Of a DNA stretch of 64,000 bases, positions 1 through 64,000 are shown piece after piece; within the stretch, counting starts at the first letter, position 1, and each line of letters starts with the position of its first letter. The position numbers were made by a program, and so were the translations under genes. The notes below the pieces were generated by a model, which saw only the letters and a program-made list of their open reading frames with translations, ran no database searches and was not told the DNA's origin. The DNA lies in assembly GCF_900636965.1 (NCBI RefSeq), contig NZ_LR134331.1, positions 620,001 to 684,000 on the forward strand, read 5' to 3'. This DNA is from Lacticaseibacillus rhamnosus. Its GTDB lineage: Bacteria; Bacillota; Bacilli; Lactobacillales; Lactobacillaceae.

Positions 1-998
1 AACGTCCGACTCCAGATGAAGCGAACAAAGGATTTGGCCACGTAGATGAAAGCACCGATGCCAATGAGCAAGCCGAATAACCCTGCCTGCCCGCGTAATG
101 CCTCAATCACAACATTTGGCAGCGAAACGCCTAACAAAACGAAAACCAGCCCAGAAAGAACGGCAGCAATCATTTCCCACACATTGGCACTGATAATTTG
201 CATGCGGGCACTGGTCAACCGCAAGCGATCACGCTCAACGCCTTGGGCAATCCCTGCAGCCACAACTGCTAAAATACCGGAAAGTGCCAGTTCTTCAGCC
301 AGAAAATAAACCAGTAAAGGCGTCAGCAACTGAATTCCGACCATAATTAATGGCTCATCATCACCAATGCGGATTAGCCAGGCTCTGAGATTGACAATAA
401 AAATACCTGCCAGTGCGCCGAATAAAATACCGCCAAAGAAAACAAACAGGAAGTCGAGTAAAGCGTCAGTGGCCGAGAATTGTCCGGAAATATAGGCCGA
501 CAGAGCGAGATCAAACGCTACAATCCCCGCCGCATCGTTGAACAAACTTTCATTATTTAACAACTGCATTTGACTAGTGCTCAACGGATTGGCCTGCGCA
601 ACGGCACTGACAGCGGAAGCATCAGTTGGGGTCACAATGGCAATCAAAGCAAATGCCAGACTCAATGGGATGACCGGGAAAAGTGCATGGACGCCGAAGC
701 CTAAGATCACGACCGACACGATCACCAAGCCGACTGCAAGTGACACAATATTCGTCAGTGACCGGCCGATTTGTCCTCGTGAGGCATTTTGACCTTCATT
801 GAAAAGCAGCGGCGCGATGATAGCAAAGGAGAACGCCGATGGATCAATCGTAAAACTACGCAGGGATGGCATAATTGCCAACGCTGCACCAAGACCAATC
901 AAGAAGAATGGCAAAGGAATCTGTGGGACATGGCGAGCAAGCAAATTGCCAACGATAACCGTGGCCAACATGATGCCAAAAATAACGACTTGATTCAC
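1..998 (-). CDS. Na+/H+ antiporter, CPA1 family (3' end outside window)
   Basis: Cation/proton antiporter of the CPA1/NhaP family, an integral membrane protein exchanging Na+ (or K+) for H+. I translated 332 residues from a GTG start at 998, which has an AGGAAGTGAG ribosome site; the C-terminus runs off the left edge. Repeated hydrophobic segments are visible. The conserved stretch NNESLFNDAAGI, carrying the ND ion-binding pair of CPA1 exchangers, lies near residue 150 and is preceded by a TPTDASAV motif. It appears to be a single gene read leftwards. Substrate preference cannot be told from sequence. Confidence 0.88.
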   Translation of the reverse strand, partial: MNQVVIFGIMLATVIVGNLLARHVPQIPLPFFLIGLGAALAIMPSLRSFTIDPSAFSFAIIAPLLFNEGQNASRGQIGRSLTNIVSLAVGLVIVSVVILGFGVHALFPVIPLSLAFALIAIVTPTDASAVSAVAQANPLSTSQMQLLNNESLFNDAAGIVAFDLALSAYISGQFSATDALLDFLFVFFGGILFGALAGIFIVNLRAWLIRIGDDEPLIMVGIQLLTPLLVYFLAEELALSGILAVVAAGIAQGVERDRLRLTSARMQIISANVWEMIAAVLSGLVFVLLGVSLPNVVIEALRGQAGLFGLLIGIGAFIYVAKSFVRFIWSRT

Positions 999-1079
999 AG
1001 CGACTCACTTCCTAGCTTGACCGATTCGATCATTTTATTTTAGCACCAAACCGGGGAAAACACTGGTTGCAGGCTTGGA

Positions 1080-1118
1080 GAGCGTGAACCAGCCTGGTTT
1101 CTGGACAGGTGAACGCGT
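1080..1118 (-). repeat. Short remnant of the palindromic repeat family
   Basis: Keeps only the two termini of the family (GAGCGTGAACC at one end, GAACGCGTT at the other) around a CAGCCTGGTTTCTGGACAGG stub. The hairpin core is missing. Confidence 0.6.
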
Positions 1119-1212
1119 TTGTATCGCCTAGACGGTGCGCAAACGGACATACTGATTAAAAATCGGATTGGATTATTTTTCAGCCTGATGTGTCGATAGT
1201 AGCAGTGGGAGC

Positions 1213-1242
1213 AAAAAAAGTGTCGGGAATATTTCGACACTT
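1213..1242 (-). terminator. Rho-independent terminator of the ABC/LytTR operon
   Basis: An 8-bp stem (AAGTGTCG/CGACACTT) with a 9-10 nt loop is followed on the minus strand by seven T residues, just downstream of the DUF3021 gene. Confidence 0.85.
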
Positions 1243-1254
1243 AGTAGGATAAGA

Positions 1255-1662
1255 CTATTTTCCTTGACGTTTTTTTAACACGTGGTTCATCTTTCTAGCT
1301 GTGATCTGCCAGGAAAGATAAAGCGCCAGCCAGATGAGGACGTAAATGATCAAAAAGGCGATTAGAAAGTTAGGGAGTGCCGATCCGACGAGAAATTGCC
1401 AGCCCATGAGATAGTTGGTGCCGATGACAATGGCGAAGGTGCCGATAAAATGAAGGCTATAGGCTACAGGCAGGCTGAGGGATTCATTGTCAAAAATAAG
1501 GGCGAGCATCCCGATTAAAGCGCTCATCACAAACAAGCCAGCGATGGTGCGTGGCGTTGGTGGGGTCAGTTGGACCTGTAGCATGAGCGCACCTAGATAA
1601 ACAGTCGCACCGATCATCATACCGATAACGCTATCCGTGATAAGATCTTTGATGATTTTCAT
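1255..1662 (-). CDS. DUF3021 membrane protein, partner of LytTR regulator
   Basis: Small integral membrane protein (135 aa, about four hydrophobic helices) of the DUF3021 family, which typically sits directly downstream of a LytTR-domain regulator. I chose the ATG at 1662 because GAGGTG lies 5 nt upstream; an in-frame GTG at 1674 overlaps the regulator's stop. The C-terminus is basic. By analogy with other LytTR/membrane-protein pairs (inference), it probably holds or inhibits the neighbouring DNA-binding protein at the membrane. It is the last gene of the operon and is followed by a terminator. Confidence 0.85.
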   Translation of the reverse strand: MKIIKDLITDSVIGMMIGATVYLGALMLQVQLTPPTPRTIAGLFVMSALIGMLALIFDNESLSLPVAYSLHFIGTFAIVIGTNYLMGWQFLVGSALPNFLIAFLIIYVLIWLALYLSWQITARKMNHVLKKRQGK

Positions 1663-1670
1663 CGGGCACC

Positions 1671-2123
1671 TCACAATCCTAACAAGCGTTTTAACGCAGG
1701 AAGATATTTACGACTGACCGTTAACTTCATGTTATTCGCCATGAAGGCTGTCATGTTCCCGGAAAAAGACGCTTCTAGTGACGTTAAATAATTAATATTC
1801 AAAAGACTGCTTTTCGTTACTTGGATAAATGCTTGCGGGTCAAGTTTGGCCAAGACCGTTTTGAGTTGACCGCGACTTTGATAGACTTCTTGACGGGTAT
1901 GGACGGAAAGCTGATCGCCGTAGACTTCGATAGCCACAATCTCGTTGGTCGGCAAAACAATAACGCGTTCGCCAACGAGTAGGGGTAAGGTTGCGTGGCT
2001 GTCGGCGAGTTGCTGAATTTGTTGCAGTATCTGCAAAACAGCTGGTGACAATTGCGCAGCCTTGACGTAAACTTGCAGGTCGTCTGGCTGCATCGTTGCG
2101 TCTTGCTTAAACGAAACTTTCAT
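1671..2123 (-). CDS. LytTR-domain DNA-binding regulator
   Basis: Transcription factor of 150 aa. The C-terminal two-thirds is a LytTR DNA-binding domain, with the pattern around VLPTNEIVAIEVYGDQ through SRKYLPALKRLL. There is no receiver domain, so it is not a classical response regulator. The start at 2123 follows a strong GGGAGGGGTG site; a longer reading to 2171 lacks one. It lies between an ABC exporter and a DUF3021 gene, an arrangement in which the pair usually controls the exporter. A direct-repeat operator candidate sits upstream of the exporter at 4052-4082. Confidence 0.88.
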   Translation of the reverse strand: MKVSFKQDATMQPDDLQVYVKAAQLSPAVLQILQQIQQLADSHATLPLLVGERVIVLPTNEIVAIEVYGDQLSVHTRQEVYQSRGQLKTVLAKLDPQAFIQVTKSSLLNINYLTSLEASFSGNMTAFMANNMKLTVSRKYLPALKRLLGL

Positions 2124-2220
2124 TGACACCCCTCCCGTAAAAAGTGCATGCATGATAGTGAAACGAATCATGGCGGTGTTGCGATAATATTGGAAAAAGC
2201 AACCATGATAATCAAATTAA

Positions 2221-3087
2221 TTATACGCGGACAAGCGCTGTTTTTCGACTGACTTTGGCTATCAGAATGATGACCAGTCCGACAAGCAGCGTGAAGCTAG
2301 TTAGAATCAGGTAAGTTTGGCTTGATGAAAGCAGGCCATGCAGATCAATTCGGATGCCGAGCATTTTTTCAAAGGTCTGACGCGCCGTTGTCTGGTGAAC
2401 GGAAAAAGTGGACTCTAGGGGTTGCTGTAGGAGTAACTGCCGGTATATTGCGGCATTGTAGGGAAAAGGCGTCAATTTCATCAAATTTTGCGCGGCAGTT
2501 GGAACAGAACCAATGGGAAGATAGACGCCAGCAAAGAAACCAGCTGCGGTTCCAATGATCGTCGAAATGCCGCTCATTGTGGTGACCCGGGACACGAAAC
2601 TAAGAATCAAAAGGTTGAAAGCCGTCCAGACTAAGCTGCTAAACACGGCAAGGACGATAATCTGGCCGGTCAATTGCCAGAAAATGGCGATGTGGTCTAA
2701 CCATAAAAAAGCACCAGACATAGTAAAGAACATAAGTAACTGCATGATGGTGCCAATGATCACGGCGCTAATCAGATAGCCCAACTCGATACGTAAATAC
2801 GAAGCTTGAGTTAATAAATAATCGCTAAGTCGGCCAGTTTCGCGATCAACAATCATCCGCGCGAGACCATTTTGTGTGGTCGTGACAGCGGTGATGGTTA
2901 AGGTGCCGCCAATTAACCACGGATCCAGCAATTTTTCGGGATGTGTCAGTGGCCAAAGCGTGCTCATACTTTTCTTGAGAAAGACTAAATACAGTAAAAA
3001 GGCAATTAAAGCGCCCAGTACCGAGAAGAAGACCCCGGCGCGGTTGCGAAAGAATAGTAACAAATTGCGTTTGACAAATGCCCACAT
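2221..3087 (-). CDS. ABC-2 type transporter permease
   Basis: Membrane subunit (288 aa) of an ABC exporter with about six hydrophobic segments and an ABC-2 type layout: a long N-terminal extracytoplasmic region after the first helix, then five clustered helices. The ATG at 3087 has GGAGA upstream, inside the end of the ATPase gene; the stop of the ATPase and this start are 1 nt apart, implying translational coupling. It works with the ATPase encoded just before it. The substrate is unknown; drug, bacteriocin or peptide export is typical of LytTR-linked ABC-2 systems. Confidence 0.87.
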   Translation of the reverse strand: MWAFVKRNLLLFFRNRAGVFFSVLGALIAFLLYLVFLKKSMSTLWPLTHPEKLLDPWLIGGTLTITAVTTTQNGLARMIVDRETGRLSDYLLTQASYLRIELGYLISAVIIGTIMQLLMFFTMSGAFLWLDHIAIFWQLTGQIIVLAVFSSLVWTAFNLLILSFVSRVTTMSGISTIIGTAAGFFAGVYLPIGSVPTAAQNLMKLTPFPYNAAIYRQLLLQQPLESTFSVHQTTARQTFEKMLGIRIDLHGLLSSSQTYLILTSFTLLVGLVIILIAKVSRKTALVRV

Positions 3088-3088
3088 G

Positions 3089-3982
3089 TTAACGAATCTC
3101 CTTTCCGGTTAAAGCAACAAAAATGGTATTCATATCAGCCGTACGAAACTCAAAGTCAATGAGCTGCGGTTGTATAGTTGTCAGTAATGTGATGGCTGCT
3201 TGGGGATGGCTAACCTGCACCCGCACTGTGTCACCATCGATCTGGGCGGGGAGATTCGCTTGGGTTGCGGCTATTTGTACTTGTTGAGGTGCATGCGTGC
3301 GAACAATAAGCTGATGTCCGGCATACTGTTGCTTTAGTTGGCCAACAGTGTTCGCGGCGATAATCGTGCCCTGATCAATGACATAGACAAAATCTGCTTG
3401 TTCGGTTTCTTCTAAGTAATGTGTCGTCAAAATTACGGTTAACTGTGATTGCGCACGTAAGGAAGCGATGGCGGTCCAAATGGTTTGGCGGGTTTGAATG
3501 TCGAGGCCCGTTGTTGGTTCATCTAAAAAAAGGAGATGAGGATGATTGAGCAAGGCGCGCGCAATATCAACACGCCGGCGCTGACCACCAGACAATGTGC
3601 CGTAAGCTTGGTTAAGAATTGGCGTCAAATCAAATTGGTCGACCAAGTGATCAAACCAGGCCGGATCAGTTTTGGTATACATTTGCGAACGGATTTCCAA
3701 GTTCTCTTTTACAGTCAGCTGCCGATCTAAGCGACTGTCTTGGAAGACAACACCGATTTGTTGCCGATAAGCCGCTTGATTCGGCGTGGCTGTGCCCATT
3801 GTGATCTTGCCGCTGCTGGGTTGAATTAATCCCGTCAGCATGCCGATGGTTGTCGACTTGCCTGCACCATTAGGCCCTAAAAAGGCAACCAGTTGGCCAG
3901 CTTGGATTTTTAGGCTGATATCATTGACAACGGTTTTGGTACCGTATGTTTTTGTCAGATTCGTTGTTTCGAGAAGGATCAT
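3089..3982 (-). CDS. ABC transporter ATP-binding protein
   Basis: ATPase of the exporter (297 aa). Walker A is GPNGAGKST near residue 38, the signature is LSGGQRRR, Walker B plus catalytic Glu is LLFLDEPTTGLD, and the switch His is in TTHYLEE. The C-terminal 80 residues form the usual extension of DrrA/CcmA-like ATPases. The ATG at 3982 is preferred because GGTGA lies 6 nt before it; longer in-frame readings lack a ribosome site. It is the first gene of a four-gene operon (ATPase, permease, LytTR, DUF3021). Confidence 0.93.
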   Translation of the reverse strand: MILLETTNLTKTYGTKTVVNDISLKIQAGQLVAFLGPNGAGKSTTIGMLTGLIQPSSGKITMGTATPNQAAYRQQIGVVFQDSRLDRQLTVKENLEIRSQMYTKTDPAWFDHLVDQFDLTPILNQAYGTLSGGQRRRVDIARALLNHPHLLFLDEPTTGLDIQTRQTIWTAIASLRAQSQLTVILTTHYLEETEQADFVYVIDQGTIIAANTVGQLKQQYAGHQLIVRTHAPQQVQIAATQANLPAQIDGDTVRVQVSHPQAAITLLTTIQPQLIDFEFRTADMNTIFVALTGKEIR

Positions 3983-4011
3983 ATCTATCACCATTTTTGT
4001 TTGATGATTCA

Positions 4012-4082
4012 AGCATAGCCAGTGCGAGCGAATCCGTCCCGCTGATGCCGATAAGTGGTCAAAATTGCAAGGTGAGTGGTCA
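4012..4082 (-). promoter_or_regulatory. Promoter with candidate LytTR operator (21-bp spaced direct repeats)
   Basis: On the minus strand, TGACCACTCA (4082-4073) and TGACCACTTA (4061-4052) are direct repeats with a 21-bp start-to-start distance. LytTR regulators usually bind about 9-bp direct repeats two helical turns apart. A -10-like TATGCT lies at 4017-4012 without a good -35, as expected for an activated promoter. The repeats fall about 47-77 bp upstream of the predicted start site. Confidence 0.6.
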
Positions 4083-4192
4083 GATGCCGACGGTGAATGA
4101 CAGCGGATATTTAACTTCGTGGACAAAAGGAAAGTGAGCGTAACTGCAATTCGTCATGACAAGAATTTGAAATAAGTTCAATTAATGGGCAC

Positions 4193-4233
4193 CAAAAAAA
4201 ACGATGCCAGTCCGAAAACACTAGCATCGTTTT
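4193..4233 (-). terminator. Rho-independent terminator after DUF915 gene
   Basis: A 10-bp stem AAAACGATGC/GCATCGTTTT with a 16-nt loop, followed by a T tract on the minus strand. Confidence 0.85.
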
Positions 4234-4290
4234 AAACATTGTCCAGTTGTTTGAAGTAAAAACAGCACAGCGGCTAACTCGAAATTCGCG

Positions 4291-5073
4291 TCAGGTGAAC
4301 AGAAATGCCAAAATTCTTGCATCAACGTAAGGATTCTGGTGCAGACTGCTGTGATAGGCACCAAGCGGCGTTCCGTGATAGATGTAAAGCGTACTTGGAA
4401 TATTTGCCGCGCGCAAGGCCTTTTCAAAGCGCTTGACGCCAGCGATGCTCACGGCCCAGTCGCCACTTGCACCAAAGATTTGACCGCCGATGACGAGGGT
4501 TTGGACTGATTTAGGGAATTGCTGTAATTGAGGTGTGGGGTCACGGTAAAACTCGCTTGCCAATGAAACATACTTCACTACATGCGGCTGAGCATCAGCG
4601 TGGTGGGTCGTGAGGTATCTGAAACTGAGGTTGCTGCCCATAGAATGACCGACAAGATTGACTTTGGTGACGTTGTGCTTGGCACGTAGCCAATGTAACA
4701 AGGCAGTCAGTTGTCGGGTTTCCTTTTCCGGGGCTTTGGCGTCTTCAAAAATTACATTAACTAACGGATTCTTGCCGGTATACCGGTTAGCGCCGGTTAT
4801 CGTGCGGTTGCCGGTGGCGCTGATGGTAATGGTCGTCACTTGATTGGAAGCGCGGTCCTGCTTGAAGCGGGTCACCATCGGGCCAAAAGTTAGGCCATTA
4901 CTGGCATAGCCGGGAACAAACACGGTCACAACAGATGTTTGTCGGTAAGTCTGGGCATGAATCCGACGACTGCCTAGCTGCCACCAAACCCAATAACTCC
5001 CTGCCAACAGTAGAAAGAGTATCAAAAGTAAGCGCCATCCCCAGCGGTGCTGACGTGATTGTTTGCGTGTCAT
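4291..5073 (-). CDS. Membrane-anchored alpha/beta hydrolase, DUF915 family
   Basis: Predicted cell-surface or secreted serine hydrolase (260 aa). The N-terminus is basic (MTRKQSRQHRWGW) followed by one hydrophobic segment (residues about 13-32), a signal anchor. The nucleophile elbow is GHSMGSN and a C-terminal His lies in AYHSSLH. DUF915 proteins are lipase/esterase-fold hydrolases of unknown substrate. The start is the ATG at 5073; an upstream TTG reading lies in the ribosome-site region. It has its own terminator downstream and appears monocistronic. Confidence 0.85.
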   Translation of the reverse strand: MTRKQSRQHRWGWRLLLILFLLLAGSYWVWWQLGSRRIHAQTYRQTSVVTVFVPGYASNGLTFGPMVTRFKQDRASNQVTTITISATGNRTITGANRYTGKNPLVNVIFEDAKAPEKETRQLTALLHWLRAKHNVTKVNLVGHSMGSNLSFRYLTTHHADAQPHVVKYVSLASEFYRDPTPQLQQFPKSVQTLVIGGQIFGASGDWAVSIAGVKRFEKALRAANIPSTLYIYHGTPLGAYHSSLHQNPYVDARILAFLFT

Positions 5074-5144
5074 GTTGCGACTTACCCCTTTTAACAACGG
5101 TATTTAGTCAACCACCGGTGATAGCAGGCACGGCCAGTACCGAT

Positions 5145-5786
5145 TTAGTCAGCCAATTTGGTAAATGTGCTGCGCAGGACCGGACGCTGATAACGCGCTT
5201 GAAGCTGCCGATGGTTATCTGCAAAAAGCTGCTGATAACGGTGTAATTGCTGCGTGCCAATGGTAACCGCCGTTTGATCGATAACATACCAAGTAACACC
5301 TTCTGTCAGCGGCGGCGTGGTTAAGGAGCCGAGATAGCGATATACCGTCCCTTGTTGCGGAATGAGCTGATCCAGACTAAGGGCAATGGATTGGGTTGAA
5401 TGGGCGGCAAAATGATCGAGTATTTGCTCAAGCACAACATTGTCAGGACCCAACGGCAAGAGAACCGCAACAACGCATAAGGCACCGATTGCTGACTGAT
5501 GGACGAAATGCAGTTCGGCAGCGTGTTGATTGGTGATTTGGTGTTCGGCAGGTACATGAATATGGGCCTGCATCAATTGCCACTGATCCTGATCAATTCG
5601 GGTGCGACCGGTTCCGGTAAGCCGGATCGTAACCTGGTCATCAATTTCTTGCGTCACCCGCCACGGCGTTTCAATTTTCAACGTTGACGGGTCAGCTGGA
5701 GTTGCCGGTAAAAGATTGATGGGCGATTGAAGTTGGCCAAAACCATTCGGCCATTTTTCCTGATGGTGATAATCTAAAAATGCCAT
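5145..5786 (-). CDS. cah: Alpha-class carbonic anhydrase
   Basis: Interconverts CO2 and bicarbonate using a zinc ion (213 aa). Family hallmarks in order: QSPINL near residue 20, zinc ligands His75 and His77 in AHIHVPAEH, the third ligand His93 in AELHFVH, the YRYLGSLTTPPLTEGVTWYV block, and an NHRQLQ motif near the C-terminus. No signal peptide is present, unlike many bacterial alpha-class enzymes, so it is probably cytoplasmic and supplies bicarbonate for carboxylations. The ATG at 5786 has AGAGGAA upstream. Confidence 0.93.
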   Translation of the reverse strand: MAFLDYHHQEKWPNGFGQLQSPINLLPATPADPSTLKIETPWRVTQEIDDQVTIRLTGTGRTRIDQDQWQLMQAHIHVPAEHQITNQHAAELHFVHQSAIGALCVVAVLLPLGPDNVVLEQILDHFAAHSTQSIALSLDQLIPQQGTVYRYLGSLTTPPLTEGVTWYVIDQTAVTIGTQQLHRYQQLFADNHRQLQARYQRPVLRSTFTKLAD

Positions 5787-5834
5787 GTTCTTTGATTCCT
5801 CTCATCACTAGGGGATAACGTTCTTGTTGATTTT

Positions 5835-5870
5835 AAAAGCCAGATTCAACCGCGGCTGAATCTGGCTTTT
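5835..5870 (-). terminator. Rho-independent terminator after ybjQ-like gene
   Basis: A 14-bp perfect stem (AAAAGCCAGATTCA and its complement) with a 7-8 nt loop, and T-rich on both exits. It lies downstream of the minus-strand gene at 5922-6248. Confidence 0.85.
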
Positions 5871-5876
5871 GTGTAA

Positions 5877-5910
5877 ACGCGAGCCGACTTTTGCACCGGG
5901 GAGCGCGTTG
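5877..5910 (-). repeat. Short remnant of the palindromic repeat family
   Basis: Retains the family ends (ACGCGAGCCG and CCGGGGAGCGCGTT) with the centre reduced to ACTTTTGCA. It lies between the ybjQ-like gene and its terminator. Confidence 0.6.
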
Positions 5911-5921
5911 TGGTGAGATGG

Positions 5922-6248
5922 CTAGTCGAGTAGTTTGACTGCCGTTCCGTATGCGACAACGCTTTGCATATCGCCGCCGATTGATCCGGAATCAAAGCGC
6001 ATCATCACCACAGCGTCGCCTCCTGCTTTGCGAGCTTCAGTACGCAGGCGATCAATTGCCTTTTCTCGCGATTCATGCAGCATATCGCTGTAGGCTTTGA
6101 TTTCACCTCCAACAAGGTTCTTCAAGCCAGCGCCGATGTTACTAATCACATTTTTGGACTGAGTGGTTAAACCAAAAACTTCACCAATGATTTCGTAATG
6201 TTTCCCGGGAATGTTCTCGGTGGTGGTAATCAAAATTTCCTGAGCCAT
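5922..6248 (-). CDS. YbjQ/UPF0145 family protein
   Basis: Soluble protein of 108 aa matching the YbjQ (UPF0145) family in length and in its conserved stretches ([32 protein letters not shown]). The family forms pentameric beta-rich assemblies; a heavy-metal-binding role has been suggested but not established. Two adjacent ATG codons follow AAGGAGG. I use the second (6248), which gives 6-nt spacing; the first at 6251 would add one Met. It is monocistronic with its own terminator. Confidence 0.88.
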
Positions 6249-6479
6249 CATGGGCCTCCTTATGAGTTGCTTGATCGTTACTTATGTACAGCGGACCATG
6301 TATCACAGTCTCACCGTGTTTTAGCCTACCACCGGTGTTTGCCGACAACAAGCGAAACGACTTTAACAACGGGCGGCTGCGGTTGGTTATTGATCAAGCT
6401 GATTGGCGCGAACAAGCAGGCCCCATTAACCTGTCTGCTTGCTATTGGTCAGGCTGACTTGATGAAACAAGTTGGTGGT

Positions 6480-6989
6480 TTATTGACGTTGTTTTGTTTG
6501 CAGATAGGTACGATAGACGGCTAAAGCGGCATTATCCGGTGAATCAGGAAACATTTTTTCGGGCGCAAGCGATGCCGGTACCCATTCGGCTTCGGAAATT
6601 TCAGGTGAAGTGACTAAAGACTGCTTGGAAGTATGACTGATAAAGCCATGCATGAGACTGCTAGTTTTCTTGTACCAATATGTGCCAGCGTAGTCGAGTT
6701 GATCCAGATGGATGCCGAGTTCTTCTATAACTTCGCGCTTGGCACTCTCCTCAGCGCTTTCACCCGGCTGCATATAACCTGAGATGATAGAGGCATATTT
6801 CTCAGACAAATAAGGCATTTTCACCAATGCAATCTCATCAAATTCATTGACGACCAGCACGAGGACACAATCGGCAAATAATGGAAACCAAAAGCGTTGG
6901 CAAGTTTCACAGTAAGGCACATTCCCATCATCGCCTGCCAATTTTGGGATGAGCGCGTGGCCACAGATAGGACAGAATTTAAAAGTCAT
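6480..6989 (-). CDS. Nudix hydrolase with N-terminal zinc ribbon (NudC-like)
   Basis: Pyrophosphatase of the Nudix superfamily (169 aa). An N-terminal zinc ribbon is formed by CPIC and CETC (residues about 6-33). The Nudix box runs from G72 through E78 to the core REVIEELGI, matching GX5EX7REUXEEXGU. The zinc ribbon is typical of NADH pyrophosphatases, but the protein is shorter than E. coli NudC, so the substrate (NADH, ADP-ribose or another nucleoside diphosphate) is uncertain. The start ATG at 6989 follows AAGGAGCCCCTC. A -10-like TATAAT lies 79 nt upstream. Confidence 0.88.
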   Translation of the reverse strand: MTFKFCPICGHALIPKLAGDDGNVPYCETCQRFWFPLFADCVLVLVVNEFDEIALVKMPYLSEKYASIISGYMQPGESAEESAKREVIEELGIHLDQLDYAGTYWYKKTSSLMHGFISHTSKQSLVTSPEISEAEWVPASLAPEKMFPDSPDNAALAVYRTYLQTKQRQ

Positions 6990-7028
6990 GAGGGGCTCCT
7001 TGGGGTTGAGGAATCGCGGCCTGAAAAG

Positions 7029-7073
7029 AAGTCGCGACTTAGAAGTGGATAAGATAGAAATAACGACATTATA
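7029..7073 (-). promoter_or_regulatory. Putative promoter and palindrome upstream of the Nudix gene
   Basis: TATAAT on the minus strand at 7073-7068 without a convincing -35. A 12-bp perfect palindrome AAGTCGCGACTT at 7029-7040 lies in the predicted 5' UTR and could be an operator. Confidence 0.4.
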
Positions 7074-7160
7074 ACCCCTTGTGATGGTTGTTTCTAGTTA
7101 GTCCTGTACGGCTGTATCAACCAATAAAAATGGAATCACTTGCAATTCTCTCAATATATA

Positions 7161-7196
7161 AAAGCCCTGACCTTCTATCTTTTCAGTCAGAGCTTT
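7161..7196 (-). terminator. Rho-independent terminator after oxidoreductase
   Basis: Stem AAAGCTCTGAC/GTCAGGGCTTT with a loop of about 14 nt on the minus strand, followed by TATATA; downstream of the gene ending at 7225. Confidence 0.7.
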
Positions 7197-7224
7197 AGGA
7201 GCTGCACAATTGTTATAGCGCGAT

Positions 7225-8139
7225 TTATCTATCCACGCGAATGACAATTCTACCTTCATGCTGCGGATCATCAAGCAACTGGTGCCCTTTGACAAAACCT
7301 TCGCGGGTAAATGGCAACACATAGCCGACCTGAACGTTGAGCTTGTTTTGTGCCATCAAATCAATGAGCAGTTGCAAAGCTTTGCCTACCTCGGATCCGC
7401 CAAGTGGCCGGGTATGAATAAAACGAATGCCTCTGCTGAGTAAAGGTTCTGTGTGACTAACGGAAACGATCAGTCCGTTGTCTTTGGTCATAGCGACATC
7501 ATCATCGCCACCAAGCCCGTTCATAGCAGCGTTAATCACGACATCGGCAGTCTGGCGCAGTTGGGTGACGGGATTACCCTGATCGTAAGCGACAAAGTGT
7601 TCAACGCCAAGCCGCTCAACCGCGACTTCATGACGGCTGCTGGCAATGCCGATGACCGAGGCCCCGCGCGCAACGGCGAGTTGAATTGCTGCCGAGCCCA
7701 CCCCGCCAGAGGCACCTTTAACAATAACAGTATCACCAGCTTTAACATTGCCCAGTTCCACCATGCGGTAACCGGTGACACCAGGGGTAATGACCGCTAC
7801 GCCTTTTTCCGGAGTAATCGAAGCTGGTAACAAGACGCTCATGTCAGCTGCGGCAGTGACGATTTCTGCATAGGCACTGGTTGTTCGCGCCACCACGCGA
7901 TCGCCCACTTTAAACCGAGAAACATTGCTCCCGATCGAACTGACGGTACCGGCAACATCGTATCCCGGTACTGTCAAGCCACTGCCGCCTAGTTGCCGCG
8001 CCATGCGATCACGGTTATTGAGACCGATTGCGCTAGTCTTAATTTGAATTTCATGAGGTCCCGGTTGTGGTGTCGGCAAGTCAATCGCATCAATCACTTC
8101 CGGCCCGCCTGCATGACTAAATCCGTATCCGATCATCAT
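7225..8139 (-). CDS. NADP-dependent oxidoreductase, zinc-free MDR (quinone reductase-like) family
   Basis: Medium-chain dehydrogenase/reductase of 304 aa. The N-terminal GroES-like part carries PGYDVAGTV and VGDRVVA, followed by a Rossmann domain with VKGASGGVGSAAIQLA near residue 145. Catalytic-zinc ligands are absent, so it resembles quinone oxidoreductases (QorA-like) acting on quinones or enones with NADPH. Two adjacent ATG codons (8139, 8136) follow GGGGG; either could be used. It is monocistronic with its own terminator. The substrate is unknown. Confidence 0.88.
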   Translation of the reverse strand: MMIGYGFSHAGGPEVIDAIDLPTPQPGPHEIQIKTSAIGLNNRDRMARQLGGSGLTVPGYDVAGTVSSIGSNVSRFKVGDRVVARTTSAYAEIVTAAADMSVLLPASITPEKGVAVITPGVTGYRMVELGNVKAGDTVIVKGASGGVGSAAIQLAVARGASVIGIASSRHEVAVERLGVEHFVAYDQGNPVTQLRQTADVVINAAMNGLGGDDDVAMTKDNGLIVSVSHTEPLLSRGIRFIHTRPLGGSEVGKALQLLIDLMAQNKLNVQVGYVLPFTREGFVKGHQLLDDPQHEGRIVIRVDR

Positions 8140-8281
8140 GATTCCCCCATCATGCCATGTTAAACTAGCGGCATTGTAACCATGATGCGAGGAAAAAACA
8201 ATTAAAGTGACTTGGTGTGCTAAATATCACCCGTTACCTTCAAATCAAATCGCCATCAGTGGCTGATACGTTATTCAGCGG

Positions 8282-9598
8282 TCACTGATCATTTTGATGT
8301 GGTCGGGGATCAAAGCCATGTAGCTGGCCTTTGAACTCATCCGGAAACGAGCTAACCGGCGTATGTTGTTCCCAGCTGGCTGCGACTTCTTCGTCAACCG
8401 GTTCGGCATGCTCACTGTAGTCTAGTCCCATTTTTTCAGCGGCTGGCGATACGCGGATGGCAACAAACTGGGTAAGGATACTCGTAATAATCGTGACCAT
8501 GGCAGCGACCAAAGCAATCACGATAATGGTTCCGGCTAGCTGAATCAGCAGCAGATGCCAGCCGCCGCCATATGCGAGTCCGGCGTGGGCAATGCCTGGA
8601 GCCACCGTTTTACTGGCAAAAACACCGGTCAGGACACTACCGACGATCCCGGAAACACCATGACAGCCAAAAGCGTCTAATGTGTCATCAATACCGAGTC
8701 GTGGCTTGATTTTGCTGATGAACCAGTAACTGGCTAACGTTGATGCCACACCGATGCAAACCGCACCAAAACTGGTCACGTAGCCGGTTGCCGGCGTGAT
8801 TCCGACCAGTCCGCATAAAGCGCCGGTACAAGTGCCTATTAAGGTTGGATGGCCTGTTTGCCAAATATCAAGGATCATCCAGGTGACTAAGGCTGCTGCG
8901 GCGCCAACCGATGTGGTCAAAGCCGCCGTCATTGCCGCCTGATTGACCCCCAGCGCCGACCCGGCATTAAAGCCATACCAACCGATCCAAAGAATGGCTG
9001 TTCCTAGCAACACCCACGGCCGATTGTAAGGCACCGTATGCTCATCCGCGCGCCGGCCAAGAAAGGCAGACAAGGTCAGTGCCGTAATCCCGGCGTTAAT
9101 ATGAATGACGGTTCCACCGGCAAAATCAAGCACGCCAAGCCCAGCCAACAAGCCATCCGGACTCCAAATTAAATGTACAAGCGGGTAATAAACCAATAGG
9201 GACCACAGGACAATAAACCAAGTCAAGAACTTAAAATGCATGCGGCCAACAACCGCACCGACAAACAGAGCCGGCGTGATGATAGCAAACATCATTTGAA
9301 AGAGAATGTAAACGCCGGTTGGAATCCTAGCCACCGTTGCCGTACCAAGCGAGACGCCGCTAAGAAAGAGATGCTGTACCTGGCCAATCACCCCGAAAAG
9401 ATTACCATTGAAGCTCAATTCATAACCCACGGCCACCCACAGTAAAATCGCAATCCCGGTAATGTAGAAGACTGACAGCATGGTATTAATGACGTTGCGC
9501 TTAGAGACGAGGCCTCCATAGAAAAAAGCAAGTCCCGGGGTCATAAACCAAACCAGAACGCTTGCAATGATCACAAATCCTGTATCGGCTAAATTCAT
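8282..9598 (-). CDS. amt: Ammonium transporter, Amt/MEP/Rh family
   Basis: Membrane ammonium channel (438 aa, about eleven helices). Family sequences include FFYGGLVSKRN near residue 26, DFAGGTVIHINAG near residue 150 (pore His) and a second His in DAFGCHGVSG near residue 310. The ATG at 9598 follows GAGGTGG by 5 nt; an in-frame ATG at 9616 would put that site inside the gene. No glnK (PII) gene adjoins it, although amtB-glnK pairs are common elsewhere, so control may differ here. The C-terminal cytoplasmic tail is acidic. Confidence 0.93.
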   Translation of the reverse strand: MNLADTGFVIIASVLVWFMTPGLAFFYGGLVSKRNVINTMLSVFYITGIAILLWVAVGYELSFNGNLFGVIGQVQHLFLSGVSLGTATVARIPTGVYILFQMMFAIITPALFVGAVVGRMHFKFLTWFIVLWSLLVYYPLVHLIWSPDGLLAGLGVLDFAGGTVIHINAGITALTLSAFLGRRADEHTVPYNRPWVLLGTAILWIGWYGFNAGSALGVNQAAMTAALTTSVGAAAALVTWMILDIWQTGHPTLIGTCTGALCGLVGITPATGYVTSFGAVCIGVASTLASYWFISKIKPRLGIDDTLDAFGCHGVSGIVGSVLTGVFASKTVAPGIAHAGLAYGGGWHLLLIQLAGTIIVIALVAAMVTIITSILTQFVAIRVSPAAEKMGLDYSEHAEPVDEEVAASWEQHTPVSSFPDEFKGQLHGFDPRPHQNDQ

Positions 9599-9850
9599 CT
9601 GTGCCACCTCATTCATCTTGAATGGCGGTATTGTAGCACGGGTTTTGCCGGCTACGGCGTAAGTGCTGGCTTTATTGATCTAGACCGAATGCGTTATCGT
9701 GGTGACAAGACTTGATTTAAAAGGATTTATGGCACGGCAAAAAAATATTTTGAACGTCAGCTTATATGACATGAATGCTTGACGATGATTTGGAATTTGA
9801 TGTTTTTTACTGATTGGTCCACATGAAAAACAGCTAGTCATGTCAACATT
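9599..9850. other. Intergenic region upstream of amt
   Basis: About 250 bp between the amt start and the terminator of the peroxidase gene. It presumably holds the amt promoter, but I see no convincing -35/-10 pair and no small ORF with a ribosome site. Confidence 0.5.
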
Positions 9851-9884
9851 AAAAAAGCCTCAACAACAAATTTGTCGTTAAGGC
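9851..9884 (-). terminator. Rho-independent terminator after DyP peroxidase
   Basis: On the minus strand a 14-bp stem-loop (GCCTTAACGACAAA pairing with TTTGTTGTTGAGGC, two G-U pairs) is followed by six T residues. Confidence 0.85.
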
Positions 9885-9941
9885 AGAGGCTGAGCATCCA
9901 ATCGTCATCAGCGTTTAACCTGATGGCGGTATCGTGCTAAA

Positions 9942-10883
9942 TTATAGTTCCCCGTCAGCAATTTTCCCCAATACGGATTTAGACGGGATGAAGAAGAGTT
10001 CGCCTGTTAACGGGGTTGAAAAGTCCAATAGCCGGTCGGATTTTTCGAACATCCCTTGCAACATCCGTTTGGTGACGGTCCAATGGCGGGCATAGCCGAT
10101 AAAGTAGGTGCCGTTGATCTTTTCAGCCGGGTTGCTGAAGGGCACGTTCATGCGGACAATTTTATGTTCCACGCCGCCGTCATTATCCTGAGAAACCACG
10201 TTATGTGAGTTCGCCAGTTTGGCTTCGTCGTCTAGTTCAAGATCGTTAAATTTCTTACGGCCAATCGCTTTTTCCTGATCTTCGGTTGACAGGTCGTTCC
10301 ATGCGTCTAGATTATGCTGATACTTCTGGGCAAACGCATAGGAGCCATTTTCAAATGCCGGGTCTTCATCGCCAATGACGGCATATTCCGGCGTGTCTAA
10401 GGCGCTTGGATTCTCGGTGCCATCGACGAAACCGATAATGGCCCGTCCTTCAAAGTAGCGGAAGCCGTGGGTCTCATCGAGGGTTACCGTATTGGCTTCA
10501 ATAATGGCCATAATCTCGCTCATTAGTTCGAACGGTACGGCCGAGTTTTGCGAGCGGATATGGAAGAATAAATCAGCCGGTGTTGCGACGGCTGTGTATT
10601 TTGGCCCAACGATAGATTGAAAATTTTCCAATTCCTTTGGTCGTGCGGCTTCGGGAAAAAGATAGTCCCATGCCTTGCGCGACAACCCGAAAGCGACTGC
10701 TAATTTTGCCTCGGGGTAACGAATATTCATGCTGTTGATAAAAGCTGGCAGATGCTCCGCCAAGTCGGCAATCATTGCCTTGTCACTAGCGGGGTCTTCT
10801 CGTTTTAGATCAAACGTGGCAAAGATAATGTCTGAGCCTGCATCCTTGTAAACATCTTGAACGTCCCGTAAATCAATGGTCAT
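9942..10883 (-). CDS. DyP-type heme peroxidase (YfeX-like)
   Basis: Dye-decolorising peroxidase (313 aa) that reduces H2O2 with a heme cofactor. The distal Asp lies in GFVDGTEN (about residue 152), the proximal heme His in NSHNVV (about residue 224), and the distal Arg in HKIVRMNVPF (about residue 242). There is no Tat or Sec signal, so it is the intracellular YfeX-like type. Physiological substrate is unclear; peroxide defence or heme handling are the usual proposals. The start ATG at 10883 follows GGAGGCGG. A Per/Fur-box-like palindrome overlaps the transcription start region. Confidence 0.92.
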   Translation of the reverse strand: MTIDLRDVQDVYKDAGSDIIFATFDLKREDPASDKAMIADLAEHLPAFINSMNIRYPEAKLAVAFGLSRKAWDYLFPEAARPKELENFQSIVGPKYTAVATPADLFFHIRSQNSAVPFELMSEIMAIIEANTVTLDETHGFRYFEGRAIIGFVDGTENPSALDTPEYAVIGDEDPAFENGSYAFAQKYQHNLDAWNDLSTEDQEKAIGRKKFNDLELDDEAKLANSHNVVSQDNDGGVEHKIVRMNVPFSNPAEKINGTYFIGYARHWTVTKRMLQGMFEKSDRLLDFSTPLTGELFFIPSKSVLGKIADGEL

Positions 10884-10898
10884 ATTTCCGCCTCCAAA

Positions 10899-10950
10899 CT
10901 AGAATCATTCTAACCTAGAAACAGTTTAGCATAGCCGTGCCGGAATGCAA
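10899..10950 (-). promoter_or_regulatory. dyP promoter with Per/Fur-box-like operator
   Basis: Minus strand: TTGCAT (10950-10945), 16-bp spacer, TAAACT (10928-10923). Downstream at 10899-10913 lies a 7-1-7 inverted repeat, CTAGAATCATTCTAA, matching 12 of 15 positions of the PerR/Fur box TTATAATNATTATAA. A peroxide- or metal-sensing repressor binding here is an inference. Confidence 0.55.
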
Positions 10951-11173
10951 TCCTTTTCATCGCCGGTTCTGCTAATATATTAGATGAAAAAACGCGTTCG
11001 TTGCATGCGACTGTTGAGGGCGCACGTGAGGTGTTAGAAGGGGTTGTTATCAGTGTGGCTGGAAGGCTTCATGAGCCGCATGTGTTTTAATTGTAAGCTG
11101 TCCTTTTACGTAATTTTCATCAAATCGACATAGCTAGGTGGTAAAGTAATCATAAAGGTTGTGATTTTTAACG

Positions 11174-11839
11174 ATGACAGTACTGAATCAGGTTGAATTA
11201 GTCGTCCGGTTGTTGGTCGCGGCATTTTGCGGTTTTGCCATTGGTTATGAACGCAAAAACCGCTTCAAAAACGCCGGCATTCGGACACATATGATTGTGG
11301 CGCTAGGTTCTGCGTTGATTATGATCGTATCTAAATACGGTTTCTTTGATATTTTAAATTTGAAAAATATGGCACTGGATCCATCCCGGGTGGCAGCGCA
11401 AATTGTCAGTGGGGTCAGTTTTCTGGGTGCCGGTGCGATTTTAGTGCGGCACAATAATGTCAATGGCTTAACCACGGCCGCTGGTGTCTGGACGACGGCT
11501 GCAGTGGGGATGGCAATCGGCGCCAAGCTTTATATTATCGGCTTGTCCGCGACTGTTTTGGTTCTGTGTATTCAGGTGTTGCTGCATCATCATTATCGGT
11601 GGTTACCAGGTGGCGATAATGGCATTTTGACCATTCGCATTCGTAATGAAGGGTTCGATATGGAACACATGCGACAAACACTGGGTAAGTATCACATTAA
11701 GGTCCTAAACGTTTCGATTAAACATGAAGGCGATGAAGTCAAGATGACGTTGCATGTTGAAAGTAAAGCCAATGAGGATATGCGACGTTTGTTGACGTTT
11801 TATGCAGATAATCCCAACATTATTTCAATTGAGTTTTAA
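11174..11839 (+). CDS. MgtC/SapB family membrane protein
   Basis: Membrane protein of 221 aa with the MgtC domain in the first 140 residues (GFAIGYERKNR, GIRTHMIVALGSAL, SGVSFLGAGAIL, GLTTAAGVWTTAAVG) and a soluble C-terminal domain of about 75 residues that resembles an ACT-like fold. MgtC-type proteins are linked to growth in low magnesium and modulation of ATP synthase; the role in this organism is not known. The ATG at 11174 has only a weak ribosome site. It converges on the nuclease gene with a 5-bp gap and no visible terminator between them. Confidence 0.87.
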   Translation: MTVLNQVELVVRLLVAAFCGFAIGYERKNRFKNAGIRTHMIVALGSALIMIVSKYGFFDILNLKNMALDPSRVAAQIVSGVSFLGAGAILVRHNNVNGLTTAAGVWTTAAVGMAIGAKLYIIGLSATVLVLCIQVLLHHHYRWLPGGDNGILTIRIRNEGFDMEHMRQTLGKYHIKVLNVSIKHEGDEVKMTLHVESKANEDMRRLLTFYADNPNIISIEF

Positions 11840-11844
11840 GCTGC

Positions 11845-12666
11845 TTAATTGATCTGACTGGTTCCATCGCTGTAATTGAGGGTGACACCAGGCTGGACAT
11901 TGAAGATATACACATTAAAGCGAATCGTGTTATCGCCAATACTTTGCGCCCGCATGGCCACACCGCGGGCTAGGCGTTCATCGCCGCGAAAAATCGGGGT
12001 GACTTCATAGCGGACAAAGTGTTGAGGGGATTGTTTGAGATAATGCGCAATGTCATCTTCATGCGCCTGCATTAAAGGTGAGTTGAGTTGACGTGTGCCT
12101 GTCATCAGATTTTTGGGATTGTTATTCTCGCCGGATAACTGAAAACCGATCAAATGACTGCGGTTATAGAGCCATTCACCATGAACCTTCTTGTTATGCC
12201 AGCCAGTCGGATTCCAAGTCAAAGGCTCGCGTTTTACTTTGGGCATGATGCTTTGGTTTAAAAGGGCATTCGCGGTACCGACACGGTTTAAAGAATCCAA
12301 GTCGCTAAAACGCGTCCATGGTCCGTTACTGGTCGTCAATTCGGATTGCGTAAAACCGGGATCATTATTGTTGATTGTGATTTCCGGCTGACCGTTTTCG
12401 GTAAGTTGTGCTAATTGCTTAACCGGTTGCTGCGACGTGCCGGTTTTAGCGGTTGATGTGCTACTACTGCTACTACTAGTTAAAGCTGGCAGCCAATTGG
12501 TTTGCGGGTGTTGTTGCGTATAAGTGTAGCCGCCACTCGCAATGCCAACTAACAAAAGGGTGATTGCAAGTTTACGGTTGGCGCGGCGTTGGCGTTTGGT
12601 GCCATTGCGTAATAAAAGCAGCGTTATGCCAGCAAGGATCAGCATCAATGTGACTAAGTTGTTCAT
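11845..12666 (-). CDS. Membrane-anchored DNA/RNA non-specific endonuclease (EndA-like)
   Basis: Nuclease of 273 aa. Two hydrophobic segments at the N-terminus (residues 3-20 and 33-50) anchor it. A serine/threonine-rich linker (SSSSSSTSTAKTG) leads to a beta-beta-alpha metal nuclease domain. The active-site block is YNRSHLIGFQL (the DRGH motif of EndA appears as NRSH) followed by GENNNPKNLMTGTRQLN. Pneumococcal EndA degrades the non-transforming strand during DNA uptake; the role here (competence, nutrition or defence) is inferred. The start ATG at 12666 follows GGAGGAACCT. Confidence 0.9.
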   Translation of the reverse strand: MNNLVTLMLILAGITLLLLRNGTKRQRRANRKLAITLLLVGIASGGYTYTQQHPQTNWLPALTSSSSSSTSTAKTGTSQQPVKQLAQLTENGQPEITINNNDPGFTQSELTTSNGPWTRFSDLDSLNRVGTANALLNQSIMPKVKREPLTWNPTGWHNKKVHGEWLYNRSHLIGFQLSGENNNPKNLMTGTRQLNSPLMQAHEDDIAHYLKQSPQHFVRYEVTPIFRGDERLARGVAMRAQSIGDNTIRFNVYIFNVQPGVTLNYSDGTSQIN

Positions 12667-12806
12667 AGGTTCCTCCAGATGGCGACTGTCGTGGAAAAGA
12701 TATGGTTTGAGGTTAACACAAGTCTGACTTTGCGGGGCAGGGTGTTTTTCGGTGGATTTGGTAATTTGTTCATTCGATTATTAGATTACGCAAAAGAAAA
12801 GGTAAA

Positions 12807-12832
12807 AAGCGGGTGACACCGTGTCACCGCTT
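12807..12832 (-). repeat. Hairpin GCGGTGACAC/GTGTCACCCGC with T tract
   Basis: Near-perfect inverted repeat followed on the minus strand by TTTTT. It has terminator form, but no gene lies upstream on that strand, so it may shield the nuclease gene from antisense read-through or be a repeat relic. Confidence 0.5.
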
Positions 12833-12884
12833 GAATTCTTAGGTTGTAGATGTTCTGGTTCACACTTTAAAGGTGTTTATAATT

Positions 12885-12970
12885 GCAGGTACCTGCGTGT
12901 AAGGACCTTAAGTGCGATGGCCAAAGCTCTGGTCGTCACGTCTGAGGCCACTTATGTTCTAGTTTATGCC
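12885..12970 (+). repeat. Degenerate copy (a) of the palindromic repeat, start of a four-copy cluster
   Basis: Recognisable through ACCTGCGTGTAAGGACCTTA and GTCTGAGGCCACTTATG. The inner arms no longer match each other (CTTAAGTGCG against CGTCTGAG), so this copy has decayed. A fragment of another unit end (ATGTTCTGGTTCAC) precedes it at about 12850. Confidence 0.7.
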
Positions 12971-12973
12971 CAT

Positions 12974-13075
12974 AACGCGCTCACCGGCGCAGGGATCTGC
13001 GTGTAAGGACCTCGAACGCGATGGCCAAGAGCGGGTCATCACGTCTGAGGCCGCTAATGTTCTGGTTTACGCCCA
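12974..13075 (+). repeat. Degenerate copy (b) of the palindromic repeat
   Basis: Begins AACGCGCTCACCGGCGCAGG and ends TTCTGGTTTACGCCCAT. The right arm has CTAATGTTCTGG instead of CTTACACTCCGA, a change shared with copy (a), suggesting these two arose by tandem duplication. Confidence 0.75.
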
Positions 13076-13076
13076 T

Positions 13077-13194
13077 AACGCGCTCACCGGCGCAGGGACC
13101 TGCATGTAAGGACCTTGGGCGCAATGGCCAAAAACCGGCCATCACGCCCAAGGCCGCTTACACTCCGGTCCCTAAGCGCGCCGGTTCGCGCTCA
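13077..13194 (+). repeat. Palindromic repeat copy (c)
   Basis: Intact unit. Inner arms CTTGGGCGCAATGGCC and GGCCATCACGCCCAAG pair fully when read as the opposite strand, counting two G-U pairs. Outer arms are TGTAAGG and CGCTTACA. Confidence 0.85.
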
Positions 13195-13202
13195 CGTTCT
13201 AA

Positions 13203-13322
13203 AACGCGTTCACAGTCGCAGAAATCTACGTGTAAGGACCTCCAGGCTAAATGGCCAAAGACCAGCCATTTAGCCTGGAGGCCACTTACACTCCGATTTC
13301 TAAGCGCTCCTGTTCACGCTCT
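13203..13322 (+). repeat. Palindromic repeat copy (d)
   Basis: Intact unit with different inner arms, CTCCAGGCTAAATGGC and GCCATTTAGCCTGGAG, fully Watson-Crick paired. It ends 63 bp before the ABC-F gene start. Confidence 0.85.
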
Positions 13323-13385
13323 ACATTTGTGAATCCCCTCAATATCTGCTAATATATGTAGAAATCTTTTAAGCGAGGTATGAAA

Positions 13386-15023
13386 TTGCTCACAGTAAAT
13401 AATGTTTCGATGACGTTCTCGGATAGGAAACTTTACGAAGACGTTAATTTGAAATTTACCCCTGGCAATTGCTATGGCATTATTGGTGCCAATGGGGCGG
13501 GGAAATCGACTTTTCTCAAGATTCTTGAAGGCGAATTAACACCGACAACCGGGACCGTGAGTTTGTCGCCGAATGAGCGGATGAGTAGCCTGAAGCAGGA
13601 TCACTTTGCCTTTGATGATCAAACGGTGATGAATACGGTTTTGCAAGGGTGGGAACGCTTGTATCAAGTGATGACCGAAAAAGATGCCTTGTATGCCAAG
13701 CCGGACTTTTCTGAAGCGGATGGTAATAAGGCAGCCGAACTGGAAGGCGAGTTTGCGGAAATGGACGGTTGGAATGCCGAAAGTGATGCCTCGCAGCTTT
13801 TGCAGTCTTTGGGGATTAGCGAAAGTGAACACCAGAAGCTCATGGCTGATTTGCCCGAAGGTGAGAAGGTCAAGGTTTTGCTCGCCCAAGCGCTTTTCGG
13901 TAAGCCGGATGTGTTGTTGCTGGACGAACCGACAAACGGACTTGACCCGCAGGCGATTAGCTGGCTGGAAGACTTTTTGGCTGACTATGAACACACCGTT
14001 TTAGTGGTTTCCCATGACCGGCATTTCCTGAATGCGGTTTGTACCATGATGTGTGATGTCGATTTTGGCAAGATTGAATTGTATGTCGGTAATTATGACT
14101 TCTGGAAGCAGAGCTCGGAATTGGCCTTGCAACTGCAAAGTCAGGCCAATGCCAAAAAAGAAGAGCAGATTAAACAGCTGCAAGAATTCGTTGCCCGTTT
14201 TTCAGCGAATGCGTCTAAATCCAAGCAAGCCACATCGCGCAAGAAGCAACTTGAAAAAATTACATTGGACGATATCCGTCCCAGCTCGCGTAAGTATCCG
14301 TATATCAAGTTTGAACCTGAACGCGCCATCGGTAACGACTTATTACGAGTGGAAAATGTTTCCAAGACGATTGATGGCCAGCCGGTGTTGCAAAATGTGA
14401 GCTTCATTTTGCGCCCCGGTGACAAAACCGGCATTATTAGCCGCAATGACGTGACGGCCACCGTTTTAATGCAGTTGCTGGCTGGCGAATTGGAGCCGGA
14501 CAGCGGAACGATTAACTGGGGTGTGACGACCAGTCGAGCCGCAATGCCTAAAGACCTGAATCCGGAGTTTGACCATCCGGAACTCAACATTTTGGATTGG
14601 TTGCGTCAGTTTGCCCCGCAAGAAGAACAGGACAACACTTTCCTGCGCGGTTTTCTGGGGCGGATGCTTTTCTCCGGTGATGAAGTACTCAAGCAGCTTA
14701 ACGTTTTATCTGGCGGCGAAAAGGTACGATCATACCTGGCCAAAATGATGTTGAGTAAAGCCAATGTGCTCATTATGGACGATCCCACGAATCATCTTGA
14801 TTTGGAAAGTATTACGAGTCTGAATGACGCGTTGATTGATTTCACCGGCTCCTTGATCTTTACCAGTCACGATCATCAATTTATTCAAACGATCGCTGAC
14901 CATATTATTGAAGTCGGGCCGCTGGGTGTAGTTGACCGCGCCGACACAAGTTACGACGAATTCATGCAACACGAAACTGCCCAGGCGCAGGTGGCGGCGA
15001 TTTATCCGGCATCTGAGCATTAA
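13386..15023 (+). CDS. ABC-F family ATPase (YkpA/YbiT-like)
   Basis: Soluble tandem ATPase of the ABC-F class (545 aa), a family acting on ribosomes rather than membranes. The first domain has GANGAGKST (about residue 34) and LLLDEPTNGLD; a charged linker follows (about 240-310). The second domain has LSGGEKVR and IMDDPTNHLD, but its P-loop reads ISRNDVTATVL, lacking the ATP-contacting Lys, and its Walker B Glu is Asp. I chose TTG at 13386: GAGG lies 7 nt upstream and the product begins MLTVNNV, as relatives do; the ATG at 13380 sits 1 nt from the ribosome site. Confidence 0.9.
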   Translation: MLTVNNVSMTFSDRKLYEDVNLKFTPGNCYGIIGANGAGKSTFLKILEGELTPTTGTVSLSPNERMSSLKQDHFAFDDQTVMNTVLQGWERLYQVMTEKDALYAKPDFSEADGNKAAELEGEFAEMDGWNAESDASQLLQSLGISESEHQKLMADLPEGEKVKVLLAQALFGKPDVLLLDEPTNGLDPQAISWLEDFLADYEHTVLVVSHDRHFLNAVCTMMCDVDFGKIELYVGNYDFWKQSSELALQLQSQANAKKEEQIKQLQEFVARFSANASKSKQATSRKKQLEKITLDDIRPSSRKYPYIKFEPERAIGNDLLRVENVSKTIDGQPVLQNVSFILRPGDKTGIISRNDVTATVLMQLLAGELEPDSGTINWGVTTSRAAMPKDLNPEFDHPELNILDWLRQFAPQEEQDNTFLRGFLGRMLFSGDEVLKQLNVLSGGEKVRSYLAKMMLSKANVLIMDDPTNHLDLESITSLNDALIDFTGSLIFTSHDHQFIQTIADHIIEVGPLGVVDRADTSYDEFMQHETAQAQVAAIYPASEH

Positions 15024-15038
15024 GTGTAATTGTTAATG

Positions 15039-15084
15039 AAAAGCATTGTTGCTCCCGGGTGGAGAGACAATGCTTTTTGTTTTT
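15039..15084 (+). terminator. Rho-independent terminator after ABC-F gene
   Basis: Stem AAAAGCATTGT/ACAATGCTTTT with a 17-nt loop, then T-rich sequence. Confidence 0.88.
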
Positions 15085-15171
15085 TCTGCAATGGTGAGGG
15101 ATAATGTAAGCAACTTTATCCGGTAAACGTCTGGTATCGCTGCATCAAAGGGCAAAAGGAAGGAATTCAAC

Positions 15172-16848
15172 ATGACACAACCAGTCATGATTTTATTAGG
15201 TGTTGGGGGTTTCGTTGTTGCAGTTGTGCTGCTCAACCTTATCTTAACGGGGCAACGACAACTGAGGCTTAAACGCGATCTGATTGCGAATTGGGGCAAG
15301 CTGCCGGTTAAACGTGGTGGCAGTGAGCGCTATTTAAAAGCGGCGTACCTTGATCATGAAGCGCAGGTTAACCATGATTGTCAGATTGATGATTTAACCT
15401 GGCAGGATCTCGATATGTTTGACGTGTTTAAACAACTGAATGCGACTCAGAGCAGTGTCGGTGCCGAGCGGGTTTATGCACAATTGCGAGCCTATAATTT
15501 AGGCAAGCCCGATGTCAATGAAGCGTTGATCAGCTTTTTCCAGACCCATGCAGAAGAACGGCTCAAAGTGCAGCTGGCATTTGCCGGACTGGGGGAAGAT
15601 GTTGCTAACAACAGCCAGCATTATTTACGCACCACGACTCAGTCTGCTTTGCCGCATGCTTGGCGGTTTAAAGTGTTAGGCAGTTTGCCGCTGGTCGGCT
15701 TGGTGCTGGCGCTGGTACTTCCGGCTGTTGGCGTGAGCATCATCGTCTTGAGTTTGATGGTGAATCTTTTCTATTATGTTTTGAAGCGTGAAGCCTTGGA
15801 CGCTGAAGTAACGGCGATGGGCTACTTAGTACGAACGATTGTTACCGTGGAACATTTGGTCAAAATTCAGCAGCCCACTCAGGATGCTTTGCGTGCTGCC
15901 GTTCGACCGATGCGGGGGATTACCCGGTTGGCGTTTGTGTTTCGCTCGCGGGATAACAGCTCAAGCGACATGATCACCGAGTATTTTAGCAGCATGTTTA
16001 TGTTGGGCTTTATTGCTTATAATAATGTGTTGACGCGGTTATATCACAACCATGACGAGGCCTTGACTTTGTGGCAGGCGTTGGGCGATTTGGAGTTAGC
16101 GATTGCGATTGCCAATTTTCGGACGGCTCATTCGCAAAGCAGCCAGCCGGCGTTTGCAGCAGGCGGCATGACGGCCACGAAAATCGTGCATCCGCTATTG
16201 AAACACCCAGTTGCCAATCCGGTAGCGTGGAACAAAAATGCCTTGATTACCGGAGCCAACGCGTCAGGGAAATCGACATACGTTAAAAGCATAGCGGTGA
16301 ATGCCATTTTGGCGCAGACGATTAATACGGTTTTAGCTGAAAAGTTGACGATGCAGCCGGGATTGGTGATGACAGCCATGGCGGTTCGGGATGATCTCAG
16401 TGAAGGCGATAGTTATTTTGTCGCGGAAATTAAAGCGATTCACCGGTTGTTAAGGGCAGTGGCGTCAAACAAGCGGGTTTATGGGTTTATTGACGAGATC
16501 CTAAAAGGCACCAATACAGTCGAACGTATTGCCGCCTCAGCCAGTGTCATCAACTGGTTAAGCCATTATCCGAGTTTGGTCGTGGTTGCCACGCACGACA
16601 ATGAACTAACCGACATCATGGGGGATCAGTGCATCAATTGGCATTTTCAGGAAAAAGTGACCCAAAAAGATGGCGTCGTATTTGATTACTTACTGCATCA
16701 AGGACCGGCCACTTCCCATAATGCGATTGCGTTGTTGGCAACAATGGCCTATCCTGAGCCGCTGATTAAAGATGCGCGTCAACTCGCCGCGGATTTCGAA
16801 CGCAACAAAGCATGGCCCAAATATCGGCAAGGAGGGATTCAAGCGTGA
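15172..16848 (+). CDS. Membrane-associated MutS-like ATPase
   Basis: Protein of 558 aa with the MutS ATPase domain at its C-terminus and no mismatch-recognition domain. A hydrophobic segment at residues 5-26 and two more near 165-205 suggest membrane attachment. The ATPase has Walker A GANASGKST (about residues 361-369), Walker B FIDEILKGTN and the switch ATHDNEL. It belongs to the MutS-related proteins of Gram-positives whose role is unknown; it is not the MutS1 repair protein. The ATG at 15172 follows GGAAGGAA. Its end overlaps the next gene by 4 bp. Confidence 0.88.
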   Translation: MTQPVMILLGVGGFVVAVVLLNLILTGQRQLRLKRDLIANWGKLPVKRGGSERYLKAAYLDHEAQVNHDCQIDDLTWQDLDMFDVFKQLNATQSSVGAERVYAQLRAYNLGKPDVNEALISFFQTHAEERLKVQLAFAGLGEDVANNSQHYLRTTTQSALPHAWRFKVLGSLPLVGLVLALVLPAVGVSIIVLSLMVNLFYYVLKREALDAEVTAMGYLVRTIVTVEHLVKIQQPTQDALRAAVRPMRGITRLAFVFRSRDNSSSDMITEYFSSMFMLGFIAYNNVLTRLYHNHDEALTLWQALGDLELAIAIANFRTAHSQSSQPAFAAGGMTATKIVHPLLKHPVANPVAWNKNALITGANASGKSTYVKSIAVNAILAQTINTVLAEKLTMQPGLVMTAMAVRDDLSEGDSYFVAEIKAIHRLLRAVASNKRVYGFIDEILKGTNTVERIAASASVINWLSHYPSLVVVATHDNELTDIMGDQCINWHFQEKVTQKDGVVFDYLLHQGPATSHNAIALLATMAYPEPLIKDARQLAADFERNKAWPKYRQGGIQA

Positions 16849-17426
16849 CAACGGCCGACAAGATTTTTGAAGCAATTCGGCAGGATCCGGCTAATGCAAC
16901 CTTTACGGCTCAAGGTTGGGATCCGTTATATCACATCGAACCTGACGCAACGATTTTGATCGCAAGCCAGGCGCCGGGACGCAAAGCCCAGACAACCAAA
17001 ACCTATTGGAATGATCCAAGCGGTGATCGTCTGCGGACATGGATGGGCGTTACCAAAGATCAGTTTTATCACAGCGGTAAAATTGCCGTTTTACCATTAG
17101 ACTTTTACTACCCGGGAAAAGGTAAGTCCGGAGATTTACCGCCGCGCAAAGATTTCGCCGCAAAATGGCATCCGTCCTTGTTAGCGTTAATGCCCCATAT
17201 TCAGCTGACCATTGTTATTGGTGCCTATGCGCAAAAATATTACTTAGGCAAGCGCCGGGAAAAAACGTTAACGGCAACGGTTAAAAACTTTCGGGCTTAC
17301 TTACCGACGTATTTTCCGATTGTCCATCCCTCGCCACTTAACTATGGTTGGGTCAATCGCAATCCATGGTTTATGGCTGAAGTTGTGCCTGCTTTACAGG
17401 AACGAGTGGCACGACTAATGAAGTAG
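16845..17426 (+). CDS. Uracil-DNA glycosylase superfamily protein
   Basis: DNA repair glycosylase-fold protein of 193 aa. Motif 1 is SQAPGRKAQ near residue 44 and the leucine-loop-type motif is HPSPLNYGW near residue 163. Members of this branch (family 4/MUG-like) remove uracil or mismatched bases, though many are uncharacterised. The GTG at 16845 follows GGAGGG by 8 nt and overlaps the MutS-like stop in GTGA, so the two are translationally coupled. The pairing suggests a shared role in DNA maintenance (inference). Confidence 0.87.
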   Translation: MTTADKIFEAIRQDPANATFTAQGWDPLYHIEPDATILIASQAPGRKAQTTKTYWNDPSGDRLRTWMGVTKDQFYHSGKIAVLPLDFYYPGKGKSGDLPPRKDFAAKWHPSLLALMPHIQLTIVIGAYAQKYYLGKRREKTLTATVKNFRAYLPTYFPIVHPSPLNYGWVNRNPWFMAEVVPALQERVARLMK

Positions 17427-17437
17427 GGTTCAACCAT

Positions 17438-17531
17438 AACGCGTTTACCGATACTTAATCGTGCCAGTTCATGCTCACTTTCTATAACGCGTTCCCCAGC
17501 GCAGACTTCTAACCGCGCCGGCTCACGCTCA
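17438..17531 (+). repeat. Two core-deleted derivatives of the palindromic repeat
   Basis: Segment 17438-17477 runs from AACGCGTTTACCG to CATGCTCAC. Segment 17486-17531 runs from AACGCGTTCCCCAGCGCAG directly into ACTTCTAACCGCGCC and CACGCTCA. The whole hairpin core is missing, with the join at the ACTTCT sequence shared by both arms. Confidence 0.75.
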
Positions 17532-17533
17532 AT

Positions 17534-17576
17534 AAAAAACCGCCATTCGTTTTTATTAACGAATTGGCGGTTTTTA
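17534..17576. terminator. Bidirectional terminator between UDG gene and glpF
   Basis: AAAAACCGCCATTCG pairs with CGAATTGGCGGTTTTT. It is flanked by A and T tracts, so it can serve both convergent transcripts. Confidence 0.88.
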
Positions 17577-17599
17577 CATTGTGAGTTTTTAGAGACAGG

Positions 17600-18307
17600 T
17601 TACGGCAAAACCGTGAAGATCAAGGCACCAACAACGCCGCCTGCCAGGGGTCCTAATATCGGTACCCAAGCATAAGGCCAGTCGGAATCGCCTTTGTGTG
17701 CGATTGGCAAAATGGCGTGGGCGAGGCGTGGTCCCAAGTCTCGTGCCGGGTTAATGGCATAACCCGTCGTCCCGCCAAGCGATAGGCCGATAGCGGTGAT
17801 TAGGATGCCGACACCGATTGGATTCAGTCCATCTGTCCATTTTCCCTTTGTAAAGGCCAAAAGTCCGAAGATCAAAACAGCCGTGCCGATGAATTCGGAT
17901 ATGAAGTTGGCCGCATAATTGCGAATCGCGGGGCCGGTTGCAAAAACGCCTAACGTTGTCGCAGGATCGTTGGTCGCTTCCCAGTGCGGATAGTAATGCA
18001 ACCACACAACTGCCGCTCCCAGTAAAGCGCCGAGCATTTGCGCACCGACAAATGGCATGACCCAAGCCCATGGAAATTGACCGATGGCAGCAAACGCAAG
18101 CGTCACGGCCGGGTTAAGGTGGGCTGGACCGAGAAATGCCGCGGCATAAACGCCCATCGTCACGGCTAAGCCCCACCCGAGTGTGATAGCAATCCAGCCA
18201 GCACCATTCGCTTTGGATTTATTCAGCGATACGCCGGCAACGACACCATCGCCAAGCAGTACCAGGATGAAGGTACCGATGAATTCACCTAATGTTTGTG
18301 TCCACAT
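17600..18307 (-). CDS. glpF: Glycerol uptake facilitator (MIP/aquaglyceroporin)
   Basis: Six-helix channel of 235 aa for glycerol diffusion. Both half-helix signatures are present: LNPAVT near residue 65 and INPARD near residue 187; the Asp following the second NPAR is characteristic of glycerol facilitators. It is the last gene of glpK-glpO-glpF, 14 bp after glpO. The ATG at 18307 follows GAAAGAGGTAGCC. Imported glycerol would be phosphorylated by GlpK. Confidence 0.94.
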   Translation of the reverse strand: MWTQTLGEFIGTFILVLLGDGVVAGVSLNKSKANGAGWIAITLGWGLAVTMGVYAAAFLGPAHLNPAVTLAFAAIGQFPWAWVMPFVGAQMLGALLGAAVVWLHYYPHWEATNDPATTLGVFATGPAIRNYAANFISEFIGTAVLIFGLLAFTKGKWTDGLNPIGVGILITAIGLSLGGTTGYAINPARDLGPRLAHAILPIAHKGDSDWPYAWVPILGPLAGGVVGALIFTVLP

Positions 18308-18321
18308 ATGGCTACCTCTTT

Positions 18322-20175
18322 CTACGCAGGATTGGTTGATGCTGGCGTCTTCTTCAAGTCTGCTAATTGGCTTTCACGGATAGCCTGATTAAGATCAGCC
18401 AATTGTTGGGCTTTAGTCGCGTCATCCCAACCCAATAAGCGTGCCATTTCATCAACGACTGGCTGTTTAAGCTCGTTAAGGGTCTCGGCATGGAAGAGAA
18501 TTGCATTGGTCCGCCGCAATAGGTAATCCACTGGTGTCAAGGTCATTTCCTCGTTGATCGAATAGCGCAGGCTCATGGTTTCCTTAAGGCTGAGTCCAGG
18601 AGCCGCCTGCCCATCTGTGTAGGTGACAACCCGGCTGACATTTGAACCGAAGCGATTGGCCAAGTCGGCAGCATCTTTTTCCGGCAAGCCGGCATCGATG
18701 CCAATCCGCGTGTAAAAAGCAATCGTATCGTCAACGTTGGTCGGGTCAAAATGCCCACCTGAAACCTGGAGCTTTTTGGAATCAACGGTCCGTGTTTCGG
18801 TTGCAAAATGTTCAGCCAACAAGCGGCGGATCAAAGCAAGCGCGCCCGCTGCCATTTTTCGATAATCCGTGATTTTCCCACCGGACAAGGTGATCATGCC
18901 ATCATCGGCTTGGCGAAGTGAGCTGCCGCGTGAAACTTGTGATGGGCTCAAAGCAGCTTCGGCGTGGGCTGTTTCTAGTCTGGAGATCGCATGTTCAACG
19001 TCAGCGCGGGTAGCCTGGTTGTCTTCGTAATCATCAACGACACGGATTAACGCTTCAAAGGAATCATCCGAAACTTTACCGGTGTTCGCACCGCCGCCGT
19101 TGTAATCGGAGCTGCCGTTGTTGGCAATCAGCGGTCGCAATCCTGCCCAGCTCGCTTCGATATCGTCAAGCGTGATATGGCTTTGCGGATAGCGCTTGTT
19201 GATGACTTTCAAGAGATAATCGACATCGGCTTGTTCGACTTGCGGATGGTTGAAGTCGCCGTGGTAATCGGTATCGGTGGTGCCGAAGTAAGTCTTGCCT
19301 TCCCGTGGCACCACGAAGAACATCCGGCCGTCGTTCAAGCCAGTATCCATATACGTTGGCTGTGGTACCGGCAGTCGAGAACCATCGACAACCAAGTGAA
19401 CCCCTTTCGTTGGCCGCAATGTTGGGGTTTGATCTTCGGCTTGATCCAACGCCTTGAACTTGTCAGACCAAGGTCCGGTCGTATTGATCACGAGTTTGGC
19501 ATGAATGTCGAAAACGCTGCCATCCAAAAGATCCTTAACCTGTAAGCCATTAACCTGACCGGCATCATCATGCAAAACGCCAATGGCTTGAACCCGACTA
19601 GCCATCAGTCCGCCTAATTCTGCTGCTTCTTTGATGTTTTCAATAACAAGCCGGGCATCGTTGTTGACAAAGTCGAGGTACACGCCGCCGCCTTGGAGGC
19701 CATCAGCGGCTAAATGCGGTTCGCGTTGCAGAATTTCATCTTTGGTGACGGTGTAGTTGGCGTACTGGGAACCTTCAACGTTTGCCAGACGATCATAGAG
19801 ATCCATGGCGATTTTGATACTGAACATATCAAAAGTACTGCCGGCTTCCTGATAAACTGGCAACAACATCGGGAATGGACGCGGAATGTGAGGCGCAATT
19901 CCTTGAACTACGGCACGTTCTTTAACGGTATCGGCGACAACGCCGACATCAAAAGTCTTGAGGTAACGAATGCCGCCATGAACCAGCTTGGTCGAGCGGG
20001 AACTGGTTCCTTCCGCGAAATCCTGCATTTCAATCAAGCCGGTTTTCAAACCGCTTGCGGCTGCCTGAATTGCTACGCCGGCACCGGTAATACCACCGCC
20101 AACAATGAGTAAGTCGAGTTCGGTCTGCTTCAATTGATCAATCGTCTGGGTGCGGGTTTCTTTTGAAAATGCCAT
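18322..20175 (-). CDS. glpO: Alpha-glycerophosphate oxidase
   Basis: FAD-dependent enzyme (617 aa) oxidising glycerol-3-phosphate to dihydroxyacetone phosphate; in lactic acid bacteria the acceptor is O2, giving H2O2. The FAD site is LDLLIVGGGITGAGVA near residue 20, followed by GTSSRSTKLVHGG. An insertion of about 50 residues (SDYNGGGANTG through SQVSRGSSL) is the mark of the oxidase form rather than of GlpD dehydrogenases. The ATG at 20175 has AAGGAG 10 nt upstream. The H2O2 it makes gives context to the peroxidase elsewhere in the window. Confidence 0.93.
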   Translation of the reverse strand: MAFSKETRTQTIDQLKQTELDLLIVGGGITGAGVAIQAAASGLKTGLIEMQDFAEGTSSRSTKLVHGGIRYLKTFDVGVVADTVKERAVVQGIAPHIPRPFPMLLPVYQEAGSTFDMFSIKIAMDLYDRLANVEGSQYANYTVTKDEILQREPHLAADGLQGGGVYLDFVNNDARLVIENIKEAAELGGLMASRVQAIGVLHDDAGQVNGLQVKDLLDGSVFDIHAKLVINTTGPWSDKFKALDQAEDQTPTLRPTKGVHLVVDGSRLPVPQPTYMDTGLNDGRMFFVVPREGKTYFGTTDTDYHGDFNHPQVEQADVDYLLKVINKRYPQSHITLDDIEASWAGLRPLIANNGSSDYNGGGANTGKVSDDSFEALIRVVDDYEDNQATRADVEHAISRLETAHAEAALSPSQVSRGSSLRQADDGMITLSGGKITDYRKMAAGALALIRRLLAEHFATETRTVDSKKLQVSGGHFDPTNVDDTIAFYTRIGIDAGLPEKDAADLANRFGSNVSRVVTYTDGQAAPGLSLKETMSLRYSINEEMTLTPVDYLLRRTNAILFHAETLNELKQPVVDEMARLLGWDDATKAQQLADLNQAIRESQLADLKKTPASTNPA

Positions 20176-20239
20176 TTTGAGTAGGCTCCTTTTTAAATAA
20201 GATAAATGATGGCGCAATAAGATCGTGCTTTAGAATGAA

Positions 20240-21763
<1,524 letters not shown>

Positions 21764-21792
21764 CTACCTCCAGTAAAATATGATTGCGCACA

Positions 21793-21842
21793 ATGAAAAC
21801 GTTTTCTAAAATAGTTATACATGACTTTGCTGCTGATTGCAA
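21793..21842 (-). promoter_or_regulatory. glpKOF promoter with CcpA cre at the start site
   Basis: Minus strand: TTGCAA (21842-21837), 17-bp spacer, TATAAC (21819-21814). ATGAAAACGTTTTCT at 21793-21807 fits the cre consensus WTGNAANCGNWNNCW at every position and covers about +1 to +15, a repressing location for CcpA. Confidence 0.88.
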
Positions 21843-21963
21843 GTAGTACACTTATATAGATCATAAGTTATTTTAACTATAAGGTGAATATTTAAAAGCG
21901 TGAATATATAGACCTAGCCCAAACCCGCGGAAATACGGGCTCAAAACCAGTTTCTCACCTCAA

Positions 21964-22692
21964 CTAGTCCGGCTGAATTAATTTTTTTAATTCAAGAATA
22001 CGTTCAAAAATTTGAATTTCCTGGCGCCGATCAGCCGGGGAAAATCGGTGCATCGTGCTGTCGGGACGGTTGACTTTGGTGTAGAGAATGGTTGGGTTGT
22101 AGGCATACATGCCGGGCGTATGGGCAACGAAGTCAGCAGTAAAGTAGTAATCTTCCGCAATTTGTAATCGTTCATCATATCGAATATGCCCGGCATTTAA
22201 GCTGGCACGAGGGAAAGCCTTATTCCAAATATAACCGCCAATTTCGGTACCGTGATGCGAGACCTGTTCAAACATTGCCGCTTGTGATAGCAATTGAAAT
22301 TGATCAGGGCCGCCGCGGTTACGCTGCCACCAGTCATAGCCGACAGCTGTTGCGACAACGCCGGGGGTAAATCCGCGTAGCAAGGTCGCAGCAAAAGTCG
22401 GTGCAATCAGATCATCACCATCGACAAACGCAAGGAACCGCCCAGTCGCATGGTCAATACCAAAATTGCGTGCGGCGCCGATACCTTGGTGATGGGAAAA
22501 GGCGGTTGCGTGATAATTGGGGATGCCATTTACAAACGCGGCGGCGGTTTCAGCAGTTTCATCGGTTGAAGCATCATCGATTAACCAAAGTTCCACGTCG
22601 ATGGTTTGTTGCTGGATGCGCTTTAAAGTCGCTGGAAGATACCGGCCTAAGTTATAGGTGGGGACAATAATGGTTAAATCAGGAATTGCCAT
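21964..22692 (-). CDS. Family 2 glycosyltransferase
   Basis: GT-A fold glycosyltransferase (242 aa). It begins LTIIVPTYNLGRYLPATL; the nucleotide-sugar site includes ELWLIDDASTD near residue 40 and the metal-binding DxD motif FVDGDDLI near residue 92. There is no membrane segment, so it acts at the cytoplasmic face. Acceptor and sugar are unknown; cell-wall polysaccharide or glycolipid synthesis is likely. The ATG at 22692 follows AAGGAGGTCATC. It is a single gene between glpKOF and the divergent lac operon. Confidence 0.9.
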   Translation of the reverse strand: MAIPDLTIIVPTYNLGRYLPATLKRIQQQTIDVELWLIDDASTDETAETAAAFVNGIPNYHATAFSHHQGIGAARNFGIDHATGRFLAFVDGDDLIAPTFAATLLRGFTPGVVATAVGYDWWQRNRGGPDQFQLLSQAAMFEQVSHHGTEIGGYIWNKAFPRASLNAGHIRYDERLQIAEDYYFTADFVAHTPGMYAYNPTILYTKVNRPDSTMHRFSPADRRQEIQIFERILELKKLIQPD

Positions 22693-22970
22693 GATGACCT
22701 CCTTGAAAAAGATGTGCTGTTACGGTCAATATTTTGTCCGGATTGTTAACAGCTTGCTCATTCGTCTCGATCATTATCGTCTGATTTAGGAAGGCGTCAA
22801 TTAAAATGCTTGGCGCGGATGGGGGGTACGATTCAGCCACAAAAATTGCGAGGTGAAAACAGCAGTTACAGTATTGTTGTTATTTTATCTATGAATGTGC
22901 TTGTCTATATGGCAAGTGAACTTTTAAAACGATTATGCAAAAACGTCTGTGAAAATTCAGAAAGTAAATC

Positions 22971-23008
22971 AAATAAAACGTTTACATTTTGTTTATATAT
23001 GGTACAAT
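22971..23008 (+). promoter_or_regulatory. lacT: lacTEGF promoter with probable cre
   Basis: TTTACA (22981-22986), 16-bp spacer, TACAAT (23003-23008). The AAATAAAACGTTTACA stretch overlapping the -35 matches 13 of 15 cre positions, so CcpA repression is likely. The rest of the 440-bp gap from 22693 holds no supported gene. Confidence 0.7.
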
Positions 23009-23035
23009 TTGTTTGTTGATAGGAATATTCATTGT

Positions 23036-23064
23036 GGATTGTGACTATTCAATTAGGCGAGACC
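23036..23064 (+). promoter_or_regulatory. Ribonucleic antiterminator (RAT) site for LacT
   Basis: 29-nt element beginning GGATTGTGACTATTC and ending AGGCGAGACC, matching the BglG/LicT-type RAT in length and ends. Its last two bases are the first two of the terminator stem, so LacT binding and terminator folding exclude each other. Confidence 0.9.
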
Positions 23065-23107
23065 ACAAATCATGACGCTGAGAGTAGCGCGTGATTTGTG
23101 GTTTTTT
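23063..23107 (+). terminator. Conditional terminator in the lac leader
   Basis: CCACAAATCA pairs with TGATTTGTGG, with an inner ACGCT/AGCG pairing, followed by six T residues. It stops transcription ahead of lacT unless the RAT is bound. Confidence 0.9.
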
Positions 23108-23133
23108 CTATGTCTGGGTGAGGAGATGATGAG

Positions 23134-24012
23134 ATGCCGAAAATCGATCAGATCTTTAACAATAACGTGGCGTTGGTTGAGCTAGACAACCATAGTCAAG
23201 CGGTTGTTAAGGGACGGGGGATCGCGTTTCAAAAGAAGCGTGGCGATGTGATTCCGGCTAAACAAATTGAAAAAATTTTCTACCTTGCAAGTGAAACTTC
23301 CCGCCAGAATCTGTACTTTTTACTTCGCAATATTCCGATCGACGTGGTGACGACCACTTATGAAATTATTGACGTTGCGCAAAAGCAATTTCACCTTAAG
23401 GTACTTGACTATATTTACATTACGTTAAGCGATCATATTTACGAAGCCTATAAACGTTATCAGAATGGAACGTATCAAGAGACGATGGTGCCGGATTTTC
23501 ATATTCAGTATCCTGCAGAGTATGCCGTAGCTAACCAAGCGTTGCAGATCATTGCAGCTAACCTTGGCGTAGCATTTCCACCTTCCGAAGTGAAAAATCT
23601 TGCCTTGCATTTCATCAATGCCAGCGGTGAAGACGACAACGAGCAGGCCTTTGATAAGAATAATGAGGCGTCATTAAGTCAACTGGTGCAACGCGTTTTG
23701 AAGCGGCATCGCATTACGAGATCGCAAACTAACGGCAATTATTATGATCGCTTCATGATTCACTTACAGTATCTGATTGACCGACTGCAGCGTGTTAATA
23801 CGGATGCTGTTGCCATTGTGCCCGAGGTGGCCAATGAATTAGAGCAAAATTATCCGCGGTCTTATCAGATTGCTTCGGAAATTTTTGATGAGATTAAGGA
23901 TCAGCTTTATCGCAACATGAGTGAAGACGAACGCTTATACTTTATCATTCATATTCAGCGGCTAATTAACGAAGCGCCTGCCCACGATCAAAAACAGGGC
24001 AAAAAATCATAA
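23134..24012 (+). CDS. lacT: Lactose operon antiterminator, BglG/LicT family
   Basis: RNA-binding antiterminator of 292 aa. Residues 1-55 form the CAT domain (NNNVALVELDNHSQAVVKGRGIAFQKKRGD); two PRD domains follow (about 65-170 and 171-280) with His residues that PTS proteins phosphorylate. It would bind the RAT at 23036-23064 and let transcription pass into lacEGF. The ATG at 23134 follows AGGAG by 8 nt. The gene is full length, unlike the truncated lacT I recall for L. rhamnosus GG. Its stop codon lies within a repeat remnant. Confidence 0.94.
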   Translation: MPKIDQIFNNNVALVELDNHSQAVVKGRGIAFQKKRGDVIPAKQIEKIFYLASETSRQNLYFLLRNIPIDVVTTTYEIIDVAQKQFHLKVLDYIYITLSDHIYEAYKRYQNGTYQETMVPDFHIQYPAEYAVANQALQIIAANLGVAFPPSEVKNLALHFINASGEDDNEQAFDKNNEASLSQLVQRVLKRHRITRSQTNGNYYDRFMIHLQYLIDRLQRVNTDAVAIVPEVANELEQNYPRSYQIASEIFDEIKDQLYRNMSEDERLYFIIHIQRLINEAPAHDQKQGKKS

Positions 24013-24047
24013 CGCGTTTGCTGGCTTGGAGGGCAGCATACGCTCAC
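24011..24047 (+). repeat. Repeat remnant between lacT and lacE
   Basis: Family ends AACGCGTTTGCTGGC and ATACGCTCACG remain without the core. The lacT stop codon TAA is part of it, and the lacE ribosome site (GGGAGG) follows at once. Confidence 0.6.
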
Positions 24048-24061
24048 GGGAGGAAAGTATC

Positions 24062-25774
24062 ATGAATAAGGTTTTCGATAAGCTAAAGCCGATTTTTGAA
24101 GCGATTGCGGCGAATAAGTATGTGTCCGCAATCCGTGATGGCTTTATTGCCTGTATGCCGATCATCATCTTCTCCAGTATCTTCATGATGATCGCTTATG
24201 TTCCTAATGCTTGGGGGTTTTACTGGCCTAAGAATGTGACCGATACCCTGATGATTGCTTACAACTACTCAATGGGATTGTTGGCATTATTTGTTGCCGG
24301 TACGACTGCAAAGAATTTAACCGACAGCAAGAATCTGGAATTACCCAAGACAAACCAGATCAATCCGGTTGCGGTCATTGTTGCTTCGGAAATCGCCTTT
24401 GTCATTTTATCGATTTTACCGCTTAAAACCGGGGTCGATTTAACCTACATGGGCACTCAGGGCTTGATCTGCGCTTATATCGTCGGCTTAATTGTGCCTA
24501 ATATTTACTACGTTTGTATTAAAAACAACGTCACGATTAAGTTGCCGCCACAGGTTCCAGGCAATATCTCCCAGTCATTTAAAGATTTAATTCCAATGGG
24601 GCTATCTGTTAGTGCTTTTTGGCTCTTTGGCGTTGGGTTTAAAGCAGCAACGGGAACGATCCTGCCGCGCTGGATTATTCAAGTGTTGTCGCCACTCTTC
24701 CAGGCCAGTGATTCTTATCTGGGGTTAGCGTTGATTGCCGGCGCGATGGCATTCTTCTGGTTCTGTGGGGTTCAGGGGCCTTCAATTGTCCAGCCGGCTG
24801 TTGTTCCGATCATGATTGCCAATACAGCGGCCAATCTCCAGCAATATCAAGCCGGACAGCATGTTTCACATGTGTTGGCGATGAACACGATGGATTATGT
24901 TATGAATTTTGGCGGTACGGGATCGACTCTGGTTGTCGCGTTCGTGATGCTGTTTGCGGCGCGTTCGGCACAATTAAAAGCAGTCGGGAAAGCGGCTTTT
25001 ATCCCGGGAACATTTTCTGTTAACGAGCCGGTACTTTTCGGGATGCCGATTATTATGAATCCGATGTTTTTCATTCCGTTTTTGGCAACGCCGATCGTGA
25101 ATGTTTGCCTGTTTAAGTTCTTTGTCAGTGTGTTAGGCATGAATAGCATGATCTACACCATGCCGTGGACGGTACCGGCACCCATCGGGATCTTAGTTTC
25201 AACCGGTTTTGCTCCACTGGCATTTGTCTTTGTATTGTTGACACTTGTGTTAGACGTCCTTATCTACTTCCCGTTTATTCGCGTGTACGATCGAACGCTT
25301 TTAGCCGAAGAAAAAGCTAAAGAAGATGTGATTGAAGGACAGGATACGGCGGTTTTGGCTGCCGATACGGTTGCACCACAAACGGCTGAGGTTCAGGTCG
25401 AAGCATCCGAAATGGCTGATGAAAAACCAGCGGCAGCGCATGATGAGAGTTTCTTCAAAAATAATGAAATTGACGTTCTGGTGCTTTGTGCCGGTGGTGG
25501 AACCAGTGGCATCTTAGCCAATGCGCTAAACAAGCTGTCTAAGGAGCGGGGGTTGAAGTTGTCCGCCGCGGCTCGGGCTTATGGACAGGATATGGACTTG
25601 ATCAAAGATATGAGTATGGTCATTCTGGCGCCACAAATGGAAAGTATGAAGGATAATTTGAAAAAGATTACCGATAAATATGGCGTTAAGTTGGTTACAA
25701 CCACTGGCCGCCAGTACATTGAACTGACAAACAACGGCGATATGGCACTGGATTTTGTTGAGTCCAATCTTTAG
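24062..25774 (+). CDS. lacE: Lactose-specific PTS EIICB component
   Basis: Membrane permease and phosphotransferase that imports lactose as lactose-6-phosphate (570 aa). The EIIC part (residues about 1-420) has eight to ten helices. A hydrophilic linker rich in Ala/Glu (about 430-465) leads to the EIIB domain with the phosphorylated Cys476 in LVLCAGGGTSG. The ATG at 24062 follows GGGAGGAAAG; a longer reading upstream has no ribosome site. It receives phosphate from LacF and passes product to LacG. Confidence 0.96.
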   Translation: MNKVFDKLKPIFEAIAANKYVSAIRDGFIACMPIIIFSSIFMMIAYVPNAWGFYWPKNVTDTLMIAYNYSMGLLALFVAGTTAKNLTDSKNLELPKTNQINPVAVIVASEIAFVILSILPLKTGVDLTYMGTQGLICAYIVGLIVPNIYYVCIKNNVTIKLPPQVPGNISQSFKDLIPMGLSVSAFWLFGVGFKAATGTILPRWIIQVLSPLFQASDSYLGLALIAGAMAFFWFCGVQGPSIVQPAVVPIMIANTAANLQQYQAGQHVSHVLAMNTMDYVMNFGGTGSTLVVAFVMLFAARSAQLKAVGKAAFIPGTFSVNEPVLFGMPIIMNPMFFIPFLATPIVNVCLFKFFVSVLGMNSMIYTMPWTVPAPIGILVSTGFAPLAFVFVLLTLVLDVLIYFPFIRVYDRTLLAEEKAKEDVIEGQDTAVLAADTVAPQTAEVQVEASEMADEKPAAAHDESFFKNNEIDVLVLCAGGGTSGILANALNKLSKERGLKLSAAARAYGQDMDLIKDMSMVILAPQMESMKDNLKKITDKYGVKLVTTTGRQYIELTNNGDMALDFVESNL

Positions 25775-25829
25775 GCGTTCATCAACCTAGACAGACTCGT
25801 CTGCATACTTTATAGGAGGAAGTTAAAAC

Positions 25830-27254
25830 ATGCGTAAACAATTACCCAAGGACTTTGTAATCGGTGGCGCAACTGCTGCTTACCAAGTTGAAGGGGCAAC
25901 CAAAGAAGACGGAAAAGGTCGAGTTCTTTGGGATGATTTTCTGGAAAAACAAGGGCGGTTTAGTCCTGACCCCGCCGCTGATTTTTATCATCGCTATGAT
26001 GAGGATTTGGCGTTAGCAGAAGCATATGGTCATCAAGTAATACGGCTTTCAATTGCCTGGTCGCGAATTTTTCCGGATGGTGCCGGGGCGGTGGAACCTC
26101 GTGGCGTTGCTTTCTATCATCGGCTCTTTGCTGCCTGTGCCAAGCATCATCTTATCCCGTTTGTAACGTTGCATCATTTTGATACACCAGAACGGTTACA
26201 TGCGATTGGTGACTGGCTGAGTCAAGAAATGCTGGAAGATTTTGTCGAGTACGCGCGGTTTTGCTTCGAAGAATTTCCGGAAATCAAACACTGGATTACG
26301 ATCAATGAACCAACGTCCATGGCAGTGCAACAATATACGAGCGGTACTTTTCCACCAGCGGAAACCGGTCATTTTGATAAAACATTTCAGGCCGAACATA
26401 ATCAAATCGTTGCCCATGCGCGTATTGTTAATTTGTACAAGTCGATGGGGCTAGATGGTGAAATCGGTATCGTGCATGCCTTGCAGACACCTTATCCATA
26501 TAGTGATTCGTCGGAAGATCAGCATGCCGCTGATTTACAGGATGCGTTGGAAAATCGCCTGTATTTAGATGGCACACTGGCAGGAGATTACGCCCCTAAG
26601 ACCTTGGCTTTGATCAAAGAAATTCTGGCAGCCAATCAACAACCGATGTTTAAGTACACTGATGAAGAGATGGCGGCTATTAAGAAGGCGGCGCACCAGC
26701 TTGATTTTGTTGGCGTTAATAATTACTTCAGCAAATGGCTGCGCGCTTATCACGGCAAGTCGGAAACGATTCATAATGGTGATGGCTCAAAGGGATCGTC
26801 AGTTGCCCGCCTTCACGGTATCGGCGAGGAGAAGAAGCCAGCCGGGATTGAGACAACGGATTGGGACTGGTCCATCTATCCGCGTGGTATGTATGACATG
26901 TTGATGCGGATTCACCAAGATTATCCGTTAGTACCAGCCATCTATGTCACCGAAAACGGTATTGGATTGAAAGAATCCTTACCAGCAGAAGTGACGCCAA
27001 ATACGGTCATCGCGGATCCCAAACGCATTGATTATTTGAAAAAATATTTAAGTGCCGTTGCAGATGCAATTCAGGCTGGTGCGAATGTAAAAGGCTACTT
27101 TGTTTGGTCACTGCAGGATCAGTTTTCCTGGACAAATGGTTATAGCAAACGGTACGGATTGTTTTTCGTCGACTTTCCGACGCAAAAACGTTATGTCAAG
27201 CAAAGTGCCGAATGGTTAAAACAAGTTAGCCAAACGCATGTGATTCCGGAATAA
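25830..27254 (+). CDS. lacG: 6-phospho-beta-galactosidase (GH1)
   Basis: Splits lactose-6-phosphate into glucose and galactose-6-phosphate (474 aa). The acid/base is Glu160 in TINEPTS and the nucleophile Glu375 in YVTENGIG, the same residue numbers as in the characterised S. aureus enzyme. The phosphate-binding region near the C-terminus reads TNGYSKRYGLFFVDF. ATG at 25830 follows TAGGAGGAAG. The gene is intact. The stop codon TAA merges into the first bases of a palindromic repeat, and two full repeats separate it from lacF. Confidence 0.97.
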   Translation: MRKQLPKDFVIGGATAAYQVEGATKEDGKGRVLWDDFLEKQGRFSPDPAADFYHRYDEDLALAEAYGHQVIRLSIAWSRIFPDGAGAVEPRGVAFYHRLFAACAKHHLIPFVTLHHFDTPERLHAIGDWLSQEMLEDFVEYARFCFEEFPEIKHWITINEPTSMAVQQYTSGTFPPAETGHFDKTFQAEHNQIVAHARIVNLYKSMGLDGEIGIVHALQTPYPYSDSSEDQHAADLQDALENRLYLDGTLAGDYAPKTLALIKEILAANQQPMFKYTDEEMAAIKKAAHQLDFVGVNNYFSKWLRAYHGKSETIHNGDGSKGSSVARLHGIGEEKKPAGIETTDWDWSIYPRGMYDMLMRIHQDYPLVPAIYVTENGIGLKESLPAEVTPNTVIADPKRIDYLKKYLSAVADAIQAGANVKGYFVWSLQDQFSWTNGYSKRYGLFFVDFPTQKRYVKQSAEWLKQVSQTHVIPE

Positions 27255-27518
27255 GCGCGCCGGCTCGCGCTCATATTAACGCGCTCCCCGGCGCAGGAAT
27301 CTGCGTGTAAGGACCTGGGTCGCAATGGCCAAAGAGCGGGCCATTTCGCCCGAGGCCGCTTACACTCCGACTTCTACCCGCGCCGGCTCGCGCTCACATT
27401 AACGCGCTCCCCGGCGCAGGAATCTGCGTGTAAGGACCTGGATCGCAATGGCCAAAGAGCGGCCATCACGCCCCAGGCCGCTTACACTCCGATCCCTAAG
27501 CGCGCCGGCTCGCGCTCA
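27252..27518 (+). repeat. Half copy plus two full palindromic repeats between lacG and lacF
   Basis: 27252-27273 is a repeat end (AAGCGCGCCGGCTCGCGCTCA). 27278-27396 and 27401-27518 are full units whose inner arms differ (CTGGGTCGCAATGGCC and CTGGATCGCAATGGCC on the left). Read on the opposite strand, the second has one mismatch in 17 inner pairs and the first three. They fill the whole gap inside a sugar operon. Confidence 0.9.
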
Positions 27519-27542
27519 CTTTTTTAAAATGGAGGTTGAATT

Positions 27543-27878
27543 ATGGCGACGAGAGAAGAGATTTCGATGGTTGGGTTTGCACTTGTGGCTTATGCAGGGG
27601 ATGCTCGGACTGCGGCTTTGCGTGCTTTGAATGCTGCAGAAGCGGGTGACTTTGAAGGAGCCGAGGCCAAACTTGACGAAGCGCAAAAAGATATTAATGA
27701 AGCACATAATCAACAGACGCAATTGTTAAGCCAAGAAGCAGGCGGAGCGGAAATGGATGTGACTTTTATCATGGTGCATGGGCAGGATACGTTAATGACC
27801 ACCATGTTGCTTATTGATCAGTCTCGTTACATGATTCGAATGCTTAAACGTATCAAGCAACTCGAAGACAAGCAATAA
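27543..27878 (+). CDS. lacF: Lactose-specific PTS EIIA component
   Basis: Cytoplasmic trimeric phosphocarrier (111 aa) that takes phosphate from HPr and gives it to Cys476 of LacE. The active His79 lies in IMVHGQDTLMT; the rest is the three-helix bundle typical of the EIIA-Lac family. The ATG at 27543 follows GGAGGTTGAAT. It is last in the lac operon; a terminator follows at 27972. Separated from lacG by 288 bp of repeats, its expression relative to lacEG may be altered by those structures. Confidence 0.95.
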   Translation: MATREEISMVGFALVAYAGDARTAALRALNAAEAGDFEGAEAKLDEAQKDINEAHNQQTQLLSQEAGGAEMDVTFIMVHGQDTLMTTMLLIDQSRYMIRMLKRIKQLEDKQ

Positions 27879-27971
27879 ACTAAAACCCAACACCCGCGCT
27901 CTTCTTGTGGTAAAACTGACCAAGTGATAGCGTCTGACCTGGTAAACATGTTGCCATATGGATTAAACAGC

Positions 27972-28014
27972 AAAAGCATCGGATTATTGGAGGTGAGATA
28001 ATCTGATGCTTTTT
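27972..28014 (+). terminator. Terminator of the lac operon
   Basis: AAAAGCATCGGATTAT pairs with ATAATCTGATGCTTTT (one mismatch), loop of 11 nt, then TTTTT. Confidence 0.88.
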
Positions 28015-28040
28015 GTATATAGTGATCATGTTTCTGAATT

Positions 28041-28162
28041 TTTTACTAAAACACCAGCAAACAAATCAGCGGAGTTTTGGAAGCTTATTTACGGATTGAA
28101 AAAATATTCGACAATAGCGCTTCCATTTTGGAGTTAATTTTAGTAAAATAAAAACGGTTACA
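28041..28162 (+). promoter_or_regulatory. galKETRM regulatory region: paired 11-mers and cre
   Basis: TTTTACTAAAA at 28041-28051 and its complement TTTTAGTAAAA at 28138-28148 are inverted 97 bp apart, candidates for GalR operators. A weak promoter may be TTCCAT, 17 bp, TAAAAT (28144-28149). TAAAAACGGTTACA at 28149-28162 matches 13 of 14 cre positions just downstream. Confidence 0.55.
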
Positions 28163-28211
28163 AAAATCGACAAATAATTGACGCGTTTTTAAATATTAGG
28201 AGGTATTGGCA

Positions 28212-29378
28212 GTGAACAGTACAGATGTCACGAAAGGCTTTACGGAGCAATTTGGCAAGCAGGCAGAACACACTTTTTTCGCGCCTGGGCGAATTAATTT
28301 GATTGGTGAGCACACGGATTACAATGGCGGGCACGTTTTCCCTTGTGCGATTTCGCTTGGGACGTATGCAGCGGTTGGGGCAAATGATGACAATGCGTTC
28401 CGTTTGTATTCGGCCAATTTCCCTAAAGTGGGTATTATTGACATTCCGTTCCCTGATCTTTTCCAGGACAAGCGCGGTTTGTGGACGGATTATTTTCAGG
28501 GAATGGCGCGGGTCATGAAAACAGCAGGTATCAATTATACGCATGGCCTAAATGTTTATATCAACGGTAACTTACCGGATGGTGCCGGGCTATCAAGTTC
28601 TGCTTCTCTGGAAATGCTGGTAGGCACGATTTTGAACAACTTATTCGATGGTGGTTTTGCACCGCTGGACTTGGTTAAGTTCGGGGTTAAAGTCGAAAAT
28701 GATTATATTGGCGTCAATTCCGGGATCATGGATCAGTTTGCGATCGAAATGGGACGGGCAAACCAGGCAACTTTGCTGGATACCAACACCATGAAGTATG
28801 AATATTTGCCGGTAGAAATGGGCGACAACGTGATTGTCATCATGAATACCAACAAGCGGCGTGAATTAACCGATTCTAAATATAACGAACGGCGCAGCGA
28901 ATGTGAGAAAGCTTTGGCGATGTTGCAAAAAGGCATTGATGTCAAGAGTCTTGGGCAGCTAACGGAAGATGAATTTGATGAAAATACTTATTTGATCTAC
29001 GACGAGACATTGATTAAGCGTGCCCGGCATGCGGTATTTGAAAATCAACGTACGTTAACGGCTGCTAAAGCACTGCAGTCAGGAGATCTTAAAACCTTTG
29101 GCAAATTAGTTTCTGCGTCAGGCGTCTCCTTGGCTTTTGATTATGAAGTGACCGGAATTGAGTTGGACACCTTGGTTACCAATGCTTTGAAGCAACGTGG
29201 TGTGTTAGGGGCGCGCATGACCGGAGCCGGTTTTGGCGGTTGTGCCATCGCTATTGTCAACAGTGCAGACGTTGAGGACTTTATCAGTAACGTTGGGAAA
29301 GCTTATACTGAAAAGATCGGGTATGACGCTCACTTTTACGTAGCGGACATTGCCGATGGTGCTAAGCAATTGAATTGA
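28212..29378 (+). CDS. galK: Galactokinase
   Basis: Phosphorylates galactose to galactose-1-phosphate with ATP (388 aa), first enzyme of the Leloir pathway. GHMP kinase motifs: RINLIGEHTDYNGGHVFP (galactokinase signature, residues about 24-41), the phosphate loop LPDGAGLSSSASLEM near residue 118, and GARMTGAGFGGCAI near the C-terminus. The start is GTG at 28212, 8 nt after AGGAGG; a TTG at 28206 is too close to that site. It begins the five-gene galKETRM operon. Confidence 0.96.
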   Translation: MNSTDVTKGFTEQFGKQAEHTFFAPGRINLIGEHTDYNGGHVFPCAISLGTYAAVGANDDNAFRLYSANFPKVGIIDIPFPDLFQDKRGLWTDYFQGMARVMKTAGINYTHGLNVYINGNLPDGAGLSSSASLEMLVGTILNNLFDGGFAPLDLVKFGVKVENDYIGVNSGIMDQFAIEMGRANQATLLDTNTMKYEYLPVEMGDNVIVIMNTNKRRELTDSKYNERRSECEKALAMLQKGIDVKSLGQLTEDEFDENTYLIYDETLIKRARHAVFENQRTLTAAKALQSGDLKTFGKLVSASGVSLAFDYEVTGIELDTLVTNALKQRGVLGARMTGAGFGGCAIAIVNSADVEDFISNVGKAYTEKIGYDAHFYVADIADGAKQLN

Positions 29379-29444
29379 GGCAAAAAGGCCAAATGTTCGG
29401 CTTAAGTAAACGCATCACAAACATTCAAAGGAGCGATTTTTAAT

Positions 29445-30440
29445 ATGACAATTGCAGTTTTAGGCGGCGCGGGGTACATCGGTTCACACACAGTTAAGCA
29501 GTTACTGGCAGATGGAGAAGATGTCATCGTCTTGGATAATCTGATTACCGGTCATCGTAAGGCGGTTGATCCACGGGCCCGGTTTTATCAAGGGGACATT
29601 CGCGATTACCATTTTTTGAGTCAGGTTTTTAGCCAGGAAAAGATTGACGGAATTGTGCACTTTGCGGCATTTTCGATTGTACCGGAGTCGATGAAAGATC
29701 CGCTGAAGTATTTTGATAACAATACAGGCGGCATGATTACGCTGCTTGAAGCCATGAATCAGTTTGGGATCAAGAAGATTGTCTTCTCGTCAACTGCTGC
29801 CACATATGGTGAACCTAAACAAGTGCCGATCAAGGAAACCGATCCGCAAGTGCCGACTAATCCATATGGTGAAAGTAAGCTGGCCATGGAAAAGATCATG
29901 CATTGGGCTGACGTTGCTTATGGTTTGAAGTATGTTGCTTTGCGTTACTTTAATGTGGCTGGGGCAATGCCAGATGGTTCCATTGGTGAAGACCATCATC
30001 CGGAAACCCACTTGATTCCGATTATCTTGCAGGTGGCTGCAGGTACCCGCACAGGCTTGCAGATTTACGGTGATGATTACCCAACCAAAGATGGTACCAA
30101 TGTGCGCGATTATGTGCATGTTGTTGATTTGGCCGACGCACATGTTTTGGCACTGAAATATTTGAATGCCGGCAATCCGTCATCTGCATTTAATATTGGC
30201 TCTGCTCATGGCTTTTCAAACATGGAAATTCTCAATGCTGCGCGTAAAGTTACCGGTCAAAAGATTCCGGCAACGGTGGGTCCGCGGCGTGCCGGTGATC
30301 CTAGCACTTTGGTTGCCAGTTCAGAGAAGGCTCGCGATATTCTGGGATGGAAGCCAAACTACGATGACATTGATAAAATTATCGAAACGGCTTGGAACTG
30401 GCATGAGAATCATCCGGAAGGCTTCGGTGACCGTAATTGA
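29445..30440 (+). CDS. galE: UDP-glucose 4-epimerase
   Basis: Interconverts UDP-galactose and UDP-glucose with bound NAD+ (331 aa, short-chain dehydrogenase family). NAD site GGAGYIGSH at residues 6-14; catalytic Ser in FSSTAATYG; Tyr and Lys in NPYGESK, about residues 144-150. ATG at 29445 follows AAGGAGCG. It also supplies UDP-galactose for wall polysaccharide. The stop codon overlaps the galT start by 4 bp. Confidence 0.96.
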
Positions 30441-31894
30441 CCGCAATTAGCAATCACATTGAGACCATTATCAAGCTGAATCCTGATTACACGCAGATGG
30501 ATTCGGTTTATTTAACCAATAAGTTGCTTAATTTAATCGGTGATGCGGCGCTTGAACTGCCAGGTGATCCGGATCCGCTGAATAATCTGGATTTAATGGT
30601 CAAAGCCGCGCAAACGAACGGTAAAATTGCGGATTCGCAGGCTGCACGCCAAATCCTTGAAGCCCAATTAATGGATTTTGCCACGCCAACGCCAAGCCGG
30701 ATCAATCAGTTATTCTGGGATAAATATCAGGCAGGACCGCGCGCAGCCACAGATTGGTTCTTCGCGCTAAGTCGAGCAAACAATTATATTCAAACGCGGG
30801 CCATTGCTAAAAACCTGGTCTTTCCTGCAAAAACCGAGTATGGCGATCTTGAAATCACGATCAACCTATCCAAACCGGAAAAGGATCCTAAAGATATCGC
30901 TGCCGCTGCCCATGCGCAATCGGGTTATCCGGCGTGTGCACTTTGCTTGCAGACAGAAGGGTATGCTGGCCGAAGTAATTTTGCTGCACGTACTAACCAC
31001 CGGATTATCCGTTTCTTGTTAGGCGGTAAAACCTGGGGCTTTCAATATTCGCCTTATGCGTATTTTAATGAACATGCGATCTTTTTGGACGCTATTCACG
31101 AGCCCATGGTGATTGACCAAAGTACTTTTACCAACTTGCTCGACATTGTTGCCATGTTTCCAGACTATTTTGTCGGTTCAAACGCGGATCTACCAATTGT
31201 CGGCGGCTCGATGCTTGCTCATGAGCATTATCAAGGTGGACGGCACACATTTCCGATGGCGAAAGCGCCGATCGAAACGCAAATCGAGATCAGTGGGCAT
31301 CCGCATGTTTTTGCCGGCATTGTGAAATGGCCGATGAGTGTGATTCGGCTGGTCAGTGCCGATCGCGAAGAATTAACCAATGCGGCTGAACACATCCGGC
31401 AGGTTTGGAATCAGTATACTGACGAAGCGGTTAATGTTCGTGCTTTTGTGGAGGGTAAGCCGCATCATACGGTGACGCCAATCGCTCGGCGCGTGGGATC
31501 GGAGTATCAACTGGATCTGGTTTTGCGGGATAATCAAACGAGCGAACAGTATCCGGATGGTATTTTCCACCCGCATCAGGATGTACAACATATTAAGAAA
31601 GAAAACATTGGCTTAATTGAAGTCATGGGTCGGGCGATTTTGCCAGCGCGGCTTAAGTCTGAATTAGCAGAAGTTAAGAAGTATCTCTTAGGCGAGGCTA
31701 ATGAGATGAAGCCAATGCATAAGACTTGGGCAGATCAGCTGAAAGTGGCTTACAATTGGACACCGGAAAATGCGGAAAGTCAGTTGCAAGAAGCAGTCGG
31801 AAAAGTCTTCGCCCGGGTATTGGAAGATGCTGGCGTCTTTAAACGTGACAAGATCGGGCAAGAGGCATTTGGCCGCTTCTGTCACTCGCTATAG
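30437..31894 (+). CDS. galT: Galactose-1-phosphate uridylyltransferase, type 2
   Basis: Transfers UMP from UDP-glucose to galactose-1-phosphate (485 aa). It is the long Firmicutes form (GalT2), which shares little sequence with E. coli GalT; the active-site block is [15 protein letters not shown] near residue 253. The start is TTG at 30437, overlapping the galE stop as TTGA, with GGTGA 6 nt upstream, so translation is probably coupled. The metal and His residues of the HEHYQGG motif are intact. Confidence 0.95.
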
Positions 31895-31935
31895 TTGCTG
31901 GTTGTTGTTAATGGTCAGGGAAACGGAGGGAATCG

Positions 31936-32931
31936 ATGACCACGATTACGGATATTGCGAAGGCGGCGGGGGTGTCGATCGCTACGGTTTCGCGGATTTT
32001 GAATTATGACGCTACACTGGCAGTGACGCCGGAGACACGCCAACGGGTTCTAAAAACAGCCGAGAAGTTGGCGTATAAACCACGTCGCCGCAAACGCGTT
32101 GCTACTCAAACAACGGTGGCACTAATTCAGTGGCGGAGTGAACAAGAGGAGCTTAATGACCTCTATTATCTGCAGATTCAGTACGCTATTGAAGCCAGGG
32201 CCGCATCCATTGGTTATCATGTGCAAAATCTGCACCTGGAGCAATTAAACGCGGAAAGTGTTGCAAATGTTCAGGGTATCATTGCACTTGGCAAGTACGA
32301 TGCAGGTGAGGTTGCCGAAATTAAGGCGTTAGGGTTGCCGATTGTGTTTGTTGATCAGAATATGCTGGCGTTTGATTGCGATTCCGTTACCGGCGATTAT
32401 GCTGGCCCAATTGCCCAGATCATTGATCATTTTCAGAAGGTCGGCATTGATGATATTGGTTTTCTTGGCGGATTGGAAACGAGCCGCAGTGGACGCGAAC
32501 AGTTTCAGGATGTTCGGACCGCGACATTTGATCGTGTGACTAAAGCTGCCGGAATCGATCATGCCGAGTTTCGATTGATCGGTGAATTCACCCCGGATTC
32601 CGGTTATCGGCTAATGCGACAGGCCATCGAAAAATTAGGTGAGCGGTTGCCACACGCATTTATCATTGCTAATGACACTATGGCGGTGGGTGCTTTGCGG
32701 GCGCTGAATGAAGCTAACATTTCGGTACCGCAGCGTGTTTCGGTCATCAGTTTTAATGATGTTGCCGTGGCTAAGTTTACAACGCCCCCGTTATCGACTG
32801 TGCATGCAGCGACCGATCAAATGGGTCAAACTGCAGTTGAGTTGCTACAGGCGCGCTTGAATGATGCTAAACGGGTTCCGCGACAGGTTAATTTCAAAAG
32901 CGAGTTGATTATGCGCGCCAGCAGTTTGTAG
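31936..32931 (+). CDS. galR: Galactose operon repressor, LacI family
   Basis: DNA-binding repressor of 331 aa. Helix-turn-helix at residues 2-25 (TTITDIAKAAGVSIATVSRI) with hinge, then a periplasmic-binding-protein-like effector domain. The ATG at 31936 follows CGGAGGGAATCG. It lies fourth in galKETRM, so it would be auto-regulated with the operon. The inverted 11-mers upstream of galK are the most obvious operator candidates. Confidence 0.93.
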   Translation: MTTITDIAKAAGVSIATVSRILNYDATLAVTPETRQRVLKTAEKLAYKPRRRKRVATQTTVALIQWRSEQEELNDLYYLQIQYAIEARAASIGYHVQNLHLEQLNAESVANVQGIIALGKYDAGEVAEIKALGLPIVFVDQNMLAFDCDSVTGDYAGPIAQIIDHFQKVGIDDIGFLGGLETSRSGREQFQDVRTATFDRVTKAAGIDHAEFRLIGEFTPDSGYRLMRQAIEKLGERLPHAFIIANDTMAVGALRALNEANISVPQRVSVISFNDVAVAKFTTPPLSTVHAATDQMGQTAVELLQARLNDAKRVPRQVNFKSELIMRASSL

Positions 32932-33005
32932 GTGGCGTCAGCAGCTGTCAGATGATGCCGCAAGATGGCTGTGCGATCCGTGAACCATGATATAAGGAGG
33001 TTATG

Positions 33006-34016
33006 ATGGACGTTTCAGTTGAGCAATATGGTCAGTATCAGGGACAAAATCTTTATGAATTAACCCTCACTAACGACCAAGGTATGGTAGTTAAGCTGTT
33101 AAATTATGGTGCAACGCTGGAGAAGGTGCTTTTACCGGAAGCAGATGGGCTCCACAACATGGTGCTGTCATTACCAACACGCGAAGATTATTCAAAAGAA
33201 CGTAATTTTCTTGGCGGTACGGTTGGCCGCATTGTCGGGCGAATTCGGGGGCACGTTTGGCAACACGGTGACGTTAAAGTCGATTTGCCGATGAATGAAG
33301 GCAAGAACCATATTCATGGCGGAGATGATGGGCTCGATCGTCAAGTTTACAATTTTCGCACCGAGCAAACTGCAACGACGGCGAGTGCGAGCTTTACTTT
33401 TGTTGATCCGGCCGGACACAACGGTTATCCCGGCAATCTTAAATTACAGGTGACTTACACGCTGACAAACGCGAATGCTTTGCAGTATCGCGTTGATGCA
33501 TTGAGTGATGAGGAGACGCTGTTTAATCCAACCAACCATACTTATTTTGCACTGGATCAACCAGCTACGATTGATGAAACCGTACTGACAATTCCAGCAG
33601 ATGCCTATAAGCCCTTGGACGCCGAACATCTTCCGGATCAAGGCTGGCAACCGGTGGCGGGTACTGTATTGGATTTTCGCAACGGGCAAAAACTGGGCGA
33701 TGTCATCCATACGCGTGCCGATCAAATTACATCTGAACGTGGCATTAATCACCCGTTCCTCCTAAAAAACGGCAAAGCACTAGCCGCCAAGCTGCAAACT
33801 AAAAATCACACGATGACACTTGTCACCACTGCACCAAGCGTGGTTGTTTATACAGCCAATCATTTCGATGGTACAGGCGTTGCGCATAACATCAAGCAAT
33901 TTGATGGGGTAGCACTTGAATGCCAATATCCGCCAGTAAGCGGTTCGGATTTATCCGCGATCACGTTGCTGCCAGGTGAACCATTTACCTTGGCGAATAC
34001 CTGGACGTTTGAATAA
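33006..34016 (+). CDS. galM: Galactose mutarotase (aldose 1-epimerase)
   Basis: Converts beta- to alpha-D-galactose, the form GalK uses (336 aa). Conserved His in NHTYFAL (about residue 176) and Glu in VALECQYPP (about residue 300) are the acid/base pair of the family; the substrate Arg lies in VGRIVGRIRG. Of two adjacent ATGs (33003, 33006) the second gives better spacing from AGGAGG. It is the last gene of galKETRM, with a terminator 12 bp later. Confidence 0.95.
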   Translation: MDVSVEQYGQYQGQNLYELTLTNDQGMVVKLLNYGATLEKVLLPEADGLHNMVLSLPTREDYSKERNFLGGTVGRIVGRIRGHVWQHGDVKVDLPMNEGKNHIHGGDDGLDRQVYNFRTEQTATTASASFTFVDPAGHNGYPGNLKLQVTYTLTNANALQYRVDALSDEETLFNPTNHTYFALDQPATIDETVLTIPADAYKPLDAEHLPDQGWQPVAGTVLDFRNGQKLGDVIHTRADQITSERGINHPFLLKNGKALAAKLQTKNHTMTLVTTAPSVVVYTANHFDGTGVAHNIKQFDGVALECQYPPVSGSDLSAITLLPGEPFTLANTWTFE

Positions 34017-34027
34017 TAGTTAACGAC

Positions 34028-34062
34028 AAAAGGCTCTTTGGGGATGCTCAAAGGGCTTTTTT
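34028..34062 (+). terminator. Terminator of galKETRM
   Basis: AAAAGGCTCTTTG pairs with CTCAAAGGGCTTTT (mismatches tolerated), followed by six T residues. Confidence 0.85.
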
Positions 34063-34160
34063 GTATGCTGGGGTATCGGTGCTGGCTTTCTGCTTGTTGA
34101 GGCATGGCGTTTGTGGAGTTAGGGAATCGAAAAGATCAAGTTTATGCAAACCGTTATATT

Positions 34161-34211
34161 TTGCAGCGGGTTTATCCTGATATATACTTTTAGAAAATGA
34201 AAGCGATTACG
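34161..34211 (+). promoter_or_regulatory. Promoter with cre upstream of the 34300 membrane gene
   Basis: TTGCAG (34161-34166), 16-bp spacer, TATACT (34183-34188). TGAAAGCGATTACG at 34198-34211 misses only the last base of the 14-base cre consensus and sits at the predicted start site. Confidence 0.7.
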
Positions 34212-34299
34212 ATTACAAACATTTAAATTGAATTATTCACGTGAACTAATATTTAACCGCTGTGATTAAAGATGGAGCATGAAAGTGGGGGGGTTCGCC

Positions 34300-35019
34300 A
34301 TGAAAACCGGCTTCTTGAAATTGCCACTCAGTGTACAGGGGATCGTCATAATGGTTGTCTGGTCGGTAGTTAGCGCGATTTATATTTGGTACAACTGGCC
34401 GGTTAATAAGTTTGATTTTGTGCCAGCTTTTTTACCGGTGTTTCCTGTTTTGATCAGTTCCAGAAGCGGTGTCGTCATCACTAATTGGCAACCGTGTATG
34501 GCAATTATTGTTGGATTGACGAGTTGGTATCTCATCAGGCAAACGCGAATGCAAAAGACAAAATCGCCGCTATTTATTCGCTTGATACGTCACCTATTAC
34601 CGGTTTGGCTGTTTATGGGGACTTGCTTTTTATTATTGAATCATTGGGTTCCACAAATGGGGTTAGCCCGCTTTTCGGATTTCGAACAACTGGTTTTGAT
34701 TCTAGCGATTTTTTCTTGGCAAATTGGACTGTTTGGGTCAGTTCCGCTTCTTTGGGCAATTAATCCGTATAAACATGGTTGGAGCGCGAATAAATGGATG
34801 TGGTTGTACCTGCTGACTGCGATTGTCGCGCTTTATATGCTAAGTCACTTGAAATTTACTTTTGGCGGGCATTTTATGTCGCTTGTAGCATCCAGTGACG
34901 GAGCAATTTGGGCAACTTTCCCTTTTTGGCTAGGTTGGGCGGTAGGAATGCTCTTAATCGGTCTAATCTGGTTCCTAGCACGTTATCAGTATCACAACGA
35001 GAATAATACCCAAGGCTAG
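34300..35019 (+). CDS. Hypothetical multi-pass membrane protein
   Basis: I do not recognise this family. The protein (239 aa) has about six hydrophobic helices separated by short basic loops and a hydrophilic C-terminal tail. The ATG at 34300 is chosen because a run of seven G residues lies 6 nt upstream; the ATG at 34279 has a ribosome site only 1 nt away. Its promoter carries a cre at the start site, so carbon catabolite control is likely, and it lies between the gal operon and the Gat-type PTS. A role in sugar or energy physiology is therefore plausible but unproven. Confidence 0.75.
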   Translation: MKTGFLKLPLSVQGIVIMVVWSVVSAIYIWYNWPVNKFDFVPAFLPVFPVLISSRSGVVITNWQPCMAIIVGLTSWYLIRQTRMQKTKSPLFIRLIRHLLPVWLFMGTCFLLLNHWVPQMGLARFSDFEQLVLILAIFSWQIGLFGSVPLLWAINPYKHGWSANKWMWLYLLTAIVALYMLSHLKFTFGGHFMSLVASSDGAIWATFPFWLGWAVGMLLIGLIWFLARYQYHNENNTQG

Positions 35020-35032
35020 GCCTGACAAAGCA

Positions 35033-35066
35033 AGTGCGCTGCTATAGAATGGCGCACTATTTTTTC
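35033..35066 (+). terminator. Terminator after the 34300 membrane gene
   Basis: AGTGCGC/GCGCACT stem with a 13-nt loop, then ATTTTTTC. The remaining gap to 35319 is AT-rich with no supported gene. Confidence 0.8.
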
Positions 35067-35319
35067 GGTCAAATAGGATTATTCCTAGGTTAACCTATGC
35101 AGTCTTTTTGATGGCAAAAGTTTTGAAAAATTGATGTTGAACAATTTTATCGCCCTCTATTTGTTTAAAAGTGTTTCTTTGTGTTGTCTGATATATCAGT
35201 AATATTAACTGCAATCCGATGTTTGCCAAATGTACGAGTGTAGTCAAATACACGTGGTAAAAGGAACGACGAAACAACAGAATAGACAATGTTATTTTGC
35301 AAAGCTGAAAAAGTATTTC

Positions 35320-35379
35320 TTGACTACTGAAAGCGCTTGACTATAATTAATAGTGAACAGAAGCGAACAACAATTAACA
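35320..35379 (+). promoter_or_regulatory. Promoter of the Gat-type PTS with cre and LacR-like operator
   Basis: TTGACT (35320-35325), 16-bp spacer, TATAAT (35342-35347). GAAAGCGCTT, the core of a cre, sits between them (35329-35338). From 35355 to 35379 lies an AACA-repeat site matching 19 of 25 bases with one in the lacR promoter (44474-44498). CcpA plus LacR control is inferred. Confidence 0.75.
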
Positions 35380-35388
35380 GAGGTGTAG

Positions 35389-35886
35389 ATGATGGCAGAC
35401 ACAATCGAACAGGATCTCTTTGATTCAAGCCTAGTGTTCATTGAAGATGGTACGGATCAAGACACAATTTTTAAGCAGGTTTCGGACAAACTCGTGGCAT
35501 TAGGGGCGGTCAAACCGGACTTCTATCAACACCTCAGCGAACGCGAGAAAGCGTATCCGACTGGCATTGATATGAGTGTGGTCAATCCTGATTATCCGAA
35601 TGTTGCGATCCCGCACACGGAAGGCGAATTTGTTAATGTCAGGAAAGTTGTTCCGATTCGGCTGAAACAACCGGTTGAATTCGCGAATATGATTGATCCT
35701 AATCAGAAGTTCAATGTGAGTTTTCTGTTCATGATTTTGAATAATGATCCGGAAGGCCAGGCAAATGTTCTGGCACAGATCATGGATTTTCTAACAACGT
35801 CTTCCGAAGAAACGCTCAACAGACTGTTTCATGCTGAAGACACCGCAACGATTCACGATATTTTGGCAACAAGTTTTAAAAAATAA
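35389..35886 (+). CDS. gatA: PTS EIIA component, fructose/mannitol (galactitol) type
   Basis: Phosphocarrier of 165 aa with the EIIA type-2 fold. The phosphorylated residue is His76 in AIPHTEGE. It passes phosphate from HPr to the separate EIIB. The ATG at 35389 (or the next, 35392) follows GAGGTG. Its operon (A, B, C) has a promoter sharing an operator with lacR, so the substrate is probably galactose or a related sugar feeding the tagatose-6-phosphate route rather than galactitol; the symbol reflects family only. Confidence 0.88.
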   Translation: MMADTIEQDLFDSSLVFIEDGTDQDTIFKQVSDKLVALGAVKPDFYQHLSEREKAYPTGIDMSVVNPDYPNVAIPHTEGEFVNVRKVVPIRLKQPVEFANMIDPNQKFNVSFLFMILNNDPEGQANVLAQIMDFLTTSSEETLNRLFHAEDTATIHDILATSFKK

Positions 35887-35900
35887 GGAGGAAGTTTGTT

Positions 35901-36209
35901 ATGACTGTTAAGATTTTGGCTGCTTGTGGTGCAGGGGTTAACTCTAGTCATCAAATCAAGGATGCGATTGAAAAGGAATTTAAGAAGCGTGGCTATGATG
36001 TGCAAGCGGATGCGGTGATGGTCAAAGATGTTAATGAAGATATGATCAAGAACTATGACATTTTTACACCGATTGCAAAAACTGATCTTGGTTTCACCCC
36101 AAACATTCCAGTCATTAATGCTGGACCGATTTTGTACCGGATGCCGGCTATGGCTAAACCCGTTTATGACAAGATCGAGAATGTCATCAAAAAAGAAAAT
36201 TTGAAATAA
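35901..36209 (+). CDS. gatB: PTS EIIB component, galactitol family
   Basis: Soluble phosphotransferase of 102 aa with the EIIB-Gat Rossmann-like fold. The phosphorylated Cys9 lies in LAACGAGVNSS directly after the first strand. It sits 14 bp after the EIIA gene with AAGGAGGAAG before the ATG. It transfers phosphate to the sugar carried through the EIIC encoded next. Confidence 0.92.
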   Translation: MTVKILAACGAGVNSSHQIKDAIEKEFKKRGYDVQADAVMVKDVNEDMIKNYDIFTPIAKTDLGFTPNIPVINAGPILYRMPAMAKPVYDKIENVIKKENLK

Positions 36210-36265
36210 TCATGTCATCCGATGGCGAGAAACTGTCGGATACATAGTAGGGAGTGAAAAAGTTT

Positions 36266-37717
36266 ATGCAAACGATTATTGATCTGGCCAACAAGATTTT
36301 TGAGCCAATCATCAAGTTGGGTGCGGCTCCAATTATGCTAATTGTGTTGACGGTCATTGCGTTCGCGGTTGGCGTTAATTTCTTCCACGCGCTGGAAGGC
36401 GGCATCAAATTAGCGATTGCGATTACCGCTATTAGCAGTGTCATCGGTTTGTTGACGGATACTTATCAGCCAGCGCTAAATGCCTTTGTTAAATCGACCG
36501 GCATTAACCTTTCAATTACTGACTTAGGTTGGGCGCCGTTAGCAACGATTACTTGGGGTTCACCGTATACATTATTCTTCTTGGCAATTCTGGTTATTGT
36601 TAATTTGATTTTACTGTTCCTGAATCGCACCAACACATTAGATGTCGATATTTTTGATATCTGGCATTTGTCATTTACAGGTCTATTGGCTATTTATTTT
36701 GGTGCTAACCTTTTTGTTGCTACCGTGTTGGTTATCTTCATTGGCGTTTTAAAAATTATCAATTCCGATTTGATGAAGCCGACTTTCAATGACTTGTTGG
36801 ACGACTGGGAGAACCCGATGACGACAACGCATTTAAACTACATGATGAATCCTGTGATCATGGTGTTTGATAAGTTGTTTGACAAATTGTTCCCATGGTT
36901 GGATAAATATGACTTCGATGCGGCCAAGCTAAATGAAAAGATCGGATTCTGGGGCAGCCGCTTTGCCATTGGGATTTATCTGGGGATCTTTATCGGTCTG
37001 ATTTCCCATCAAGATATTAAGTCCATTACGACGCTGGCCTTTATGGCTGCGACCTGCTTGGAGCTGTTTAGTATTATTGGTTCATGGTTTATCGCAGCGG
37101 TTGAACCGCTATCTCAAGGGGTTGCGGATTTTGCTAACAAACGTTTAGGCGGTCGGATGCTTAATATCGGGCTTGACTGGCCATTCTTGGCTGGTCGTGC
37201 TGAAATTTGGGCTGCAGCTAACGTTTTAGCACCAATCATGTTGCTGGAGGCTTTGGTATTGCCTGGTAACGGGATCTTGCCTTTAGGTGGGATCATTGCA
37301 ATGGGTGTTACCCCAGCGCTGTTGGTGGTTACGCGTGGTAAGATCATTCGAATGATTGTTATTGGTGCTATCGAACTGCCACTGTTCTTGTGGGCCGGCA
37401 CACTTTCAGCACCATTCATTACCCACACAGCACGTGCTTTACATGCGAGTGGTATTCCTGCCACTGGGTTAATCTCTTCGTCAACCAAGGAAGGCCCGAT
37501 TGAACAGTTCATTGCTGTTTTGGTTGGTAAAGCTTCTAAGGGCGAAATGATGATGATTCTGTATGCTGCGTTGGCATTAATTGCTTACACTGCATTGTTC
37601 TTCTGGTATCGTCATGAAATGATGAAACGGAATCAGAAGTACTCTGATGAGGGTAAAGAGGTTGCTGATGATGTTAAATTTGTCGCAACCCATGCCGCTG
37701 CTAATTCAGCAGATTAA
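36266..37717 (+). CDS. gatC: PTS EIIC component, galactitol family
   Basis: Membrane sugar channel of the PTS (483 aa) with ten or more helices, matching the EIIC-Gat family in length and in blocks such as GWAPLATITWGSPYTLFF and LGGRMLNIGLDWPFLAGRAE. The ATG at 36266 has GAGTGA about 8 nt upstream; a GTG at 36254 is also in frame but overlaps that site. The C-terminal tail is hydrophilic. Works with the preceding EIIA and EIIB. The substrate is unproven; galactose or tagatose are the leading candidates given the lac context. Confidence 0.92.
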   Translation: MQTIIDLANKIFEPIIKLGAAPIMLIVLTVIAFAVGVNFFHALEGGIKLAIAITAISSVIGLLTDTYQPALNAFVKSTGINLSITDLGWAPLATITWGSPYTLFFLAILVIVNLILLFLNRTNTLDVDIFDIWHLSFTGLLAIYFGANLFVATVLVIFIGVLKIINSDLMKPTFNDLLDDWENPMTTTHLNYMMNPVIMVFDKLFDKLFPWLDKYDFDAAKLNEKIGFWGSRFAIGIYLGIFIGLISHQDIKSITTLAFMAATCLELFSIIGSWFIAAVEPLSQGVADFANKRLGGRMLNIGLDWPFLAGRAEIWAAANVLAPIMLLEALVLPGNGILPLGGIIAMGVTPALLVVTRGKIIRMIVIGAIELPLFLWAGTLSAPFITHTARALHASGIPATGLISSSTKEGPIEQFIAVLVGKASKGEMMMILYAALALIAYTALFFWYRHEMMKRNQKYSDEGKEVADDVKFVATHAAANSAD

Positions 37718-37770
37718 TGATGAAGCATTTAAACCATTCTGTTAGGTATCATTGATGGTGATTGTGCTAT

Positions 37771-37805
37771 AAACAGCTCTAGACGATGCGGTCTAGGGCT
37801 GTTTT
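37771..37805 (+). terminator. Terminator of the Gat-type PTS operon
   Basis: AAACAGCTCTAGAC pairs with GTCTAGGGCTGTTT around a 6-nt loop, then a short T tract. Confidence 0.82.
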
Positions 37806-37896
37806 GCTATAAAAGTTTTAAAATAATTTGGCATACAAATATCCGTAAACCGGGTGTATAGTAAAAACCAACCAATTCGAATTTTGGAGTTCTAAA

Positions 37897-38124
37897 ATGG
37901 TGAGGGCGTGGAGATACTTGCAGAGACTAGCATTTCTCAAATCATGGCTTGTTTTTATTTGTGTCGGACTAGTGGGCGCTGAGTTGACGGAACTTGCTAC
38001 TAAGATTGATCTTAATGTGGCAGCCTATATCCGCCTAATCGGTTACTTACTAACGCTTAAGGTCGCTGATGTGATAACAAAGAAAGTTGAGTCCAATAAG
38101 AAAACTAAACCTCGCCAAAATTGA
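37897..38124 (+). CDS. Small hypothetical membrane protein
   Basis: 75-aa protein that I do not recognise: basic N-terminus (MVRAWRYLQR), two hydrophobic segments (about 13-30 and 41-60) and a Lys-rich C-terminus (KKVESNKKTKPRQN). The ATG at 37897 has GGAG 7 nt upstream. It lies behind the PTS terminator and converges on another small membrane protein across a strong shared terminator, which supports it being transcribed. Confidence 0.6.
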   Translation: MVRAWRYLQRLAFLKSWLVFICVGLVGAELTELATKIDLNVAAYIRLIGYLLTLKVADVITKKVESNKKTKPRQN

Positions 38125-38227
38125 GCAAGGATGGATGCATGCTGAAATGATACCAGTAATGGAATAGCTTGAAGGTCAATACTAACGCATGGCTGGCGGC
38201 CGGCTTGAGTGTTCAAGCAACAGAGAG

Positions 38228-38270
38228 AAAAAGACGGACAGATTTCGAGTTGAAATCTGTCCGTCTTTTT
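38228..38270. terminator. Bidirectional terminator between two small genes
   Basis: AAAGACGGACAGATTTC and its exact complement around a 5-nt loop, with A and T tracts on both sides. Confidence 0.93.
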
Positions 38271-38316
38271 GACAGGTGGATGATAGTTCATAGTGGTATA
38301 CCATTATCGACAAGTT

Positions 38317-38523
38317 TTAGTTCGTGGATTTTTGATTCATCCGCTGTGCCCGCCGTTTTTTACGATCAAAAACGTTATCAATTTTGAGTAACTGATAAAG
38401 TGCATAGCAAGCAGTTACCATGACCGCTACCTGGGTGAATGTATTCTTGAAAATGCCGTTTAAAATGGTGACAAGTGTGACGATGCCGAGCCAAATTAGG
38501 TAACTTTTTTTACGATTTGTCAT
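38317..38523 (-). CDS. Small hypothetical membrane protein
   Basis: 68 aa with two hydrophobic stretches (about residues 8-23 and 29-43) and a strongly basic C-terminal tail (DRKKRRAQRMNQKS). I do not recognise the family. The ATG at 38523 has GGAGG 9 nt upstream, which makes it credible despite its size. It ends at the bidirectional terminator. The AT-rich gap to 38771 shows no further gene. Confidence 0.65.
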   Translation of the reverse strand: MTNRKKSYLIWLGIVTLVTILNGIFKNTFTQVAVMVTACYALYQLLKIDNVFDRKKRRAQRMNQKSTN

Positions 38524-38771
38524 CAAAAAGGACCTCCATTAATCTTATCCTAGCTCCATTATAGCTTAATTGAAGCGCTAACACTAGAGAAAATGAACGT
38601 ATTCAAACAAAAATGCACATCCACGATCATGCTTTACGCTGACATCACATAAAATGAAGGGCGATAGTAGTTTACTAATCGAGACCAGTAAACGGCTTTC
38701 GTCCTTCGCGTCTAATATGAATCTTCCGTACATTGTTTAATAAATCGGAAGTTTTAAGTTGACTTTAGCAG

Positions 38772-39797
38772 TCAAAGTTTAACGGCAGCAGTGTAAATTC
38801 GCTTAAAGAATTGATCCATAGTTGCTTGAGGCTTAAGCACATTGGTCAAACCGACAACAGCTTTCTTTTGTGCTTGATTAATGCCCAGCAGGCCAGTGTA
38901 GCCTAGAACGCTGCCGGTGTTACCGAGCCATCCGTCTGCCAGCTTGTACCAGCCATAGCCGTATCCAGCTTCGGCGGCCTTAAAGATCGTCTTCCAACTG
39001 GCCGCGGTTAGTAGTTGACCTGTCAAAACTGCTTGGGCAAATTTTTCTAAGTCGGCGACCGTTGTGACGAGTCCGCGATCGGCTTGGTTTTCATTACCTT
39101 TACCAGCCACATTGGGGTTGCCGGCTATCCAATGATAACTTTCTGCAAATGCGTGGGCCGTGCCGAGTTTTGTGTTGGTTAAGTTCAGCGGATCATAGAT
39201 TTGTGCTTTTAAGATCGCCTCAAGTGGCCGTTCATTCGTCACGCGATCTAGAACTTCGCCCAACAGCAGTGCGTTCGTGCTGCTGTACGCGGTTTTACTG
39301 CCGGGTTTAAAGTTCAGGGGGAGATCATCAACCACAGCCAGCACCTTGGCTAAATCCATGTTTTGACCGGTATGTTGATTGATTTGCAGCGCTAACCGTT
39401 CGGCCGGCAGCGTGTCGGGAGCGTTGGCTTTAAATGGTGCAGCCATCAAAGTTAGATAGTCTGGAATTCCGCTTTGCATGGTGGCTAGTTGCGCTAAGGT
39501 TATTTGCTCGGCCTGTTGATACTCCGGAATATACTTAGACAATCTGTCAGTCAGCTTGACGGTGCCGGCTTCAACAAACTGCATGAGTAAAACACCGAAG
39601 AACTGTTGGGTGACAGTTCCGGCACCGCTCATTGTATGGGATGCAAACGGTACCTTCATGTCAATATGGGAAAACCCCTGCGCGTCTGCTGTTAATTCTT
39701 TATCGGGGGAAACAACTGCTACGGCGCCGTTATAGTGTTCGGTTTGTAAGGAACGACTCAACGGTGATTCATCTTTAAGAACTTCTGGTGTTACCAT
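38772..39797 (-). CDS. Beta-lactamase-fold protein lacking the catalytic Ser-Lys (probable pseudoenzyme)
   Basis: 341-aa member of the class C beta-lactamase/serine hydrolase fold: QQFFGVLLMQFVEAG then LTDRLSKYIPEY, the YSS element (YSSTNALLLGEVL) and NTGSVLGYTG near the C-terminus. Aligned with relatives, the SxxK active site falls at residues 61-64, which read TVTQ, so both catalytic residues are replaced. The later HTG box reads NTG. The ATG at 39797 follows GGAGG. It is the last gene of the tagatose operon. It may be a binding or regulatory protein; no enzyme activity is expected. Confidence 0.8.
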   Translation of the reverse strand: MVTPEVLKDESPLSRSLQTEHYNGAVAVVSPDKELTADAQGFSHIDMKVPFASHTMSGAGTVTQQFFGVLLMQFVEAGTVKLTDRLSKYIPEYQQAEQITLAQLATMQSGIPDYLTLMAAPFKANAPDTLPAERLALQINQHTGQNMDLAKVLAVVDDLPLNFKPGSKTAYSSTNALLLGEVLDRVTNERPLEAILKAQIYDPLNLTNTKLGTAHAFAESYHWIAGNPNVAGKGNENQADRGLVTTVADLEKFAQAVLTGQLLTAASWKTIFKAAEAGYGYGWYKLADGWLGNTGSVLGYTGLLGINQAQKKAVVGLTNVLKPQATMDQFFKRIYTAAVKL

Positions 39798-39882
39798 TTT
39801 GATGCCTCCAAGCAAGATTGACTTGGTCGAACTTTAGCTGTGTTATCTGAAACGTGGCGTTTTCGGCCGTTTTGGTTGTGTT

Positions 39883-40563
39883 TTAATCTAGGTGATTGAC
39901 AGTGACTAGCTTGCCAGTAACGCCGACTTTGATGCCTTGATTGATCTTGTCGGTGCGGCTGGCATGAACGACTTGGAACTTGTTTTGCTTAACAATCAAT
40001 GGGTTGTCGGTGTGATAGCCGACTGGTAACGGTTGATTGCTACCGCGAATTAACATGACAATAAATTTAAATCCGCTTGCATGAGCCTCACAGGGACTGT
40101 AATGCAAAGTGTCGCTGAAGAATTCAACCACAGTGCCAGCAGGGACGAAGAATAGCTTAGCGTCCTTTTCCGCGTTAAATTGACCATCATGCATCTGCCC
40201 GCGTTTACCGATCACCATCACGACATCGGTGAAGAAAACATTCACCTCGCTGCCTTGGTGAAATTCGACTGCTGTCAAAGCCTCGGCGTGTCCGGCACAT
40301 TCACCGGCTTCGATTGGCAGGCCGGCAAAAACATCACGACCAATCTGTTGGACCACCGGGAGCTTTTCCATCGCGGGGTTGGAAGGAATATAGCGATTGG
40401 CAGCAGTCGGAGCGGGGATGGGGACTTGCTGATCCATGAACTGTTGGAGTTCGCTGACGTCATACTGTGTATAGGTGACCCCGTAATCGGAAAACGCTGA
40501 ATCGGTTAACTGATAGATCGTCTTATCCGGATTCAGAGCTTGAATCTTTTCGAGAGTTGACAT
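39883..40563 (-). CDS. DUF4867 family protein (cupin-like, tagatose operon)
   Basis: 226-aa soluble protein matching DUF4867, a family found next to lactose and tagatose genes in Firmicutes. Its central part has cupin-like beta strands (VEFHQGSEVNVFFTDVVMVIG, LFFVPAGTVVEFFSDTLHYSPCEAH). That resembles a metal-dependent sugar isomerase or binding fold, but no activity is established. ATG at 40563 follows AGGAAAG. It lies 20 bp after lacC and very likely shares its transcript. Confidence 0.82.
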   Translation of the reverse strand: MSTLEKIQALNPDKTIYQLTDSAFSDYGVTYTQYDVSELQQFMDQQVPIPAPTAANRYIPSNPAMEKLPVVQQIGRDVFAGLPIEAGECAGHAEALTAVEFHQGSEVNVFFTDVVMVIGKRGQMHDGQFNAEKDAKLFFVPAGTVVEFFSDTLHYSPCEAHASGFKFIVMLIRGSNQPLPVGYHTDNPLIVKQNKFQVVHASRTDKINQGIKVGVTGKLVTVNHLD

Positions 40564-40583
40564 TTGATTGCTTCTTTCCTAGT

Positions 40584-41522
40584 TTAATAAGTTTCAATGG
40601 TGACTTTAGCAAAATACTCGGCAAATTTGGCGGGGTCGACAAAACCGGTTTCTGCTTCCATGGTGTTGAGCATGCCGGTTGTCATTGCGGTTTTCATAAT
40701 GTCTTCATCGGACTTGCCATCATGAATGCCCATCGCCAGACCGGCAAGTGTTGAGTCCCCTGAGCCAACGGGATTGACAACCTGAATCTTAGGAATCGCG
40801 GCGTGGTAGAACTTATCTTGATGTTTAACAAAAGCACCGGCTGACCCTAATGAAACAACGATCCAGTCTACGCCGTCAAAAATCGGATCAGTGAGAGCTT
40901 GTTTCAAGGTTGCGTAATCAGTCTTATCCACCGGACGATTGAGCAGGCCGGCGAGTTCCTCTTCATTAGGCTTGATTAACAGCGGCTTGACGGGTGCTTC
41001 AAGGGCTGATTTCAAGGTTGCACCGGATGTGTCTAGCAGCACCTTCACGTTTTTGGCACCGGCATGGGCAATCATTTGCGTGTAGTAATCTTCAGGAAGC
41101 CCTTGTGGCATTGAGCCTGAAATCGTCAACAAATCGGTCTGATCAAGTAGCTTATCAAAGTGGTCTAGGAAGGCACTTGCATCTTCAGGCGCGATGGTTG
41201 GGCCTGCTTCGAGAATTTCAGTCTGTTTGCCGCCATCGTGCAATACCGCAATCGAACTGCGGGTTTCGGCGTCAATGGGAAAGAAGTTATGGGCAATGCC
41301 ATCGTGATCCAACTGATTTTCCAGCCATTTGCCAAAATAACCGCCGATGAAGCCAGTGGCCGTGATGTCATGATCAAGCAGATGAATGACGCGGGAAACG
41401 TTTAACCCTTTTCCACCAGCAGTTTTGCGAACGGTTTTAACCCGATTGACCGTGTCGATTTTAAGATGATCGAGTGGATAGGAAACGTCGATTGAGGGAT
41501 TTAATGTAACCGTTAAGATCAT
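40584..41522 (-). CDS. lacC: Tagatose-6-phosphate kinase
   Basis: PfkB-family kinase (312 aa) making tagatose-1,6-bisphosphate from tagatose-6-phosphate. It begins MILTVTLNPSID; substrate Gly-rich motif TAGGKGLNVSRV near residue 35; catalytic Asp in NPVGSGDSTLAG near residue 250. The ATG at 41522 follows GGAGGAAAA; a longer reading upstream crosses the ribosome site. A terminator-like hairpin separates it from lacD, so part of its transcription may be reduced or separately started. Confidence 0.94.
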   Translation of the reverse strand: MILTVTLNPSIDVSYPLDHLKIDTVNRVKTVRKTAGGKGLNVSRVIHLLDHDITATGFIGGYFGKWLENQLDHDGIAHNFFPIDAETRSSIAVLHDGGKQTEILEAGPTIAPEDASAFLDHFDKLLDQTDLLTISGSMPQGLPEDYYTQMIAHAGAKNVKVLLDTSGATLKSALEAPVKPLLIKPNEEELAGLLNRPVDKTDYATLKQALTDPIFDGVDWIVVSLGSAGAFVKHQDKFYHAAIPKIQVVNPVGSGDSTLAGLAMGIHDGKSDEDIMKTAMTTGMLNTMEAETGFVDPAKFAEYFAKVTIETY

Positions 41523-41604
41523 AATGAGTTTTCCTCCAAAAGTGAACGTGAGCAGATTGCCTGCTAACGTCATATTAGTGATTGTGTTAGTCGGTTTTCG
41601 GTTA

Positions 41605-41638
41605 ATAAAAGCCGACCCCTCAAGGAATCGGCTTTTAT
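41605..41638 (-). terminator. Intercistronic terminator-like hairpin between lacD and lacC
   Basis: AAAAGCCGA pairs with TCGGCTTTT, with an inner CCTTGAGG palindrome, followed on the minus strand by TTTTATT. It lies inside the operon, so it is probably a partial terminator or mRNA processing site. Confidence 0.75.
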
Positions 41639-41651
41639 GGTCTTACACGAA

Positions 41652-42653
41652 CTATTCGTGGCTGACCTTGTCCGTCCAAGGAGTAGCAGTATCCGCTAGA
41701 ACCTTGTTCAAACGATCGATGTTAGCTTTACCTTCCGTTTCCAGCCATTGCTTGCCGGCAGCTTCGCCTTCAGCAGCAAATGGCTTAACGCCTGGCTTCC
41801 AGGTTGCCCGGCCGCAAAGCACACCGTTAAAGGTTGAACCGGCTTCCTTAGCAAATTTGAGTTCTTCAAGGAACAATTCGTTGGAAACACCAGCGGACAG
41901 GAAGATGAATGGCAAATCGGTTGCGTCGGACTGGGCTTTGTAATATTTGGCAGCTTCTTCTTTGGTATAAACCGGGGTTACGCCTTCATCGGTGAAGCCT
42001 TCAACAAACTTCTGATCAACCGGGACTTCGACTTTTAGAACGGAGACATTGTACTGCGGTTTGCTGAATTCCTTGGTGATCTTGATGACCTTGTCCGGCT
42101 TAACCTTAGCCCATGCAGCGGTGCCAGTCTCGTTGAGCGTACCATCATAGGAAACCAGTTCCAGGAATAGTGGCAAATCATTAGCCTTAGCTTCAGCACC
42201 AACCCGTTCAACAAACGCATATTTACGATCGTTGATACTATCAGGTTCGTCAGGGTCGATGTATAGCAGGAATTTGACTGCATCGCCGCCTTCGTTCTTG
42301 ATGCGCAAAGCACTTTGGTTATCAATCAAATCCGGGAAACGGCCAGGTTCAGTCGCATCGTAGCCGGTTTTTTCATAGGAGAGAAGCAAGCCGGCTTGTG
42401 GTGCACGAACTTTGGCAGCTGGCAGGCCATATTCCGGATCAAGCAAAATTGAACTGGCGTATTTGGTTAGTTCTTCAGAAACCGCTTTCTTGAAATCGAC
42501 AATGGTGGTTTCATCAGCTGGCTTGTTCGCTGCAGCTGCAAGCATTTTCTTTAAAGAACCGCGTTGATCAATTGCCAGCGCGGAGATAACGTTATTTTCG
42601 TCGGAAAGTTTTTGCAGATGCTTGAATTGGCCCGCAGTAAGGGTGACTGTCAT
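41652..42653 (-). CDS. lacD: Tagatose-1,6-bisphosphate aldolase (class I)
   Basis: Cleaves tagatose-1,6-bisphosphate to dihydroxyacetone phosphate and glyceraldehyde-3-phosphate (333 aa). The Schiff-base Lys is in VLKVEVPVDQ (about residue 205), and ALAIDQRGSLKKML near residue 25 is conserved in LacD. ATG at 42653 follows GGAGGCATTTTTAC. Streptococcal LacD paralogues can act as regulators; here the position in lacRABDC argues for the catabolic form. Confidence 0.95.
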   Translation of the reverse strand: MTVTLTAGQFKHLQKLSDENNVISALAIDQRGSLKKMLAAAANKPADETTIVDFKKAVSEELTKYASSILLDPEYGLPAAKVRAPQAGLLLSYEKTGYDATEPGRFPDLIDNQSALRIKNEGGDAVKFLLYIDPDEPDSINDRKYAFVERVGAEAKANDLPLFLELVSYDGTLNETGTAAWAKVKPDKVIKITKEFSKPQYNVSVLKVEVPVDQKFVEGFTDEGVTPVYTKEEAAKYYKAQSDATDLPFIFLSAGVSNELFLEELKFAKEAGSTFNGVLCGRATWKPGVKPFAAEGEAAGKQWLETEGKANIDRLNKVLADTATPWTDKVSHE

Positions 42654-42685
42654 GTAAAAATGCCTCCTAGGATTTTAAAGTTTAA

Positions 42686-43204
42686 TTAGTCGTGATAGAC
42701 GCCTTCAGCCCACTTTTCAAGTTCAGCATCAAAGAAATGCGGGTTGTCTTTTTGATCAGGATTTGGTTTCGCGATGTTGTCGATCTTATCAATCAACTTT
42801 TTATTTTCGGGCGTTTCTTTGTAGGTGGCATCCAGATAAGCTTTGACAATATCTTGAATGAGGTGAACGCCGACAACTGCGCCACCGATACCTAAGACGT
42901 TAGCGTTTAGCTGTTCGCGAGCATAGACGGCTGAGGTGACATCATCACACATGGCCGCGCGGATGCCTTCGTTTTTATCTGCGGCTGTTGAAATACCGAT
43001 ACCCGTACCGCACATCACGATGCCGAGATCTGCACGACCATCAGCAACATCTTCAGCGACCTTCTTACCATAAATCGGATAGTGGGTACGATGCGTGTCA
43101 TAGGTACCTTCATCAATAACCGTGTAACCCATGTCTTTTAACATGTTTGAAATTTCAATCTTTTGCATCGTGACGATGTGATCGTTACCAATAGCAATAA
43201 TCAT
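42686..43204 (-). CDS. lacB: Galactose-6-phosphate isomerase subunit LacB
   Basis: 172-aa subunit of the LacAB heteromultimer converting galactose-6-phosphate to tagatose-6-phosphate (RpiB/LacAB fold). The catalytic Cys is in [11 protein letters not shown] near residue 65 and the N-terminal strand reads [13 protein letters not shown] at 43204 follows GGAAGC. It lies 40 bp after lacA. Confidence 0.95.
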
Positions 43205-43244
43205 AAGTGTGAAGCTTCCTTTCTATATTGGGTGAAAGACGGCG

Positions 43245-43676
<432 letters not shown>

Positions 43677-44453
43677 CTATTCTCCTTTTTTTGTTTTGTC
43701 TGTAATAACATGCGTATATGTGTTGTAATGTTGCCGATCGTCGGCGCTGATTCCGGGATCAGTGATAAGCCCGTCTGTTTGGTCAAGGTCGTAGAAACTG
43801 TAGAAATCTTGCCGATTAAGTTTGAAATGATCCGCAGCAACAAATTTCATCCCCGCATTGTTCAACGCAATTCGCTGCGTCTGACCTTCTTCGGGGCTGG
43901 CGTTACTAATGTGATTGTCAGCGATACCGTTAACACTGATGAATGCTTTGGTCGTTGTGAGGTGAGCTAACATCTCATTTGCCAAGCTTCCGATAAAGGC
44001 TCCTGATCGTTCGCGGAGCTGGCCGCCGATCAGTTTTAACGAGAAGTAATCGGCGCGGTCCTGAAAGCTTTGGAAGACGGGAAGACTATTGGTGATGATC
44101 CGGACGTCAGGTTTCTTGAGGTACTGTGCAATCAGTTCATTCGTTGTGCCGGGCCCGATATAAATCGTATCGCCTGAAGTGATGATATCAGCAATGGTAG
44201 CGGCGATTTTACGCTTTTCGTTGACGTGAATGGACCGCTTCTCATTTCTGGACAATTCGGTTAGCGGTTTAAAATGGGTACTCTGTGCGCCGCCGTGAAT
44301 ACGGACTAACTCATTTCTTTCAGCAAGCTCTTCCAGATCCCGTCGCACAGTCATGGTTGAAACGCCTAAACTTTCACCAATTTCGTTAACGGTCACAATC
44401 CCTTTACGATCAACTAAATTACGGATTGTTAGCAAGCGCTCGTCTTTTAACAT
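43677..44453 (-). CDS. lacR: Lactose/tagatose operon repressor, DeoR family
   Basis: 258-aa repressor. An N-terminal helix-turn-helix (VNEIGESLGVSTMTVRRDLEEL, residues about 20-41) precedes a sugar-phosphate-binding domain with the IYIGPGTTNELIA phosphate loop near residue 92. Streptococcal and staphylococcal LacR respond to tagatose-6-phosphate. ATG at 44453 follows GAGGTGAG. It is the first gene of the operon and so auto-regulated; its candidate operator (44474-44498) recurs at the Gat-type PTS promoter. Confidence 0.93.
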   Translation of the reverse strand: MLKDERLLTIRNLVDRKGIVTVNEIGESLGVSTMTVRRDLEELAERNELVRIHGGAQSTHFKPLTELSRNEKRSIHVNEKRKIAATIADIITSGDTIYIGPGTTNELIAQYLKKPDVRIITNSLPVFQSFQDRADYFSLKLIGGQLRERSGAFIGSLANEMLAHLTTTKAFISVNGIADNHISNASPEEGQTQRIALNNAGMKFVAADHFKLNRQDFYSFYDLDQTDGLITDPGISADDRQHYNTYTHVITDKTKKGE

Positions 44454-44473
44454 TGACTCACCTCACAAAAAAA

Positions 44474-44542
44474 TGTTCGTTGTTGTTTGATTTTGTTTCT
44501 TATTACAGTCCTTAAGTTACCACTGGCTACATGATTCGTCAA
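44474..44542 (-). promoter_or_regulatory. lacR: lacRABDC promoter and candidate LacR operator
   Basis: Minus strand: TTGACG (44542-44537), 17-bp spacer, TAACTT (44519-44514). Downstream at 44498-44474 is a run of AACA/ACAA elements with about 10-bp periodicity, matching 19 of 25 bases at 35355-35379. Confidence 0.72.
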
Positions 44543-44772
44543 GACCATAGTCGCGGTGTTTACGACTATTTTTATCGCGCGTTTTTATAAAAAAAGAAAT
44601 AAAAAGCGCCATGGAAATGTGCAGATACAGCTGATTATTAGTAATCGAATAAACAGAAGACAACAGGTACACACAGCAATACGGTGCCACCCAAATATCG
44701 GTTGATGTTTTCACGGATCAAACGACTGATTCATTTGGCGTCAATTGACCAAGAACGGAACTCAAGAAGCGC
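44543..44772. other. Intergenic stretch without a supported gene
   Basis: Between the lacR promoter and the next terminator. A hairpin ATAGTCG/CGACTAT followed by TTTTTA (about 44547-44574) has plus-strand terminator form, but no gene reads into it. Nothing else was recognised. Confidence 0.5.
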
Positions 44773-44804
44773 AAAAAAGCCCTAAACATTTGCATGCTTA
44801 GGAC
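44773..44804 (-). terminator. Terminator downstream of the HAD gene
   Basis: AGTCCTAA and TTAGGGCT arms with a 12-nt loop, followed on the minus strand by TTTTTTG. It is 100 bp past the stop codon. Confidence 0.7.
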
Positions 44805-44903
44805 TGTGGTTACATTGTTATCTGGTAGAATTAATTGGTAATAACTTGACTATTAGTGGCAGTGTCACTGTTAAAATGCGTAATATACAGTAGCAGTCAT
44901 ACG

Positions 44904-45530
44904 TTAATTAAGCTTTGAAAGTTTTAATAAATCAGCCGCTTGCTGGAGGACAGCAATGCGTGGCGTGACAGCGGGCGATGGTGGTGTTGTCCACCCCGCG
45001 AGTGCAAAGGCAACTTTTGCATCGGCTGCGGCTTGGGCGTCAGTCGGCGTATCACCGATGTAAACCGTCGTGTCAGGTTGGCCGCCTAACCGGTTACGTG
45101 CTAAGGTAATCGGATCGCCAAAGGGTTTGTTGCGTTTGGCTTCACCGGCGACAACCACTGTTTCAAAATACGGACTAAAGAGATACTTCTTATCTTCTTC
45201 GAGGAATTGCGGTTTGTCTTTTGAAGTGACGAGACCAAGCTTATAGTGGCGGCTTAATTGCGTTAGGACTTTTTGCATGTTGGGGAACCAAGTGACATGG
45301 TTGAGAAAAGCTTTCGAGTCTTCCCGCCATTCTTCATGCACCACGGGAATTTCTGCTGGACTGAAGCCTAGCTCTTTTAAACTATCGACACCAGCGCGGC
45401 CATTGGTCCAAGTCAAGTCCTCAATGGCGATTTCGCGGCCATGGCGGCGTAAAGTTTTTTGAAGCCCGTAAAGGTAACCTTCAACGTTGTCAAGCAAGGT
45501 GCCGTCAATATCAAAGATAAACGTATTCAT
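44904..45530 (-). CDS. HAD-family hydrolase
   Basis: Haloacid dehalogenase-type phosphatase of 208 aa. Motif I is FDIDGTLLDN at residues 5-14, motif II LVTSKDK near residue 102, motif III Lys in RNKPFGDP, and motif IV IGDTPTDAQAAADA. A helical cap lies between motifs I and II, as in phosphoglycolate phosphatase-like proteins. The ATG at 45530 follows GGAGGAAGA. The substrate is unknown. It is divergent from sbcDC with a 62-bp gap. Confidence 0.9.
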   Translation of the reverse strand: MNTFIFDIDGTLLDNVEGYLYGLQKTLRRHGREIAIEDLTWTNGRAGVDSLKELGFSPAEIPVVHEEWREDSKAFLNHVTWFPNMQKVLTQLSRHYKLGLVTSKDKPQFLEEDKKYLFSPYFETVVVAGEAKRNKPFGDPITLARNRLGGQPDTTVYIGDTPTDAQAAADAKVAFALAGWTTPPSPAVTPRIAVLQQAADLLKLSKLN

Positions 45531-45592
45531 ATTCTTCCTCCTATAACGCTTATTATTGTAACAAGTAAGCGATAACAAAGAAAGGCGTAAAC

Positions 45593-46717
45593 ATGCGATT
45601 TCTACACACAGCCGATTGGCATATTGGCAAAAAACTAAACGATTTTGACTTATTGGAAGATCAGCAGGCGGTGTTTGAACAATTGGTGACCGTTGCCAAG
45701 CAGCAGCAAGTCGATGCCATTGTCATTGCCGGCGATTTATATGACCGCGCTTTACCCAGTGAGGCCGCGGTGGCAACGCTTGATCATATGCTGGTAACGC
45801 TAAATCGTAAGCTGAATTATCCATTGTTGGTGATTTCCGGCAATCACGACTCGGCCGTCCGTCTACGTACTGGCCGGTCATGGTTTTCCGCAACTAAGAT
45901 GTACGTCAATACGCAATTAGCCGAGGCATTTACTCCTGTTGAACTTGGTGACACTCAATTTTTCTTGCTACCTTATTTTGAACCGTTTGCTGTCCGTGAT
46001 TATTTTCAGGATGCAACGATTACCAATGTAGCACAAGCCATTCGCCCGATTGTTGCCAAAATGAAAGCCCAGTTTAAACCCGATATGCGGCATATTTTGG
46101 TGAGTCATTTTTTTGCTGCCGGTAGTGATCATAGCGCTTCGGAAACAAAGGTTAACGTCGGCGGATTGGATGCAGTCCCGATTGATGACTTGGCAGCGTT
46201 TGACTATGTGGCGTTAGGTCATTTGCATAATCATAATGCGCTGCACGCCGAACCTAAGATTCAGTATAGTGGTGCCTTATTGAAATATGCGGTCGCTGAA
46301 GCCAAGCAGGAGAAGGGCGTCTACATTGTCGATACTGACACGATGGCGCGGACGTTTATTCCGTTGACGCCACAACATGACTTGATTGAGTTGAAAGCTA
46401 GCTATGCGGAATTGACTGATCCGGATTTTTATCGCCAGCAGGACCGCGATGCTTATATTGGCGTTGATCTAACCGACACGCAGGTGATTCCTAATGTCAT
46501 GGCCCAGTTGCGGAAGATTTACCCAAGGATTATCAGTCTGCGCCGTGAAAATGGGGTCACCGCCGTAAAACCGTTAAAACAACGGCAGCGCGATCTCGAT
46601 CCGCTGAGTTTGTTGAAGAATTTTTATGCTGAGATGATGCAAACAGATCTGACAGCGGATCAGCTGAAGTGGGCCAAAGCGGGACTTGGTGAAGCAGAAA
46701 GCGGGCAGAAACAGTGA
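45593..46717 (+). CDS. sbcD: Exonuclease subunit SbcD
   Basis: Mre11-type nuclease (374 aa) of the SbcCD complex, which opens DNA hairpins and processes double-strand ends. Phosphoesterase motifs: FLHTADWHIGK at residues 3-13, VIAGDLYDRA near 44, ISGNHDS near 82, and HILVSHFFAAG plus ALGHLHNH further on. The ATG at 45593 follows AAAGGCG. Its stop overlaps the sbcC start by 4 bp. SbcCD cuts long palindromes, which matters in a chromosome carrying many hairpin repeats. Confidence 0.96.
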   Translation: MRFLHTADWHIGKKLNDFDLLEDQQAVFEQLVTVAKQQQVDAIVIAGDLYDRALPSEAAVATLDHMLVTLNRKLNYPLLVISGNHDSAVRLRTGRSWFSATKMYVNTQLAEAFTPVELGDTQFFLLPYFEPFAVRDYFQDATITNVAQAIRPIVAKMKAQFKPDMRHILVSHFFAAGSDHSASETKVNVGGLDAVPIDDLAAFDYVALGHLHNHNALHAEPKIQYSGALLKYAVAEAKQEKGVYIVDTDTMARTFIPLTPQHDLIELKASYAELTDPDFYRQQDRDAYIGVDLTDTQVIPNVMAQLRKIYPRIISLRRENGVTAVKPLKQRQRDLDPLSLLKNFYAEMMQTDLTADQLKWAKAGLGEAESGQKQ

Positions 46718-49700
46718 AACTTAAACAATTACACATGCAGTTTTTCGGACCCTATGCAGATGAAACGGTTAATTTTGAAGATTTTCGCACGAGCCCGCTA
46801 TTCTTAATCAGCGGACCGACTGGCAGCGGGAAAACCACGATTTTTGATGCCTTAGTGTATGCGTTATACGGCGAGACGTCAGGGGAACGCGATGGCATGC
46901 AGATGCGGTCCAACTTTGCCAGCCACCATGATCTGACTAAAATTACGTTAACTTTTGATCATGACGGTAAACATTATCGGGTAGTGCGCCAGCCGCAACA
47001 GATACAGCAAAAAAAACGTGGTGATGGACTGACTGAGGTCAAAGCAAAGGCCTTATTGGCGATTGCAGATGCTGATAAGCAAGTGGCCGAATATACCAAA
47101 AAAAATCAGGTCCAAAGCCAGCTTGATGCAATTTTACATCTTGATGCTAAACAATTTCGGCAAATTGTTTTACTGCCTCAAGGAGACTTTCGGCGTTTTC
47201 TAGATGCCGACAGTAATGCCAAAGAAGATTTACTGCGGGATTTATTTGGGACCCAGTTGATTCAACGCTGGCAAACAGCTATGCAAGCACAAACCAAGCA
47301 GCAGGGAGCCGCGATTCAGGATCAGGAACGGATGCTGAATTTGCTGACGTCACAGTTCGAATTTGACACGCCGCCATCTGACACCGCAACGATGGCTGAC
47401 AAATTGGCCTTGATGCATCAGGATGTAACGCAGCAAGCAACAACCGTCACCAACCTGCAAACCATGGCAGACCAACGCCACCAGCGCTATCAGACGGCCC
47501 AGACAGCTCTTCAGACCGGTAAGCAGTTGGCACAAGCATTTGAAGACCGAAAACAAACTGCTGCGGCTTTGGCACAACTTGCTGAACAAAAGCAGACGCA
47601 GGAAGACCGCCTCAAGTTAATGGAGCGGTTAACCTGGGTTCAAGAACACGAGGCAGCTGAGCAACGGGTACAAAAAGTAGCTCGCGATTTAACTCTAGCC
47701 AAGACGCAATTAGTACAAACCCAAACGGCAATAAAAACCACTCAGCAGGCCATGAACCAGGCCCAAACGAAATTAAATGATTTGCAGCAACAAGATTCAG
47801 CTATTGAAGCCCAAAAGACGCAACTTGATCAACTGCAATCGGTTAAACAGCAACTCGTTGCAATTGCGGCTCAAGAAAAACAAGTAGCCCAACAAACCGC
47901 AGCAGTTGCACAGGCAGAAGCAGCGTCTGTACAGGCGCAAAAAAAATTGGCAGATGATCAGAAAAAACTTGATCAATATCAAACCGAGTTGAACCAACTA
48001 GCGGTGTCAGATTTGGCAGATCGAGCAGCTGACCATAAACAATTAGTGGCAGCGCTGAAACCGGTAGCCGCTAATTATCAAGACGCACATGCTGAAGCTG
48101 AACAACTTGCCAGCAAGCTAACGGACACAAAGACGTTACTGATTCAGGCGACAAATGCGAGTCAATCTGCCGAGCAACAGTTGAATCAATTACAACAAAC
48201 TCAGATCCGGCAACAAATTGCCCAATTGGCGGCTAAGTTGACGCCCGGGACCCCTTGCCCGGTTTGCGGCAGTGTCGAGCATCCACACCCGGCTGTAGCC
48301 TTGGATGAACCGCTGGTGACTGAGGCTGAGGTGAAACGGGCTACCCAAGCGCGCCAGCAAGCAGCGGCAAAAGAAACGACTATGCAAGCCCAGGTATCCA
48401 ACCTAGAAGAACAGCACGCTGCCGCTACCAAAAAGGCAGATATAGCAAAGAACAGTTTTTGGGCACAGGTGAGCTCAAGCATAGATGCAGTGAGTCCCCA
48501 AGTTGAACAGCCAGATATTTTGAAACAGCTGGCAATACTTGAAGAAAAAGCACAGACTGCAGTTCAAGCGTTATCCGCGGCTCAGATCAGGCAGGATGCA
48601 TTGAGAAAAGCAATAACAGTTGGTCAAACTGTTGTGAGCGCAGATGATCAGGAAATTCAAGCAACCCAAAGTGCGCTTAATACAGCGAAGATTGAGGCGG
48701 CAAAAGCTAACAGTGCACTGACGACCATGAAAGCAAGTTTACCTGCAGGCACGACTGATCTTAAGACAGTAACCGAACAGTCGCATGTCTTGACTGAAGC
48801 AATCAAGACTCACCAGGAACAATTAAAAACGGCGCAGCGTCAATTAAGTGAGTTCGATCGCCAGTTAGCAGGCTTACATGCAGATGAACGCCATGCTACT
48901 GACCAGATCACGACACTGAAAAAAGAGCACCAGGAAGCAGAAGATGACTTTTTATCTGCAGTAACTGATTATTTTGGTTCGGATGGTGTCGCAAAATTTG
49001 CTGCCATGCGCGAGAAATTAGGGCAATTACCACTTTTGCAGCAACAAACGCAGCGTTATAAGGATGACGTTTTAAAGCAGCAGACATTACTGGCAGCCGC
49101 TAACAAGACGATTGGCAATCAACCGCAACCTGCCCTTGATCAGCTTGAGGCTCAAGCAAGTGCAGCTGAAGTAGAGGCAACAAAAGCACAAACTGCCTTC
49201 ATTGAAGCAAAGCAGAAACATGATACGGCCCAAAAATTGCTCAAACAGGCCGCAGATATTTTAGCGGCCAATCAGACTGCTTTGGCCGCCTATGCCGACT
49301 TGCAGACACTGACCGCCGTTATGAACGGCAATGGTCCCAAGAAGCTTAGTTTGGAGCGCTACGTTTTACAAGCCTATCTTCAGGAAGTTTTGGATGTTGC
49401 CAACACCCGCTTGCAAGTGCTTTCCAATCAGCGCTACCAATTTGTGTTGCACACGGATTTGGGAACTCAAAAGATCCATTCGGGTTTGGAAATCGATGTT
49501 TACGATGATCAGGTGGGTGAACGCCGCGCAGTTCAAACACTATCTGGCGGTGAAAGCTTTATTGCTGCGTTGAGCCTTGCATTGGCACTGGGCGAGGTGA
49601 TTCAGCAAGAAAGTGGCGGCATCAATATCGATGCTTTGTTTGTTGATGAAGGCTTCGGGAGTTTGGATACTAATAGCCTTGATGTGGCAATGAACGCGCT

Positions 49701-49845
49701 TGAATCGCTAGAAGGCGAGTCGCGATTGATCGGGATTATTTCGCACGTGACGGAATTAAGGGATAATATTCCTGATCAGTTGCAGGTGCAGCCAGCAGGG
49801 ACAGGACGGAGTCGGATTAGGGTGATGCATATGGCGTCGGCGTAA
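46714..49845 (+). CDS. sbcC: Exonuclease subunit SbcC
   Basis: Rad50-type ATPase (1043 aa). Walker A GPTGSGKTT near residue 33, two long glutamine-rich coiled coils (about 190-500 and 530-880), a zinc hook with Cys515 and Cys518 in TPCPVCGS, then signature LSGGESF and Walker B LFVDEGFGSLD in the C-terminal lobe. The start is GTG at 46714 overlapping the sbcD stop (GTGA). It forms the SbcCD complex with the upstream gene product. Full length and intact. Confidence 0.96.
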   Translation: MKLKQLHMQFFGPYADETVNFEDFRTSPLFLISGPTGSGKTTIFDALVYALYGETSGERDGMQMRSNFASHHDLTKITLTFDHDGKHYRVVRQPQQIQQKKRGDGLTEVKAKALLAIADADKQVAEYTKKNQVQSQLDAILHLDAKQFRQIVLLPQGDFRRFLDADSNAKEDLLRDLFGTQLIQRWQTAMQAQTKQQGAAIQDQERMLNLLTSQFEFDTPPSDTATMADKLALMHQDVTQQATTVTNLQTMADQRHQRYQTAQTALQTGKQLAQAFEDRKQTAAALAQLAEQKQTQEDRLKLMERLTWVQEHEAAEQRVQKVARDLTLAKTQLVQTQTAIKTTQQAMNQAQTKLNDLQQQDSAIEAQKTQLDQLQSVKQQLVAIAAQEKQVAQQTAAVAQAEAASVQAQKKLADDQKKLDQYQTELNQLAVSDLADRAADHKQLVAALKPVAANYQDAHAEAEQLASKLTDTKTLLIQATNASQSAEQQLNQLQQTQIRQQIAQLAAKLTPGTPCPVCGSVEHPHPAVALDEPLVTEAEVKRATQARQQAAAKETTMQAQVSNLEEQHAAATKKADIAKNSFWAQVSSSIDAVSPQVEQPDILKQLAILEEKAQTAVQALSAAQIRQDALRKAITVGQTVVSADDQEIQATQSALNTAKIEAAKANSALTTMKASLPAGTTDLKTVTEQSHVLTEAIKTHQEQLKTAQRQLSEFDRQLAGLHADERHATDQITTLKKEHQEAEDDFLSAVTDYFGSDGVAKFAAMREKLGQLPLLQQQTQRYKDDVLKQQTLLAAANKTIGNQPQPALDQLEAQASAAEVEATKAQTAFIEAKQKHDTAQKLLKQAADILAANQTALAAYADLQTLTAVMNGNGPKKLSLERYVLQAYLQEVLDVANTRLQVLSNQRYQFVLHTDLGTQKIHSGLEIDVYDDQVGERRAVQTLSGGESFIAALSLALALGEVIQQESGGINIDALFVDEGFGSLDTNSLDVAMNALESLEGESRLIGIISHVTELRDNIPDQLQVQPAGTGRSRIRVMHMASA

Positions 49846-49857
49846 GATGGCTGATGC

Positions 49858-50018
49858 CCACTTACACTCCGGTTTCTAAGCGGCCCTGTTCGCGCTCTGA
49901 AACGCGTTCGCCAACCCAGAAACCTGCACATAAGGACCTCAGACCCCAATGGCAAAGCCCGGCCATTGGGATCTGAGGCCACTTATGCTCCGGTTTCTAA
50001 CCGGGTTGGCTCACGCTC
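49858..50018 (+). repeat. Half copy plus one full palindromic repeat after sbcC
   Basis: 49858-49897 is the right half of a unit (CCACTTACACTCCGG onwards). 49901-50018 is a full unit with inner arms CTCAGACCCCAATGGC and GCCATTGGGATCTGAG; all 17 inner pairs form on the minus strand with one G-U. Confidence 0.85.
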
Positions 50019-50113
50019 TGCAAAATTCTCTGTGTCATTTTTGTGTTTAAGTGGTATAACAGAAGTTGTAAGGGTTATACCTTCTAACTCACACCAAAAA
50101 GAGGCGAGATCAC

Positions 50114-50257
50114 ATGGCATCATTGAGCAAAGAACAAAAGAAAGCTTTGATCGCTAAGGTCGAAAAGGAGCGCCAAGAACATCCTGAGAAGAAGCCAAAG
50201 AAGTCTGGCTTCGAGACGATTGACGAAGAAGCAGAACGCCTTGAAAATGAAAACTAA
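50114..50257 (+). CDS. Small charged hypothetical protein (47 aa)
   Basis: Short gene with ATG at 50114, GAGG 9 nt upstream and a clear terminator 15 bp after the stop. The product is highly hydrophilic and helical (MASLSKEQKKALIAKVEKER, then a Pro/Lys stretch and an acidic end, EEAERLENEN). I do not recognise a family. The ribosome site, terminator and codon use support a real gene. Confidence 0.68.
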   Translation: MASLSKEQKKALIAKVEKERQEHPEKKPKKSGFETIDEEAERLENEN

Positions 50258-50272
50258 TATCTATTAAGTTAT

Positions 50273-50309
50273 GAGCCGCAAACATATACTTGTTTGTGGT
50301 TCTTTTTTG
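50273..50309 (+). terminator. Terminator after the 47-aa gene
   Basis: GAGCCGCAAACA pairs with TGTTTGTGGTTC (G-U pairs allowed), then TTTTTT. Confidence 0.85.
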
Positions 50310-50311
50310 TA

Positions 50312-50544
50312 AGCGCGAGCCAGCGCGGTTAGAAGTCGGAGTGTAAGTGTCCTTGGGCGTGATGGCCGGTCTTTGGCCATTACGCTCAAGGTCCTTACAC
50401 GCAGACTTCTGCGCTGGGGAGCGCGTTATAGAAAGTGAGCGTGAGTCAGCCCGGTCAGAAGCCGGAGTGTAAGTGGCCTTAAGCGTGATGGCCGGTCTTT
50501 GACCATTGCGCCCAAGGTCCTTACATGCAGGCTTCTGGGCTGGC
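50312..50544 (-). repeat. Two palindromic repeats in opposite orientation
   Basis: Units 50312-50428 and 50436-50544, inverted relative to most other copies. Inner arms CCTTGGGCGTGATGGCC/GGCCATTACGCTCAAGG pair fully with two G-T. The second has three mismatches (AA opposite CC, and C-A). Confidence 0.87.
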
Positions 50545-50735
50545 GAACGCGTTATGCTGGAGGCTGCCTGATTACTTACAACTCTCTGGAATGGCGAAGT
50601 TCGTAAATGACGATAGCTATGAAGATTCGAGGTATTGCAGACCATTTTGACATCATCGGTATAGCTGCTATTGACAAGAAAAATAAAGTGAACCATTGCC
50701 GCGTTTCCTGTTTTAAAAACTTTTTTTGAAAAAAT

Positions 50736-50775
50736 TTAGCACTTGGCGTTCACAAGTGCTAATTTGTGGTATAAC
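50736..50775 (+). promoter_or_regulatory. CIRCE-type HrcA operator and promoter of hsp20
   Basis: TTAGCACTT, 9 bp, AAGTGCTAA at 50736-50762 is a perfect inverted repeat of CIRCE layout (consensus TTAGCACTC-N9-GAGTGCTAA). An extended -10, TGGTATAAC, ends at 50775; TTCACA at 50749 is a possible -35 with a short 15-bp spacer. Confidence 0.85.
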
Positions 50776-50869
50776 TATAGGTGGAGCGAGGGAGAAGGAA
50801 CAAGAGCTCCGGAGCTAAGATCGTTCTCCTGAATCCCAGAAGTCTCTGTTTGAAAGGAAGTTATCTGTT

Positions 50870-51346
50870 ATGGCTAATGAAGTTATGAATCGTCGTAATA
50901 ATGAGTTGATGAATGATGTAAATGATCCGTTCTTTGACAACTTGGCACGTCGGTTCTTCGGCCCGGTATCTGACTGGATGGATTGGGCAACACCTTCCAT
51001 TGCCAGCACGGCCGTCAACGGATTGCTGACTGACGTTAAGGAGACCAAGGACGCTTACGAAGTTCATGTTGATGTACCTGGGATCAATAAGGACAACATC
51101 AAGCTGAACTACCATGATGGTGTCTTGAGCATTAATGTTCACAAGGACGACATCACAGATCACGCCGACAAGAACGGCAACGTCATGATGTCCGAACGCA
51201 ACTATGGCACGATGAGTCGGAGCTATCAGTTGCCAAACGTTGATGACAGCAACATTAAGGCAAGCTACAAAGATGGTGTTCTGAACATCACATTGCCAAA
51301 GTTAACTGAATCTAAGGAGTCTGGTCACAACATTGACATTCAGTAA
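50870..51346 (+). CDS. hsp20: Small heat shock protein, Hsp20/alpha-crystallin family
   Basis: ATP-independent chaperone of 158 aa that holds unfolded proteins. The N-terminal arm (1-45) carries NDPFFDNLARRFFGP. The alpha-crystallin domain (about 50-140) contains VDVPGINKDNIKLNYHDGVLSI, and the C-terminal beta strand has ASYKDGVLNITLPK. ATG at 50870 follows AAGGAAG. A CIRCE site upstream implies HrcA repression, and the predicted 5' UTR of about 90 nt can fold. Confidence 0.95.
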   Translation: MANEVMNRRNNELMNDVNDPFFDNLARRFFGPVSDWMDWATPSIASTAVNGLLTDVKETKDAYEVHVDVPGINKDNIKLNYHDGVLSINVHKDDITDHADKNGNVMMSERNYGTMSRSYQLPNVDDSNIKASYKDGVLNITLPKLTESKESGHNIDIQ

Positions 51347-51493
51347 TGTTTATCATAAGGCGGCTCAAGATTCACGAACTGCATTGCAAGCATGATCAGA
51401 AGCGGCACCACTGTCGTTGATGGGCAAAACCCAGTAGTAAGCAAAAATCAGTCGATGAGAATTGCAGCAGTTGCAGTGATCATTGAACCGTAA

Positions 51494-51537
51494 GAAATCA
51501 GTCCCATGATGCGTACGATCGTGGGGCTGATTTTTTT
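51494..51537 (+). terminator. Rho-independent terminator downstream of hsp20
   Basis: AAATCAGTCCCA pairs with TGGGGCTGATTT around a variable loop, then seven T residues. It is about 150 bp past the hsp20 stop, with no gene in between. Confidence 0.8.
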
Positions 51538-51622
51538 GCTCTTTTTGCACCGAGTGAGATTGGCCTTTAACCGATTCGATTTACTTTTCCAAATTATGAA
51601 ACTCCATGGTAAGCTATTTTCT

Positions 51623-52741
51623 ATGATGACAAATAACAAATTAATGGATTGGCCGCCTGAAAAAATTGCGGCATTTCAGCATGCACTCTTGGATTGGTAC
51701 GATCACCATGCACGGGCATTGCCGTGGCGTCAAGACCATGACCCTTATCACGTCATGGTCAGCGAGTTGATGTTGCAGCAAACCCAGGTGCAAACCGTCA
51801 TTCCATACTATAAACGGTTTATGGCGCAGTTTCCGACAGTTGAAGCGTTGGCAGCAGCACCGGAAGCGACGGTGCTAAAAGCTTGGGAAGGGTTGGGCTA
51901 TTACTCACGCGCCCGCCGCTTGCAACAGGCAGCTAAACAAATCGTGAATGACTATGACGGTAAGTGGCCGAAAACGGCTGCGGAGTTACAGACACTGGCT
52001 GGCATTGGGCCGTATACAGCTGGGGCCATCGCTTCCATCAGTTTTGGAGAAGTCGTTCCGGCCATTGATGGGAACGCATTTCGTGTCTTTGCCCGACTGT
52101 TTAAAGTGGATGCCGATATTGCGCGCCCGCAAACCCGAAAAGTGTTCGATGACTTGATTCGGCCACTGATGCCCAAGAAGCGGCCGGGTGATTTTAACCA
52201 GGCCGTGATGGATCTGGGTTCAAGTTATATGTCTGCCAGTCATCCTGATCCCGCCCATTCACCGGTGCGCGCGTTTGATGCCAGCTTTCGCGATGGCGTT
52301 GTGCAGGACTACCCAGTTAAAACCAAAAAGCCGCGGCCGGTCATTCATCGTTATTTTGCGTTGGTGATTCGATCAAAGGCCGGTTACTTGCTTGAACAGC
52401 GTCCAGGTAAGGGGATGTTGGCTGATTTGTGGATGTTCCCGTTAATTGATATTGCCGACCTTGAAGCCACTATGGAAAGCGAACAGTTGGATGAAATCAG
52501 TGCTCGGTTTGCAGACTTGTCGGGAATGACTTTAACTTTTGCTGATCTCGGTCGTCCTCAGGTGCAACATACCTTCACCCATCAACGCTGGCAATTGACT
52601 TTAATCGGAGCGGATGCAGCCGCTGCCGAATTAAAATTTATGCCAGCACGGTGGGTACCGGTTGAAGATTTTGGTAAAATGGCACTTCCGACCGTTCAAA
52701 AGAAGCTTAATCGGGCATTGGGATTAACTGAGCCGGGATAA
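51623..52741 (+). CDS. mutY: Adenine DNA glycosylase MutY without an iron-sulfur cluster
   Basis: Removes adenine opposite 8-oxoguanine (372 aa). The catalytic Glu is in SELMLQQTQV, the helix-hairpin-helix is LAGIGPYTAGAIAS, and the catalytic Asp is in VPAIDGNAFR. A Nudix-like 8-oxoG recognition domain follows from about residue 230. The [4Fe-4S] loop after MDLGS has no cysteines; in fact the whole protein has none. Clusterless MutY proteins have been reported in some lactobacilli. The start is uncertain: ATG at 51623 has a weak ribosome site, as do nearby alternatives. Confidence 0.9.
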   Translation: MMTNNKLMDWPPEKIAAFQHALLDWYDHHARALPWRQDHDPYHVMVSELMLQQTQVQTVIPYYKRFMAQFPTVEALAAAPEATVLKAWEGLGYYSRARRLQQAAKQIVNDYDGKWPKTAAELQTLAGIGPYTAGAIASISFGEVVPAIDGNAFRVFARLFKVDADIARPQTRKVFDDLIRPLMPKKRPGDFNQAVMDLGSSYMSASHPDPAHSPVRAFDASFRDGVVQDYPVKTKKPRPVIHRYFALVIRSKAGYLLEQRPGKGMLADLWMFPLIDIADLEATMESEQLDEISARFADLSGMTLTFADLGRPQVQHTFTHQRWQLTLIGADAAAAELKFMPARWVPVEDFGKMALPTVQKKLNRALGLTEPG

Positions 52742-52832
52742 TCATCTGGTGTAGCAGTGCAAGACAATTGTTAACTGGTTTGGAAAAAGCGGCGGTATAC
52801 TGTGGTCATCAATGAAAGCGGAGGTGGTCAGA

Positions 52833-53624
52833 TTGACAGTTAAGGTAACTAAAGACGTCACTTATGGCGATGCACCGTTACAAAAGCTCGACTTCTATGA
52901 ACCGGATAAGCCAAATGGAGCAGCCGTTCTTGATATTCATGGTGGCGGCTGGTTTCGTGGTGAAAAGCAAAAAGAAAGCGATATGGCTAAACGGTTCGCC
53001 GCATTGGGTTATCACGTGGCGGTTCCTAATTATCGGTTGGCACCGGCAGACTTTTTTCCAGCCGCACGTGATGACGTTTTAGCGGCTTTTTCATGGTTGC
53101 GCACCCATGCTCAAGTTGAGAATCTGGGTGTCTTCGGGTCGAGTGCCGGTGGATCACTAGCCGTTGATGTCGGGCTGGCTGAAGGTGTACCAACTGTTTC
53201 TTGGTCGGGTATTTTCGACATTCAACAGTGGTTTGCGGATCATCCAGCAGTTGTGGCTCAACCCGATACGAAAACGGATTTTGTTAAGACGGCCAGCGCC
53301 GAGATTGATCAAGGCGGGCGCAATGATCCATTTTACAAGTGGTTCATTTTGAATTATGTCGATGCAGATGAAACAAAATTTTCCCGGGTTGAGCCGTTTG
53401 ACCGGTTGACGGCTGATGCAGGGCCGCTGTACTTGGCTAATTCACAGGCGGAAATTATTCCTGTTAGTGGGATTTATCGACTGGCTCAAGCAGCGGCAAA
53501 AGTCGGTGTGCCGGTGACTTTGCAGGTAATTCCCGGTGGTCAGCATGCAGAAGGGTACTTGTCGGCAGCGTGGCCGGGGACAGTGGCGTTTTTGGCACAG
53601 CATTTAGTGAAGGGATCAATTTGA
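52833..53624 (+). CDS. Alpha/beta hydrolase (HSL-type esterase)
   Basis: Serine esterase of 263 aa. The oxyanion-hole motif HGGGWF is near residue 35 and the nucleophile elbow GSSAGGS near residue 104; the catalytic His is probably in GGQHAEGY. These mark the hormone-sensitive-lipase-like group of short-chain esterases. The start is TTG at 52833 with GGAGGT 7 nt upstream; an ATG at 52812 would place that site inside the gene. A -10-like TATACT lies at 52796. It is first of three overlapping genes. Confidence 0.88.
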   Translation: MTVKVTKDVTYGDAPLQKLDFYEPDKPNGAAVLDIHGGGWFRGEKQKESDMAKRFAALGYHVAVPNYRLAPADFFPAARDDVLAAFSWLRTHAQVENLGVFGSSAGGSLAVDVGLAEGVPTVSWSGIFDIQQWFADHPAVVAQPDTKTDFVKTASAEIDQGGRNDPFYKWFILNYVDADETKFSRVEPFDRLTADAGPLYLANSQAEIIPVSGIYRLAQAAAKVGVPVTLQVIPGGQHAEGYLSAAWPGTVAFLAQHLVKGSI

Positions 53625-54289
53625 AAACATTAGTGATTGTCAGTCATCCAGACATTGAAAAAAGTAACACCCAGCAGTTTTTAAAAGCCAGTGCGGCAAC
53701 CTTGTCGCAGGTAGCGTGGCATCATTTGGATGTTAATCTGCCTTTTGATGTGCCCGCTGAACAACATGCCATTCAAGCTGCTGATCGAATCGTCTTCCAG
53801 TTTCCGTTGTACTGGTATATGGCGCCTGCCAGTTTGCATCAATGGCTGACAGAAGTGTGGCTGAAGCAGTTTGTCTATGATGCGCATGGTGGGTTGCTGA
53901 GGGGAAAGTCACTGGGATTAGTGGTAAGTTTCAGCCAGCCAGAAGCCGCATATCAGCTGGGTGGTAAGGTGGGCTTTAGCCTCAGTCAATTTTTAACTCC
54001 GTATGCGGCGCTTGCAGAAAAAACGGGCCTGGATTTGCTGGCTCCTTTGACGATTTCACAGTTTGCCAATCAAACGGATATGGCTCACCAACAGTTGCTT
54101 GTGCGGTACCAGCAATATCTGACCCTAGTTCACCCTGATGATCCTGACGAACAGGCGCAATGGTATATTGATCGCCTGCAAGCCAACCCGGAAACGAGCA
54201 TGCTGGCGGATCAACTTGCCGCCCAAACCGATGAAATTGACCGGTTGCGGCTGACTTTACATGAATTAAAGGCAGGTGAGTCAGAGTGA
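53621..54289 (+). CDS. NAD(P)H:quinone oxidoreductase, flavodoxin-like fold
   Basis: Flavoprotein of 222 aa in the NQO1/KefF/MdaB family. It begins LVIVSHPDIEKSNTQQFLKA, with FMN-binding FQFPLYWYMAPASLHQWLTEVW near residue 66. A C-terminal extension of about 45 residues is predicted to be helical. The start is TTG at 53621 overlapping the esterase stop (TTGA), with AGGG 6 nt before it. Likely reduces quinones or electrophiles with NAD(P)H. It overlaps the next gene by 4 bp, so all three genes are coupled. Confidence 0.88.
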   Translation: MKTLVIVSHPDIEKSNTQQFLKASAATLSQVAWHHLDVNLPFDVPAEQHAIQAADRIVFQFPLYWYMAPASLHQWLTEVWLKQFVYDAHGGLLRGKSLGLVVSFSQPEAAYQLGGKVGFSLSQFLTPYAALAEKTGLDLLAPLTISQFANQTDMAHQQLLVRYQQYLTLVHPDDPDEQAQWYIDRLQANPETSMLADQLAAQTDEIDRLRLTLHELKAGESE

Positions 54290-54465
54290 CGACCGATGAA
54301 CAATGGCTTATCGAGACGGCCGCCCAGCATCAAAAAGACGCGGCATCGTATGAAAATGCAGCGTTTTTTGCGGCTTTACAGACGTTTGTCGCCAAGCAAG
54401 CTGAGCGCCGTGAACAATATGAAGCCGAAATTGATGGGCGCAGTTGGAATCATGAGCAGTGGTAA
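54286..54465 (+). CDS. Small hypothetical protein (59 aa), third gene of the operon
   Basis: Begins with GTG at 54286, overlapping the previous stop in GTGA, with GGTGAG upstream. The product is hydrophilic and helical (MTTDEQWLIETAAQHQKDAA, ending RSWNHEQW), with no membrane segment. I do not recognise it. The 4-bp overlap and ribosome site support translation. Confidence 0.62.
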   Translation: MTTDEQWLIETAAQHQKDAASYENAAFFAALQTFVAKQAERREQYEAEIDGRSWNHEQW

Positions 54466-54547
54466 AGTTCAGTCTGACGACGGAGGGACATTGCAAAACG
54501 ATATGCTATGCTTTAATTAGCATAAAGTGTTGGAACAACGTGGGATT

Positions 54548-54717
54548 TAAGCGCGCGGTTCACGCTCACATTAACGCGTTTGCCGGCGCAGCAATCTGCG
54601 TGTAAGGACCTGAGTCGCAATGGCCAAAGAGCGGCCATCACGCCTCAGGCCGCTTACACTCCGATTGCTAAGCGCGCCGGCTCACGCTCATATTAACGCG
54701 TTCGCCGGCTCACGCTC
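54548..54717 (+). repeat. Repeat cluster: end fragment, full unit and minimal derivative
   Basis: 54548-54568 is a unit end, and 54573-54690 is a full unit with inner arms CTGAGTCGCAATGGCC and GGCCATCACGCCTCAG. 54695-54717 (AACGCGTTCGCCGGCTCACG...) joins the left terminus directly to the right terminus through GCCGG, the shortest form seen. Confidence 0.85.
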
Positions 54718-54738
54718 GGAAAAAAGGGAGTATCAAAA

Positions 54739-55263
54739 ATGCAAGCAATGTTTGATCGTCTTCAACGTTGGTCGTGGTTGCGCGGCCTGCTTATGATTTT
54801 GATTGGTGGCTGGATTTTAATTGATCCGCATCAGGTCTACCGAAGCTTTCTGTGGATTGTTGCCGCTGTTCTGATTATTGCCGCTATTCCTAAATTGATT
54901 GATGGATTTTCTGCGCACAAAAGTTCTGGAACTTATGGGACATCGCTTTTTGCCGGAGGATTTTACCTCTTGCTGGCGTTGCTGATTCCGGCAATCGTCA
55001 AGCCGCTCATGAGTCTGGGACCGTTGATTATCGGGATTATCTTGATGATCTACGGGGTTAATAAGATTATCGGCGCCCGCCAGCAACAGCAATATGTGAA
55101 TGTTTCACCATGGTCGACGATTATTTATGGTGTGGCCTTGCTTATTATCGGGTTTATCATGGCGATTAACCCATTTAAGACGGTGATGATGGTCTTCGCC
55201 TTGTTCGGCGGCGTGCTTGTGGTAATGGGCATTCTGCAACTTTTCACTAAAAAAAGCGATTAA
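54739..55263 (+). CDS. DUF308 (HdeD-like) membrane protein
   Basis: Integral membrane protein of 174 aa with six hydrophobic helices in three repeated pairs, each of the form GGWILIDP/GGFYLLLAL/GFIMAINP, typical of DUF308/HdeD proteins. HdeD is linked to acid stress in E. coli; the role in Gram-positives is unknown. The ATG at 54739 follows AAGGGAG. It is monocistronic: repeats upstream, terminator downstream. Confidence 0.85.
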   Translation: MQAMFDRLQRWSWLRGLLMILIGGWILIDPHQVYRSFLWIVAAVLIIAAIPKLIDGFSAHKSSGTYGTSLFAGGFYLLLALLIPAIVKPLMSLGPLIIGIILMIYGVNKIIGARQQQQYVNVSPWSTIIYGVALLIIGFIMAINPFKTVMMVFALFGGVLVVMGILQLFTKKSD

Positions 55264-55274
55264 GCTGACCAAAC

Positions 55275-55308
55275 AAAAAGCCACGGACGAATTTATCCAT
55301 GGCTTTTT
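55275..55308 (+). terminator. Terminator after the DUF308 gene
   Basis: AAAAAGCCACGGA pairs with TCCATGGCTTTTT (one mismatch), with a T tract. Confidence 0.87.
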
Positions 55309-55344
55309 ATATTCGCATCACAACTTATGGCTAACTCACAATAT

Positions 55345-55400
55345 AAAAAAGCAGGACCCATGTATGCGCGATATCGTCGCAGCATTGGTCCTGCTTTTTT
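55345..55400. terminator. Terminator of the pyridoxal-kinase-like gene (bidirectional form)
   Basis: AAAAAAGCAGGACC pairs with GGTCCTGCTTTTTT; the 28-nt loop contains a second palindrome TGCGCGATATCGTCGCA. It lies about 50 bp beyond the stop of the minus-strand kinase gene. Confidence 0.87.
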
Positions 55401-55453
55401 TACGCAATGGTGACAAGGCTACTCAACGAGCTGTTCTGCGGTTAGTCATCGGT

Positions 55454-56278
55454 TTATTGTTGTGGATACACAATTTGATTAGCCCAATGATTGATGGGAC
55501 CGTATTTGTGTCCAACCGGAATTGGATGGCCAATTGCCTGATTAGTGAAGCGCTTGGCAATCCGAATGGCGTCTTCAACATCGTTACCTTTGCCGATTTC
55601 GGCGGTAATCACTGCCGAAAGTGTATCGCCGGTGCCGTTAACGCGGTCCGTATCGTGATAAGGTTCGCTCAGCCAAAAAGATTTGCCACTTTCCAGCAAC
55701 ACAAAATCCCGAACTTCTTTTTGAGTTGGATCATCATGGGCACCTTTTAATACAACGTTTTTTGCTCCTGATGCCTGTAGCTGATGGGCTGCAGCTTCTG
55801 TATCAGCATCAGTGTCGAGTTTCATGCCGGTAAGATGTTCTGCTTCATAGTGATTCGGAGTTACCACGGTTGCTAAGGGAATCAGTTCATTTTTGACGGC
55901 ATCGTAGGCATCTTGTTCCAGCAGCATCGCGCCGTGCTTCGTGATAATGACCGGGTCGACCACCAGCGCACCGAAGTCATACTGTTGCCAGTTTTTGATA
56001 ATCGCTTGTACCAATGCCTTATCAGCCAGCATTCCGGTTTTAGCTGCTTTGATTTTCAGGTCAGCAGCCAAGGATTTGAACTGCGCGTCGATGAACGGCA
56101 GCGGCATCACCATGCTGTCTTGGATACCATAGGAATTACCGGCAACCGCCGCGGTCAAAACGGTCGCACCGTAAACGCCACGCATGAAGAAACTGTGCAG
56201 ATCTGCTTGAACGCCGGCACTGCCATCACTGTCAGTACCACCAATTGTCATCACTTGTGGAAATTCGTTAGCCATCAT
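55454..56278 (-). CDS. pdxK: Pyridoxal kinase / hydroxymethylpyrimidine kinase family protein
   Basis: Ribokinase-superfamily kinase of 274 aa related to ThiD and B. subtilis PdxK. N-terminal motif TIGGTDSDGSAGVQADL, anion hole and catalytic Asp in VNGTGDTLSAV near residue 220, and a C-terminus (KYGPINHWA) like that of B. subtilis PdxK. No thiamine-synthesis genes are nearby, so vitamin B6 salvage is the likelier role, but a pyrimidine substrate is not excluded. Three in-frame ATGs follow AGGAG; the one at 56278 gives 6-nt spacing. Confidence 0.85.
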   Translation of the reverse strand: MMANEFPQVMTIGGTDSDGSAGVQADLHSFFMRGVYGATVLTAAVAGNSYGIQDSMVMPLPFIDAQFKSLAADLKIKAAKTGMLADKALVQAIIKNWQQYDFGALVVDPVIITKHGAMLLEQDAYDAVKNELIPLATVVTPNHYEAEHLTGMKLDTDADTEAAAHQLQASGAKNVVLKGAHDDPTQKEVRDFVLLESGKSFWLSEPYHDTDRVNGTGDTLSAVITAEIGKGNDVEDAIRIAKRFTNQAIGHPIPVGHKYGPINHWANQIVYPQQ

Positions 56279-56367
56279 GATCATCTCCTGATAAAAAAGT
56301 CTGAGCTCTCATCAGCATGTCCATTCATTGGAAGGTTTGCGCTAATGCCAATCGTTCCTCTGTACGG

Positions 56368-57429
56368 TTAGTTAAAGGCTCGTTTTTGAGGTAAAACTGC
56401 TTTGAGCCATTCGCCAATAAATGGGTATTGCCGATTTAATTCAATTACCTGAGTTTCCGGATCTGGGTATTTCAGGTAAATCATATTATTGTCCGGATTA
56501 ACCATTACAGTAAAGAGTTTTTGATTGGGCAGCGGTAATTCATATACACCTTGGTGACTGCCTTGCCGCATCAAAATCGCATTACTGGAAGCAATGACAA
56601 ACAGTTCGTCTAACGCAGGGGAGTTCGTCCCGGCAGAAACCCGCACGACCAGCTTGAGGTGATGGTTGACCAGTTCTTCCGGAATTGTGGTCGAGGCCCA
56701 TTCAAATCGGTCACCTTTAACCTCTTCAGAACCTAAATCTTTCCAATCATGGCCGTCTTCATCCAGAACCTGGTAGTCGAGAACTTTGCTGTCCCGATCA
56801 AGGTTAGTCTGAATGCTGAATTCGCCGGCTTTAACAACCGTTTTTTTGGCGACTAATGGTTTGAGATTATCAAAGCGGGTTTTAAAGTGTAAGCCGTTGA
56901 TTGGCTGCAAAACCGTTTCGTCAATGGTTGCAAATTGATAGCCGCCTTGATTAAGGGCCTTGGTTAAAGCAGACAGTGCTTTGATTTCATCGGCATCGTA
57001 AGGCAGCGCGTTGCTGTCGCTTGCCGTAATTTGTAACAAGGTTGGCAAATTGACGGCTTTCAGGGTGGCGCTTGGGCTTAGCGGATCAACAATGGTTAGC
57101 AGGGGCTGATTGTCTTCTTCAGTTGCCTGAATAAGCGTGATTTCACTGTGGTGGGGATCGCTAGTCGTGTCTTTAAACCACAATGTCTGTAAAAAATTAG
57201 TTGGAATGGCAGCAATATTTTGCAACGTTTGATAAAGTTTGTCACGCATCAAGCCCGTGTAACTTGCTAGTAACGCGGTTAACGCATCATCATTTGAACC
57301 CCATAAAGGCGAATCGGCTAGTCGGTCAGCTTCGGTTTGATACGCGGTGCTGATTTGTTGACGTAGCTGTGAGACATTTAACGGTTTTGCAATTAGGGCA
57401 GCCAAATGTGTGTCATTAAGATTAAGCAT
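56368..57429 (-). CDS. Hypothetical protein, second gene of an unrecognised pair
   Basis: 353-aa soluble protein that I do not recognise. Predicted mixed alpha/beta with no signal or membrane segment and no cysteine. The first 90 residues look helical (LRQQISTAYQTEADRLADS). The C-terminal half has many beta strands (FSIQTNLDRDSKVLDYQVLD, KLFTVMVNPDNNMIYLKYP). The ATG at 57429 follows GGAGGG and lies 8 bp inside the end of the upstream gene, so the two are coupled and probably work together. Confidence 0.7.
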   Translation of the reverse strand: MLNLNDTHLAALIAKPLNVSQLRQQISTAYQTEADRLADSPLWGSNDDALTALLASYTGLMRDKLYQTLQNIAAIPTNFLQTLWFKDTTSDPHHSEITLIQATEEDNQPLLTIVDPLSPSATLKAVNLPTLLQITASDSNALPYDADEIKALSALTKALNQGGYQFATIDETVLQPINGLHFKTRFDNLKPLVAKKTVVKAGEFSIQTNLDRDSKVLDYQVLDEDGHDWKDLGSEEVKGDRFEWASTTIPEELVNHHLKLVVRVSAGTNSPALDELFVIASSNAILMRQGSHQGVYELPLPNQKLFTVMVNPDNNMIYLKYPDPETQVIELNRQYPFIGEWLKAVLPQKRAFN

Positions 57430-58255
57430 GTGTGCGCCCTCCTTCAAGCTTTAATGACTGCATGAAATCATCTTTCAAGTTGGCAAGAACATTTTCAAAT
57501 TCCGCAACGGAACTGTAGGTGCTCAAGACAGCTTGGTATTCATAACGGGTAATGGCTGCAGAAACTTCCAATTCGCGTTTACGTTTATCGAAGGCGTCAT
57601 CAGCCGCCAGCTTTTCTTTATCAAAGCGGGCTTTAAGTTGCGAGGCATCGGTTTTGGATGCATGGGCTGCCGGTGCATCGGATTCATCACTTGGATCGAT
57701 GAAATTTTTCAAAAGTCCGCGGAAGCCACCGTTACCTTGGGCGGATTGATCGCGTTCAGGTGCTGCTTCAGCTTCAAGATTATCAATTTGTGTATGCAGT
57801 GAATCAACATCGTGGTAAACTTCCTTGCGCATGGCGTCCAACTGGCGATCCAGATAGTGATCAGGATCATCGGAAAAGGCTTCCAGTTGCGGCAGGATCT
57901 TGCGTTGCTCATCGGTTGACTGGGTAATCGCGCGCAAAATGACGTTAATATGACCAAAATCGCGGCGGTGATACCAGTTACCAAAATAAATCGTCCCTTG
58001 ATCATTGACTTCAAAAAACGGAATATGCTGCCGCAAGAAATCAATAAACCCGATTTGCAAAAAATCATGCAGTTCGGCTTGGGCGCTTTTGTCGTAAGCT
58101 AAGATGTAGCCAGGCGCTTCTTCAATATCGAGGCGCAAATTCTCTGCTGTGGCATCGATTCCCTGATAAAGGCGGTAACGTGATTTTTTATGCCAAGCAT
58201 CGGTAAAATCACTAAAGAATTTCTTTTGGTAAGTAAGACTCGTTTCGATTGACAT
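57422..58255 (-). CDS. Hypothetical protein with C-terminal coiled coil, first gene of the pair
   Basis: 277-aa protein that I do not recognise. Residues 1-135 form a globular part (YRLYQGIDATAENLRL, GFIDFLRQHIPFFEVND, FGNWYHRRDFGHINV). Residues about 165-260 are charged and helical with a likely coiled coil (LKARFDKEKLAADDAFDKRK). There is no signal peptide or membrane segment. The ATG at 58255 follows GAGG by 7 nt; longer in-frame readings upstream have no ribosome site. It is divergent from the NAD(P)-binding gene at 58427. Confidence 0.7.
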   Translation of the reverse strand: MSIETSLTYQKKFFSDFTDAWHKKSRYRLYQGIDATAENLRLDIEEAPGYILAYDKSAQAELHDFLQIGFIDFLRQHIPFFEVNDQGTIYFGNWYHRRDFGHINVILRAITQSTDEQRKILPQLEAFSDDPDHYLDRQLDAMRKEVYHDVDSLHTQIDNLEAEAAPERDQSAQGNGGFRGLLKNFIDPSDESDAPAAHASKTDASQLKARFDKEKLAADDAFDKRKRELEVSAAITRYEYQAVLSTYSSVAEFENVLANLKDDFMQSLKLEGGRTHA

Positions 58256-58426
58256 ATAATATCCTCTCACATTCTGTCCAATTATTTTAAGTGTACCGCA
58301 TAAACGGGCATATAAGGAAGTTTTCTTCTCATTTAGAGCTAAGAAGGTCAAATCAACCGTTTTAAATGGATGCATGCTAAAATGAGCTCGTGTAGGGTGT
58401 TCGGGTTTACGAAATGAGGTAAGAAA

Positions 58427-59080
58427 ATGAAAATTGCAGTTTTGGGTGCGACTGGACGTGCCGGAAGTGCCATTGTTGCCGAAGCGAGAAAACGCGGTCA
58501 TGATGTGTTGGCTGTCGTGCGCGATCCGCAAAAAGCTGCGCGCCGGCTGGGCCAAACCGTTCCGACGCTGGTGAAGGCACCACTAGATTTAAGCGAAGCA
58601 GATCTAGATGGCGTTGATGCCGTTGTTGATGCGCTGAGTGTTCCGTGGGGCTCAGGCCGCGGCTATTTACATTTGGATTTTGCCACGCATTTGATTAGTT
58701 TGTTGCGTAATGCGGATACGTTAGCCGTTTTTATTCTGGGAAGTGCTAGCTTGGCAATGCCGGGTGCCGATCATCCGATGATTCTTGATTTTCCGGAAAG
58801 TGCTGCGAGTCAGCCGTGGTATGACGGTGCGAAGTTTCAGTATGATGAATATCGATTCTTGCAGATGACCGATAACGTTAAATGGATTGGTATATCCGCC
58901 AGCGAGGCTTTTCCAAGCGGACCGGCAACGGGTTATATTGCAGGAAAAGATACCTTACTAGTTGGCGAAGATGGTCAGAGTCACATCACAACAGGTAATA
59001 TGGCCTTGGCAATCTTGGATCAGCTAGAGCAGCCAACCGCTTTGCAAGATCGGATAACCGTTCGCGATGTGGATGAATGA
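58427..59080 (+). CDS. NAD(P)-binding protein, NmrA/atypical SDR family
   Basis: Rossmann-fold protein of 217 aa beginning MKIAVLGATGRAGSAIVAEA, the GxxGxxG dinucleotide site. Later features (VDAVVDALS, VFILGSASLAMPG, KFQYDEYRFL) match NmrA-like or SDR-a proteins that reduce or sense NAD(P)H. The substrate is unknown. The ATG at 58427 follows GAGGTAAG. It is monocistronic, with a terminator downstream. Confidence 0.86.
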   Translation: MKIAVLGATGRAGSAIVAEARKRGHDVLAVVRDPQKAARRLGQTVPTLVKAPLDLSEADLDGVDAVVDALSVPWGSGRGYLHLDFATHLISLLRNADTLAVFILGSASLAMPGADHPMILDFPESAASQPWYDGAKFQYDEYRFLQMTDNVKWIGISASEAFPSGPATGYIAGKDTLLVGEDGQSHITTGNMALAILDQLEQPTALQDRITVRDVDE

Positions 59081-59095
59081 GCGGTAATAGCAACC

Positions 59096-59146
59096 AAAAA
59101 AACACGGTTTACGCAGGGGCAAAGCCTTGTGTGAATCGTGTTTTTT
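59096..59146 (+). terminator. Terminator after the NmrA-like gene
   Basis: AAAAAACACG pairs with CGTGTTTTTT around an internally folded 30-nt loop. Confidence 0.8.
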
Positions 59147-59340
59147 GGTGATTTTTGAGATGAATGAGTTTGGAAAACGATGGGTGGTTAGCCGCGGTAT
59201 GGTGGGTTGGTAGCGGTGGTTATGCGCTTATCAACTGATAAAAGTTTGGTGATATAGTTTGGGTACTAGACTAATTTTTGTGGTGTTGGAGGTAAGGATT
59301 TTTAGTTTAAGCAGTTAAGGGAACTTACATTGCGTTCTAT

Positions 59341-59458
59341 AACGCGCTCACAGTCGCAGCAATCTGCGTGTAAGGACCTCAGACGCAATGGCCAAAGCCC
59401 GGCCATCACGTCTGAGGCCGCTTACACTCCGACTTCTAACCGCGCCGGCTCGCGCTCA
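59341..59458 (+). repeat. Full palindromic repeat
   Basis: A clean copy: termini AACGCGCTCAC and CGGCTCGCGCTCA, outer arms GTGTAAGG and CGCTTACAC, inner arms CTCAGACGCAATGGCC and GGCCATCACGTCTGAG. All inner positions pair on the minus strand with two G-U pairs. Confidence 0.9.
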
Positions 59459-59460
59459 AC

Positions 59461-59494
59461 AAAAAAACACCGCGTATTGGGGGTACGCGGTGTT
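59461..59494 (-). terminator. Hairpin with T tract on minus strand
   Basis: AACACCGCGTA pairs with TACGCGGTGTT around TTGGGGG; seven A residues precede it, giving a T tract on the minus strand. It would stop transcripts leaving the IS30 transposase. A second hairpin with the same loop lies at 59501-59525. Confidence 0.7.
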
Positions 59495-59551
59495 CCCGTG
59501 TCAGCGCCATTGGGGGTGGAGCTGACTTATTTTTACTTTGGAGGAGTAAAA

Positions 59552-59593
59552 ATGAAAAAAGTTCCTCAATTTTCAAGTCAAGTGCAACGATGA
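59552..59593 (+). pseudogene. Start of a small peptide gene, probably cut by IS30
   Basis: GGAGGAG ends 5 nt before an ATG that opens MKKVPQFSSQVQR and then stops just inside the IS. The ribosome site is among the best in the window. Past the IS (60728-60784) a frame continues for about 18 codons (IVNWGNEKSWVGVVVRRG) to a stop, and a terminator follows at 60836. A short peptide gene split by the IS fits this, but the original junction is unknown. Confidence 0.4.
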
Positions 59594-60727
59594 TAACGAA
59601 TTCTTGATAGTGGTCTAGGCTGTTACGCCATGCATCGGTAGTAATCGCATGGGCGAAGATAGTTCAGAATACGTCTGGGACGATGGTTCAGTGCGGATTG
59701 GACTGCTTGAATTTCAACCAGGGTAACTGCTCTGAGAGACTTCCCTTTCGGGAAGAATTCCCTAAGCAGTCCATTGGCGTTCTCGTTTGTGCCACGCTCC
59801 CAAGGCGAGTACGGATGTGCGAAGTAAATCTGGGTTCCAACAATCTCTGATAACTTGGCAAACTCGGAACCATTGTCAAAAGTGATACTCTCAAATTCCT
59901 TGGCCCCGTAGTCGTCGATCGTGTCCTGCAAGGCTTTAAGGCAGGTGCCCGCATGATAGTCAGGAATCTTGACGATGATCTCAGTCCGGCTGTACCGTTC
60001 TGTGAGCGTCATTAATGCTGGCTCATCAGCTAAGCGAATACCTTTGACCAAGTCGCCTTCCCAATGTCCCACGCCTGTGCGGTCATTCACGGCCGCAGGA
60101 CGCAACTCGATTGAGTCGCCGTATATCTTCTTATTCTTGCGCTTGTGGGCGTTCTTATAGCCTTTGATGCGGCGTCGGAGCTTCTTGGGAAGTGTCATGT
60201 TGTCTAGCTCAAGCAGCCCGGCGTCGATGTAGCGATACACAGTTGTCGTTGAAGGGCAAGCCTTGCCCTGGTCGCGATAGAAGTGTACGAAGCTATCAAC
60301 GCTGTGTACGCGCGGCTTACGAGTAAGCTCCCTGGCGAGAGCCTTGAAGAACGCACGGCCGGTCTTAAGAAAGGCGTAGTGACCGGTTCTATCGCGTTTA
60401 CGGTCGTGCATGGCTTGGGCAGTTTCCGCAAGATAGACTTGATGCGAGTGACGCTTCGAGTCGAGCTGAGTTACAGATCCACGCGTGATTTCTCGTGAGA
60501 TTGTCGCTTTACTGCGATGAAGCTTCTGTGCAATCACGGTCGCGGTGTCACCAGCAGCCTGAAGGGCCTGAATTGTAGCACGGTCGCTAAAACTGAGTTG
60601 TTGGTAATGCTTGTGGGTGTTAGTCTGAGAGTGGGTCATGAAGATTCCTGCTTTCTTGTTTAGCTAGCACTAACAAGAATAGGTCTTCATGGCCTTTATG
60701 GTCTAGTCGTCAGGGTGTTGCACTTGA
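59578..60727 (-). mobile_element. IS30-family insertion sequence
   Basis: About 1.15 kb bounded by inverted ends TCAAGTGCAAC (59578-59588) and GTTGCACTTGA (60717-60727), with one transposase gene covering almost all of it. The ends resemble those of lactobacillar IS30 elements such as ISLpl1. I see no clear target duplication directly at the ends. Confidence 0.85.
59623..60639 (-). CDS. IS30-family transposase
   Basis: DDE transposase of 338 aa, full length. An N-terminal helix-turn-helix (FSDRATIQALQAAGDTATVI, then HRSKATISREI) binds the ends. The catalytic triad is Asp in GHWEGDLV, Asp in TFDNGSEF and Glu in ERGTNENANGLLREFFPKG. ATG at 60639 has AAGCAGGAATCTTC upstream. No frameshift is seen, so the element may be active. 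Confidence 0.93.
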   Translation of the reverse strand: MTHSQTNTHKHYQQLSFSDRATIQALQAAGDTATVIAQKLHRSKATISREITRGSVTQLDSKRHSHQVYLAETAQAMHDRKRDRTGHYAFLKTGRAFFKALARELTRKPRVHSVDSFVHFYRDQGKACPSTTTVYRYIDAGLLELDNMTLPKKLRRRIKGYKNAHKRKNKKIYGDSIELRPAAVNDRTGVGHWEGDLVKGIRLADEPALMTLTERYSRTEIIVKIPDYHAGTCLKALQDTIDDYGAKEFESITFDNGSEFAKLSEIVGTQIYFAHPYSPWERGTNENANGLLREFFPKGKSLRAVTLVEIQAVQSALNHRPRRILNYLRPCDYYRCMA

Positions 60728-61096
60728 ATTGTAAACTGGGGAAATGAAAAAAGTTGGGTTGGGGTAGTAGTAAGAAGGGGGTAAACTTCCTTGCTACAGT
60801 TAACAGAATAATCGCTAAATGTGAACTTTTTATGACGTTCTGGCATAAAATTTTAGAACGGACGTTTTTTTCGTCATCAGCGCACTTTTTCGGCCGAATG
60901 ACTAGTTATTAAAAAGAAGCTGTGAGATGTCAGTTTCTTGCAATAATAATCAATCAAAATGATAAACACTGTCAGATTAAAGGATTAATCATTTCTTTTC
61001 TACAAAATTAGAGCCGTTAACAGGAAATCGCCACAAAAAAACGTTATATTAAGGGTGGAAATGGTTCTAATAGAAATTTGAAAATGGGGTAATTTG
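60728..61096. other. Intergenic region between IS30 and bglX
   Basis: Holds the tail of the possible interrupted peptide gene (to 60784), a plus-strand terminator at 60836-60871, then an AT-rich stretch that must contain the bglX promoter. TATATT at 61045-61050 is the best -10, without a matching -35, and no good cre is present. Confidence 0.5.
60836..60871 (+). terminator. Terminator-like hairpin right of the IS
   Basis: CGTTCT and AGAACG arms, 13-nt loop, then GACG and eight T residues. No intact plus-strand gene lies upstream, which supports a gene having been disrupted by the IS. Confidence 0.6.
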
Positions 61097-63484
61097 ATGG
61101 ACAACTCAGCATCAAACATCAATGTTGATCAACTGACCACTGAAGAGAAAATGAAACTGACTTCTGGTAAGGACTTCTGGGCCTCCGAAGCACTTCCTGA
61201 TCATAAGATTCCGAGTATCCGAATGAGTGATGGACCCCACGGCTTACGTTACCAAGCCGCTGCTGCTGACCATTTAGGGATTAATGACAGTGTCCCAAGC
61301 ACAAGTTTTCCAACCGCGAGTGCCAGTGCGGCTACTTGGGATCCGGAATTGATTGCCGCAATGGGGGCAGCGATTGGGCTTGAGGCTCAGAGTCTGGGAG
61401 TTGATGTCGTGTTGGGCCCTGGGGTAAACATGAAACGCAATCCGTTATGCGGGCGGAACTTCGAATATTTTAGCGAGGATCCATACTTGGCCGGTAAGCT
61501 TGGTGCGGCCTGGATTCAAGGCATGCAGAAGCAAGGAATCGCTGCCTGTCTCAAACATTTTGCTGCAAATAATCAGGAAAATGGTCGCTTGTCGTCCGAT
61601 TCGATGATTGATCCGGTGGCACTTCATGAAATTTATTTGGAGGCTTTCCGCATTGCCGTTACTGAAGGCCATCCAGAATCCGTCATGTGCTCTTATAACA
61701 AAGTAAACGGTACTTATACGAGTGACAATCGCTATTTAATGACAAACGTGTTGCGCGATCAATTTGGGTTTGATGGTGCGGTCATCACCGATTGGGGCGC
61801 GTTGAACGACAAAGTGGCTGCGCTTAATGCCGGAACGGATTTAGAAATGCCAGGTGATGATCATTTATTTGACGATGAGGCATTGAAGGCGTTGCAGTCC
61901 GGTGAATTGCAGTCGGCCAGTTTGGATCGTGCAGCAGCTAATATTATCAAAATGGCGCGTAAACATCGGCCTAGCTTCCATGGTACGCGTGAAGCCTTAT
62001 TACACCAAAATGCTCAGTTAGCGCAGAAAATTGCGGAAAATGCCATTGTGTTACTAAAAAATGATGACCACATTTTGCCATTGAAGACCAGTGAATCATT
62101 AGCGGTTGTTGGTGAGATGGCCAAGGAAACCCGCTTTCAAGGTGCAGGTTCTTCCCATATTCAAGCAGCTGAACAAGTGTCGATTTTGACCGGAATCAAA
62201 CAGGCCGGGCTCACTTATGATTTCGCAGCCGGGTATCGACTTGATGATGAAGTTGATCAAGAGAAAACTGCCCAAGCGTTGGAATTAGCGCGGACGCACG
62301 ACAAGGTTATTTTTGTTGCCGGGTTACCCGATAACTATGAATCAGAAGGGTTTGACCGGAAGAACATGGCCCTGCCAAAAGTACAAAACGACTTGCTTCA
62401 GGCCATTGCAGCGATTAATCCGCATGTCATTGTTTTATTGGTCGCCGGAGCACCGGTTGAGATGCCATGGTTAGATCAGGTACAGGCGATCTTGAATTTA
62501 TATTTAGGCGGGGAGCATATTGGAACGGCAACCGCACGGGTACTGACTGGTCAAGTCAACCCCAGTGGCAAGTTAGCCGAAACCTATCCTAAGCGCTATC
62601 AAGACGTTGTGTCAGCTGAGATTTATGACAAACACACGCGCGCGGTTCCTTATGTAGAAAGTTCCTATATCGGGTATCGTTACTTCGATAAGGCAAAAGT
62701 ACCGGTGGCGTTTCCGTTTGGTTTTGGTCTTAGTTACACCACTTTTGCGATCAAGCATGTACGGCTTGTCAATGACGAAGTAACCGATGCACAGCCGGTG
62801 ACGGTTCAATTAGATGTGACCAATACAGGGGATATGGACGGGGCAGAAGTGATTCAGGCTTACGTCAAAGAACAGCAGCCGCGTCCATTACGGCCGGAAA
62901 AAGCGCTAAAGGCATTCAAGAAAGTCTTTATTAAAGCTGGTGAAACAGTCGCAGTTCAGTTGGAATTACCCGCGCAAGCATTTAAAGAATGGCAGGAAAA
63001 GACCCAGACCTGGGTGCTTCCTGCCGCTGCCAAGTCGGTAGCAATTGGCACAAGCGCTGCTGATATTGTGGCAACGTTGCCTGTTCACTTAAACGGCACC
63101 AACGTCACCAATTTCAAAAATATTCCTGATTGGTATACCACACTATCAGGCAAACCGACTGTCCATGATTTTGAACAGTTAACCGGTCAAAAGGTGCCAC
63201 CGCATCATGAGTTTGTCCCGGGAGAATTCACGCGACTCAATACACCGCGTGAAATGCAAAAACACTCATGGATTGTCCGTACGGTAACTCGGATCACGGT
63301 CCGAATGCGAACAAAAGACTATCTTGACAAAGAAGGCCCGGAAGCTAAGTTTCAGCAAGCAATTGTGCTAGATACACCATTAATTCGACTGGCCCAGCAA
63401 GCAAGTGGCATTTTAAAGTTAAGCATGGTTGATCGGTTAGTCGCTGCAGCCAACCATCAATATCTCAAGATGATTTTTGGATAA
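61097..63484 (+). CDS. bglX: Beta-glucosidase, glycoside hydrolase family 3
   Basis: Large cytoplasmic glycosidase (795 aa, no signal peptide). The GH3 N-terminal barrel contains GPGVNMKRNPLCGRNFEYFSE-type sequence, KHFAANNQE, and the nucleophile Asp232 in VITDWGAL. The C-terminal alpha/beta sandwich (about 315-520) and a fibronectin-III-like domain (about 560-660) follow. A tail of about 100 residues extends past the usual domains. ATG at 61097 follows GGGGTAA. Cleaves beta-linked glucosides; the natural substrate is not evident. Confidence 0.92.
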   Translation: MDNSASNINVDQLTTEEKMKLTSGKDFWASEALPDHKIPSIRMSDGPHGLRYQAAAADHLGINDSVPSTSFPTASASAATWDPELIAAMGAAIGLEAQSLGVDVVLGPGVNMKRNPLCGRNFEYFSEDPYLAGKLGAAWIQGMQKQGIAACLKHFAANNQENGRLSSDSMIDPVALHEIYLEAFRIAVTEGHPESVMCSYNKVNGTYTSDNRYLMTNVLRDQFGFDGAVITDWGALNDKVAALNAGTDLEMPGDDHLFDDEALKALQSGELQSASLDRAAANIIKMARKHRPSFHGTREALLHQNAQLAQKIAENAIVLLKNDDHILPLKTSESLAVVGEMAKETRFQGAGSSHIQAAEQVSILTGIKQAGLTYDFAAGYRLDDEVDQEKTAQALELARTHDKVIFVAGLPDNYESEGFDRKNMALPKVQNDLLQAIAAINPHVIVLLVAGAPVEMPWLDQVQAILNLYLGGEHIGTATARVLTGQVNPSGKLAETYPKRYQDVVSAEIYDKHTRAVPYVESSYIGYRYFDKAKVPVAFPFGFGLSYTTFAIKHVRLVNDEVTDAQPVTVQLDVTNTGDMDGAEVIQAYVKEQQPRPLRPEKALKAFKKVFIKAGETVAVQLELPAQAFKEWQEKTQTWVLPAAAKSVAIGTSAADIVATLPVHLNGTNVTNFKNIPDWYTTLSGKPTVHDFEQLTGQKVPPHHEFVPGEFTRLNTPREMQKHSWIVRTVTRITVRMRTKDYLDKEGPEAKFQQAIVLDTPLIRLAQQASGILKLSMVDRLVAAANHQYLKMIFG

Positions 63485-63518
63485 CAAGTGTATTGTAAAA
63501 TAATTAGAATTTTTCCTT

Positions 63519-63551
63519 GACGCGGACAAATGCTTTCCAGTATGCTTAATC
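63519..63551 (+). promoter_or_regulatory. Promoter of the structured leader
   Basis: TTGACG, 18-bp spacer, TATGCT (about 63519-63548), placing the start site near 63555, upstream of the mini-ORF. Confidence 0.55.
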
Positions 63552-63581
63552 CCATACAAAACCGAGGGAGTGTTCACCGTG

Positions 63582-63635
63582 ATGAATTATCGGCAAACAC
63601 AACTGAATAACTTTTTTGGCAGCTTTTTTGGATAG
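63582..63635 (+). CDS. Phenylalanine-rich leader peptide (17 aa)
   Basis: ATG at 63582 preceded by GAGGGAG, product MNYRQTQLNNFFGSFFG. Four of the last seven residues are Phe, all encoded by TTT. The stop codon overlaps the first arm of a set of competing hairpins (63635-63680). This is the layout of a ribosome-controlled attenuator responding to charged tRNA-Phe. No structural gene follows before the repeats and the window end, so the controlled gene is unknown. Confidence 0.5.
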   Translation: MNYRQTQLNNFFGSFFG

Positions 63636-63803
63636 CGGTTTGCACTCGGATGCAAACCGCGCAAGCAACGGTTTGCATCCATGAGGCTGTCACATTGAAT
63701 GTGCCAACAAAGCCGTGTGGATGAACAATCATCCATGCGGCTTTTCGATACCGAAAACTCGGGCCAGTCGCATGGATAAAATCCAACGGCTGGCCCATTT
63801 TTT
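63635..63803 (+). promoter_or_regulatory. Competing hairpins and terminators downstream of the leader ORF
   Basis: Arm A GCGGTTTGCA (63635-63644) pairs with TGCAAACCGC (63651-63660). The same middle segment, extended to GGATGCAAACCG (63648-63659), also pairs with CGGTTTGCATCC (63669-63680). A third hairpin AAAGCCGTGTGGATG/CATCCATGCGGCTTT (63709-63744) can exchange with the second through CATCCA/TGGATG. A strong terminator (GGGCCAG/CTGGCCC then six T) ends at 63803. Confidence 0.65.
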
Positions 63804-63804
63804 G

Positions 63805-64000
63805 TGAGCGTGAGCTGGCGCGGTTAAGGATCGGAGTGTAAGCGGCCTTGGACGTGATGGCCGGGCTTTGGCCATTGCGTCCAAGGTCCTTACACGCAGA
63901 TCCTTGCGCCAGCGAGCGCGTTATGATCAAGCGTGAACCGGCGCGGTTAGGAGCCGGAGTGTAAGTGGCCTTGGACGTGATGGCCGGGGGCTTTGACCAT
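63805..64000 (-). repeat. Two palindromic repeats, the second cut by the window end
   Basis: 63805-63923 is a full unit in inverted orientation with inner arms CCTTGGACGTGATGGCC/GGCCATTGCGTCCAAGG, fully paired with two G-T. A second unit starts at 63929 and runs past the window. Confidence 0.88.

Follow-up and report, generated by a model that had tools for sequence, protein, structure and literature searches.

REPIN and REP sequences with their RAYT transposases are described as high-copy, long intergenic hairpins with compensatory changes, for which movement as single-stranded DNA is proposed, and their clusters are described as near-identical tandem copies (passages of PMC3116915). ERIC (127 bp) and the pneumococcal BOX, RUP and SPRITE repeats are imperfect palindromes of intergenic spread that sometimes lie inside operons; in the available passages of two sources, ERIC is reported to lower upstream mRNA stability in Yersinia (PMC2229807), BIMEs are reported as attenuators (PMC3049150), and MITEs are described as A+T-rich (PMC2229807, PMC3049150). 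In the attC sites of integrons, as presented in part of PMC2727003, structure is kept more than sequence, unpaired bases are conserved, and one strand is the folded substrate. Cozzuto et al. surveyed bacterial repeat families with a common hairpin, and the available passages of that survey name one lactobacillus, L. johnsonii, and no casei-group genome (PMC2267715).

Here we analyze the lac operon in a window of 64,000 nucleotides of Lacticaseibacillus rhamnosus DNA (bases 620001–684000 of a 2.99-Mb contig; genome G000), in which the lacG–lacF gap is occupied by units of a hairpin element. Unlike REPINs, the element is ~117 nt long, has two conserved asymmetric loops, forms mixed arrays in G000, and occurs in three carriers in which no Y1 transposase was found. 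It resembles ERIC, BOX, RUP and SPRITE in size, shape and spread, but is set apart from their descriptions in the cited passages by being G+C-richer than its region, by its same-orientation arrays, and by its one-strand fold. In contrast to integron attC sites, no cassettes lie between the units, and neither attC core motif, RYYYAAC or GTTRRRY, was found in G000 units near the left end (0 of 70) or near the right (0 of 70). An Rfam search gave no match at the gathering score in the window and none up to an E value of 1 around the lac gap, and at 14 related loci it gave only ten sub-threshold matches, of microRNA type. The open-licence literature, judged by titles and abstract openings and with most subscription papers outside its scope, yielded no paper on such a lactobacillus element. 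The hairpin repeats apparently form an undescribed superfamily. If this is right, a structure-conserved repeat superfamily spans bacteria of probiotic and food use; four casei-group genomes other than G000 each show no fewer than 149 model matches.

Two hairpin units occupy the lacG–lacF gap

The operon is encoded on the forward strand, and the identities of LacT, LacE, LacG and LacF are backed by Pfam. The antiterminator gene lacT (23134–24012; CAT_RBD and PRD domains) is followed by lacE (EIICB; 24062–25774), lacG (6-phospho-beta-galactosidase; 25830–27254) and lacF (EIIA; 27543–27878), the last with a GGAGG motif at 27531–27535. For lacE, the ATG at 24062 yields an N-terminus (MNKVFDKL) shared with relatives; the start given in the list of open reading frames is a TTG at 24026. 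LacG, also assigned by comparison with relatives, is full length, with the match extending to residue 474 in its eight closest relatives.

As stated in the first-pass annotation, the distance from the lacG stop codon (TAA, 27252–27254) to the lacF ATG (27543) is 288 bp, and this gap is made almost wholly of repeats, with 27256–27518 covered by a remnant and two units. The remnant is a 22-nt right end (27252–27273, forward strand) that is 100% identical to the end of unit 2 (27497–27518). It opens with the three bases of the lacG stop codon, which confirms that the TAA begins a repeat end. The two palindromic repeats noted earlier correspond to unit 1 (27278–27395, 118 nt) and unit 2 (27401–27517, 117 nt), both on the forward strand and each a single imperfect palindrome by folding. 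They scored 119.6 and 129.6 bits, respectively, with the covariance model R1, whose training set includes both. A unit begins with AACGCG and ends with CGCTC, and two asymmetric loops break its stems. The direct copies in the gap are ~122–123 bp apart, with 98% identity across their first 84 nt and 85% across the 62 nt that follow. An 18-nt end is present in three exact copies (27256–27273, 27379–27396 and 27501–27518) and, with up to three mismatches, nine times in the window, where 0.05 would be expected. Because each lac unit has the other as its closest copy (95%; next best 90–91%), the pair may well be a duplication.

The lac units belong to a high-copy family

The element recurs throughout the genome. 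A 16-nt core with up to two mismatches gave 293 pattern matches in G000, 152 on the plus and 141 on the minus strand, compared with 0 and 1 on the two strands for the reversed pattern used as a control. All 150 candidates scored with R1 in G000 matched at E ≤ 6e-22. The unit of ~117 nt is thus present in some hundreds of genome copies, which keep the same internal-loop bases, and its G+C content is 0.59 compared with 0.47 for the region.

In the window, R1 identified forward-strand arrays or units at 12891–13321 (four units, the first partial), 49901–50018 (a single unit), 54573–54689 (one unit with end remnants on both sides) and 59341–59457 (a single unit). Two remnants lie on the same strand at 17438–17530 (17438–17476, weak with an E value of 0.2, and 17486–17530). 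Arrays of two units were found on the reverse strand at 50311–50553 and at 63806–64000, where the window end cuts the second unit. In 400-kb segments, G000 has 77 units in 39 arrays, compared with 38 units in G005 and 36 in G017.

A run of five A within 14 nt after the array was seen at 13 of the 39 arrays of the G000 segment and a run of five T at 4 of 39; either run occurs in ~2.3% of random 14-mers from the segment. The A runs may reflect insertion beside terminators or a target preference. With regard to the replichores, 68 of 114 arrays built from the best 150 matches point in the leading direction (p 0.049), a bias too weak for use.

Distribution among Lactobacillales

By blastn, matches were found in 5 of 30 genomes of the genus and 13 of 397 of the family, as well as in 14 plasmid records, nine from Pediococcus and five from Lacticaseibacillus. 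A phage collection contained no match to the element, and megablast found no plasmid copy of the lac region. With R1, all or nearly all candidates scored in casei-group relatives matched (149 of 150 in G005; 150 of 150 each in G006, G017 and G028). In two other genera, with 150 candidates scored per genome, 150 matched in each of G220, G329 and G338, 145 in G281 and 120 in G322. Ten Lacticaseibacillus genomes empty by blastn were intended as a control, and seven of them gave 2 to 32 R1 matches, several in same-strand arrays ~124 bp apart, indicating that blastn had missed diverged relatives; the other three (G007, G008 and G010) had no R1 match. With matches in 7 of 10 of the intended control set, R1 is without a clean negative control.

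A broader model, R2, was built from 34 aligned units, which come from G000, five further Lacticaseibacillus genomes and another genus. With the best 18 candidates per genome considered, R2 gave matches in 27 of the 198 Lactobacillales genomes sampled, a count that includes G000 and covers seven families and 18 of 54 genera. Twelve of the 27 have at least six matches among their best 18 candidates; the remaining 15, with only one or two, are tentative. An identical unit with identical flanks is present at L277 (G002) and at L291 (G502, on a 105-kb contig), which belong to two different families of the order. This identity indicates that transfer between families occurs.

Paired changes preserve the stems and unpaired bases persist

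The stems vary in sequence while retaining their pairing. Among the 48 units of G000 from which R1 was built, 165 cells had changed on both sides of a pair, compared with 57.2 ± 8.5 after shuffling and at most 23 when the partner was slid, and none of 500 shuffles reached the covariation score. The set from another genus (A2, 76 rows) gave 514 double changes against 142.8 ± 13.5 in an alignment that was fitted to the structure and in which 11 of the 76 rows are reverse duplicates; the 11 rows were kept for this count and removed for the counts of mispairs, junctions and strand folds. Across lineages, the 34 units gave 316 double changes against 105 ± 9.

The loops are likewise conserved. In the alignment of units from three genomes, from which scores below 55 were dropped (121 of 151 kept), left loop 2 reads GGACC opposite GGCCAC or GGCCGC in 101 units, and loop 1 has been homogenized in 5 of the 121. 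The bases that recur across lineages are CAG on the left side, TAA or TTA within the inner stem, and CTAA-CG on the right side. In the plasmid unit L130, the right arm is the exact complement of the left arm, which marks template switching. One unit is found with near-identical flanks in three species (G000:C1:838065–838162, G017:C1:822186 and G005 segment position 394141), where its outer stem differs by paired changes; it adjoins what we take to be the 3' end of 23S rRNA. Paired changes can also result from template switching. On the present reading, the family cautions that covariation in bacterial intergenic hairpins need not denote a functional RNA.

Orientation, mispairs and predicted strand asymmetry

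If the sense RNA were selected, mostly G–U mispairs on the transcribed strand and a single facing relative to genes would be expected. Between co-directional genes, 34 arrays are oriented with and 27 against the genes (p 0.44; 13/11 in G000, 10/9 in G017 and 11/7 in G005). Among the 39 arrays of the G000 segment, nine lie between divergent and six between convergent genes. On the transcribed strand (32 pairs, 79 units), 73 G–U and 86 A–C cells were counted, with no G–U excess. For the strand of the element itself, the full structure of 40 pairs gave 178 G–U and 166 A–C cells, unevenly distributed among G000 (136/94), G005 (13/38) and G017 (29/34); the corresponding counts were 16/48 in the other-genus set and 43/75 in a third set. 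An own-strand G–U excess in a first, smaller alifold structure (129 vs 66) vanished over the full structure and in G005.

The two strands differ in predicted stability. Under DNA parameters, the better fold is that of the strand complementary to the family orientation in 48/48 units of G000, 63/65 and 47/48 units of two further sets, and 18/20 order-wide units; in total, the other strand is predicted to be the more stable in 176 of 181 units, the one-strand preference described for attC, although units within a lineage share ancestry and are not independent trials. RNA parameters gave 48/48, 63/65, 48/48 and 19/20. Swapping the unpaired bases for their complements flips the mean strand difference from −6.8 to +4.3 kcal/mol; the T–C and A–C mispairs of the loops on one strand are G–A and G–T on the other. 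The asymmetry makes possible a direct test of whether single-stranded DNA is the working form.

Arrays, turnover and plasmid sites

Neighboring units share the same orientation at 116 of 118 junctions (55/57, 34/34 and 27/27); the two exceptions, mixed-orientation arrays that are pairs including low-scoring matches, were retained in the count. In G000, likeness is 0.799 within and 0.779 between arrays, and for 15 of 57 units the best match lies within the same array. With within-array likeness hardly raised, most G000 arrays do not stem from simple duplication. The corresponding values, from few pairs, are 0.845 and 0.794 in G005 and 0.856 and 0.723 in G017; together with the mutual closeness of the lac units, they indicate that tandem duplication contributes.

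Sites turn over between species. An element was present at the matching place of G017 for 9 of 35 anchored G000 arrays, and in the reverse comparison for 7 of 27, counts in which decayed remnants would be missed. These totals comprise 35 of 39 and 27 of 30 arrays, with those lacking two anchored flanks or having a gap of at least 800 excluded. The flanks of G000 and G017 are too diverged for an exact empty site or target duplication to be read, and the plasmid sites keep stumps.

Plasmid sites with ~98% identical flanks carry differing units, arrays or stumps. The PTS IIB–IIC gap holds one unit type in L126 and L128, another in L135, and only a left stump in L136. The DUF956–IID gap holds a stump and two units in L129, one unit in L130, and a short stump in L132–L134, three of six such records. 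These differences are explained by growth of a mixed array followed by deletion between ends, and can also come from contraction of a mixed array; cassette exchange on plasmids was set aside, as mixed-array contraction accounts equally well for the differences. With the lac operon, these two plasmid operons bring the PTS operons carrying the element to three. Beside a LacI-type regulator gene, the hairpin center has been lost in L138 (plasmid NZ_CP080338.1) compared with L127, the plasmids being otherwise 99.8% identical there.

The lacG–lacF transcript

For RNA of the whole lacG–lacF gap, the predicted folding energy is −132.1 kcal/mol, a value equaled by none of 200 shuffles (z −4.5). The sense transcript is nonetheless the weaker of the two predicted folds, with a mean for the two units of −58.9 compared with −73.7 (RNA parameters). 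A separate lacF promoter, which the first-pass annotation had named as grounds against an effect of the hairpins, was sought by a consensus scan of the gap, and no promoter-like site was found on the sense strand. Given the strong hairpins in the operon, the strong predicted fold and this absence of a sense promoter, a polar or processing effect is possible; the array might act on lacF through attenuation, processing or protection of the lacG 3' end. Unit 2 ends in a small G+C stem-loop (27499–27525, forward strand; stem 27499–27516, then six T at 27520–27525) that resembles a terminator, but such a site is not above shuffles (1 found, mean 1.4) and was dropped as a terminator at the array end. 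The lac operon offers a natural test of a long hairpin array between co-transcribed genes against their output.

A proposed mobile hairpin element in the lac operon

We propose, with a probability of roughly 0.58, that the lacG–lacF array is a mobile, strand-asymmetric hairpin element that inserted into the operon, and not a switch made for it. The proposal draws on the presence, copy number, covariation, orientation and turnover between species of the units, and on their predicted strand asymmetry. In a plausible mechanism, the element would be recognized and moved as folded single-stranded DNA in the form of its more stable 'bottom' strand, here the complement of the lac transcript, by a putative recombinase or transposase. 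New units would tend to be added, with matching orientation, beside a copy already in place, and arrays would shrink through deletion between ends. The landing in lac would be recent, postdating the divergence from the sampled relatives, and may have been tolerated because lacF retains a ribosome-binding site of its own.

The hairpins might instead constitute an mRNA element of the operon that attenuates, processes or protects the lacG–lacF transcript and thereby sets the LacF level. Strong predicted folds of the sense RNA, the location inside the operon, the ribosome-binding site of lacF, and the operon-repeat precedents of ERIC in Yersinia and the BIMEs in the passages cited above (PMC2229807, PMC3049150) are consistent with this. 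The first-pass annotation had likewise suggested that the hairpins may govern how much EIIA is made relative to LacE and LacG. Its strong hairpins stand, and the gap transcript is predicted to fold strongly, but an operon-specific purpose was not borne out: the family is dispersed in some hundreds of copies, unbiased in orientation relative to flanking genes and with arrays also in divergent gaps (9/39 in the G000 segment); the eight related lacG–lacF gaps are without an R1 match; and the transcribed strand is not skewed to G–U, the sense fold is the weaker one, and the terminator-like site is at chance level. We consider an mRNA element quite improbable, and any effect of the array on lacF would be a by-product. 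It is also hardly probable that the units are old inert repeats, with stems kept perfect by arm-to-arm template switching and no selection on structure. The restoration of pairing as Watson–Crick with few wobbles (16 G–U in 2517 cells of the other-genus set) and the arm-copying events (L130 and 5 of 121 units) would suit such an origin, for which a template-switching mechanism is described in part of PMC8794818. Arm copying would, however, also erase the asymmetric loops, which are kept in 101 of the 121 units, and CAG, TAA and CTAA-CG recur across lineages.

Movement could also have followed described routes. As a classic MITE, the element would be double-stranded DNA with terminal inverted repeats, moved like ERIC or RUP by an insertion-sequence transposase. 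The short unit (~117 bp), its pairing ends, the intergenic sites, and the many copies, also on plasmids, fit this description, whereas the G+C content runs counter to the A+T-richness of MITEs in the passages of PMC2229807 and PMC3049150, the conserved unpaired bases and one-strand stability would be left unexplained, and no partner insertion sequence emerged from the comparisons made; we regard a MITE as unlikely. A REPIN-like element whose movement depends on a Y1 (REP-associated) transposase would account for hairpins with compensatory changes and for single-stranded-DNA movement, as proposed for REPINs in the passages of PMC3116915. However, a search for Y1_Tnp (PF01797) found no match in carriers G000, G005 and G017, while the domain is present in carriers G006 (seven) and G028 (one) and in 11 genomes that are not carriers by blastn; and REPIN clusters are near-identical tandem copies in those passages, whereas arrays in G000 are mixed. 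This route appears highly improbable.

For a mobile hairpin moved as single-stranded DNA, a more specific version is possible but doubtful: the repeats may be recombination or transposition sites, attC-like but cassette-free, of a new Lactobacillales enzyme that acts on the folded bottom strand. Such an enzyme might account for same-orientation arrays of different hairpins at hundreds of intergenic places and on plasmids.

The lac operon in related genomes

The lacG–lacF gaps of eight related loci (L040–L047) contain no R1 match up to an E value of 1. In L044–L047, from four other Lacticaseibacillus species, this gap is ~115–150 nt, longer than in the casei group; at least three of the four share a GTATCGAAC-like motif, and neither R1 nor R2 matched there. 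In the R1 or R2 searches of named LacG loci, only L139 (L. zeae) matched, between lacT and lacE, and G005 carries the same element in its lacT–lacE gap. By eye, against L139 and G005, the lacT–lacE gap of the window contains a remnant consisting of left and right ends only (24009–24047, forward strand; no R1 match). The lac operon thus appears, on sequence comparison, to have been hit at two gaps, each next to a stop codon. Both insertions abut a TAA, the lacT stop overlapping the left end of this remnant and the lacG stop starting the right-end remnant. The lacT–lacE element is whole in G005, and in G017 it is interrupted or accompanied by ~1 kb of additional sequence.

Follow-up and report, generated by a model that had tools for sequence, protein, structure and literature searches.

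The intergenic palindromic repeats of Lacticaseibacillus rhamnosus form a family of ~120-bp imperfect palindromes whose arms vary in sequence yet stay complementary. We consider it likely that this family is held as folded DNA, its arms reworked by template switching and block exchange and its standard fold favored by a protein. Covariation is usually a strong sign of functional RNA; here, strict and large-scale covariation appears to belong to DNA and is made at least partly by a mutational mechanism that leaves visible patches, a warning for RNA-discovery pipelines.

Copies and fold of the repeat unit

The window (the whole stretch analyzed, 64 kb, G000:C1:620001-684000) had been credited in a preliminary description with thirteen long copies, and inspection of its sequence found a copy at 13/13 of the listed positions: ten full units of ~120 nt, two shorter units of ~103 nt (12885 and 12974) and one cut by the window end (63929). 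The claim that they lie only between genes holds in outline, in that the sites fall in intergenic gaps and the open reading frames (ORFs) overlapping them look spurious. The arms are complementary as described, but the unit is longer than was thought, and its whole length (~120 nt) folds into one hairpin.

On the plus strand, a short-form unit lacking the usual 3′ end (12871..12970) is followed by a second short form (12971..13074), by the full unit with the highest covariance-model score of the genome (13075..13195) and by a full unit whose internal CA/CA loop is now a perfect complement, CTAAATGG/CCATTTAG (13201..13323). A tandem pair of full units (27276..27397 and 27399..27519), with a 3′-end remnant ahead of its first member, lies on the same strand, as do a 5′-truncated unit retaining the 3′ part only (49854..49898) and the adjoining full unit with a perfectly complementary inner loop (49899..50020). 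The full units at 50309..50429 and 50435..50555 form a tandem on the minus strand. Further along, a plus-strand full unit (54571..54691) is flanked by two remnants, and its site holds no unit in four related species compared. The full unit around which the preliminary description was written (59339..59459, plus strand) has a mismatched outer variable arm (GCAATC/GACTTC). The last two units, one full (63804..63924) and one interrupted by the window end (63929..64000), are on the minus strand. Remnants beyond the thirteen copies were found at 17484-17531 (plus strand; inner hairpin deleted, leaving GCGCAGA followed by CTTCTAACCGCGCC), ~49854-49898, ~54545-54568 and 54692-54720.

The genome consensus of the unit is TAACGCGCTCCCCGGCGCAGAAATCTGCGTGTAAGGACCTTGGTCGCAATGGCCAAAGCCCGGCCATCACGCCCAAGGCCACTTACACTCCGATTTCTAACCGCGCCGGCTCGCGCTCA. 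Its fold carries fixed irregularities: an A·C mismatch with a one-base bulge beside it, an internal loop of TGC/CTCC, a TAAN bulge and, close to the tip, a CA/CA loop. The A·C mismatch, TGC/CTCC loop and TAAN bulge are irregular in most copies of this genome, and the latter two are seen again across genera. Folding of window units as RNA gave z scores of −3.4 to −10.4 (at most 1 in 200 shuffles was as good), and folding of window copies as DNA gave −4.4 to −9.1.

Two other features of the window were recorded. An SbcC-like gene (46714-49845) lies directly upstream of one array, an adjacency that may be chance; SbcCD cuts hairpins. A 36-nt direct repeat with 75% identity (56867-56902 and 57618-57653) is carried by two adjacent minus-strand ORFs, one of which has no Pfam match, and suggests a gene duplication.

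Copy number and arrays

A structure-free nucleotide profile built from the ten window units was run over 823 kb of the genome (stretches around covariance-model matches, the window and a 200-kb block without listed matches) and identified no fewer than 213 full units and 68 partial ones, spread over 134 sites. Single units occupy 38 sites and arrays of two to five units the other 96, with a period of 119 to 127 bp and strands never mixed within an array. Nearly all units differ (204 of 205 are distinct). This diversity, together with spacers of only a few bases, rules out CRISPR arrays, which have near-identical repeats and regular spacers. Pieces of the family were nonetheless listed as level-1, disregarded CRISPR arrays in a genome paper on L. 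casei (PMC11464305). A fast-turning repeat family of bacteria with industrial and probiotic uses has in this way been mistaken for CRISPR. The block G000:C1:300001-500000 (L109-L118) contains only three units in 200 kb, far below the window or elsewhere, and is perhaps recently acquired DNA.

Array neighbors resemble each other in the 12 outermost nucleotides of both ends (excess 0.27 and 0.36) and not in their arms. Since neighbors are no more alike than random pairs except in these outer 12 nt, tandem duplication was rejected as the chief source of arrays, although 21 of 133 array units do have an array mate as their nearest relative. Over columns 20-31 and 89-100, the outer variable arms, neighbors appear slightly less alike than random pairs, perhaps from similar neighbors deleting each other. 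Short ~103-nt units stand first or in the middle of arrays 56 times and last once; the last unit has the full form in 95/96 arrays. The terminal pair type (T..A or A..T) is common to both members in 57 of 60 adjacent array pairs with both members clear, and seems to be a property of the site rather than of the unit. The leading strand carries the sense orientation at 77/134 sites, which is not significant (P = 0.10, with the position of the terminus assumed).

Covariation of the arms

Two-sided changes are present at 16 of 41 pairs in the ten window units already, in keeping with the preliminary description of arms that vary and remain complementary. When 205 units were aligned without structure, 97 had no mismatch in the 15 variable pairs, and the mean number of mismatches over those pairs was 1.32, against 5.42 with 3′ halves shuffled. 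The preliminary description had tied its reading to covariation above phylogenetic expectation. For the null in the genome, columns of 204 distinct units were simulated independently, at matched rates, along a FastTree tree; the statistic was an APC-corrected G in the manner of R-scape (cutoff E<0.05). Covariation exceeded a tree-simulated expectation both within the genome and across genera. In the one-genome test 20 of ~6,900 column pairs were significant, 14 of them helix pairs; among the remaining six, one (2-120) is an additional terminal pair, T-A/A-T, and the others lie in the loop or involve column 12. In the cross-genus test (52 sense units) 29 pairs were significant, all 29 in the helix and none outside. 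Counting against shuffled or slid partners gave the same picture in this genome (97.3% of cells paired, falling to 90.6% on shuffling and to 38% or less on sliding) and across genera (95.3%, against 65.8% and at most 46%, with 39/41 pairs changed on both sides), where a structure model served to gather the distant set, which may therefore be biased toward well-paired copies.

Copying from one arm to the other

The preliminary description read the compensating changes as a sign that a folded single strand is either selected or copied through, and such copying is seen directly as arm-copied patches. In ~15 copies a conserved mismatch, bulge or internal loop has given way to a perfect reverse complement of the facing arm, and each arm has served as the source in some of them. 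In the 3′ arm, GGCCACTT was changed to GGTCCTT in four copies, the sole 7-base variant at that place, and ACACTCCG to ACACGCAG or ACACGTAG in three; in the 5′ arm, AAGGACC was changed to AAGTGGCC in one or two copies, and TCTGCGTGT to TCGGAGTGT in five and to CCGGAGTGT in one. At 5′ site ii, 15 cases scored as “both” may include misoriented partial units, and the six fully verified ones were used. A 4-base insertion (GGTT) exactly matches the 3′ bulge, and a precise removal of that bulge is also seen. Folding of single units revealed long perfect stems of up to 36 bp from the tip (L285:14399). Patches also separate orthologs (L235:4499 in G010 and L210:18953 in G005) and plasmids of L. paracasei (L123 and L120).

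Such changes are produced by template switching at quasipalindromes in Escherichia coli (PMC7202029), and RNA stems have been proposed to arise and persist through the same process (PMC8794818). The patches resemble the mutations described in both cases in being multi-base changes that make the arms exact complements with no wobble intermediate. Quasipalindrome template switching is a way in which mutations arise; in the present case it works on a naturally occurring high-copy repeat that nevertheless retains its standard irregular fold. At each irregular site, corrected copies make up at most a few percent; template switching does happen, but it may not be the main source of covariation. The arm-recopied units document in nature how pairing within a hairpin is kept up, and the family offers hundreds of natural replicates for weighing template switching against selection.

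Turnover at fixed loci

Two related genomes, G005 (apparently L. casei; likewise, G023 appears to be L. paracasei) and G010 (L. zeae DSM 20178), share 94.3% average nucleotide identity. At their orthologous loci the number of units differs, and losses have left 5′ ends, 3′ ends or hairpin-less remnants, the kinds expected of deletion between short direct repeats. Unit loss occurs by deletion, either between the short direct repeats of the unit ends or between 3′ ends. Among 20 orthologous unit pairs, six differ at 0 to 2 aligned positions and 14 at 8 to 34. In paired columns, the six little-changed pairs show three single and no double changes, and in the 14 replaced pairs the double changes number 45 of Watson-Crick type and 4 of other kinds, alongside 77 single changes. 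Replacement can be confined to the inner hairpin (second unit of L232:498 versus L254:2296) or to one half, with pairing broken (L215:18115 versus L208:4701). At fixed loci on L. paracasei plasmids units differ much more than their flanks, and between plasmid L121 and chromosomal locus L311 the in-unit differences lie only around the hairpin tip, with paired bases changed on both sides. Between sister species and strains, then, unit interiors are swapped as blocks and flanks stay, and some half-swaps break pairing. At a given locus a large share of the arm variation stems from block replacement of the interior, not from stepwise compensation. Since half-replaced, badly paired copies persist, pairing can be under no more than weak or slow selection.

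How the fold may be maintained

Template switching explains pairing restored without wobble intermediates, and block exchange explains the shuffling; the persistence of the irregularities is explained by neither. That they persist in most copies and across genera argues that selection or propagation favors a specific folded form. Replication stalling or breakage at the hairpin would drive intrastrand template switching, restoring pairing, and could also drive recombination with other copies, by which arms would be shuffled and pairing sometimes broken. A break of the hairpin, for example by SbcCD, would account for exchange and deletion alike. Copies with the standard irregular fold may be favored in spreading, with a candidate protein recognizing that fold. 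In one TnpA_REP system a bulge of this type is required by the enzyme (PMC8266576), and by analogy a protein may read the fold here too; with no Y1 gene in the genome, it would not be a Y1 transposase.

More tentatively, the hairpins might spread as folded single strands by a putative non-Y1 recombinase that reads the bulges and loops and leaves the stems free, to be paired by template switching. If so, selection would act on DNA shape, and arm sequence would drift without limit across a bacterial family. Our analyses found no clean target duplication, mobilizing enzyme or insertion intermediate, and no target-site duplication could be delimited, since most “empty” sites contain remnants.

It is unlikely that the units are structured RNAs, that is, mRNA-stability or processing hairpins as reported for ERIC in Yersinia, with covariation reflecting selection on the RNA fold. 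The RNA folds are very stable, and some units do lie inside operons, for example in the man PTS genes of L. paracasei plasmids, between IIB and IIC. Against this, G·U is no commoner than A·C. Of the 8,394 cells counted for this genome, 154 were G·T and 184 A·C mismatches; across genera, at well-paired positions, the counts were 18 and 44. The excess of G·U over A·C expected of a strand-specific functional RNA is therefore absent; 32 tRNAs from the same loci contained 52 G·U pairs but not one A·C, a control in which ARAGORN may itself reject A·C. The arms covary strictly through Watson-Crick pairs, and the mismatch counts give no consistent advantage to the RNA of either strand. Orientation to genes (simple ORF calls) is also near random, antisense and divergent sites included: 86 sites are codirectional (52 sense and 34 antisense), 26 divergent and 15 convergent, near the background of 295 codirectional, 80 divergent and 71 convergent gaps. 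The near-random gene context likewise led to rejection of a terminator or fixed-UTR role. No Rfam family was matched, as no covariance model of Rfam 15 gave a match above its gathering score, with chance-level matches only. The lack of a wobble signature and the near-random gene orientation together indicate that the folded molecule is DNA and not a particular RNA; the maintained form behaves as folded DNA. A need for the RNA fold on both strands would, however, deplete G·T and A·C alike.

We also think it improbable that the palindromes are simply perfected by template switching and spread passively, with nothing selected. Template-switch patches in both directions are what such self-perfection would leave, but it would also erase the A·C mismatch, TGC/CTCC loop and TAAN bulge, which are irregular in most copies, and the loop and bulge recur in other genera.

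Relation to known repeats

The nearest known kinds of repeat are REPIN and ERIC. REPINs show compensatory changes between arms (PMC3116915), and REP-RAYT systems resemble the present family in being intergenic, high-copy, single-stranded DNA hairpins with conserved bulges (PMC3116915, PMC8266576). In contrast, a REPIN is an inverted pair of REPs, whereas here a single ~120-nt hairpin forms head-to-tail arrays of one orientation and the family reaches at least 21 genera of one bacterial family; the REP-type GTAG is not in the unit consensus as read by eye. Movement of a REPIN-like element as folded single-stranded DNA by a RAYT/TnpA_REP (Y1) transposase would fit the similar intergenic hairpins, their compensatory changes and their conserved bulges of an enzyme-readable type (PMC3116915, PMC8266576), but it is very improbable, as PF01797 has no match in G000 and G005, both unit rich (G010 has one), Y1 genes occur in relatives without units (e.g., G008, G012 and G013) and array orientation is uniform, never alternating. 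Mobilization by the Y1 family is thus largely refuted already; another recombinase acting on folded DNA is possible.

For ERIC/IRU elements, as here, we know of no transposase. BOX consists of boxA, boxB and boxC modules, whereas RUP is a short element of MITE-like type, and the present family is set apart from both by these descriptions. ERIC/IRU belong to another phylum (enterobacteria and Vibrio) and differ from the tandem arrays, ~122-bp period and hypervariable arms seen here, the likeness being one of size and shape: they are ~127 bp long, intergenic and fold as a single long imperfect stem-loop, and BOX and RUP of Streptococcus pneumoniae are likewise intergenic foldable repeats of a Firmicute (PMC2267715).

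Distribution among lactobacilli and plasmids

The family is old and widespread in Lactobacillaceae, intergenic and non-coding. The L. casei group is rich in it (at least 150 scored matches in each of G000, G005 and G010), and it was present in 20 of 24 other genomes of the same genus and in none of 16 genomes of other families. A survey of Lactobacillaceae recovered relatives in 88 of 301 genomes and 21 of 40 genera, with matched loci in Secundilactobacillus silagincola (four tandem units, period 125; the genus is unit rich), Agrilactobacillus yilanensis, Latilactobacillus fuchuensis and Schleiferilactobacillus perolens. In these other-genus loci stems are nearly wholly different in sequence, yet paired, and short motifs beside the irregularities recur. 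Phage carriage was rejected: no match was found in a phage collection, nor was an exact pattern found in viral contigs. Literature searches by topic and by sequence, outside subscription papers, returned no description of the family beyond the CRISPR level-1 calls, and it is apparently undescribed so far. Plasmid copies occur in Lacticaseibacillus and Pediococcus, each outside listed genes. Eight plasmids of Pediococcus acidilactici (L122 and others) carry a single casei-type unit with equal identity scores, which suggests transfer into a genus without unit turnover.
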